A DNA stretch of 35,761 bases from contig CALHQW010000029.1 in the NCBI GenBank assembly GCA_938040315.1, positions 1 through 35,761 on the forward strand, given 5' to 3'. The stretch is from an uncultured bacterium (GTDB lineage: Bacteria; Hydrothermota; Tepidihabitantia; Tepidihabitantales; DTDR01). Of this stretch, positions 1-35,761 are shown piece after piece. The number at the start of each line of letters is the position of its first letter. Position 1 is the stretch's first letter. The notes beneath the pieces were generated by a model. The model did no database searches. It had not been told where the DNA came from and saw nothing but the letters and a program-made list of their open reading frames with translations. The translations under genes were made by a program, and so were the position numbers.

Positions 1-2
1 CT

Positions 3-440
3 TCGGATTTAGCAGGAGCGATGGAACCAGATGGATTAATGGCTTATTATTTCCCTGGCGGAGACCCATTGATTGATGGTAAATATGGTAATTTCCCCAC
101 CAATCCTTATACTGGTCTTACTTATAATAGTGAAGAATCTCCAGGAGAAGATCTTTTCTATGGCGAACAAGAGTTTGAAGAGCCGGGCTTGAACGCAATA
201 ACATGGGGTGGTGCTGATGAATGTCCCTATCTTGAGTGGGAAGGTGTAGCAGAAGTTTCTGGGACGATTCACATTGGTGTTTATTATGACCCTGGCACTG
301 GGGCAGCCCAAGAATATGGAATTGCTGGTTGGGGAAGATTGAACGAAGTAGGTGAGAATTATCCGATGTATGACATCTCTCCTGGCGCTGATGATTTCTT
401 TGATCCAACATATTGGAATTTCTTCGTACTTCACAACTAA
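3..440 (+). CDS. C-terminal part of an unidentified extracellular protein (5' end outside window)
   Basis: The frame is open to the left edge, so this is probably the tail of a longer gene; the first ATG in view is at 21, but nothing marks it as a start. The visible part (about 145 residues) is rich in Gly, Asp, Glu, Tyr and Trp and low in Lys. It has no membrane segment, which suits a folded secreted or surface beta protein. I see no T9SS-type sorting tail at its end (it finishes with FFVLHN). Its base composition is clearly richer in G+C than the next genes, perhaps because it is highly expressed or because of its composition. A strong terminator follows at 475-510. Function not recognised. 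Confidence 0.6.
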   Translation, partial: SDLAGAMEPDGLMAYYFPGGDPLIDGKYGNFPTNPYTGLTYNSEESPGEDLFYGEQEFEEPGLNAITWGGADECPYLEWEGVAEVSGTIHIGVYYDPGTGAAQEYGIAGWGRLNEVGENYPMYDISPGADDFFDPTYWNFFVLHN

Positions 441-474
441 TTAACTAAATCTTAGAATATAAGGATGGCTTTTT

Positions 475-510
475 GGGGGTGAGCCTTATCACCCCCATTT
501 TTATTTTATT
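475..510 (+). terminator. Intrinsic terminator
   Basis: Perfect 8-bp GC-rich stem (GGGGGTGA at 475-482 with TCACCCCC at 489-496), 6-base loop, then a T-rich tail. It ends the partial gene on the left and isolates it from the sppA promoter that starts at 509. Confidence 0.85.
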
Positions 511-536
511 GACATTTTTTAATTTTTTTTTATTAT
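509..536 (+). promoter_or_regulatory. Promoter of sppA-lptD (leaderless geometry)
   Basis: TTGACA at 509-514, 16-base T-rich spacer, TATTAT at 531-536. The ATG at 544 is 8 bases after the -10 box, so transcription should begin at or next to the start codon. There is no Shine-Dalgarno sequence. Confidence 0.7.
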
Positions 537-543
537 AGAATAT

Positions 544-2742
544 ATGTTCTTATTTTTTTATCTTTTTAGTTATTTAACCAATATTGAAAGAAGCAAAGCA
601 ATTTTTTTTAATCCAAGCGGTTTAGGAATAAATTCGGGTTACGAAATTTATTTTTCAAAAAATATAATAAATCAGGATATTTTTTTAAAAATAGGAGTTT
701 CTTTAAATAATTTCGGCTTTGGTTTTGAAAAGAAAAATAATTTAAATAATTACTTCTTTGGTATCGGTTTACCCATCAGCAAAAATTTCTTTTTAGGTTA
801 TCGTTACAAATATGTTGAAAAATTAAATGAATCAGAACATTTAGCAGGATTTATTTTTCGTCCCGCAAATTTTTTATCCTTTTCCTTTGATTATGATTTC
901 AAAAAAGATTTTAATTTTGGTATAGGTTTAAGACCAATCAGTGAAAGAATAAATTTTTATTTTGATTATTATAAAAATCATCAGTATCTTTTTGGAACGG
1001 AAATAGAAATACTTAATGGTTTTTTGATAAAAGGAGAATTTGATAGAGAGAAAAATATTAATTTGGGAATAAGTTTCTCTTTTCCCAATTTTAAAATTTC
1101 TTCAAAATACAGTAAAAAAGTAAAAGAGATTGAATTTTTCTTATCAAAAGAAAGATATCCAACAATTTTTAAAAAACAAAAAAAATTGATAGAAATCACT
1201 CTTTCAGGTAATTATGAGGAAGATTATTATGAGCAATCTTTATTTTTTAGAAAACGAATCCCAAGGTTTTATCTTTTAATAAAAAACTTAGAGGAGATTT
1301 TAAAAAAAGAAGAGGTTATTGGCGTTTTTATTCGCTTGAAAGATTATTATCTCTCTTCCGCCCAATATGAAGAATTAAGGGAAATTCTTTCAGAAATGAA
1401 AAATAAAGGGAAAAAGATTATTTTTTATGCTGATTATTATAAAAGTTTGATGGAATATTCGTTTGTCTCGCTTGCTGATTATTTAATTTTAAATAAAGGC
1501 GGCGAAGTTGTTATTCCGGGTGTTTTGTTAAAGAAGTACTATATAAAGAATTTATTAGAAAAAATTGGCATAGAAATAGAAACCCTCGCGATTGGTAAGT
1601 ATAAATCAGCAAAGGAATTATTTACACGAGAAAATATGTCAGAAGAAGATAAAGCACAACTTAATGAAATTCTTGATATTATTTATTCACAGGTAAAAGA
1701 AAATATTAAAGAAACAAGAATAAAAGGAAGAAATTTAGATAGTCTAATAGATTATTATGGTTATTTTAATGAAGAATTAGCAAAAAAATTTGGGTTAGTT
1801 GATACGATTTTATATCCCAAGGAGGTTGAAGAGTTTTTAAAGAAACATATTAAGACTAAAAAGGTGAAAATAGAAAAATATATAAGCGAAAAAGAAATAG
1901 AAAGAAATTGGTTGAAGAAGAAAAAGAGAATTGCCTTAGTAATTGCTGAGGGAGTGATTGTGGATGGGAAAAGTGGTTACGACCCAACACCATTAATTGG
2001 TGGGAAATATATTGGTTCAGAGACAATGGAAGATGTTTTTAATAGATTAGAAAAAGATAAATCAATTAAAGGAGTTGTTTTTAGAATAAATTCTGGCGGT
2101 GGTTCAGCGAGCGCTTCGGAAATAATTGCTAATGCTGTTAAAAGATGTAATGAGAAAAAACCAGTAATTGTCTCTATGGGAAATGTTGCTGCTTCTGGTG
2201 GTTATTATATTGCTTGTTTAGCAAAAAAAATTCTCGCTAATAATTTTACAATTACCGGCTCAATCGGTATTTTTAGTATCAAAATGGTTACTAAAAAATT
2301 ATACGAAGACAAACTAGGAATTAATTTTGACTATTTAAAAAGAGGAAATATGGCAGATGCTCAAACAGAATTACGTCCTTATACCAAAGAGGAAAGAGAG
2401 ATTTTTATGAAACAATTGGAATGGTGGTATGATAGATTTATTACGCGAGTAAGTGAGGGAAGAAAATTAAATAAAGAATATGTTGATTCTGTTGCTCAAG
2501 GCAGGGTGTGGAGTGGGTATAAAGCAAAAGAAATTGGATTGATTGATAAAATTGGTTCATTAAGAAAAGCAATTGAGATAGTAAAAGAAGAAGCCAAAAT
2601 TAAAAAAGATGAGGAAGTAGAAATAGTTTTATATCCGAAAGAAGAAAAAAAGTTTCTTTTTTCTTTTCCCAAAGTTAATATCTTTACTTTATTAAAAGAA
2701 AGAATTCTTTATTTGATGCCAGAAAATATTGTAATTGAATAG
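544..2742 (+). CDS. sppA: Signal peptide peptidase SppA (67K-like, tandem) with N-terminal barrel-like domain
   Basis: Envelope serine protease of the Ser-Lys dyad type (family S49) that degrades cleaved signal peptides. It has 732 residues. Residues 1-20 look like a signal peptide. Residues about 21-200 are alternating aromatic and polar beta strands opening with FFNPSGLG, like the start of outer-membrane barrels. Two S49 domains follow. The first carries the catalytic lysine in GKYKSAKELF (Lys354) and the second the nucleophile in AASGGYYIA (Ser551), with the RINSGGGSA motif before it. The arrangement matches 67K-type SppA, but that type normally begins with a simple membrane helix, so the barrel-like N-terminus is unusual. 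The stop overlaps the TTG start of lptD, so the two are probably co-translated. Enzyme assignment is firm; the role of the N-terminal region is not known. Confidence 0.92.
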   Translation: MFLFFYLFSYLTNIERSKAIFFNPSGLGINSGYEIYFSKNIINQDIFLKIGVSLNNFGFGFEKKNNLNNYFFGIGLPISKNFFLGYRYKYVEKLNESEHLAGFIFRPANFLSFSFDYDFKKDFNFGIGLRPISERINFYFDYYKNHQYLFGTEIEILNGFLIKGEFDREKNINLGISFSFPNFKISSKYSKKVKEIEFFLSKERYPTIFKKQKKLIEITLSGNYEEDYYEQSLFFRKRIPRFYLLIKNLEEILKKEEVIGVFIRLKDYYLSSAQYEELREILSEMKNKGKKIIFYADYYKSLMEYSFVSLADYLILNKGGEVVIPGVLLKKYYIKNLLEKIGIEIETLAIGKYKSAKELFTRENMSEEDKAQLNEILDIIYSQVKENIKETRIKGRNLDSLIDYYGYFNEELAKKFGLVDTILYPKEVEEFLKKHIKTKKVKIEKYISEKEIERNWLKKKKRIALVIAEGVIVDGKSGYDPTPLIGGKYIGSETMEDVFNRLEKDKSIKGVVFRINSGGGSASASEIIANAVKRCNEKKPVIVSMGNVAASGGYYIACLAKKILANNFTITGSIGIFSIKMVTKKLYEDKLGINFDYLKRGNMADAQTELRPYTKEEREIFMKQLEWWYDRFITRVSEGRKLNKEYVDSVAQGRVWSGYKAKEIGLIDKIGSLRKAIEIVKEEAKIKKDEEVEIVLYPKEEKKFLFSFPKVNIFTLLKERILYLMPENIVIE

Positions 2743-4894
2743 TCGTTTTCTTTTCTTATTATCTTTAATTTTCTTTAAAATTCTCTATTCTCAAAATGAT
2801 ACTTCGGAAGTGGTTTTTTATGGTGGCAAAAGAATTTTTTATTATCCTGATAAGGAATTGGTTATTTTACTTGAGTCTTCTTTTGTGAGATATTCTATAT
2901 ATGAAGTAAAAGCCTGCTCAATTATTTATGATTTAAAAAATCAGATATTAAAGGCATATAAGAAAGATAATATGGTTATCTTCTCTGCTCAAAAAGATAC
3001 AATTATTGGTGAAGAGTTACATTTTAATGTTAACAATAAAAAGGGAATGATGAAAAAAGCAAGAACAAAAATTGGCGATGGATATTTTTATGCAGATGAA
3101 ATCTGGTTAATAAGAGAAAAAGTATTACACGCGGTAAACTGTACTTATACTACTTGTGAATTTTATCCTTCTCATTATCATTTTTTTGCTCAAAAGGTTA
3201 AAATTTTGATTGATGATATAGCGATTGTGGAACCAATAAGTTTACATTTTTTAACAATAAAACCGCCCTTTGTAGCTGCGCCTTTTTGGTTTTTTCCTAT
3301 CGGAGAGAAAAGAAAATCTGGTCTTTTACCATTTCGCGCCGGAAGGTCAAAAGAAGAGGGTTTTTATTTTAAAAGGCTTGCCTATTATTTAGTTATTAAT
3401 GAACATGCCGACTTAACTTTTTATTTAGATTTGATGCAAAAAAAGGGAATAATGCCAAAAGTTGAAGGAATTTATGATTATTCTCCTCTTAGTAAAGGTC
3501 AGTTTGTTGGTTCTTTTATTAGTGAATCACCAACCAAAAAAAGACGCTATTCTTTTATTCTTCAACACACATCAAAATTTTTTTTTAAAACTGAGTTATC
3601 ATCAAAAATTGATTATCAAAGCGATGCTAAATTTATTCAAGATTATGCTGAAGAGAAAATAGAATGGCTTAGAAGCGAAGTTTCTTCAGTGGTGAATATA
3701 AAGAAAACTTATAAAAATTTTGGTCAAGGAAATCTTTATTTAGAAAACAAAAAAGATTTTATAAATAATATAAATTACTTCCTTTTACCAAGTCTTTCTT
3801 TCTCTTTAGTTTCCCGAAGAGTTATAAAAAATTTTGCCAATTTTTCTCCTTCTTTTAGATTGGAAAATTATTATGCTCTTTTAAAAGATACAATAAAAAA
3901 TTATGAACAAAGAGTTTCCGGAAATTTAGGCCTTTTTTTAACTCCAAATTTTTTGAGAAATTTCCGCTTTGGTAGTTTTTCCTACAAAAAGAGAAAAGAA
4001 ATTATGAAAGGTGAAATAAAAAAGGAATACTCAAATTTTTCTACTAATGCTAATTTTGGGTTATCTCAATTATTTTTAAATAGTTGGCATATTTCAGAAA
4101 ATTTGGGTTATTTTCAAGAATGGAATTTTTATAAAGATTCAATAAAAACTACCATCCATTATCCCATTTATATAAATTCAGGAATTACTTTTTATCGGAT
4201 ATATTTTTTAAATTTATTCTCTTTAAAAGGATTTTTACATACTTTGAGCCCTAATATTAATTTAAATTATGAACCAGAAGTAAAAAGGAATCTCCCTAAT
4301 TTTAAAGAAAAGCCAAAATCAATATTTTTAGGATTTAATATTGTTAATAATTTTAATATTAAATATTTAAGAAAAAATGAGGAAATAAAAAGAGATTTCC
4401 TTATTCTAAATGTTAGTGGTAGTTATTCTCTGTTAGAAAAGACTTTATCTCCAATTAATATAAATGGAGAAGTAAAAATTTTTGAAGAAAGAAATATTAA
4501 ATTTAATTCCAGTTTTTCTTTACTATATAATTTTAAAGAAAATATTTTTGAACCAATTTTGACAAATAATCTGGAATGGGAAGGAGAAATTTTTAAGATT
4601 TGTAGTTTAAATATAAAACTAAACAATATTATCTCAAAAACTTATCATATGGTTCAAAATTCTGGTTATTTAAATTTTTCTACCATTAAATTTAATTTTT
4701 CTTTTGGTTATAATGGGAAAGAGAAAAAATTTACTGATTATTCCATCTCTATTTGGAAAGATCTTCATTGTTGGGAAGGAATTTTTAATTTTTCAAAATT
4801 CGGAACTCTTTGGCGCTACGACTTTAAATTACGAATTAAAAAGATTCCGGAGGTTGCTATTGGTAAAGATATTTTTGGATTTCTTTTAAAATAA
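2735..4894 (+). CDS. lptD: LPS-assembly protein LptD-like outer-membrane barrel
   Basis: Outer-membrane component that inserts lipopolysaccharide into the outer leaflet. It has 719 residues. A signal peptide (about 1-19, ending LYSQ) is followed by an OstA-like periplasmic region. Next come YTTCEFYPSHYHF and the characteristic PFWFFPIGEKRKSG / LLPFRAGRS stretch, then about 500 residues of beta-barrel with alternating aromatic strands to the C-terminus. This layout is the LptD form common in Bacteroidota/Chlorobi-type diderms. It begins with TTG at 2735, overlapping the end of sppA by 8 bases with no separate promoter, so expression should depend on the sppA transcript. No ATG lies near. LptE is not seen nearby. 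Its presence is the best evidence here that the organism makes LPS. Confidence 0.85.
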   Translation: MNSRFLFLLSLIFFKILYSQNDTSEVVFYGGKRIFYYPDKELVILLESSFVRYSIYEVKACSIIYDLKNQILKAYKKDNMVIFSAQKDTIIGEELHFNVNNKKGMMKKARTKIGDGYFYADEIWLIREKVLHAVNCTYTTCEFYPSHYHFFAQKVKILIDDIAIVEPISLHFLTIKPPFVAAPFWFFPIGEKRKSGLLPFRAGRSKEEGFYFKRLAYYLVINEHADLTFYLDLMQKKGIMPKVEGIYDYSPLSKGQFVGSFISESPTKKRRYSFILQHTSKFFFKTELSSKIDYQSDAKFIQDYAEEKIEWLRSEVSSVVNIKKTYKNFGQGNLYLENKKDFINNINYFLLPSLSFSLVSRRVIKNFANFSPSFRLENYYALLKDTIKNYEQRVSGNLGLFLTPNFLRNFRFGSFSYKKRKEIMKGEIKKEYSNFSTNANFGLSQLFLNSWHISENLGYFQEWNFYKDSIKTTIHYPIYINSGITFYRIYFLNLFSLKGFLHTLSPNINLNYEPEVKRNLPNFKEKPKSIFLGFNIVNNFNIKYLRKNEEIKRDFLILNVSGSYSLLEKTLSPININGEVKIFEERNIKFNSSFSLLYNFKENIFEPILTNNLEWEGEIFKICSLNIKLNNIISKTYHMVQNSGYLNFSTIKFNFSFGYNGKEKKFTDYSISIWKDLHCWEGIFNFSKFGTLWRYDFKLRIKKIPEVAIGKDIFGFLLK

Positions 4895-4905
4895 CTTTTC
4901 TTTAT

Positions 4906-4933
4906 TTGACTTTTGTAAAAAATGGATTATAAT
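4906..4933 (+). promoter_or_regulatory. Promoter with Shine-Dalgarno leader for the T9SS-type secreted protein
   Basis: TTGACT at 4906-4911, 16-base spacer, TATAAT at 4928-4933. The predicted +1 near 4940 gives a leader of about 25 bases containing AAGGAGG (4952-4958) before the ATG at 4965. It contrasts with the leaderless promoters elsewhere in the window. Confidence 0.8.
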
Positions 4934-4964
4934 CTATTAAATTTAGTTAAAAAGGAGGAAAAAT

Positions 4965-6683
4965 ATGATAAATATATTATTAATGATTTTAATTAGTCTA
5001 TCTTCTAATAATTTATCTTTTACACCTTCCTTTGGGGGTGGCGGACCAGATGCTTATGGTTATCGCTGGTTAGATAGTGATACAACTTGTCCAGGTGCGC
5101 CCACTTTTAATTGGATTTCAATACACGGCATTGGAACTAGGATAACTGGTTTGGCTGATGATAATGTTGTAGGTCCTTTTCCTATCGGTTTTGATTTTCC
5201 TTATTATTGGTATCGGGTAAATCGTTTTTATTTAGGTTCCAACGGTTATATTGCCTTTGAGGATAATTTTCTTTCTGCCCATCCTTTCCAAAATGTTCCT
5301 AATCCTAATAGACCAAATAATATTGTAGCCCCTTTAATGTGTGATTTAGACCCGAGTAGAGGTGGCTCAGTATGGTATTGGACAAATAACAGGGATACCT
5401 GTATTATTGAATTTGATTCAGTGCCTTTTTGGAATACTGGCGGTATGAATTCTTTTCAAATTATCCTTTCTAAAAATGATAGTATTATAAGATTCCAATA
5501 TCTAATTCAAAATGGTCAACCTTATGGAGGTTGGCGATCAAGCGGTTCTAGTACCATTGGTATTGAAAATGTAGTTGGACAGGTTGGTCTTTCTTATATG
5601 CATGCTGGTTTGCCGGATTACAATTTACCCCATGCTAACTTAGCAATTATCTTTTTCCCGCCAGAATCAACAAATTATATTGTTAATGATATGGCTTGTT
5701 GGTATGTGATGAATGAGCAGTCAGAAGGCATATTTATTTATCAAGGTGATACTGTTCTTTTAAAAGGAGCGATTAAAAATACTGGTAATCGGCCAGCCAA
5801 CAATTTTAAAGTATATTGTTGGGTAAGAAGTATGCCGGCTGGAACAATCGTTTTGGCAGATACTTTAACAATCGATGCGATGGGTCCCGGAGAAATCAGA
5901 GAAATTACTTTTAATCGTCGCTGGATTCCAACTTCTACCGGCCAATTTGCTATTGATATTAAAACCAATTTAACAGGAGATATGGTACCCAATAATGACC
6001 AAATTAGATTGGAAGCAAGGGTTGTTTCTTATCCCGGTGAATTAAAATATGAAGATTTGATGTCTCCTCATGGAATGTGGGCTTGGAACGGACCGGGTGG
6101 ATATGGTGCTCATTTTGTTCCACCTAGATATCCTTGTCGGATTACCCAAGTAAAAATTTATGCTTCAGCAACTTCGGCAACACCAATTGCTGTATTAATT
6201 TTAAAAGACAACGGACCAAATAATTCACCAGGTGAAACATTATATCTTACCCAAACCACAATTTCTACTCAACAATGGTACACAATCAATGTTTCACCAG
6301 CAGTAGTGATAAATGAAGGAGGCTTTTTTGTCGGTGGAATTTCTAATGTGGCTAATCAACCATCTTTTGGTATGGATACACTTAATACCCCTTCCCGACA
6401 AACTTGGGAATATACTACTGGTTGGGCAAAATATCGGACTGCCGATAAGCACGATGTAATGATAAGGGCAGTAGTGGAAATGGTGCCTGGCGTGGCAGAA
6501 GAGATTTCTTCACTTCCCGTTAGAAAATTAGAAAAAGTAGTAATGAAGATAGATGAGTTAAAAGAATTGAAGGATTTTCAGATATTTAATGTTAATGGTC
6601 AAAAAATCCTAAAAGTCAAAAAAGAAGGAATTTACTTTATTAAAGAAAAAGGTTATTACCAAAAAGTAATTATTCTCCATTAA
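4965..6683 (+). CDS. Secreted multidomain protein with T9SS type A-like C-terminal sorting domain
   Basis: 572 residues. Residues 1-19 form a signal peptide. Residues about 20-230 are a Gly/Trp/Tyr-rich beta domain with PIGFDFPYYWYRV and FYLGSNGYIAFE, a pattern seen in secreted proteins of FCB-type bacteria. Residues about 235-350 resemble a CARDB-like Ig fold (VLLKGAIKNTGNRPANNFKV). Residues about 360-500 form another beta-sandwich. The last about 60 residues (DFQIFNVNGQKILKV, then EGIYFIKEKGYYQKVIIL) match the T9SS type A sorting domain: the xIYNxxGQ strand, the GIYFI turn and a terminal KV-hydrophobic strand. This implies export through the outer membrane by the type IX system and surface attachment or release. 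It has its own promoter, a strong ribosome site and a terminator. The actual substrate or activity is not recognisable. Confidence 0.8.
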   Translation: MINILLMILISLSSNNLSFTPSFGGGGPDAYGYRWLDSDTTCPGAPTFNWISIHGIGTRITGLADDNVVGPFPIGFDFPYYWYRVNRFYLGSNGYIAFEDNFLSAHPFQNVPNPNRPNNIVAPLMCDLDPSRGGSVWYWTNNRDTCIIEFDSVPFWNTGGMNSFQIILSKNDSIIRFQYLIQNGQPYGGWRSSGSSTIGIENVVGQVGLSYMHAGLPDYNLPHANLAIIFFPPESTNYIVNDMACWYVMNEQSEGIFIYQGDTVLLKGAIKNTGNRPANNFKVYCWVRSMPAGTIVLADTLTIDAMGPGEIREITFNRRWIPTSTGQFAIDIKTNLTGDMVPNNDQIRLEARVVSYPGELKYEDLMSPHGMWAWNGPGGYGAHFVPPRYPCRITQVKIYASATSATPIAVLILKDNGPNNSPGETLYLTQTTISTQQWYTINVSPAVVINEGGFFVGGISNVANQPSFGMDTLNTPSRQTWEYTTGWAKYRTADKHDVMIRAVVEMVPGVAEEISSLPVRKLEKVVMKIDELKELKDFQIFNVNGQKILKVKKEGIYFIKEKGYYQKVIILH

Positions 6684-6696
6684 TAAAAAGGAGGAA

Positions 6697-6738
6697 GGGG
6701 GGATGGTGAATAAATTTACCATCTCCCCTTTTATCTTT
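6697..6738 (+). terminator. Intrinsic terminator after the secreted-protein gene
   Basis: 11-bp stem (GGGGGGATGGT at 6697-6707 with ACCATCTCCCC at 6718-6728, one G-U pair), 10-base loop, then TTTTATCTTT. It lies immediately before the holA ATG at 6741, so holA must be served by readthrough or by a promoter I could not identify. Confidence 0.8.
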
Positions 6739-6740
6739 AT

Positions 6741-7694
6741 ATGAATTATTTAAAAACCGAACTTGTTTTAAAAGAGATTAAAGTTGGTAATGTTAAACCT
6801 TTTTATTTACTTTATGGAGAAGAAGATGCCCGAATTGACGACATTCTTTGCTCATTAAAAAAGCATTATTTTAAGAATGAAGAATATATAGGTAATTTAT
6901 ACCGAAAATATGATTTAAAAGAGTTTTCTTTAAAGGATATCCTTTTAAATTTTAATTCACCATCCTTTTTTGAAGAGATAAAATTAGGATTTATTAAAAA
7001 TTTTGATTTAGTATTTAAAAAAAGAAAAAAGAAAGAGAAAGAGGAAACGCTCACAAACTTTTTTGAAAATTTGAAAAATAATAAAGATAAAACGATGGTA
7101 ATTCATTTAGCAAAATCACCACAAAAAGAGAGAGAATATGAAAACTTTTTTAAAACAAATAAGTTAGAAAAATATATTGTTTATTTATACCCCTTATCAA
7201 AAACTAATTTAAAAACTTATCTGATAGAAAAAACTAAAGAGGAAGGATATATTTTAACTAATGGTGCCTTAGAACTTTTAATTTTTCTTTGTGGCGAAGA
7301 TTATTCTTTAATCTATTCGGAACTTAATAAAATAAAACTTTATTTAAAGGAAAAATTAATTACTGAGGAATTGATAGAGAATTTTGTTGGTTATAGTTTT
7401 GAAGGAAAATTAAAGAGTATTTTAGAAGCAATAACTTATAAAGATAAAGAAAGATTTTTTAAAAGTCTTTACGGTTATTTAGGAAGTGCCAAAAGAGAGG
7501 AAATTCCTTATTTAATAGCTTCTTTAGCAAGTCAACTATTAAATATTTATTTTAAAAAAGTGAGCGGTTATTCTTCTTTCAAAGAAAGTGAATTGCGAGA
7601 GAAATTAGAATCTCTTTATAAGATTGATTTAATGATAAAAAAAGGAGAAGGTGAACCAGAGGCATTAATTTTGAATTGGGGGGAGAAAATATGA
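6741..7694 (+). CDS. holA: DNA polymerase III delta subunit (clamp loader)
   Basis: 317 residues, the usual HolA length. The N-terminal domain opens with KPFYLLYGEEDARIDDIL, the characteristic start of delta, which opens the beta clamp. Next comes the degenerate AAA-type fold (NSPSFFEEIKLGFIKNF) and a helical C-terminal collar domain. It functions in the cytoplasm with the gamma/tau and delta-prime subunits. It overlaps leuS by four bases (ATGA), indicating translational coupling. holA and leuS are also neighbours in enterobacteria, where the order is leuS-lptE-holA; here the order is reversed. No Shine-Dalgarno sequence precedes its ATG, which follows the terminator tail by two bases. Confidence 0.85.
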   Translation: MNYLKTELVLKEIKVGNVKPFYLLYGEEDARIDDILCSLKKHYFKNEEYIGNLYRKYDLKEFSLKDILLNFNSPSFFEEIKLGFIKNFDLVFKKRKKKEKEETLTNFFENLKNNKDKTMVIHLAKSPQKEREYENFFKTNKLEKYIVYLYPLSKTNLKTYLIEKTKEEGYILTNGALELLIFLCGEDYSLIYSELNKIKLYLKEKLITEELIENFVGYSFEGKLKSILEAITYKDKERFFKSLYGYLGSAKREEIPYLIASLASQLLNIYFKKVSGYSSFKESELREKLESLYKIDLMIKKGEGEPEALILNWGEKI

Positions 7695-10132
7695 ATTTCC
7701 AAGAGATTGAAAAAAAATGGCAAAAAATATGGGAAGAAAAAGGAGTATTTAAAACAAAAAGAGACGGAAGGAAAAAATATTATTGTTTAGTAATGTTTCC
7801 TTATCCTTCAGGTGATTTACATATGGGTCATGTTAAAAATTATGTAATTGGCGATGTGATTGCTCGATATAAAAGACAAACTGGTTATAATGTATTACAT
7901 CCTTTTGGTTGGGATGCTTTTGGGTTACCAGCAGAGAATGCAGCAATTATTCATGGTATTCATCCTTGGGAGTGGACAAAAGAAAATATTGATATTTCCC
8001 GAAAACATTTAAAAATGATGGGTATCGGTTATGATTGGGAAAAGGAGATAATGACTTGTGATGAAAAGTATTATAAATGGAATCAATTTTTCTTTATTAA
8101 ATTTTATGAGAATGGTTTAGCCTATCGAAAAAAGGCATATGTTAATTGGTGTCCAGGTTGCCAAACTGTTTTAGCCAATGAGCAAGTTGTTGATGGTAGG
8201 TGTTATCGGAAAACTTGCCAAAGTATTATTGAGAAAAAGGAATTAGAGCAATGGTTTTTCAGAATTACTGCTTATTCTGAAAGACTTTTACAAGATTTAG
8301 ATAAATTAGATTGGCCGGAGAATGTTAAAATAATGCAAAGAAATTGGATTGGTAAAAGTGAAGGGGTTGAGGTTGATTTTCCAATTGTTGGTGGCGGATA
8401 TCTAAAAATTTTTACTACTCGGCCAGATACTCTCTTTGGAGTTACTTTTATGGCGGTCGCTCCCGAAGCAGAAATTTTAGATGAATTAATTAAAGGAACT
8501 GGAAAAGAGGATGAAGTTTATCACTTTAAAAAAGAAGTTTTAAGGATTTCCGAAATTGAAAGAACAGCAATTGGTAGAGAAAAGAGAGGAATTTTTATTA
8601 ATAAATATGCAATAAACCCGTTAACAAATGAGAAAATACCAATTTTTGTTGCCGATTATGTTTTAGCCACTTATGGAACCGGTGCAATTATGGCGGTTCC
8701 CGCTCATGACCAAAGAGATTTTGAATTTGCTAAAAAATATAATTTACCAATTAAAGTGGTAATTAATCCTTACGGAAAAGAGATAAAAGTTGAAAATATG
8801 GAAAAAGCTTTTGAAGAAGAAGGAATAATGGTAAATTCGGGTATTTTTAGTGGGTTATCTTCTAAAGAAGGGATAGATAGAATAATTAAGTTTTTAGAAG
8901 AGAAAGGTATTGGTAGAAAAAAAATAAATTATCGGTTAAAGGATTGGTTGATTTCTCGTCAAAGATATTGGGGAACACCAATTCCCATGATTCACTGTGA
9001 GAATTGTGGAATTATTCCCGAAAAAGAAGAAAACCTGCCAGTTGTTTTGCCAAAAGATGTGAAAGATTATCTACCAAAAGGAAAATCAGTACTTGCAGGA
9101 ATTGAAGAATTTATTAACACTACCTGTCCAAAATGTGGTAGAAAAGCAAAAAGAGATCCGGATACAATGGATACTTTTGTTGATTCCTCTTGGTATTTTT
9201 TGAGATATCTAGACCCTCATAATAATGAAAAACCTTTTAGTTATGAAGATACAAAATATTGGTTACCAATAGATAAATATATTGGCGGTATTGAGCACGC
9301 AACTGGTCATTTAATCTATTTTCGATTTTTTACAAAAGTTTTGTATGACTTAGGATTGTGTGCTTATGATGAACCTTGTGCTTCTCTTTTTACTCAAGGT
9401 ATGGTTTTATATAAAGGAAAAGTTATGTCCTCTTCTCAAAAACACGGTGTTTGGGTTGGTGAATTTTTAAAAGAATATAGCGCTGATATCGCCCGTTTGA
9501 CAATATTATTTGCAGCGCCACCCGAAAAGGATATGGAATGGTCAGAAGAGATTGTAAACGGAGTTAAAAGATTTTTAGAAAGAGTTTGGCGTTTATACGA
9601 ATTAAATAATTTTAAAGTATCTGATAAAAAACCATCAATTAAAAATGAAAAAGATAAATATCTTTATATTAGATTAAATCAAACAATCAAAAAGGTTACT
9701 GAAGATATGGAAAACTTTCAATTTAATACGGCGATTGCTTCCCTAATGGAGTTCCTTAATGATTTATATAAGTTTGAAGACAAAAAAGAAGTTTATTATT
9801 ATTCCCTTTATATTTTTTATCAATTACTTTCACCCTTTGCTCCTCATATTGCTGAAGAGATTAATGAGAGATGTGGATTTAAAAATTTTTTAGTGGAAAG
9901 TAGTTTTCCACAATATGATAAAGAGGCAATATATTTTGAAAAGATTGAGATTCCGATTCAAATTAATGGTAAAATAAGAGCGAAAATTGAAGTTTTTAGA
10001 GAAGAGAAGGAAGAGATAATAAAAAACTTGGCTTTAGAAAATGAAAGAATAAAAGAATTGGTAAAAGGGAAAGAGATTGTGAAGATTATTTACGTTCCCA
10101 AGAAGTTGGTTAATATTGTAATAAAAGAGTAA
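7691..10132 (+). CDS. leuS: Leucyl-tRNA synthetase (bacterial type)
   Basis: Charges tRNA-Leu. It has 813 residues. I use the ATG at 7691, which overlaps the holA stop as ATGA and has GGGGGGAG upstream; the TTG at 7676 is less likely. HMGH of the HIGH signature lies near residue 50. A zinc-type segment starts at WCPGC and a second one at CENCG/CPKCG. The editing domain keeps TTRPDTLFG and GTGAIMAVPAHDQRD, so proofreading should work. WYFLRY and the anticodon-binding region follow, ending with the typical C-terminal domain (QINGKIRAKIEV). An oddity is that the KMSKS loop reads VMSSS (578-582), so the second lysine is absent. Otherwise full length and intact. Confidence 0.95.
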   Translation: MNFQEIEKKWQKIWEEKGVFKTKRDGRKKYYCLVMFPYPSGDLHMGHVKNYVIGDVIARYKRQTGYNVLHPFGWDAFGLPAENAAIIHGIHPWEWTKENIDISRKHLKMMGIGYDWEKEIMTCDEKYYKWNQFFFIKFYENGLAYRKKAYVNWCPGCQTVLANEQVVDGRCYRKTCQSIIEKKELEQWFFRITAYSERLLQDLDKLDWPENVKIMQRNWIGKSEGVEVDFPIVGGGYLKIFTTRPDTLFGVTFMAVAPEAEILDELIKGTGKEDEVYHFKKEVLRISEIERTAIGREKRGIFINKYAINPLTNEKIPIFVADYVLATYGTGAIMAVPAHDQRDFEFAKKYNLPIKVVINPYGKEIKVENMEKAFEEEGIMVNSGIFSGLSSKEGIDRIIKFLEEKGIGRKKINYRLKDWLISRQRYWGTPIPMIHCENCGIIPEKEENLPVVLPKDVKDYLPKGKSVLAGIEEFINTTCPKCGRKAKRDPDTMDTFVDSSWYFLRYLDPHNNEKPFSYEDTKYWLPIDKYIGGIEHATGHLIYFRFFTKVLYDLGLCAYDEPCASLFTQGMVLYKGKVMSSSQKHGVWVGEFLKEYSADIARLTILFAAPPEKDMEWSEEIVNGVKRFLERVWRLYELNNFKVSDKKPSIKNEKDKYLYIRLNQTIKKVTEDMENFQFNTAIASLMEFLNDLYKFEDKKEVYYYSLYIFYQLLSPFAPHIAEEINERCGFKNFLVESSFPQYDKEAIYFEKIEIPIQINGKIRAKIEVFREEKEEIIKNLALENERIKELVKGKEIVKIIYVPKKLVNIVIKE

Positions 10133-10133
10133 T

Positions 10134-10520
10134 ATGAGAGCGATTGTTTTTTTTCTTTTAGGGATTTTTATTTTGCTTTTAGTTTATTTTTATGTTAATT
10201 ATCGTGAATTCTTTAGCCAAATTAATAAAGAAGAGATAAATACCAAAATGTTGAGCAAAAGGGTTATTGAACTTTATGAAGAAAAATTGAAGCGTTTAAA
10301 ATTGAAGGTTGATTCTTTGGAAAATTTTGCTAAATTAAAAAGAAAATCAATATCAGAAGAGATAAAATTATTAAAAGAAGAAATTAAAAGAGGAGAAGAA
10401 CTTCTTAAAGAATTGGAAAAGGCCAAAGAGGAGAAAAGGAATGAGTTGTATCGACTTTGTACCGAAGTTTATCAAAAGGCAAAAGGTAGATGCGAAATTT
10501 TAAGAGAGAAAGTAAAATAG
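10134..10520 (+). CDS. Small membrane-anchored coiled-coil protein, unknown function
   Basis: 128 residues: one N-terminal membrane helix (about 3-22), then an almost uninterrupted charged helix with heptad character (about 30-128, rich in Lys, Glu and Leu). This shape is seen in divisome and envelope spacer proteins, but no family signature is visible and I assign no function. It starts one base after the leuS stop and ends three bases before the first permease gene, so it is part of the holA-leuS-permease transcript. It could be an accessory subunit of the neighbouring permeases. Confidence 0.65.
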   Translation: MRAIVFFLLGIFILLLVYFYVNYREFFSQINKEEINTKMLSKRVIELYEEKLKRLKLKVDSLENFAKLKRKSISEEIKLLKEEIKRGEELLKELEKAKEEKRNELYRLCTEVYQKAKGRCEILREKVK

Positions 10521-10523
10521 AAA

Positions 10524-11348
10524 ATGTTGAAAAGAAATTTGAATGTCATCTATTATGAGTTTGTTAAGTTAACAAAAATTTGGCTTAGTTACCCCATTAT
10601 TTTCCTTTTCTTTACCATTTTTCCTTTAATATGGGTCTTGCCTTTTATTTTTCAAGGAAAGGCATTAGTCGGTAGTTTTTCTTCAATTCCTTTTAAAGAG
10701 TTAACGGGCAGCGGAAATTATTTAGCTTTTTTACTTCTTGGTTCAATTGTTTCTACTTATGTTTTTTCTGGTCTTTGGGGAGTTGGTAATTCTCTAAGAG
10801 AAGAAACCTATTGGGGAACTTTGGAATATCTTATTTTATCACCGACTAATCCCTTAGTTCTTCTTATTGGTAAGACTTTAACCGAATTTGTTTACGCGAC
10901 AATTACTGTGTTTATTCAGGCTTTGGTTATTGTTTTAATTTTAGGAGTAAAAGTTACCTTACCGAAACTTTTGCCAATAATTTTGATAATTCTTTTGCTT
11001 TTAATTGGTTTTTATGGTTTTGCGATTGCTTTTGCTGGTTTTACTCTATTATTAAAAGAAGTGGAAGGCTGGATAAGAACCTTAGAATGGATATTCTATC
11101 TTTTCTCACCAATTCGTTATCCGGTAGAGATAAATCCAATAACGAAATTTATCGCCAGTTTCATTCCTCTAACATATGCCTTAATAGCAATTCGAGCAAT
11201 TATTTTATTAAATAAAAATATTTATTCTCTTTCCCAAATTATTTTAATATTAGGAATTATTGACATTGTTTTAATTGCTTTAGCAATTTTTCTATTTAGA
11301 TTTTTAGAGAAAAAGACAAGAGAATTGGGAACTATCGGTACTTATTAA
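10524..11348 (+). CDS. ABC-2 type transporter permease, subunit 1
   Basis: 274 residues with about six hydrophobic spans. It shows the ABC-2 permease signature around residues 88-105 (LREETYWGTLEYLILSP), a cytoplasmic loop typical of exporters of drugs, polysaccharides or lipids. The C-terminus ends KKTRELGTIGTY. It is paralogous to the next gene, with which it shares the pattern LW-x3-G-x-SLR-x-E-x-Y-x-GTLE and the terminal motif. The two probably form a heterodimeric membrane domain. No ATP-binding subunit is encoded in this window, so it must come from elsewhere. Substrate unknown. Confidence 0.85.
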   Translation: MLKRNLNVIYYEFVKLTKIWLSYPIIFLFFTIFPLIWVLPFIFQGKALVGSFSSIPFKELTGSGNYLAFLLLGSIVSTYVFSGLWGVGNSLREETYWGTLEYLILSPTNPLVLLIGKTLTEFVYATITVFIQALVIVLILGVKVTLPKLLPIILIILLLLIGFYGFAIAFAGFTLLLKEVEGWIRTLEWIFYLFSPIRYPVEINPITKFIASFIPLTYALIAIRAIILLNKNIYSLSQIILILGIIDIVLIALAIFLFRFLEKKTRELGTIGTY

Positions 11349-11350
11349 AG

Positions 11351-12187
11351 ATGATAAAGAAAACGAAAAAATATTTAAAAGCAATCTGGGCAGAAAATAT
11401 AAAAGAATGGAAGATTGAATTATCTTATAAGACAGATTTTTTAAGAACCTTTATTGACCCAATAGTTTATCTTTTACCCTATTTGCTTTATGGAATAGCA
11501 ATTGTTGGTGGTCGGGAATCTCAAGAATTGAAAAGATTGACTGGGATGGGTGATATTGTGAGTTTTATCTTACTTGGTTATATTTTTATTGGTTTCATGA
11601 ATATGGCATTATGGGCAATGGGATTTTCTTTAAGGAAGGAGCAATACTACGGAACTTTAGAGCAAGTGTTTTCTACACCAGTTCCTCGATGGGTTTTTAC
11701 TTTGGGAATGGCGCTCCATTCTACCCTTCACCAAACATTGATTTTATTATTTCAAATAATCATTATTAATCTCATTTTTACTTTATCTTTTAATCTTTCA
11801 GGAATTTTACCTTCTTTAATTGTTGTCGCCTTAATGATTTTATCTTTATATGGTTTTGGAATGATGATTGCTGGTTTAACTCTTACTTTAAAACAAGGTT
11901 GGTTAGTATCCGAAGCCCTTTCGGGAATAATGATGGTAATTACTCCTATTGCTTATCCTTTGGCTGTGTTGCCGATTTTTTTAAGAAAGGCATCTTATTT
12001 TATCCCTTCAACTTACGGAATTATTGCTACCAGGCACTTCCTTCTTAATGAAAGATTAGAAATTCCTTTATCAACAATTTATTTAAGATTATTTTTGTTA
12101 ACAATTATTTGGATTAGTTTTGGGTTGATAGTTTTTTATCTTATTGATAAAAAAACAAGAAAAACAGGAACATTACATACTTATTGA
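11351..12187 (+). CDS. ABC-2 type transporter permease, subunit 2
   Basis: 278 residues and about six membrane spans. ALWAMGFSLRKEQYYGTLEQ near residue 90 aligns directly with the preceding permease, and the end KKTRKTGTLHTY repeats the terminal motif of that paralogue. The gap to the first permease is two bases, so they are co-expressed. Its stop codon TGA (12185-12187) is part of the -35 box of the next promoter. Likely role: second half of a heterodimeric exporter membrane domain; substrate and ATPase are not identifiable here. Confidence 0.85.
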   Translation: MIKKTKKYLKAIWAENIKEWKIELSYKTDFLRTFIDPIVYLLPYLLYGIAIVGGRESQELKRLTGMGDIVSFILLGYIFIGFMNMALWAMGFSLRKEQYYGTLEQVFSTPVPRWVFTLGMALHSTLHQTLILLFQIIIINLIFTLSFNLSGILPSLIVVALMILSLYGFGMMIAGLTLTLKQGWLVSEALSGIMMVITPIAYPLAVLPIFLRKASYFIPSTYGIIATRHFLLNERLEIPLSTIYLRLFLLTIIWISFGLIVFYLIDKKTRKTGTLHTY

Positions 12188-12212
12188 CATTTTTAAAAAT
12201 TTTTAATAAAAT
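12184..12212 (+). promoter_or_regulatory. Promoter of the lipoprotein gene, overlapping the upstream stop codon
   Basis: TTGACA (12184-12189) contains the TGA stop of the upstream permease. A 17-base spacer leads to TAAAAT (12207-12212). Predicted +1 is near 12218, giving a leader of about 24 bases with AAGGAGG at 12231-12237 before the ATG at 12242. Confidence 0.7.
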
Positions 12213-12241
12213 TTCCAATGTTCTATACTCAAGGAGGAAAG

Positions 12242-12925
12242 ATGAAGAAATTAATGGTTTTTATTTTTTTAATCTTTCTAAGTTGCTCTCTATTTAAAAA
12301 AGAAGAAGAAGTAATGCCTTTAGCGGTTGATAATTGGTGGGCTTATCAAGTTACAACCCAATCTCAATTTTCGCTAAAAAATTTAAAATCTTATCTTTTC
12401 CCAAAACTTTCTAAATCACCGGCTACTTATATTGATACTTTAAAGATTATTGGCAAGCAAACGATTGAAGGAGTTGATGGTTATGTTGTTTTCTCTTCTT
12501 ATGATAATGATACCAATGGAATTTACTATTATAAAAATGGTTATTTATGGTTTTATTATCCAGAAGATGCTATTAAGGAGAAGGTTTTTCCTGAAAAGCC
12601 AAAAATTGGTGACAATTGGGTTGGCTACGAAGAAAAGAGCGAAGAGGATGATTTTGATTTTGATGGGATAAATGATTCTATATCAATGAAAACTGAATAC
12701 ACCATTATTTCTCAAGAGAATGTGAGTGTTTTGGCTGGCAGTTTTAAAAACTGTTATCGGACCCAGATGGTTGCTATTTTAAAATTATGGTATTCTTCTA
12801 CTAATCGATGGCAAACTTTATTAACTTTAAGTGGCAATCTTTGGATAAAAACTGGTGTTGGGCTTATAAAATTAGAAATTACCGGTTACGAAACTCAAGA
12901 ATTAATCGGATATAAAGTGAAATAA
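12242..12925 (+). CDS. Lipoprotein, unknown function
   Basis: 227 residues from the ATG at 12242, chosen because AAGGAGG precedes it and because it gives a clean lipoprotein signal: MKKLM, a hydrophobic core, then the lipobox FLSC with Cys15. The mature protein is a beta-rich periplasmic or outer-membrane-facing domain (VDNWWAYQVTT, IEGVDGYVVFSS) with an acidic patch (SEEDDFDFDGIND) that could bind calcium. A start at 12218 is also in frame and sits at the predicted transcription start; it would add eight residues. The next gene begins directly at its stop codon. No family recognised. Confidence 0.75.
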   Translation: MKKLMVFIFLIFLSCSLFKKEEEVMPLAVDNWWAYQVTTQSQFSLKNLKSYLFPKLSKSPATYIDTLKIIGKQTIEGVDGYVVFSSYDNDTNGIYYYKNGYLWFYYPEDAIKEKVFPEKPKIGDNWVGYEEKSEEDDFDFDGINDSISMKTEYTIISQENVSVLAGSFKNCYRTQMVAILKLWYSSTNRWQTLLTLSGNLWIKTGVGLIKLEITGYETQELIGYKVK

Positions 12926-13843
12926 TTGCTCTTAATCACTTTAGGCGAAATCGCCGGAATTGGACCAGAGATAGTTTTAAAAGCAATAAGATATTTTTCA
13001 CCAAATAAGATAAAAATAATTGGTTCAAAAGGAGTCTTAGAGAAGACAAAAAGGATATTAAAATTAAAAGTTGATTATGAACCCTATCTTTTAGAATTAC
13101 TAAAAGATATTGATTTCCAATTTGGTATACCAACAAAAAAAACCGCCAATTATACATTAAATTCGTTAGAAATCGCTATCTCTTTAATCAGAGAAAAGAA
13201 ATTTTTGGGAATTATAACTGCACCTATATCAAAAGAGAATTTAAAGAAAATTGGATTTAAATATCCCGGTCATACGGAATTTTTAGCACAAAGTTTTGGT
13301 ATAAAAAATTATTCTCTTCTTGCTTATACTAAATATTTTAAAGTTGTTTTTGTTACTTTACATTTGCCATTGGCAAGGGTTAGAAAAGAATTAACTTTTG
13401 AAAAAATTTATAACACTGCCTTATTATTATACCAATTCCTTTCTAAAATTGAAAATATTAAAAAACCAAGGATTCTTTTCTTTTCTTTTAATCCCCATCT
13501 TTTTGAATTTAGTTTAGGTGAAGAAGAAATAATAAAAAAGGTAATTAAAAGAATTGCCCAATTTCCCGGCTATTATGACATAAAACCAGCCGATTCATTA
13601 CCCTATCTTTTAGGAAATTATGATGGTTATGTTGCTTTATATCATGATCAAGGAATGATACCAGCAAAATTATTAAGCGAAAGAAAAGGAGTAAATATCA
13701 CTTTAGGATTACCTTTTATTAGAACTTCACCTTTGCACGGCGTTGGCTTAGATATTGCTGGTAAAAATCTAGCAGATGAAAAAAGTATGATGACGGCAAT
13801 AAGACTTGCCTTAAAATGGTATAATAAATTTTACACTTACTAA
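12926..13843 (+). CDS. pdxA: 4-hydroxythreonine-4-phosphate dehydrogenase family (PdxA)
   Basis: NAD-dependent enzyme of pyridoxal phosphate synthesis (DXP-dependent route). It has 305 residues, slightly shorter than the usual 320-335. It opens with LITLGEIAGIGPEI, where most members have GDPAGIGPE. The three regions that carry the metal-binding histidines in the family are present: PGHTEFLA (His112), YHDQGMIPAKLL (His238) and the SPLHGVGLDIAGKN loop (His273). The start is TTG directly after the lipoprotein stop codon, with no own ribosome site, so it depends on the upstream message. A PdxA2-like dehydrogenase acting on a different phosphorylated hydroxy acid is possible, and no other vitamin B6 gene is in the window. 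Family certain, exact substrate probable. Confidence 0.85.
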   Translation: MLLITLGEIAGIGPEIVLKAIRYFSPNKIKIIGSKGVLEKTKRILKLKVDYEPYLLELLKDIDFQFGIPTKKTANYTLNSLEIAISLIREKKFLGIITAPISKENLKKIGFKYPGHTEFLAQSFGIKNYSLLAYTKYFKVVFVTLHLPLARVRKELTFEKIYNTALLLYQFLSKIENIKKPRILFFSFNPHLFEFSLGEEEIIKKVIKRIAQFPGYYDIKPADSLPYLLGNYDGYVALYHDQGMIPAKLLSERKGVNITLGLPFIRTSPLHGVGLDIAGKNLADEKSMMTAIRLALKWYNKFYTY

Positions 13844-13874
13844 TTTCTAAAAAAAGAATTTAAAAATTTAATTA

Positions 13875-13902
13875 TTGACTTAACAACCTTAAAAATTATA
13901 AT
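13875..13902 (+). promoter_or_regulatory. Promoter of the secreted esterase gene
   Basis: TTGACT at 13875-13880, 16-base spacer, perfect TATAAT at 13897-13902. The ATG at 13905 is only 3 bases past the -10 box, while the in-frame GTG at 13908 is 6 bases past it, the spacing seen at the other leaderless genes. Confidence 0.75.
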
Positions 13903-13904
13903 TT

Positions 13905-16301
13905 ATGGTGTTATTTCTATTCTTCTTTCTTCTTCAATTAAGGGATACAATAATTCCTGAAAAATGGTATTATTTAGGACCCTTTTTAATTGCTCCCCGA
14001 GAAGGAATTAGTGGGATTAAAGAAGAGGATTTTTATTTCGGAATTGACACAACTAAAAAATTTCCAACAGTTTTAGCCCAAGGAGGTTACACAAATTGGC
14101 AGTCTACTTTTTCTGATAGTGAAGGAAATGTAAAATTTTCTTTTAGTAATGTCCTTTGGGATAGTTTAATTCAATTTTATGGTTTTAGTGTTATTTTAAA
14201 TCTAACCTATGCCTATACGGAAATAGAAATGGAAGAAGATAAAATAATGCTGGTAATGGCAGAAAGGGTTGGTAGTTTTTTTATTAATGGTAAGGGTTAT
14301 CTGGGCGATGTCTATGGTCATAATTTTTTTAGAATACCAGTAAAATTTAAAAAGGGTAAGAATTCCATTTTCTTAAAAGTAAGTGGTTATGGCGAAAGGA
14401 GTTTTAAATTTATTATCTTTCAACCAAAAAATAAGATTATCCTTATTAAAGAAGATATTACAAAGCCTGATATCTTAAAAGAGCAAAAAGAGCAGCGACT
14501 TCTCTTAGGAATTCCTTTTCTAAATAATACCGAAGAAAAACTTGATTTTAAACTTAAATTTTATTTAAAAGATGAATTGATAAAAGAAGAGAATAAATCT
14601 TTGTTACCCTTTTCTATTATAAAATTTCCAATAGAATTAAAAATTGATAATAAAAAAATAAATCTTAATGATTCCTTAATTTATCTCTCCCTCTTGATTG
14701 AGACAAAAGAGGAGAAAATAAGGGATTCCTTTAAAATTTATATCACTTCAGAAACTTTGCCTCACTCAATAACTTTTATCTCTCAAATTGATTCTTCTTG
14801 TCAATATTTTGCGCTCTCCTATCCGAAAGGTTTTAATGAAAAGGAAAAGTATGGTTTAATCTATTCATTACATGGTGCTGGTGTTGAGGCAATCGGTCTT
14901 TGTAAAGTCTATTCTAAAAAAGATTTTGCTTTTGTCGCTTGTCCAACTAATAGAAGACCTTTTGGTTTTGATTGGGAAGATTGGGGATATTTAGATTGTA
15001 AGGAAGTTTTAGAATATATAATAAAAAATTATCCAATTGATACCAATAGGATATATTTAACTGGTCATTCAATGGGAGGGCATGGCTGTTGGGTGTTTGG
15101 AGTATTAAATCCCTCTTTATTTGCGGCAATTGCTCCTGGTGCCGGCTGGATTTCTCACCAATCGTATGTGCCCTGGCTTTTCCAAAGAAGTTTAATTTAT
15201 GCTGATCCAGAAATAATTGCTCTCCGAGATAAAATCTTAAAAACCTACCAAACAATCTATTATTTAGAAAATCTTCATTCCTTACCAATTTTTATCTTTC
15301 ATGGCTCTTTGGATGATAATGTGCCAACCCTTTTTGGTCGGTTTTTCAACTTTGAATTAGAAAGATTAGGTTTTAAAAAGATATATAAAGAAGTTCCCAA
15401 CGTAAAACATTGGTATAATTTACCTGATACCAATATCGTCTGTGTTGATGATCCCGAAATTATTTCTTTCTTTAAAGAGAAAAAAAGAGAAGTATTTCCT
15501 AAAAAGATTATTTTTAAAACTTATGATTTAGATATCAGTAATAAAAGTTATTGGATTGAGATTTTAAAAGAAGAGGAATTTGGGAGAGAGATAAAAATTT
15601 CTTGCGAGATTAAAAATGAAACAATATTTATAAGCACAAACAATATTAAGATTTTAAAAATCTATTTAATTCCGGAATTAAAAGATAAGAAAAATATATA
15701 TATTAAAATTAATAAAGATATTCTAAAAATCTCTCCCTTTTCACCCTTTTATTTAGTAAAGAATAAAAACTGGCAGATAAAGAAGGAAAGGAAAATAGAA
15801 AGGGAATTTTTAAGAACAATGAAGAAGGCTTATTTTTCACCTTTTATTTTGGTTTACTCAACAAAATCGGATACTGCTTACAAAATAACTTATTTTCAAG
15901 CATTGAGAGAAAGTTATCTTTGGTATCGTTATGGTAATGGTTATTGCCGAATTTTGCCCGATACTTTAATAAATAATGAGATAATAAAAAATTATAATTT
16001 AATAATCTTTGGTGATGAAAATTATAATTATTTGGCAGAAAAATTGGGTATAAAGAAAATTAAGAAAAAGATTTTTGGAGATTTGAAAGATAATTGTGCT
16101 TATCGTTTTATCTATTTCAATCCTTTAAACCGAAATAAGTTGATATTAGTTTCCTCGGGAACAAATTTAGAGAATCTTTCCCTTTCTACCTATTTTTCTT
16201 TATTATCTTCGGCAGTAGGAATGCCTGATTATGTGATCTTTAATTCGGAAGTAAAAGAAAAGGGGTTAGGTGGTGTTATTAAAATGGGATTTTTTAAATA
16301 A
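13905..16301 (+). CDS. Large secreted alpha/beta-hydrolase (esterase / prolyl-oligopeptidase-like)
   Basis: 798 residues with a short hydrophobic signal segment (about 1-11). Residues about 15-300 form beta-rich domains, including a possible jelly-roll (RVGSFFINGKGYLGDVYGH). Residues about 310-510 are an alpha/beta-hydrolase of the feruloyl-esterase/PHB-depolymerase type: oxyanion region YSLHGAG, nucleophile GHSMGGHG (Ser389), acid in HGSLDDNVP (Asp470 or 471) and His502 in NVKHWY. Residues about 520-798 are a further beta-rich region. The triad looks complete, so an active secreted hydrolase on esters or peptides is likely, but the substrate cannot be read. The true start may be GTG at 13908, judging from the promoter spacing. 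Separate transcription unit from pdxA. Confidence 0.8.
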   Translation: MVLFLFFFLLQLRDTIIPEKWYYLGPFLIAPREGISGIKEEDFYFGIDTTKKFPTVLAQGGYTNWQSTFSDSEGNVKFSFSNVLWDSLIQFYGFSVILNLTYAYTEIEMEEDKIMLVMAERVGSFFINGKGYLGDVYGHNFFRIPVKFKKGKNSIFLKVSGYGERSFKFIIFQPKNKIILIKEDITKPDILKEQKEQRLLLGIPFLNNTEEKLDFKLKFYLKDELIKEENKSLLPFSIIKFPIELKIDNKKINLNDSLIYLSLLIETKEEKIRDSFKIYITSETLPHSITFISQIDSSCQYFALSYPKGFNEKEKYGLIYSLHGAGVEAIGLCKVYSKKDFAFVACPTNRRPFGFDWEDWGYLDCKEVLEYIIKNYPIDTNRIYLTGHSMGGHGCWVFGVLNPSLFAAIAPGAGWISHQSYVPWLFQRSLIYADPEIIALRDKILKTYQTIYYLENLHSLPIFIFHGSLDDNVPTLFGRFFNFELERLGFKKIYKEVPNVKHWYNLPDTNIVCVDDPEIISFFKEKKREVFPKKIIFKTYDLDISNKSYWIEILKEEEFGREIKISCEIKNETIFISTNNIKILKIYLIPELKDKKNIYIKINKDILKISPFSPFYLVKNKNWQIKKERKIEREFLRTMKKAYFSPFILVYSTKSDTAYKITYFQALRESYLWYRYGNGYCRILPDTLINNEIIKNYNLIIFGDENYNYLAEKLGIKKIKKKIFGDLKDNCAYRFIYFNPLNRNKLILVSSGTNLENLSLSTYFSLLSSAVGMPDYVIFNSEVKEKGLGGVIKMGFFK

Positions 16302-16303
16302 AA

Positions 16304-16624
16304 TTGCGTGGTCCTTATCCGTTAACTTTGCTGCAGATTGGTTTATTAATTTATCCAAAAAGAATTGGTGTTTTTCTCATTCATAACGAAAAGAAAGAAG
16401 TGATTTATGTCGGTCGGAGTGACGAGGATTTGGCAAAGGAATTAAAAAAATATATTGACAAAGGTAAATTTTTTTCTTACGAATATGTTGTTAGTTCTAA
16501 AGAGGGCTATCTTTTAGAATGTAAATACTTTCATCAATATAAGGATAATCCCAATTTTTCAAGGGAAGATCATCCAATTCCGGCACCAAACATTGAAATA
16601 AAATGTCCAATTTGCGGGTTATAA
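16304..16624 (+). CDS. GIY-YIG-like small protein
   Basis: 106 residues, starting with TTG two bases after the esterase stop. It has a degenerate GIY-YIG arrangement: GVFLIHN in place of GIY, then VIYVGRSDE in place of YIG with the Arg, then the Glu helix LLECKYFHQY. The end is CPICGL, a single CxxC pair. This matches the small stand-alone GIY-YIG-like proteins found in many bacteria and archaea. Because the first Tyr is Phe, nuclease activity is uncertain. Its last 22 bases overlap the start of ispE in another frame, so translation of the two is linked. Cellular role unknown. Confidence 0.7.
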   Translation: MRGPYPLTLLQIGLLIYPKRIGVFLIHNEKKEVIYVGRSDEDLAKELKKYIDKGKFFSYEYVVSSKEGYLLECKYFHQYKDNPNFSREDHPIPAPNIEIKCPICGL

Positions 16625-17523
16625 CACCAGCGAAAATAAATTTTGGCTTATTTATATTAAACAAAAGAGAAGATGGCTATCATAATATTGAAACAATTTT
16701 AATCCCAATAAATCTATTTGATGAACTCTCTTTTTCTCCCTTAAAAGAAAAGAAAATTATTATTAAAGTAGTCGGTAAGAGAATAAAAAAGAAGGATAAT
16801 TTGGTTTATAAAGCAGCAAAATTATTTTTGGATACTTTTAATATAAAAAAAGGGGTAAGGATTATTTTAAAGAAAAATATTCCCATTGGCTATGGTTTAG
16901 GTGGCGGCTCATCAGATGCTGGTGCAACTCTTTATTTTTTGAATGAGCTTTTTGGAAAGGTTGCTCAAAAAAAAGAACTTTATAAATTGGCAGAGAATAT
17001 TGGAATGGATGTCCCTTTTTTTATTGACCCAAAACCTTCTTTTGCTTCCGGTCGCGGCGAAATTTTAGAAAAAATCAAAATTCCTAAATTATATTTCCTT
17101 CTTTATTTTCCCAAAACTGCTATTTCTACTAAATGGGCATATAACTATACCAAATTGACAAAACACGATTTTTCCCTTAAAATTTTAATACCTTTATTAA
17201 AGAAGAAGCAGTATAAGAAAGTATTTAAATATTTAAAGAATGATTTTCAAAATTTAATTTGTGAGCATTATAAAGAGATTAAAGAGGTTATAAATAAAAT
17301 GGAAGAGTTAAATTTAACACCGATATTAACCGGTACAGGAAGTGGTATCTATCTTTGGGTGAGAGATAGAGAAGAACAAAAAAAAGTAAAAGATTTATTA
17401 AAAGAGAAAGGAATAGAAGTTTTGGCAGTGGAGAGTTTTCTGGGGCGTCGTCTAATGGGCAGGACCCAGGATTTTGGATCCTGTTGTGGAGGTTCGAATC
17501 CTCCCGCCCCAGCCATTTTTTAA
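16603..17523 (+). CDS. ispE: 4-diphosphocytidyl-2-C-methyl-D-erythritol kinase IspE, frame reads through tRNA-Gln
   Basis: GHMP-family kinase of the MEP isoprenoid pathway that phosphorylates CDP-methylerythritol with ATP. The open frame has 306 residues. Motifs: TPAKINFGLFI with REDGYHNIET (1-30), the ATP-binding loop IPIGYGLGGGSSDAGATL (about 91-108) and TGTGSGIYLWV (about 245-255). The normal protein should end near VLAVESF (about residue 279). Instead no stop occurs before the tRNA-Gln gene, and the frame runs through all 75 tRNA bases, adding about 27 residues (from LGRRLMGRTQDFG) to a TAA at 17521. That tail has no kinase homology that I can see. Upstream it overlaps the GIY-YIG-like gene; downstream prs starts three bases after the stop. 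Confidence 0.92.
   Translation: MSNLRVITPAKINFGLFILNKREDGYHNIETILIPINLFDELSFSPLKEKKIIIKVVGKRIKKKDNLVYKAAKLFLDTFNIKKGVRIILKKNIPIGYGLGGGSSDAGATLYFLNELFGKVAQKKELYKLAENIGMDVPFFIDPKPSFASGRGEILEKIKIPKLYFLLYFPKTAISTKWAYNYTKLTKHDFSLKILIPLLKKKQYKKVFKYLKNDFQNLICEHYKEIKEVINKMEELNLTPILTGTGSGIYLWVRDREEQKKVKDLLKEKGIEVLAVESFLGRRLMGRTQDFGSCCGGSNPPAPAIF
17441..17515 (+). tRNA. trnQ: tRNA-Gln (anticodon UUG), CCA encoded
   Basis: Folded by hand. Acceptor TGGGGCG (17441-17447) pairs with CGCCCCA (17505-17511), discriminator G, genomic CCA (17513-17515). The D stem is GTCT with GGAC. The anticodon stem is CAGGA/TCCTG with loop TTTTGGA, so the anticodon is TTG at 17474-17476, reading CAA. The T arm is GGAGG-TTCGAAT-CCTCC. 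All stems are complete, so it should be functional. It lies between ispE and prs, a position conserved in many bacteria, but here it is entirely inside the ispE reading frame. No own promoter was seen, so it is probably cut from the ispE-prs transcript. Confidence 0.97.
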
Positions 17524-17526
17524 AAA

Positions 17527-18477
17527 ATGAAAGAGAATGAATTAAAAATTTTTACCGGCAGGGCTAATCCTCAATTAGCCCAAAAGATTTGTGAGATTTT
17601 AAAATTGCCATTGGGAAAAGTAACTATTTATAATTTTGCTGATGGTGAAATCTATTTAAAGATTGAAGAGAGTGTGCGCGGTTGCGATGTCTTTTTGGTT
17701 CAGCCAACAAATCCACCAGCCGAGAATTTATTAGAATGCTTCTTATTTCTGGATGCCTTAAAAAGAGCCTCGGCAGGAAGAATCACGGCAGTAATTCCTT
17801 ATTTTGGTTATGCCCGGCAAGATAGAAAAGATGAACCAAGGGTAGCAATTTCGGCAAAATTAATTGCTGATTTACTCCAAAAAAGCGGTGCTGATAGAAT
17901 TTTAACAGTTGAATTACATGCTGAGCAGATTCAAGGGTTTTTTGATATTCCTGTTGACCATATCTACTCTGCGCCAATTTTTATTGAATATTTCAAGAAA
18001 GAGAAAAAGGATATTTTAAAAGAAGGGGTTGTGGTCTCTCCGGATATTGGTGGCGCCCGTCGGGCAACTGGATTTGCGAAAAGACTCGGTGATTTACCAA
18101 TTGCAATCGTTGATAAAAGGAGGGTTGGAGCAAATCAAGCAGAGGTTTATAACTTGATTGGTGAAGTGAAAGATAAATTTTGTATTATCTTTGATGATTT
18201 GATTGATACTGCCGGAACAATTGTTAAGGCAGCCCAACTTTTAAAAGATAAAGGTGCCAAAGAAATTTATGTCTGTTCTTGTCATCCCCTCTTTTCTCAA
18301 AATTCTTGCGACAAAATTCTTAATAGCCCAATTAAGGAAGTTTTTGTTTCTGATACCATTTTTTTACCAAAAGAGAAATTAAATGATAAGATTAAACAAC
18401 TAACAATTGCCAAACTTTTAGCCGAAGCAATAAAAAGAATTCATTTCAATGAATCGGTAAGTTCATTATTTGTGTAA
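17527..18477 (+). CDS. prs: Ribose-phosphate pyrophosphokinase
   Basis: Makes PRPP from ribose 5-phosphate and ATP, feeding purine, pyrimidine, His, Trp and NAD synthesis. It has 316 residues, the standard length. Signatures: FTGRANPQLAQ, the FADGE substrate loop, the flexible loop YARQDRKDEPR, the LHAEQIQGFFDIPVDH region (most homologues have Gly where Glu stands in HAEQ) and the PRPP-binding FDDLIDTAGT (222-231). Its ATG lies 11 bases past the tRNA CCA end with a T-run between and no Shine-Dalgarno sequence. After tRNA 3' processing the prs message would therefore begin almost at its start codon, in keeping with the leaderless style of other genes here. rplY follows. Confidence 0.96.
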   Translation: MKENELKIFTGRANPQLAQKICEILKLPLGKVTIYNFADGEIYLKIEESVRGCDVFLVQPTNPPAENLLECFLFLDALKRASAGRITAVIPYFGYARQDRKDEPRVAISAKLIADLLQKSGADRILTVELHAEQIQGFFDIPVDHIYSAPIFIEYFKKEKKDILKEGVVVSPDIGGARRATGFAKRLGDLPIAIVDKRRVGANQAEVYNLIGEVKDKFCIIFDDLIDTAGTIVKAAQLLKDKGAKEIYVCSCHPLFSQNSCDKILNSPIKEVFVSDTIFLPKEKLNDKIKQLTIAKLLAEAIKRIHFNESVSSLFV

Positions 18478-18486
18478 GGAGGTAAA

Positions 18487-19137
18487 ATGGAATTAAAAAT
18501 TGTTGCTTATCTTAGAGAAAAAACCGGAAAAGAAATTTGTAAGAAATTGCGAAGAGAAGGAAAAATTCCGGCTATTTTATATGGTCGAAACGAAAAGAAT
18601 CTTAACCTTTGGGTAGCGGAAAAAGAATTTTTAAAAATCCTTTCCCAAATTGCTAAAAGAAGCCCAATTTTAAATTTGCGAATTGAAGAGAATAACGAAG
18701 AATTTCCGGTAATTTTGAAATCTTTACAGAAAAATCCTATTACCCAAAAATTTATCCATATTGATTTTCAAAAAGTTCATCCCGAAGAAAAGGTTACTGT
18801 TAATTGTCCAGTCATTTTAAAAGGAACAGCGATTGGTGTAAAAATGGGCGGAATTTTGGATCAACACCTTTATTCTATTCCAGTAAGAGGAAAAATTAAT
18901 GATATCCCACCTTATATTGAAGTTGATATTAGCAATTTAAAAATGGGTTATAGCATTCATATTAATGAGATAAAATGGGAAAAAATAGAACCAACCTTAC
19001 CTTTGGAGACCCCAATTGTTTCTGTTTTAACACCAAAGAGAATAGAAGAGGTTACTCCAACAGTAGAAGAGATTAAAGAGCCAGAAGTAATAAAAAAGAA
19101 GGAAGAAGAAAAAGAAGGAAAGGAAGAAGAAAAGTAG
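18487..19137 (+). CDS. rplY: Ribosomal protein bL25, TL5/CTC type
   Basis: Binds 5S rRNA in the large subunit. It has 216 residues, so it is the long CTC/TL5 form: N-terminal bL25 domain (about 1-90, with REGKIPAILYG), C-terminal TL5 beta domain (about 92-185, with VTVNCPVILKGTAIGVK) and then a Glu/Lys-rich tail to the end. It has a clear ribosome site, TAAGGAGG, directly overlapping the end of prs, so it is translated independently although co-transcribed. The prs-rplY-pth order is conserved across many phyla. Confidence 0.93.
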   Translation: MELKIVAYLREKTGKEICKKLRREGKIPAILYGRNEKNLNLWVAEKEFLKILSQIAKRSPILNLRIEENNEEFPVILKSLQKNPITQKFIHIDFQKVHPEEKVTVNCPVILKGTAIGVKMGGILDQHLYSIPVRGKINDIPPYIEVDISNLKMGYSIHINEIKWEKIEPTLPLETPIVSVLTPKRIEEVTPTVEEIKEPEVIKKKEEEKEGKEEEK

Positions 19138-19146
19138 TGTTTTTAG

Positions 19147-19731
19147 GTGAATGAAAAAGAAAGTTCCTATATTATCTGTGGGTTAGGTAATCCGGGTAGA
19201 GAATATCAATTTACCCGTCATAATTTAGGTTTTTTAGTATTAGATAGTTTAGTAAAAGATTTTAATGAGAAATTTAAAAACTATCAGTTTTACGAAAGTG
19301 CCAAAATTTCTTTTGAAAACAAAGAAGTCTATTTAGTAAAGCCCTTAACTTATATGAATTATTCCGGTGTCGGTTTAAAAGAATTCTTAAAAAATACCTC
19401 CGCCTATGATTTAAATAAATTCCTTTGTGTTTTAGATGATATTAATCTACCTTTCGGAAGGATTAAAATCAAGGAAAAGGGTAGTGATGGTGGTCATCGG
19501 GGATTAGCAAGCATTATTTACTATTTAGAAACTAATGAAATTCCCCGATTAAGAATTGGGATTGGTAAGCCCATCGGAATGAGCGCCACTGATTATGTCC
19601 TTTCCGAATTTAATAATGAAGAAAAAGAGAAACTTCCCGAGATTATTCAACTTGCTAAAAAGGCAATTCTTGTTTTTATTAGTGAAGGAATAAAATCAGC
19701 AATGAATAAGTTTAATAGAAAGATAAATTGA
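19147..19731 (+). CDS. pth: Peptidyl-tRNA hydrolase
   Basis: Releases tRNA from peptidyl-tRNA dropped by ribosomes. It has 194 residues, starting at GTG. Conserved elements: CGLGNPGREY with the catalytic His in TRHNLGF (His25), KPLTYMNYSG, LDDINLPFG with the catalytic-site Asp, and SDGGHRGLASI. The last corresponds to GGHNGL in E. coli, so the Asn that helps position the substrate is Arg here. RLRIGIGKP and the C-terminal lid follow. Its TGA stop (19729-19731) doubles as part of the -35 box used by ychF. Confidence 0.93.
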   Translation: MNEKESSYIICGLGNPGREYQFTRHNLGFLVLDSLVKDFNEKFKNYQFYESAKISFENKEVYLVKPLTYMNYSGVGLKEFLKNTSAYDLNKFLCVLDDINLPFGRIKIKEKGSDGGHRGLASIIYYLETNEIPRLRIGIGKPIGMSATDYVLSEFNNEEKEKLPEIIQLAKKAILVFISEGIKSAMNKFNRKIN

Positions 19732-19756
19732 TTTTTATTCCTTTTCTTTCTATTAT
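19728..19756 (+). promoter_or_regulatory. Promoter of ychF, overlapping the pth stop codon
   Basis: TTGATT at 19728-19733 (includes the pth TGA), 17-base spacer, TATTAT at 19751-19756. The GTG start at 19763 is 7 bases after the -10 box, which predicts a leaderless message beginning with GTG. Confidence 0.55.
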
Positions 19757-19762
19757 TAAATT

Positions 19763-20803
19763 GTGAAGGTTGGTATTGTCGGCATTCCCAATGTGGGCAA
19801 AACCTCCCTTTTTAATCTCTTAACAAAAGGGAAAGCAAAAGTTGATTTATATCCCTTTACTACCATTGAAAAAAATGTGGGAATTGTTTTGGTTCCTGAC
19901 GAACGATTAGAAAAGATTTGTGAAATAACAAAACCAAAGTTAAAAACTTACGCAACAATTGAATTTATTGATATTGCGGGATTGATAAAAGGTGCCTCAG
20001 AAGGAGAGGGTTTGGGAAATAAATTTCTTTCCCATATTAGAGAGGCAGATTTGATTTTACATTTATTAAGAGATTTTGATAACCAAATTCCTCATATTTA
20101 CACCACTCCTAATCCGGAAAGGGATTTAGAGATTTGTGAAATGGAATTGGCATTAGCAGATTTGAGTATAATTGAAAATAACCTTTTAAAGATTAGTAAA
20201 ATACCAAGTCTCAAAGAGGAAAAAGAGGCAATGATAAAAATAAGGGAATATTTAATAAAAGGTGAAATTACTGTAAATTTAAAAGAAGAAGAGAAGGATT
20301 TATTAAAAAAATATAATCTATTTATTTTAAAACCAAGAATTTATGCGGTAAATGCTGATAAGAATAATGGCTTTAATATTGAAAAATATCCCAAATTAAA
20401 AGAAAAAAACCCCTATATTTTTTCCACCGCTTTAGAAGAAGAGATAATTAATTTAAGTGAAGAAGAGAAGAAAGAGTATCGTCGAATATTAAATCTCAAT
20501 GAAAAAGGGATAATAGGATTGGTAAGTGAATGTTTTCGTACCCTTTCTTTAATAAGATTTTACACAATAAAAGGTGAAGAGACAAGGGCTTGGTCAATAA
20601 AAAAAGGTTCAAAAGTAATTGAAGCAGCAGAAAAAATTCATACTGATATGGCAAAAGGCTTTATTAAAGCAGAAGTGATAAATTACAAAGATTTGATTGA
20701 AATTGGTGACTATCAAAAGGCAAAGGAAAAGGGTCTCGTAAGAATAGAAGGTAGAGATTATATTTTAGAAGATGGCGATATAATTTTGATAAGGTTTAGA
20801 TAA
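19763..20803 (+). CDS. ychF: YchF/Ola1-type GTPase (ATPase)
   Basis: Ribosome-associated P-loop NTPase that generally prefers ATP. It has 346 residues. P-loop GIPNVGKTS near the N-terminus, YPFTTIEKNVG, then the YchF hallmark DIAGLIKGASEGEGLGNKFL with HIREADLILH. The nucleotide-specificity site reads NADKN, not NKxD, as in this ATP-preferring subfamily. A coiled-coil insert follows, and a C-terminal TGS domain (FYTIKGEETRAWSIKKGSKV) ends the protein. GTG start; no Shine-Dalgarno sequence, but a promoter lies at the leaderless distance. It is the last gene of the conserved ispE-prs-pth-ychF block. Confidence 0.94.
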   Translation: MKVGIVGIPNVGKTSLFNLLTKGKAKVDLYPFTTIEKNVGIVLVPDERLEKICEITKPKLKTYATIEFIDIAGLIKGASEGEGLGNKFLSHIREADLILHLLRDFDNQIPHIYTTPNPERDLEICEMELALADLSIIENNLLKISKIPSLKEEKEAMIKIREYLIKGEITVNLKEEEKDLLKKYNLFILKPRIYAVNADKNNGFNIEKYPKLKEKNPYIFSTALEEEIINLSEEEKKEYRRILNLNEKGIIGLVSECFRTLSLIRFYTIKGEETRAWSIKKGSKVIEAAEKIHTDMAKGFIKAEVINYKDLIEIGDYQKAKEKGLVRIEGRDYILEDGDIILIRFR

Positions 20804-21009
20804 ATAGAGAATTTTTCCCTCCGTTCCCCGAATAGTATAGGATACCGTAGAGGGTCTATTTTCTAATCTATCTATTAAACAATCTTTTATAGAATATTAA
20901 AAGGAATTTTTCCCAAAATTTTTTATTTAGCAAGAAATAGATTGTTTTTAAGGGTTTTTTCAAAGATAAAGAAGGTTTTCCTATAATTAATATCCTCCTA
21001 ATTAGATTA
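20804..21009 (+). other. Intergenic region with possible RNA secondary structure
   Basis: The largest non-coding stretch in the window. CCCTC (20817-20821) pairs with GAGGG (20850-20854). Stacked on it, AATAGA (20803-20808) pairs with TCTATT (20855-20860). Inside, GTAT/ATAC (835-838 and 842-845 after 20000) forms a small hairpin. Further on, AAACAATCT (near 20878-20886) is complementary to AGATTGTTT (near 20939-20947). There is no ORF, no tRNA and no clear U-tract terminator. It could be an untranslated 3' structure of ychF, a small RNA, or chance pairing. Confidence 0.3.
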
Positions 21010-21038
21010 TTGACGAGGGTGTAAAAAGGATTTATACT
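21010..21038 (+). promoter_or_regulatory. Promoter of uvrB operon (leaderless geometry)
   Basis: TTGACG at 21010-21015, 17-base spacer, TATACT at 21033-21038. The uvrB ATG at 21045 is exactly 7 bases past the -10 box. There is no Shine-Dalgarno sequence. I saw no LexA-type operator overlapping it. Confidence 0.7.
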
Positions 21039-21044
21039 TATTAT

Positions 21045-23054
21045 ATGGAATTTAAGTTAAAGGCGCCCTTTCAGCCCAAGGGAGACCAGCCCAAAGCGAT
21101 AAAGGAGTTAGTGGAAGGAATAAAGAGAGGAGAAAAGTTTTTATGCCTCTTAGGTGTTACTGGTAGTGGAAAGACTTTTACTATTGCTAATGTGATAAAA
21201 GAAGTTCAAAAGCCAACAATTGTTATCTCCCATAATAAAACCTTGGCTGCCCAATTGTATGGCGAATTTAAGCAATTCTTTCCCGAAAATGCGGTGGAAT
21301 ATTTTATCTCTTACTATGATTATTATCAACCAGAAGCCTATGTGCCCGAACTGGATTTATACATTGAGAAAGATGCCTCAATAAATGAGGAGATTGAAAG
21401 ATTAAGACTCTCTACCACCTCCTCTTTGATTGAGCGAAGAGATGTGATTGTTGTTGCCTCAGTCTCTTGTATTTATAATTTGGGCGAACCTTGGGAATTT
21501 AAGGAATCAATATTTCCAGTAAGTTTAAATAAAAAGATTAGCCGGGATGAGTTGATTGAGAAACTTGTTGATTTGCAATATTCCCGAAATGATATTGAAT
21601 TAAAAAGATGCTGTTTCCGAGTAAGAGGAGATGTTTTAGAAGTCCATCCCTCCCATAAAGATGTTGGTATAAGATTTGAATTTTATTATAATAACTTAGA
21701 TAGAATTACCCTTTTTGATTTATTAACTAATGAAAAGATTGAGGAGAAAGAGAGAGTGGTTATCTATCCGGCAAAATATTTCACCACTAATAAAAGTCGG
21801 ATTGAAAGGGCAGTAGAATCAATTGAAGAAGAATTGAAAGAAAGGGTTGCAGAATTAAAAGGAATGGGTAAATTATTAGAGGCACAAAGATTGGAGCAAA
21901 GAACCCGCTTTGATATTGAAATGCTTTTGGAGTTTGGCTATTGCCCAGGTATTGAAAATTATTCAAGACATCTCTTATTTAAAAAACCGGGTGAAAGACC
22001 CTATTGCCTTTTAGATTATTTTCCCAAAGATTATTTAATGGTGATTGATGAGAGCCATATTACCGTTCCCCAAATTTATGGAATGTATCGGGGCGACCGT
22101 TCAAGAAAAGAAGTTTTGGTAGAATACGGTTTTCGACTTCCCTCCTGTTTAGATAACCGGCCATTAAAATTTGAAGAGTTTGAATCTTTAATTAATCAAG
22201 TTATCTTTACCTCAGCAACTCCTGGTGATTATGAATTGAAGAAAGTAAAGGCAAGGGTTGTTGAGCAGATTGTGAGACCGACCGGTCTTGTTGACCCAAA
22301 AATGATTATTAGACCAACGGAAAATCAAATTGATGACATGGTTAATGAAATTAGAAAAAGGGTAAAAAGAAAAGAGAGGGTATTAGTGACAACATTAACA
22401 AAAAGAATGGCAGAAGATTTGGCAGATTATTTAAAAGAATTGGGCTTTAAGGTTAATTATTTACATTCGGAAATTGATCCAATAGAAAGAGTTGAAATTT
22501 TGCGAAATCTAAGATTGGGAAATTATGATGTCCTTGTTGGTATCAATCTTCTAAGGGAGGGTTTAGATTTGCCAGAAGTCTCAATGGTCTGTATCTTAGA
22601 TGCGGATAAAACAGGATTTTTAAGGGATGCTCGTTCTTTAATTCAAATTGCTGGCCGGGCATCAAGAAATGTGCGGGGCGAAGTCATCTTATATGCCGAT
22701 AATATCACCGAAGCAATAAAAGAAGCATTAAAAGAAGCAGAAAGAAGAAGAAAGATCCAATTAGAATATAACAAAAAACATGGTATCAAACCAGAAAGTA
22801 TTAAAAAGACTGTCCAACAGGTTTTATTAACAACCGTTGTTGCTGATGCCAAAGAAGAGGAATATAAATTAGACGAAATAATGGATAGCGATGATAAATT
22901 AGAGATGATTGAAAAATTGACAATGGAAATGAAAAAAGCAGCCGAAAATTTGGAGTTTGAAAAAGCAGCCTTTTTAAGAGATAAAATTAGACAAATCAAA
23001 GATGAATTAACCATTGAAACCTTAAAAAACCAAAGGAAAAGAAAAAGAAAATAA
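21045..23054 (+). CDS. uvrB: Excinuclease ABC subunit B
   Basis: Damage-verifying helicase of nucleotide excision repair; it works with UvrA and UvrC. It has 669 residues, full length. Helicase motif [10 protein letters not shown] (about 37-45), the beta-hairpin region [12 protein letters not shown] that clamps the DNA, DESH box, SATPGDYE, motif V/VI region [15 protein letters not shown] to AGRASRN, and a C-terminal UVR domain ([16 protein letters not shown], about 635-650) that binds UvrC. All expected residues are present. It appears to be translated from a leaderless message. The DUF4175-like gene follows after four bases, so the repair gene is co-transcribed with an envelope gene. No uvrA or uvrC nearby. 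Confidence 0.97.
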
Positions 23055-23058
23055 AAGG

Positions 23059-26000
23059 ATGCTTTTAAAAGAAGTTAATAAATTAAGAAGAAAAATTTTT
23101 CTTTCCCATTTTTTTCTTCTTTTCTCTTCGCTTCTTTCCGTAGTTATCTTTCTTTTTCTTACCTTAATAAGTAATTTTTTAATTTTTGAAGGCCTTTATT
23201 TAATTATTTTTCTTTTCTTTTTAATCCTCTTTCTTTTTCTCTTTTATCTTTTTATCAAGAAAAAAAATTATTTTCCCTTTTTTAAAGGTTATTCATTAAT
23301 CAAAATTGCCCAAATCCTTGATGAAAATTTTGAGGCTTTAAATAAAGAACTGACACCAGCAGTCTCTTTCTTGAAAGATTATAAGAGATATAAAGAAAGT
23401 AAAGAGAATTATGCTCTCTCTTTAATTGATTGGGCAATAAAAGAAGGAGCGAGAAAATTTAAAGAGAACTATTCCTTTATTAAAAAAAACTTATTAAAAA
23501 AATTAGGAATTAAAAAGCGATTAAAAGAAAATTTTTTTATCCTCCTATTTTCTTTTATTATTTTTCTTTCCTATTTTATAATTTTTCCTACTCCTTTTAA
23601 AATTGGCTTCTATTCAATCTTTAATAAAAATAAATTACCAATTAAGTTTCTAATTGAACCTAAGAGTCTATCTATTAAAAAGGGAGAAATGGTTGAGATC
23701 AAAACAAAGGTAATTTCGCCTTTTCAATTTAAAAAAGTTAATTTTATTTATGGCAAGGATTTAAAAAAAAGAATAAAATTAAAATTAGTTAAAGATTCAA
23801 CAAAAATTACCCTTCTTCCGAAAGAGGAGTTTTTTTATTATTTTGAAATTCTTAATTTAAAATCGCCAATCTATCAGATTAGTTTTTTACCCAGAAAGGA
23901 GTTGGCAGTTTTAAATTTAAAAGTTATTCCGCCTTCTTATACCCAACTATCACCAACCGAATATTCTTTTCCCAAAGAGATTTCGGCATTAATCGGTTCT
24001 TTAATAATCTTAAAGACCAACCCCGCTTTTAGTCAAGTATTAACAGAAAAAAGGGTTATTAGTGAAAATAACGATTCCTGCCTATTTTCTTTACTAAAAG
24101 AAGACGAGCAAAATATAATGGTCCTTTTTGAAAAGGAGACAATTAATATCCGGATAATTTTTTTAAACGATGAATATCCTTATATTACCTTTCTCTTTCC
24201 CAATAAAGATATTGACCTACCAGAAAGTATGAAAGTTCCTTTAAGAATTTATCTTTTAGATGATTTTCAAGTGAAAGGAGCAAAGATTTATGGAATAAAA
24301 GATAATGATACCTTTTTGGTAAAAAGTTTTAGTATTAATAAAATAAGGGATACCTTAGATTTTCTCTGGGATTTAAGCGAGTCAAAACTTTTGCCCGGTC
24401 AAGAGATTTTTTATTATGCCCTCTGTTATGATAATGATATTATTAAAGGTCCAAAATTTTCTAAAACCAATCTTTATAAAATAAGATTTCCAACAATTGA
24501 AGAGATATTTACTCAGACAACCGAAAGAATAGAAGGGGTTTATTCCGAAGTTAATAAAGAAAAAACTGGTATTAAAGAACTTTTAAGAGAAATGGAAAGA
24601 TTAGAGAAATCCTTTAAAGAGAAAAGGGAATTTTCTTATGAAGAGAAAAGTGCTTTAAGTAATATCTTAGAAAAAAATAGAGAGTTAATAAATAAAATTT
24701 CTGAAATGAAAAAGGAGATTGAGGAATTCTTGAAAGAAATAGAAGAATATCCTTTATTTGACCAAGCAACATTAAGTAAACTTATGGAACTATTTCGGAT
24801 ATTGGATGAGATAATTCCGCAGGAGTTAAAAGAGCGGTTGTTAAAATTGAGAGAGGAATTGGAGAAATCAAAAAATTGGAAAGAGTATTTTTCGCAATTG
24901 AAAAGGAGTAGTGAAGAATTGAGCGAGATGTTGGCGCGGGCAGAAAAACTTTTGAAAAATTTGTTAAGTTCTGCTAAGTTAAAAGAATGGGAGAAGAAAT
25001 TTAGTGAATTGGCAAGATTGCAGGAGGAGATTGAAAAGAATATTAATAAACTACCGATTGAGGAAGAAAGGGAAATTGAAAAGACCGTAGCCAATTTAGA
25101 AAAAGAGATAAAGGAATATCAATTTGCGGATAAGGATTACCAAGAATTTCAAAAGGAGTTAAAAGAATTGTTAGAAAAATTAACTTTAAAAGAAAGGGCA
25201 GGTAAGATTGCAAAAGAGATGGAGAAGAAGAATCTCTCTTCAGCAAAAAGGTTATCTTCCTCTTTAAAGGAGGATTTTAAAAATTTAGCGGACCGCTTAA
25301 AGGGTTTTCAAAAAAGTATCACCGAGAAAAATAAAGAGAGACTTTTTAATAATCTTTTAAAGATTGGTTTCGCTCTCAATGATTTAAGTAAAGAGACTAA
25401 AAATCTAATAAATTTTTCAATTAAGGATGAAGAGAGCGAAAAGGATTTTGGTAAGAAAATTAGTTTGCTTAATAATAGTATAAAATTACTTGCTGACTCA
25501 TTACTTTCTTTAAGTAACCAATCTTTAATAATTTCACCAAAATTAGCGCAAGGATTAATTAAAGTAACTGTTGATTTAGAGGGAGTAAATAGATTTATTG
25601 CCGAGAGGAATTTTAATTATGTCAGAAATATTTTAGAAAAGGGGAAATTAAATATTGATAAAACTATTTTGAATATTATTTATCTTTTAAATCAACAAGC
25701 AAAAGGTGGCACGGGAATAGAAGATTTTTTAAGAGCATTAGCGGAAGCGAGTGAAAAACTTGGTGAAATCTTATCGGAAATGGGAGGTTTGCCAATTCCG
25801 ATACCAATGAGCGGAATTGATTTGCAAAAATTACAAGGAATGATAGATAAATTACGTTCTTTGCGAGAAATGTTAGAACAGGCTTTAAGGAGTTTATCTT
25901 CTGAGCCCGGGTTAACCAGTAGTATGGAAGGAATTTTAGAAGAAATGAAAAAAGTTGAAGAGGATTTAAGTAAGTTAAATATTAAAAGGGAACTGATTGA

Positions 26001-26250
26001 AAGGACCGCCGGAATTTATCGCCGGTTATTAGATGTGGAAAGGAGCATAAGAAAAAAAGAGAAAAAAGAGGAATACGAAGCCGAAGTTGGTAAAGAATAT
26101 GAGATAAAAGAAAAAATTCTTCTGCCTAAGGATTATGGCGAAAGAAAGAAATACCTGCAAGAAGAACTTTTAAAGATATTAAAAGAAGATTTTCCCAAAG
26201 AATATTATCCTTTGATTAAAGAATACTTTTATAAATTATTAGAAGAATGA
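23059..26250 (+). CDS. DUF4175-like giant membrane protein with long coiled coil
   Basis: 1063 residues. Two membrane helices at about 16-66 and a third at about 158-178 are followed by a large extracytoplasmic part. The first segment (180-480) is beta-rich and includes the family-like phrases DDFQVKGAKIYG and YALCYDNDIIKGPKFS. From about 485 to 760 it is almost continuous Glu/Lys/Leu coiled coil. A Gly/Pro-rich break (GGLPIPIPMSGIDL) and more helix then lead to a charged C-terminus. This organisation resembles DUF4175 proteins of Bacteroidota and proteobacteria, whose function is unknown; some lie beside MoxR/Bat genes. The start ATG has only a weak AAGG upstream. It overlaps the TPR gene by four bases. 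Confidence 0.75.
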   Translation: MLLKEVNKLRRKIFLSHFFLLFSSLLSVVIFLFLTLISNFLIFEGLYLIIFLFFLILFLFLFYLFIKKKNYFPFFKGYSLIKIAQILDENFEALNKELTPAVSFLKDYKRYKESKENYALSLIDWAIKEGARKFKENYSFIKKNLLKKLGIKKRLKENFFILLFSFIIFLSYFIIFPTPFKIGFYSIFNKNKLPIKFLIEPKSLSIKKGEMVEIKTKVISPFQFKKVNFIYGKDLKKRIKLKLVKDSTKITLLPKEEFFYYFEILNLKSPIYQISFLPRKELAVLNLKVIPPSYTQLSPTEYSFPKEISALIGSLIILKTNPAFSQVLTEKRVISENNDSCLFSLLKEDEQNIMVLFEKETINIRIIFLNDEYPYITFLFPNKDIDLPESMKVPLRIYLLDDFQVKGAKIYGIKDNDTFLVKSFSINKIRDTLDFLWDLSESKLLPGQEIFYYALCYDNDIIKGPKFSKTNLYKIRFPTIEEIFTQTTERIEGVYSEVNKEKTGIKELLREMERLEKSFKEKREFSYEEKSALSNILEKNRELINKISEMKKEIEEFLKEIEEYPLFDQATLSKLMELFRILDEIIPQELKERLLKLREELEKSKNWKEYFSQLKRSSEELSEMLARAEKLLKNLLSSAKLKEWEKKFSELARLQEEIEKNINKLPIEEEREIEKTVANLEKEIKEYQFADKDYQEFQKELKELLEKLTLKERAGKIAKEMEKKNLSSAKRLSSSLKEDFKNLADRLKGFQKSITEKNKERLFNNLLKIGFALNDLSKETKNLINFSIKDEESEKDFGKKISLLNNSIKLLADSLLSLSNQSLIISPKLAQGLIKVTVDLEGVNRFIAERNFNYVRNILEKGKLNIDKTILNIIYLLNQQAKGGTGIEDFLRALAEASEKLGEILSEMGGLPIPIPMSGIDLQKLQGMIDKLRSLREMLEQALRSLSSEPGLTSSMEGILEEMKKVEEDLSKLNIKRELIERTAGIYRRLLDVERSIRKKEKKEEYEAEVGKEYEIKEKILLPKDYGERKKYLQEELLKILKEDFPKEYYPLIKEYFYKLLEE

Positions 26251-27170
26251 GATTAATTTTATTATTTCTTATTTTAAGTAAGGATTGGCAAAATAAACTT
26301 TTAAAAGAGGGTTTTAAGGATTCCCTTTATTTAAGGTATCGGGAATGGAGTATAAAAGAAAAAAGGTATGAAGAACTTAAAAATTTCTCTTTAGAACTTT
26401 TGAAAAAATATCCAAAAGAATTTTTAATTTTCCTTACCTTGGGAGAAATCGAAATTATCAATAAAAATTTCCCATCGGGTTATAACTATTTAGAAGAGGC
26501 ATTAAATATTTCAAAAGAGAGTAACTATTTTGTTTCCCAATTATTAGAAAAGTATAAAATTGAATTAGTGGACAAAAATTATCCCCTTTTAAGTTTCCTT
26601 TCTTTAATAAAAGGGAATAATTTTAAAAAGGGATGGGAGTTTTTAAATTTTTTAAAAAAAGAGGAGTTAAAAATTTATTACCAAATATTATTATCTTGCT
26701 ATTTTGGTTTTGTTGATTCTGCTTTAATCAGAATTTTTGATTTTCTTATTTCTTTTGAAAAAAGTCCTTTAAAAGAAGAAGTTCAGGAATTTGGTTTGCT
26801 TTTGAGTAGTAATAGAGATACAAAAAATTATTTTTATTCTCTAATTCTTTTAATAATCGGAGAGAAAGCGAAGGCAATAGATATTTTAAAAAAGATTAAT
26901 GAAGATTATTCCTTAATTAAATTGGCAGAAATTTATCAGCAAGAAAACAAAACCCAATTGGCAATCAATGCCTTAGAGGAGGCTTTAAAAACAAAGGACG
27001 ATTATTTTCGTTCCAAAGTTCAATATTACCTTGCTTCTCTTCTTTTGGAAAGGGATGAGAGAAAGGCAATATTACTTTTGGAAGATATTGTTTTTAATCT
27101 TCCTTTAACTCCCTATACTTTTTATTCTCGGGAATTGCTTAATAAATTAAAAATGAAAGGTATTAGATAA
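26247..27170 (+). CDS. TPR-repeat protein, unknown function
   Basis: 307 residues, starting in ATGA overlap with the DUF4175-like gene. A short hydrophobic N-terminus (RLILLFLILS) may be a weak signal peptide. The rest is a series of paired helices with TPR character (LGEIEIINKNFPSGYNYLEEALNIS; LAEIYQQENKTQLAINALEEAL). Probably a periplasmic scaffold that works with the DUF4175-like protein, judging from translational coupling alone. Its TAA stop directly abuts the stop codon of the convergent minus-strand gene, with no intergenic base. Confidence 0.7.
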   Translation: MRLILLFLILSKDWQNKLLKEGFKDSLYLRYREWSIKEKRYEELKNFSLELLKKYPKEFLIFLTLGEIEIINKNFPSGYNYLEEALNISKESNYFVSQLLEKYKIELVDKNYPLLSFLSLIKGNNFKKGWEFLNFLKKEELKIYYQILLSCYFGFVDSALIRIFDFLISFEKSPLKEEVQEFGLLLSSNRDTKNYFYSLILLIIGEKAKAIDILKKINEDYSLIKLAEIYQQENKTQLAINALEEALKTKDDYFRSKVQYYLASLLLERDERKAILLLEDIVFNLPLTPYTFYSRELLNKLKMKGIR

Positions 27171-27791
27171 TTAATAGAAGAAAACTTTGCTATTTTCTTT
27201 TAAAGAGTGAAAGATAACTTTTATATCCTCCAGGGAAAAGAGGAGGGCATTAAAACTAATTAAATCTTTCGGTACTTCCTTTTTAATAGGACCGCAAATT
27301 ATCAAATCTTCAGAAAGAGCAAGCAGATAGGGAGAAAATCCATTTTTTATTATTCTTTCCCTTTCTTCGGGAATTTTCTTACCAAGAAGTTCGTAGTAAT
27401 AATCGGGAATCCGAAAATAAGTAGTTTCTTGCTTTAAAATCACTTGTAAGATTCCCATTGGTAAAGAAAAATCTTCTTGGAGAAAGATATCAAAATTCAT
27501 TCTTCTTAATATCTTATCCTCCATTTTTAAATAGGCAACTTTATTTTTTCTATCCACTTCTAAATAAAATTCTTTTATTTCCTTTAATTCTTTTTTAAGA
27601 TTCTGTAAGGCAATATTTTGGTTTATTTCCTTCAATTCTTTTTCTAAACTATCCTTTAAAGATTTTAATTCTTCTAATTCTTTCTCTTTATTTTTAATTT
27701 CCATTAAAATGGTTTTTTTTATAATACTGTCATTAAAGCGGATAAGAGAAAAGGTAAAAATAATTAAAGAGAGATTAAAAAATTTTTTCAT
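27171..27791 (-). CDS. Catalytically dead L,D-transpeptidase paralogue (pseudoenzyme)
   Basis: 206 residues: N-terminal membrane anchor (about 5-22), coiled coil (about 30-72), then a domain that aligns with the neighbouring L,D-transpeptidase along its whole length. EVDRKNKVAYLKMEDKIL aligns with VIDLFSQTLYLKKGERIV, FSLPMGILQVILK with FVTPKGVLKVLRK, and SLEDIKVIFHSLKENSKVFFY with DKEGIKMLYDSLKLGAKVYIY. At the active site HGC is replaced by FNA (180-182), and the upstream conserved His is Cys166 (IICGP against FLHGT). The domain is complete and in frame, so this is a retained non-catalytic relative, not debris. It overlaps the active gene by four bases (ATGA). It could regulate, dimerise with or localise its partner. 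Confidence 0.75.
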   Translation of the reverse strand: MKKFFNLSLIIFTFSLIRFNDSIIKKTILMEIKNKEKELEELKSLKDSLEKELKEINQNIALQNLKKELKEIKEFYLEVDRKNKVAYLKMEDKILRRMNFDIFLQEDFSLPMGILQVILKQETTYFRIPDYYYELLGKKIPEERERIIKNGFSPYLLALSEDLIICGPIKKEVPKDLISFNALLFSLEDIKVIFHSLKENSKVFFY

Positions 27792-28471
27792 TTTCCGTAG
27801 ATATATACTTTCGCACCTAATTTTAGTGAATCGTAAAGCATTTTTATTCCTTCTTTATCTAATCGGATACAGCCATGGGTTACTGGTTGTCCTAAAAGGT
27901 GTTCATAAGGTGTGCCATGAAGGAAAATTCCGGCACCTAAATCCAAGGCATAATCGCCCAACATACCCTTTACTCTTCTTAAAGGCGAATTTTTGGGAGG
28001 GATTGGTTTTTTCTCTTCAATGAAAGCCCAATCAGGTTTATACCAGATAGGATCTTTTATTTTTCTTAAAACTTTTAAAACTCCCTTCGGAGTAACAAAC
28101 TGCCATTTTCTGCCCCAAGGACTTATTAAACTTTTTCCCGAACCACCAGAAATTTTAAATTCGCGAACAATCCTTTCACCTTTCTTTAAATAAAGGGTCT
28201 GAGAAAATAGGTCAATCACACAATAATATTCCTCCTCTTCTTTTTTTCCTTCTTTCAATAAAGAAAATTCTTCTTTTTTTAATTTTAAAAACTTATTGTC
28301 CTCTTCAATAACTTTTTGATATTTCTTTACTTCTTTTCTTAAATAATAGATTTTTTGGGTATTAGTAAAAATATCAAAATTTATTGATTCCGTAAAAGGA
28401 TAGATAATTTCACTTAAAAAGAAAAGGAGAAAACTTAAAAAAATAAAGAAAATACCAAAAATTATCCTCAT
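27788..28471 (-). CDS. L,D-transpeptidase (YkuD family), membrane-anchored
   Basis: Cross-links peptidoglycan or attaches proteins to it, using a cysteine nucleophile in the periplasm. It has 227 residues: N-terminal membrane helix (about 3-26), coiled coil (about 40-80), then a YkuD domain that starts at YCVIDLFSQTLYL. All catalytic features are there: FLHGT with His185, then the motif THGCIRL with His199 and Cys201. TPKGVLKV and PDWAFIEEKKPIPP are also typical. It is first in a two-gene operon with its pseudoenzyme, transcribed divergently from DUF3467 from a strong promoter with no leader. Confidence 0.92.
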   Translation of the reverse strand: MRIIFGIFFIFLSFLLFFLSEIIYPFTESINFDIFTNTQKIYYLRKEVKKYQKVIEEDNKFLKLKKEEFSLLKEGKKEEEEYYCVIDLFSQTLYLKKGERIVREFKISGGSGKSLISPWGRKWQFVTPKGVLKVLRKIKDPIWYKPDWAFIEEKKPIPPKNSPLRRVKGMLGDYALDLGAGIFLHGTPYEHLLGQPVTHGCIRLDKEGIKMLYDSLKLGAKVYIYGK

Positions 28472-28478
28472 TTTTAAA

Positions 28479-28506
28479 ATTATATAAAAATTAACTACTT
28501 TGTCAA
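28479..28506 (-). promoter_or_regulatory. Promoter of the L,D-transpeptidase operon (leaderless geometry)
   Basis: On the minus strand TTGACA (28506-28501), 16-base spacer, TATAAT (28484-28479). The ATG begins at 28471, 8 bases past the -10 box. It is back to back with the DUF3467 promoter, whose -35 box starts only 8 bases away at 28514. Confidence 0.8.
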
Positions 28507-28513
28507 TTATAGA

Positions 28514-28542
28514 TTGACTTTATGGTTAATTTTTATTAAAAT
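28514..28542 (+). promoter_or_regulatory. Promoter of the DUF3467-ftsK operon (leaderless geometry)
   Basis: TTGACT at 28514-28519, 17-base spacer, TAAAAT at 28537-28542. The ATG at 28548 is 6 bases past the -10 box, so the mRNA should start at the initiator codon. Confidence 0.75.
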
Positions 28543-28547
28543 TTAAT

Positions 28548-28835
28548 ATGCCCGAGAATGAAAAACCGCAGATAAATATTGAGATTAGTGAGAAAGAAGC
28601 CGAAGGAATTTATAGCAATTTTTTTTTGATTGCCCATTCGCCCCATGAGTTCATTATTGATTTTGCCCGTCTGCTTCCGGGATTGCCGAAAGCAAAGGTT
28701 TTTACCCGAGTAATTCTGACACCTGCCCACGCAAAATTGTTGCTTTCCGCTTTAGAGGATAATATCAAAAAATACGAAAGTCAATTTGGCGAAATTAGGC
28801 ATCCTAAACAAGAGAAAAAGTTTATTGGATTTTAA
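28548..28835 (+). CDS. DUF3467 family protein
   Basis: 95 residues, full length for this small family of unknown function. Typical features: the segment IYSNFFLIAHSPHEFIIDFA, then VFTRVILTPAHAKLLLSALEDN and YESQFGEI. No membrane segment, so cytoplasmic. It leads an operon with a CCA/poly(A) polymerase family gene, an M50 protease, ftsK and a GNAT gene; its end overlaps the next gene. Confidence 0.88.
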   Translation: MPENEKPQINIEISEKEAEGIYSNFFLIAHSPHEFIIDFARLLPGLPKAKVFTRVILTPAHAKLLLSALEDNIKKYESQFGEIRHPKQEKKFIGF

Positions 28836-30012
28836 AAAGCAACCAGTTATTATTAAGGCGATCGAATTAGCAAAGAGACTTAATATAAAAATTTTTTTAG
28901 TTGGTGGTCCTTTAAGGGATCTTTTTTTAAAGAAAAGGGTGTTGGATTTTGATTTGGCAATTGACGGTGATTTAAAAAAATTTGGTAGTTTGTTGGCTGA
29001 GCGATTAAAAGGTAGATTTATTTATCACCCCCAATTTTTAACCGGTAAAGTGATTTATAATTCTAACTATATAGATATTGCCCATTTAAGAGACGAGATT
29101 TATGAACAGCCTGGTGCCTTGCCCAAGGTGATACCAATAAAAGATATTGTGGTTGATTTAAAAAGACGGGATTTTACCATCAATGCTTTTGCTTATGATC
29201 TATTAGAAGATAAAATTATTGATCCCTTTTCGGGTATTGATGATTTAAAAAATAGAATAATAAGGATTTTGCACGAAAGAAGTTTTATTGATGATCCAAC
29301 AAGAATTTTTCGAGCAATAAGATTTGCCAAAAGATTTAATTTTAAAATTGAGAGAAAAACATTAATTTTATTAAAAAGAGCAATTAAGGAAAGTTATCTT
29401 ACCACTATCTCCTACCAAAGGATTTTTCACGAATTAAATTTAATTTTAAAAGAAAAAAAATTTGATAAGATGTTTTTCTCTCTTTCTCAATTAGGAATCT
29501 TTAAAAAAATTTTTAATAAATCTCTTTCTTATTGGAATATTCAAAAATTAAAAAAATTGAAAAATTTTAAAATACCAATAGAAATTGTTTTTATTTATCT
29601 TCTTTATCTTTTAAATTTTAGAAAACCAGAGATATTAAAAAAAGAAGAAAGGAAGGTGATTGAGGAGTTGGATTATTTTAAGAAGATAAAAAGAAGATTA
29701 TTGAAAGTAAAAAGGCGCTCAGAGATTTATCAGTTATTTTCATCCTTTTCTTTTTCCACCTTAAAAATTATTTATGTCTTAGAAAGTCCTTTGAGAAAGA
29801 GAATAAAAATTTATGAAAAGATTAAAGAAATAAGACCACTGATTAATGGCAAGGAGTTAAAAAAAATGCTTGAGAGGAAAATAATTAAAAATCTAAAAGA
29901 AAAAGACTTTTCAAAGATTTTATTACATTTAAAATTAAAAAGGATTGAGGGAAAGTTAAAAAATAAAGAAGAGGAGATAAAAGAGGTGATAAGATGGACG
30001 CAAGGACATTAA
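28825..30012 (+). CDS. tRNA nucleotidyltransferase / poly(A) polymerase family protein
   Basis: Class II nucleotidyltransferase that adds CCA or A residues to RNA 3' ends. It has 396 residues from TTG at 28825; an in-frame TTG at 28786 would add 13 residues and a longer overlap with DUF3467, and no ATG lies near, so the start is uncertain. Motif A FLVGGPLRDL with DFDLAIDG supplies the metal-binding Asp pair, motif B is RRDFTINAFAYDL, then DPFSGIDDLKNRIIRILH, DDPTRIFRAIRFAKRF (the basic helix) and a Lys-rich helical C-terminal half. The visible tRNA already encodes CCA, so the enzyme may mainly repair ends or be a poly(A) polymerase; the sequence alone cannot decide. It overlaps the M50 gene by 19 bases. 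Confidence 0.88.
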   Translation: MDFKKQPVIIKAIELAKRLNIKIFLVGGPLRDLFLKKRVLDFDLAIDGDLKKFGSLLAERLKGRFIYHPQFLTGKVIYNSNYIDIAHLRDEIYEQPGALPKVIPIKDIVVDLKRRDFTINAFAYDLLEDKIIDPFSGIDDLKNRIIRILHERSFIDDPTRIFRAIRFAKRFNFKIERKTLILLKRAIKESYLTTISYQRIFHELNLILKEKKFDKMFFSLSQLGIFKKIFNKSLSYWNIQKLKKLKNFKIPIEIVFIYLLYLLNFRKPEILKKEERKVIEELDYFKKIKRRLLKVKRRSEIYQLFSSFSFSTLKIIYVLESPLRKRIKIYEKIKEIRPLINGKELKKMLERKIIKNLKEKDFSKILLHLKLKRIEGKLKNKEEEIKEVIRWTQGH

Positions 30013-30608
30013 TTATTTCTGCACCGGCAATTCTTTTTGGGCTTTCCTTTCACGAGTTTATGCATGCCTATGTGGCTTATAAACTTGGTGATCCAACTGC
30101 CAAATTAGTTGGTCGTTTAACTTTAAATCCCTTAAAACATTTGGATTTAATAGGCACCCTTGCCCTTTTCTTTTTCCGCATCGGTTGGGCAAAACCAGTG
30201 CCGATTAATCCTTATAATTTTAAAGATGTTAGAAAAGGTGTTGTTTTATCCTCCTTGGCTGGCCCGATGGCTAACTTCTTCTCAGCAATGGTTTTTGGTA
30301 TTTTTTATCGGCTAATTCACCCAACTTCGCTTTTTTGGAATTTACTTCTTAGAAGTTTTGTTATTTATAATTTAATTCTTGCCTTCTTCAATCTTTTACC
30401 AATTCCTCCGCTTGACGGCTCAAAAATTTTTATGTATATTTTACCTTATAAGTACCGAGAGCGTTATATGGAAGTAGAAAATTACGGCTTCTATATTCTC
30501 ATTGGTTTAATTTTTCTTGGCTCCTTAATCGGCATTCCAATTCTTTGGGAAGTTATTTCGCCTTTTATTAACTTTTTTTACCAAATTTTTACCGGAAGAG
30601 GAATATGA
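29994..30608 (+). CDS. M50 family site-2-type membrane metalloprotease
   Basis: 204 residues, the short form of the family with about five or six membrane helices and no PDZ domain. The zinc motif is HEFMH (His20, Glu21, His24) in the first helix, with the third ligand in NLLPIPPLDGSKI (Asp near residue 142). GWAKPVPINPYNF is also characteristic. It should cut substrates inside the inner membrane. It overlaps the nucleotidyltransferase gene and the ftsK start (ATGA), so it is tightly coupled within the operon. Substrate unknown; no anti-sigma factor lies nearby. Confidence 0.9.
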   Translation: MDARTLIISAPAILFGLSFHEFMHAYVAYKLGDPTAKLVGRLTLNPLKHLDLIGTLALFFFRIGWAKPVPINPYNFKDVRKGVVLSSLAGPMANFFSAMVFGIFYRLIHPTSLFWNLLLRSFVIYNLILAFFNLLPIPPLDGSKIFMYILPYKYRERYMEVENYGFYILIGLIFLGSLIGIPILWEVISPFINFFYQIFTGRGI

Positions 30609-32923
30609 AAAATAATAATCGGAAGATAAAAAAAGAAAGGAATCCCTATCTCCTAACTGCCCTTTTATTTCTTTTTAGTACCTATTTATTTTTAAGTATT
30701 ATTTCTTTTTATTTTTTTAACGGCAATATAAAAGGAAAAAATTTTTGTGGAACTATTGGTTATTATCTTTCCGAATTCTTTTTAAGAATTTTTGGACTCT
30801 TTTCTTTCCCAATCATCTTTATTCTTTTTCTTATTGGTTTTGGCATCGCTTTTAAGCGAAGGGAATATAAGAATAAACTAATAAAAATTACAATCTTTAC
30901 GCTTGCTTTTAGTTTGATTATCCTTCAATATTTTACTTTGACCTTAGGAAGAATTGATTATTATCTTTCCGGAATAAACTGGGAACTCTGTAATCTTTTA
31001 GTAAGTCTTTTTGGATTAGTTGGTGGTTATGTTTTAATTATTGGGATTTTTTTAATTTTAATAATTGCCTTGATCCGGGAGAAAATTCTCTTTCTTTTAA
31101 AATTTCTCTTTTCCCAATTTGATAATTTAATTGGTTTAATTATTAAAAATGTTAAAAGATTTACTATTATTAAGAGAGAAAAGCCAAAGATAGAAAAGCC
31201 ACCGGAAATTAAAAAGGAAGAGGAGATTATCATTGAAGAAAGAAAGGAAGAAGAGAAAATTTTAAAAGAGCCTAAAAGGGAAAAGGTAGTTATAAAAGAT
31301 GAATTTCAAAGGGAGTTTTTATCCCTTTTAACATCACCCAAAGAGGAGCAGGGAAAAGATGAAAAAGCGTTGAAAGAGGAAGCCGAGACTTTATTAAATA
31401 AATTAAAAGAATTTGATGTTACTGGCAATATTGTTTCTTATGTTACTGGACCGGTAATTACTCGTTTTGAATTTCAACCGGCTCCAGGAATAAAAATTCA
31501 AAAAATTGAGAGTTTAGCCGATGATTTAGCCCTTTCCTTAAAAGCGGAAAGAATTAGAATTCTTGCTCCGATTCCTGGAAAATCAGCAGTCGGAATAGAA
31601 ATTCCTAATAAAAAAAGAAGAATTGTTTATTTAAAAGAAGTGCTTACTTCTAAAGATTTTCAAAATTCCTCTAGTGCTTTAACCTTTGCTTTAGGCGAGA
31701 CAATTACTGGTGAACCTTATTTTGCTGATTTAAGAGAGATGCCCCATATTTTGATTGCTGGAACTACCGGCTCAGGAAAAAGTGTTTGTATTAATAGTAT
31801 TATCTCTTCAATTATTTTTCATTCTGACTATCAGGATGTCCGCTTTTTAACGATTGACCCAAAACAGTTAGAACTGCCAATTTATGATCCAATTCCCCAT
31901 CTTCTTTCTCCTACTACTGTTGATCCAAAAATGGCGATTGAACAGTTAGACCGAATAATTTTAATTATGGAAGAAAGATATGGAGAATTTGCTCGTTTAG
32001 GAGTGCGAGATATTGAAAGTTTTAATCAAAAGGCTGAGGAACTTTCTTTACCTAAAAAGCCTTATATTGTAGTGGTTATTGATGAATTAGCCGATTTAAT
32101 GCTTCGGGCACCAGTAGAAATTGAACAGAAGATTACTCGGTTAGCACAAATGTCAAGGGCAGTAGGAATTCATTTAATTTTAGCAACTCAAAGGCCTTCT
32201 GTGGACGTAATTACCGGATTAATAAAAGCCAATTTTCCCTGTCGGATTGCCTTCCAAGTTGCCTCTAAAACCGATTCACGGACAATTTTAGATATGAATG
32301 GTGCAGAAAGTTTATTAGGAAAGGGAGATATGCTCTTTTTACCTCCGGGGAAAGGTGAACCAATAAGATTGCACGGTGCTTTCATATCGGCTGAGGAAGC
32401 CAAAAGGATAGTCAATTTATGGACAAAAAGATATTTAGTAGAATTACTGTCGCCTTTCTTTGATAATCCAGAAGAAAAGGCTGAAGAAATTTTAAAAAAA
32501 GAAGCCCTTGATATTTTGATAAATAAAGAAAAAGCAAGCATTGAAGAGGAAAGAAAAAAAATCTTAAAAATTGTTGGTGAGGAAGTATTAGAAAAATTAT
32601 TAGCAATTCCTTATCATCAACCATTATCCGAAGAAGAGATAATTGAAAAGAAGAAGAAAAAGAAGGTGGAGGGGAAATTGCGAGAGTTGGACGAACTTTT
32701 TTTTGAAGCAGCAAAAATTGTTTTTACTGCCCGTGAGGCTTCGGTATCAATGTTACAAAGAAAATTGGATATTGGTTGGGCAAGAGCCGGAAGAATTATT
32801 GACCAGTTAGAACAGGCCGGAATTGTTGGTCCTTTTGTCGGTTCAAAATCAAGAAGGGTATTGGTAGAAACCGAAGAGGAATTGAATAAAATCTTAAATT
32901 CTTTAAGGGAGAATCTAAAATGA
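30605..32923 (+). CDS. ftsK: DNA translocase FtsK/SpoIIIE
   Basis: Pumps chromosomal DNA at the division septum and activates dimer resolution. It has 772 residues. Four membrane helices lie in about 17-160, followed by a short charged linker (about 190-260). The alpha/beta motor domain has Walker A GTTGSGKSV (about 385), TIDPKQLELPIYDPIPHLL and Walker B VVIDELADLML. The C-terminal gamma winged helix (about 700-765, ASVSMLQRKLDIGWARAGR and GIVGPFVGSKSR) recognises KOPS sites. All parts are intact. It starts in ATGA overlap with the M50 gene and ends in ATGA overlap with the GNAT gene. Confidence 0.96.
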   Translation: MKNNNRKIKKERNPYLLTALLFLFSTYLFLSIISFYFFNGNIKGKNFCGTIGYYLSEFFLRIFGLFSFPIIFILFLIGFGIAFKRREYKNKLIKITIFTLAFSLIILQYFTLTLGRIDYYLSGINWELCNLLVSLFGLVGGYVLIIGIFLILIIALIREKILFLLKFLFSQFDNLIGLIIKNVKRFTIIKREKPKIEKPPEIKKEEEIIIEERKEEEKILKEPKREKVVIKDEFQREFLSLLTSPKEEQGKDEKALKEEAETLLNKLKEFDVTGNIVSYVTGPVITRFEFQPAPGIKIQKIESLADDLALSLKAERIRILAPIPGKSAVGIEIPNKKRRIVYLKEVLTSKDFQNSSSALTFALGETITGEPYFADLREMPHILIAGTTGSGKSVCINSIISSIIFHSDYQDVRFLTIDPKQLELPIYDPIPHLLSPTTVDPKMAIEQLDRIILIMEERYGEFARLGVRDIESFNQKAEELSLPKKPYIVVVIDELADLMLRAPVEIEQKITRLAQMSRAVGIHLILATQRPSVDVITGLIKANFPCRIAFQVASKTDSRTILDMNGAESLLGKGDMLFLPPGKGEPIRLHGAFISAEEAKRIVNLWTKRYLVELLSPFFDNPEEKAEEILKKEALDILINKEKASIEEERKKILKIVGEEVLEKLLAIPYHQPLSEEEIIEKKKKKKVEGKLRELDELFFEAAKIVFTAREASVSMLQRKLDIGWARAGRIIDQLEQAGIVGPFVGSKSRRVLVETEEELNKILNSLRENLK

Positions 32924-33576
32924 GAAGGGAAATAATGGATGAAATAATAAGAAAAATTCTATTAATTGTACCTACCAAAAATTTACAAACTGTGAAAGAT
33001 TTCATTAATGATTTACCACAAGCAAAAATTACCATGGAAACTCCCAAAAAATTTCAGATTAATGAATTTATTATCAGTTTTTATCAATATCTTGATATTA
33101 TTACTGATGAAAAATTATTGGAAATCTGGTTAAGTTATCCCACTGAGCCGATTGGTTATGTCCGTTTAGATCCTAATTGGAAAGAAGGATTGAAAGAGAA
33201 AGAAGAGCATCGGTGGGAGATTACCCGGGCTTATATCCGACCAAAATTTCGTGGTCACGGATATTCCCGTTTCTGGTGCGAAGTGGGAATAAAGTTAGCC
33301 GAAGCGAATAAAGCTTATTCGGTCGTTGCTTATCCTCGACATGTGGCAATGTTGATTACTTTATTAGATTATGGGTTTAAAACTCAGGGGGGTATGATTG
33401 ATAGTACTTTACATCGAATTTTAAAACAAGGAAGAAGATGGTATGCTCATGATGCTTCTCAAAGAAGACTTTATTATGCTTCTGAATTTCGTCCTTTTAT
33501 TCAAGAAGGTAGTTTTATAATGGAGAAGGTATTAAAAAAGAAAAAGTGGTGGCAATTTTTGTTTGAAAAAATCTAA
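32920..33576 (+). CDS. GNAT-fold acetyltransferase-like protein
   Basis: 218 residues from an ATG in ATGA overlap with ftsK; a second ATG at 32935 with AAGGGA upstream is also plausible. The core shows the acetyl-CoA-binding pattern AYIRPKFRGHGYSRFWCEVG (R-G-H-G-Y-S phosphate loop) followed by a helix, then YPRHVAMLITLLDYGF, typical of motif A/B in GNAT enzymes. The C-terminal about 60 residues are basic and aromatic (RRWYAHDASQRRLYYASEF). Substrate cannot be told. Its last codons overlap the stop of the convergent YceD gene inside a shared hairpin. Confidence 0.7.
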   Translation: MRREIMDEIIRKILLIVPTKNLQTVKDFINDLPQAKITMETPKKFQINEFIISFYQYLDIITDEKLLEIWLSYPTEPIGYVRLDPNWKEGLKEKEEHRWEITRAYIRPKFRGHGYSRFWCEVGIKLAEANKAYSVVAYPRHVAMLITLLDYGFKTQGGMIDSTLHRILKQGRRWYAHDASQRRLYYASEFRPFIQEGSFIMEKVLKKKKWWQFLFEKI

Positions 33577-33586
33577 AGATTTTTTT
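33566..33586. terminator. Possible bidirectional terminator between convergent genes
   Basis: AAAAAATC (33566-33573), loop TAAA, GATTTTTT (33578-33585). Read in either direction this gives a stem followed by a U-run. The loop holds the TAA of the GNAT gene and most of the TAG of the YceD gene, so the terminator lies in coding sequence on both strands. The stem is AT-rich with only one G-C pair, so its strength is doubtful. Confidence 0.45.
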
Positions 33587-34073
33587 CACATTCCGGACAA
33601 TGAGGAGCAATAGGAATTGATAAAATTAAAGTGTCATAAATTAAAGGTAAAATATTTATTTGCGAAGTGTAAAATTCCTGAGAGGCCTCTTCTTTATTTA
33701 TTTCTTTTTCTGAAGGTAGATATTCTTTTCTAAATTCTTTTAAATAAATACAATAAACCTTTTCATTAAGATTTAAAGTAAATTCCTTACTGCACAAAGC
33801 ACAAATAAGATTAATAGCAAAAAGCATATTGCCTTGAGCAATTACTTTGTCACCACTTTTAAAAAGATTAAGATTTAATTTAATTATTGGACCAAAACCT
33901 AAAAAACAAGCGAGATAAATTAACATTTTTTTGTTTTTAGTATTTTTTAAATTAACTTCCTTATCTCCATAACAAGATAAAACATCCTCCGGTGAGAATT
34001 CCATCTCAATTTTATTATCGCCCTCTTTTAAATTACCGACAATAAAAACAAATCTTTTGTCAATTTTTTTCAT
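33573..34073 (-). CDS. yceD: YceD / DUF177 family protein
   Basis: 166 residues. The family is linked to accumulation of 23S rRNA and usually stands before rpmF; no rpmF follows here. Characteristic features: CALCSKEFTLNL (first Cys pair), an acidic stretch with EEASQEFY, then INILPLIYDTLILSIPIAPHCPEC ending in a second Cys pair. The two CxxC pairs could bind zinc. It starts in ATGA overlap with moxR, so the two form one transcript. The link to MoxR is not usual for this family. Confidence 0.75.
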   Translation of the reverse strand: MKKIDKRFVFIVGNLKEGDNKIEMEFSPEDVLSCYGDKEVNLKNTKNKKMLIYLACFLGFGPIIKLNLNLFKSGDKVIAQGNMLFAINLICALCSKEFTLNLNEKVYCIYLKEFRKEYLPSEKEINKEEASQEFYTSQINILPLIYDTLILSIPIAPHCPECEKNL

Positions 34074-35047
34074 TTTATTTCTTTTAATAATTTTTCAATG
34101 ATATAATCGGTAGTGATTCCATCAGCTTCGGCAGAAAAATTTAAAACAATTCGGTGGCGTAAAACTAAAGGAGCAATTTCTCTAATATCATCAATTGTTG
34201 GTGTTGGTCGACCATCTAAAATCGCCTTTCCTTTTGCTCCCAAAACAAGATATTGGGATGCCCGAACCGAAGCTCCCCAACTCACATAATCTTTAATAAT
34301 TTTATAACTATTTTCTTGCGGTCTTGTTGCTCTTACTAAGGTAACTGCGTAATCTAAAATTTCTTCAGCAACCGGTACTTTTTTTAAAAGGGTTTGGAGT
34401 TCTAATATTTCTTTGGCTTGAAGGATTGGTGTGATCTTGGGATTATAAGCCGAAGTTGTTGTTTTTACAATCTCCTTTTCCTCTTCTTTTGAGGGATAAG
34501 TAATATTTATAGAAAACATAAATCTATCTAATTGAGCCTCCGGTAAAGGATAAGTTCCTTCCATTTCAATAGGATTTTGGGTTGCTAACACTAAAAAGGG
34601 TTGGGGTAAAGGATAGGTTTCGTTACCAACGGTTACTTTGTATTCTTGCATTGCCTGTAATAGCGCAGCTTGAGTTTTTGGCGGTGTGCGGTTGATTTCA
34701 TCAGCAAGAATAATGTTAGCAAAAATTGGACCTTTTACAAACCGAAATTCTCTTTTACCTGTTGCTTTATCTTCTTCAATTATTTCTGTTCCGGTAATAT
34801 CAGAGGGCATTAAATCAGGAGTAAATTGGATTCTTTTAAAAGAAAGGTTTAAAACTTGGGCTAAAGTGTTAACAATTAAAGTTTTTGCCAGCCCGGGAAC
34901 GCCAATAATTAAAGCGTGACCATTAGCAATCAAAGTAATCAAAATTTTTTCTATAACCTCTTCTTGACCAACAATAACCTTTCTTAATTCCTTTTCTATT
35001 GTTTTTTTTGCTTCTCTTAATTTTAAAATTATTTCTTCCTTTTCCAT
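34070..35047 (-). CDS. MoxR-family AAA+ ATPase
   Basis: Chaperone-like ATPase that typically helps assemble or activate vWA-domain proteins and envelope complexes. It has 325 residues from the ATG at 35047; the frame is open to 35080, but bases 35053-35080 form its promoter, so the shorter start is right. Walker A GVPGLAKTLIVN, FTPDLMPSDITG, Walker B NIILADEINRTPPKTQAALLQAM, sensor 1 ATQNPIEMEGTYPLPEAQLDRF and the C-terminal lid with SWGASVRASQYLV. All MoxR features are intact. No vWA gene is next to it; the DUF4175-like gene about 8 kb away is a family sometimes linked to MoxR. Confidence 0.93.
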   Translation of the reverse strand: MEKEEIILKLREAKKTIEKELRKVIVGQEEVIEKILITLIANGHALIIGVPGLAKTLIVNTLAQVLNLSFKRIQFTPDLMPSDITGTEIIEEDKATGKREFRFVKGPIFANIILADEINRTPPKTQAALLQAMQEYKVTVGNETYPLPQPFLVLATQNPIEMEGTYPLPEAQLDRFMFSINITYPSKEEEKEIVKTTTSAYNPKITPILQAKEILELQTLLKKVPVAEEILDYAVTLVRATRPQENSYKIIKDYVSWGASVRASQYLVLGAKGKAILDGRPTPTIDDIREIAPLVLRHRIVLNFSAEADGITTDYIIEKLLKEIK

Positions 35048-35052
35048 AGTAA

Positions 35053-35080
35053 ATTTTAAATAAATTGATAATAAAGTCAA
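35053..35080 (-). promoter_or_regulatory. Promoter of moxR-yceD (leaderless geometry)
   Basis: On the minus strand TTGACT (35080-35075), 16-base spacer, TAAAAT (35058-35053). The ATG at 35047 is 6 bases after the -10 box. It overlaps the opposing LysE promoter at 35065-35080, so the two are likely to exclude each other. Confidence 0.75.
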
Positions 35081-35093
35081 TTTTAATTAGAAT
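35065..35093 (+). promoter_or_regulatory. Promoter of the LysE-type gene (leaderless geometry)
   Basis: TTGATA at 35065-35070, 17-base spacer, TAGAAT at 35088-35093. The TTG start at 35099 is 6 bases after the -10 box. It overlaps the divergent moxR promoter. Confidence 0.55.
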
Positions 35094-35098
35094 AAAAA

Positions 35099-35704
35099 TT
35101 GGCTGGATTAATTTTAAAAGTAATAGTTATTAGTATTTCCGGTGCTTTGGCACCAGGTCCTTTAACTGCCACCGCTGCCTCTTTTGGAGTGAAAAGAGGA
35201 TGGAAAGCCGGCTTAGAAATAAGTGTGGGTCATACCCTTGTGGAAATTCCGATAATTTTATTAATTAGTTTTGGCTTAATAAACTTTTTGGAATCAAAAA
35301 GGTTATATTTTTTCTTAGGAATTTTTGGTAGTTTCTTTCTTTTTCTTTTTGGAATTTTAACTTTAAAAGATGCCATAAATTATAAACCAGAGGCAACTAT
35401 TAAGAAAAAATTATTTTTTCCATTATTAATGGGAGTTAGTTTATCAATTTTTAATCCTTATTTTATTATTTGGTGGTTAGGAATTGGCACGCCATTGATT
35501 TATGAGGCAATAAAGAAGAATGGCTTTATTGGTCTTTTCATTTTATATATTTTTCATTTTTCATTAGATTATTTTTGGCTTGTCTTTATTGCTACGCTAT
35601 CTTCTTTTGCGAAAAAGAAAATTTATCGCTATCTTCTTTTTATTTTGGGGATTATAATAATTTATTTTGGGGTTAGAATGCTTGTTAATATTTTTTCTTA
35701 TTGA
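35099..35704 (+). CDS. LysE/RhtB-type amino-acid exporter
   Basis: 201 residues with six hydrophobic segments, the size and shape of the LysE superfamily. The first helix ends in GALAPGPLTATAASFGVKRG, the family hallmark with the PGP turn, followed by GHTLVEIP in helix 2 and SIFNPYFIIWWLG in helix 4 (the NP turn). It should export an amino acid or related metabolite across the inner membrane; substrate unknown. It begins with TTG; no ATG or Shine-Dalgarno sequence is near, but a promoter is placed so that the message starts at the TTG. The stop codon TGA is part of the next -35 box. Confidence 0.85.
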   Translation: MAGLILKVIVISISGALAPGPLTATAASFGVKRGWKAGLEISVGHTLVEIPIILLISFGLINFLESKRLYFFLGIFGSFFLFLFGILTLKDAINYKPEATIKKKLFFPLLMGVSLSIFNPYFIIWWLGIGTPLIYEAIKKNGFIGLFILYIFHFSLDYFWLVFIATLSSFAKKKIYRYLLFILGIIIIYFGVRMLVNIFSY

Positions 35705-35728
35705 CATTTAAAATAAATTTATTATGAT
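35701..35728 (+). promoter_or_regulatory. Promoter of the gene leaving the right edge
   Basis: TTGACA (35701-35706) contains the TGA stop of the LysE gene; 16-base spacer; TATGAT (35723-35728). A leader with AAGGAGG (35747-35753) precedes an ATG at 35758. Confidence 0.7.
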
Positions 35729-35757
35729 ATAAAGTTATGGATAAAAAAGGAGGAAAT

Positions 35758-35761
35758 ATGA
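35758..35761 (+). CDS. Start of the next gene (only the initiator codon visible)
   Basis: The ATG at 35758 has a strong AAGGAGG five bases before it and a promoter upstream. An in-frame ATG at 35737, nine bases past the -10 box, could add seven residues if read from a leaderless message. The product cannot be known from this window. Confidence 0.5.

Follow-up and report, generated by a model that had tools for sequence, protein, structure and literature searches.

Nesting of a whole tRNA gene in a bacterial reading frame has been described for selC (tRNA-Sec), which lies within selB in Alphaproteobacteria and was presented as the first such bacterial case; the relatives of this selB-selC pair show partial overlaps, and a non-stop mRNA was proposed to arise upon processing (Mukai, 2021; PMC8124441). 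Overlap and punctuation by tRNAs are also known from mitochondria, for example the tRNA-Lys in cox1 of Armadillidium cited in the same paper. The locus analyzed here, in which a tRNA-Gln lies within ispE in a 35,761-nt stretch (the window) of DNA from candidate division WOR-3, is a variant of the selB-selC type of nesting. As in selB-selC, the whole tRNA sits inside the 3' end of a bacterial ORF whose stop adjoins the start of the next gene, the tRNA encodes a C-terminal extension, partial overlaps occur in relatives, and a non-stop mRNA is predicted. The inclusion of the whole tRNA in the ORF is also conserved in relatives, being found in four genomes of two families. However, the ispE case concerns a canonical single-copy tRNA reading CAA, an unrelated metabolic gene and WOR-3 bacteria, and a conserved internal promoter is predicted to give the tRNA a transcript of its own. 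The conflict between tRNA excision and mRNA integrity is shared with the mitochondrial overlaps, whereas ispE sits in a bacterial genome, which has promoters, couples transcription to translation, and encodes tmRNA. Compared with the conserved order ispE-(spoVG)-tRNA-Gln-prs-rplY-pth, the tRNA and the order are the same, but nearly all other loci stop ispE before or inside the tRNA. With this locus, the tRNAs known to be nested in bacterial ORFs come to include a second kind, here the sole reader of CAA codons.

ARAGORN found a single tRNA in the window, the tRNA-Gln with anticodon TTG, which scores 61 bits against the Rfam tRNA model. The surrounding frame was identified as ispE by a TIGR00154 match of 207 bits, and the genes that follow it are, in order, tRNA-Gln, prs, rplY, and pth (Table 1). 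The initial annotation had described an ispE frame without a stop before the tRNA that runs through all 75 nt and ends at 17521, and this was confirmed by the ARAGORN call and the ORF at 16603-17523, which lie on the same strand. Codon 279 (TTT) ends at 17439 and the RNase P site 17440/17441 falls within codon 280 (CTG), which bears out the further claim that cleavage at this site removes the ispE stop. Counted from these codons to the TAA, the final 27 residues of IspE, LGRRLMGRTQDFGSCCGGSNPPAPAIF, are tRNA-encoded plus two codons, in agreement with the earlier figure of about 27 extra residues. Two of the three frames through the tRNA-Gln are open, so once the stop is lost no further coincidence is needed for nesting. 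No fold competing with the tRNA-Gln was found, and the cloverleaf core is present in the minimum-energy fold except for the D arm. At the other end of the gene, a 106-aa ORF without a Pfam match (16304-16624) overlaps the ispE start by 22 nt.

Table 1. Features of the ispE-tRNA-Gln-prs region, in window coordinates
Feature	Position	Strand	Remark
Promoter-like TTGACT-N16-TATAAT	13875..13902	+	upstream of gene at 13905; read by eye
ispE reading frame	16603..17523	+	306 aa plus TAA
IspE enzyme core	16603..17439	+	last predicted strand residues 274-278, at tRNA boundary
Putative -35 box TTGACA	17155..17160	+	codons Leu185-Thr186 of ispE
Putative -10 box TAAAAT	17178..17183	+	17-nt spacer; predicted start near 17190
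tRNA-encoded 27-aa IspE tail LGRRLMGRTQDFGSCCGGSNPPAPAIF	17440..17520	+	predicted disordered
tRNA-Gln(UUG), CCA encoded	17441..17515	+	75 nt; sole UUG tRNA-Gln found in genome
ispE stop TAA	17521..17523	+	3 nt before prs start
prs, ribose-phosphate diphosphokinase	17527..18477	+	without Shine-Dalgarno
rplY (bL25/Ctc)	18487..19137	+	
pth, peptidyl-tRNA hydrolase	19147..19731	+	

According to the AlphaFold model (mean pLDDT 91), in which the last strand comprises residues 274-278, the IspE fold needs no part of the tail to be complete and ends at the tRNA boundary. The closest match in the PDB spans residues 4-267, and that to NCBIfam NF011205 ends at residue 275. Disorder is predicted for the 27-residue tail, and residues 286-306 of the model fall below pLDDT 50.

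The host genome (1.49 Mb, 40 contigs) contains about 45 tRNAs, among which only tRNA-Gln(UUG) is fully contained in the 3' end of a real gene; a CUG tRNA-Gln is located at another site. CAA makes up 198 of the 244 Gln codons in the window, so the nested tRNA, the only UUG tRNA-Gln found in the genome, should be essential. All four nested genomes, the host's among them, encode tmRNA and SmpB.

To see how nesting is distributed in the phylum, the position of each ispE stop was counted from nt 1 of the tRNA. Full nesting was found in 4 of the 147 WOR-3-phylum genomes (G000, G001, G002, and G006), representing three species of one genus and one of another family. In G001, G002, and G006, which are separate assemblies, the ispE frame is likewise open through the tRNA-Gln, so the missing stop is not a sequencing error, which the initial annotation had named as a possible refutation. 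It had also pointed to relatives as the place to look for a stop before the tRNA, and these differ: the frame is open in the three genomes just named, but most relatives with the same gene order have no overlap. In 15 WOR-3 genomes the ispE stop lies inside the tRNA, mostly as the UAA of U13-A14-A15, so that IspE ends in WGVV, and in two more (one of them L280) it ends near tRNA nt 10. The stop abuts the tRNA (0-13 nt) in 12 relatives, and the remaining relatives have a clear spacer. The overlap had been called the unusual part of a widely conserved ispE-tRNA-Gln-prs order. The order is supported among relatives, and full nesting is indeed rare, but overlap as such is commoner, since ispE ends within the tRNA or past it in about a quarter of the linked WOR-3 loci. 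The nested genomes group as a single clade in the IspE tree (support 82/77), with a single origin in 80% of the bootstrap trees, which is consistent with full nesting having arisen once. In the sister family f4 the stop abuts the tRNA in 4 of 5 cases, so nesting looks like the loss of an ispE stop at an already tight junction. Neisseria is not nested; its ispE terminates 8 nt upstream of the tRNA. In G009, G011, G013, and G029, the open frames of 343-360 aa were read as prs-side extensions and not as ispE nesting. In families f20 and f21 (L201, L203, L204, and L205), ispE overlaps the tRNA-Gln with the WGVV stop, the ispE-internal promoter is missing, and prs was not detected downstream.

Bacterial operons can contain intragenic sigma-70 promoters, which lie within an upstream coding sequence and serve the genes downstream. 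A consensus scan revealed TTGACA-N17-TAAAAT at 17155-17183 inside ispE, 286 nt upstream of the tRNA-Gln and of sigma-70 type, with 11 of 12 positions matching the consensus. It is identical in all three genus members and lies in a stretch that is unusually conserved among them at synonymous sites, with 11 of 12 informative codons the same (hypergeometric P 0.007). Of the 72 WOR-3 loci whose ispE is followed by tRNA-Gln and prs, 66 carry the strict motif at the same ispE position, where synonymous shuffling would lead one to expect 3.1; where neither gene lies downstream it was found in 1 of 21 WOR-3 loci and 0 of 61 loci from other phyla. At the family level it occurs in 18 of 25 families with the linkage and in 1 of 10 without it (P 0.0017), a comparison in which linkage and clade are partly confounded; the single unlinked family with the motif has spoVG downstream. 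The Leu-Thr pair at the site is coded TTG-ACA in 85 of 86 instances, compared with 4 of 122 at other positions of these genes, counts in which related genomes are not independent. When the loci were aligned on TTGACA alone, the -10 box emerged at exactly 17 nt (T 50/52, A 52/52, T 50/52), and in this alignment, selected on the -35 box only, the spacer is nearly random, mostly below 0.3 bits. Leu-Thr could partly be a protein-level motif, but the codon choice speaks against that alone.

The motif was also found in loci of Elusimicrobia, Omnitrophota, Poribacteria, and Desantisbacteria, and it accompanies the tRNA-Gln in Neisseria, Acinetobacter, and Halomonas. It is absent in E. coli, Klebsiella, and Proteus, where the ispE-prs pair lacks the tRNA, and in Aeromonas although the tRNA is present there; the other linked loci without the strict motif belong to f7, f15, f20, f21, f34, f35, and f37. 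Occurrence of the hexamers at a spacing of 16-18 nt beyond chance, conservation beyond protein constraint, and, with some exceptions, the tie to a downstream tRNA-Gln were each tested and each agreed with a promoter. Judged from these sequence comparisons, the tRNA-Gln very probably has its own promoter inside ispE, conserved across several phyla. Compared with intragenic sigma-70 promoters in general, its position and hexamers are kept across phyla and the codon choice of the -35 box is fixed. This is a clear case in which a promoter seems to have set residues of a protein through very long spans of evolution, and one that common laboratory bacteria would allow to be tested. The open-access literature yielded no account of such a promoter inside ispE, and the transcription-start studies consulted do not mention the ispE locus in their main text. 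A spoVG-like gene, identified from sequence and not via family search, often lies between ispE and the tRNA-Gln (L257, L281, L287, L092, L094, L101, L138, and L302), which suggests that the operon behind ispE (spoVG-tRNA-Gln-prs) may be served as a whole by the promoter, and not the tRNA specifically. In L302, which lacks the tRNA, both the spoVG-like gene and the promoter motif are retained.

Taken together, it is quite likely that nesting combined with two transcript classes keeps both products available. In the scheme that we infer for promoter activity, the two transcripts, the fates of the RNAs, and their rescue, ispE and the single-copy tRNA-Gln(UUG) would have become fully nested when ispE lost its stop at a junction where the two genes already abutted. 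One class would be full-length ispE mRNA from an upstream promoter, for which the element at 13875-13902 is a candidate source. Its translation through the tRNA would yield IspE with a harmless disordered 27-aa tail and would terminate 3 nt before prs, feeding prs. The other class would start near 17190 from the sigma-70-type promoter inside ispE; because this RNA lacks the ispE start codon, its tRNA would fold free of ispE ribosomes, and RNase P would release from it tRNA-Gln and a short-leader prs mRNA. The tRNA-Gln would be supplied mainly by this shorter transcript, and RNase P cuts on the longer one would give non-stop ispE messages to be cleared by tmRNA-SmpB. The statement in the initial annotation that a single RNA molecule cannot be both an ispE message and a source of tRNA-Gln is supported, but with a second transcript IspE and tRNA-Gln need not share each RNA, and the separate tRNA-Gln-prs transcript predicted from the conserved promoter weakens the claim that they must compete for the same one. 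A separate tRNA promoter had been named as refuting evidence; one is predicted within ispE. Non-stop rescue, which the initial annotation had listed among the consequences, may occur, given the presence of tmRNA and SmpB. The promoter finding shows a way in which a cell can survive such nesting. On a wider scale, we think it likely, though with a little more reserve, that an ancient promoter of (spoVG)-tRNA-Gln(UUG)-prs in the ispE frame, fixing Leu-Thr as TTG-ACA across phyla and lost upon separation of the genes, allowed the WOR-3 nesting without starving the cell of either product.

The overlap itself is most economically read as a neutral by-product, in which a stop was lost at a tight junction and the loss was tolerated through a harmless tail and surplus transcripts. 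This reading is compatible with the two-transcript model, and we lean towards an overlap without function. The abutting stops of 12 relatives, including those of family f4, the two open tRNA frames, and the predicted disorder of the tail all fit it, and a point mutation to stop would cut the last strand of IspE. Persistence over long branches hints weakly at a use, as does the ispE stop lying -10 to +6 nt from the prs start in all four nested genomes. The individual distances (+3, +1, +6, and -10 nt), together with the lack of a Shine-Dalgarno sequence at prs in all four, would also suit translational coupling, in which ribosomes must cross the tRNA to reach prs and nesting was selected to feed prs. 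However, prs lacks a strong Shine-Dalgarno in the non-nested f4 too, and tRNA processing alone would leave prs with an 11-nt leader. Since Shine-Dalgarno use is sparse in the host genome and starts without it are ordinary there, prs included, its absence was rejected as evidence for coupling. Selection for such coupling appears unlikely.

The nesting geometry, its retention since the ancestor of two families, and the presence of tmRNA and SmpB would also fit an either/or switch on one RNA, as proposed for selB-selC (Mukai, 2021; PMC8124441), in which folding of the tRNA-Gln and its release by RNase P destroy the ispE message and tie tRNA demand inversely to IspE output. However, the conserved promoter inside ispE would uncouple tRNA-Gln from IspE, overlap is missing in most relatives that share the gene order, and two essential products would be taxed. 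We know of no functional link between IspE and Gln decoding, and nothing was found in support of the link between isoprenoid synthesis and Gln decoding that the initial annotation had raised. Such a switch seems improbable.

The strict motif occurs at five places in the window (1.1 expected), and of the four outside ispE, three are located 5-7 nt ahead of an ORF start; in the host genome it is rare and precedes tRNA genes and operons. The strict promoters at 509-544, 12184-12218, and 28506-28471 (minus strand) end 5-7 nt before the first ATG of the operon and those at tRNA genes sit at about -38, which suggests that host mRNAs may be leaderless and that tRNA transcripts may start at or near nt 1. 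In Acinetobacter (L293 and L294), four copies of tRNA-Gln(UUG) follow ispE, and a second motif, TTGACA-N17-TAAAGT, precedes the last copy.
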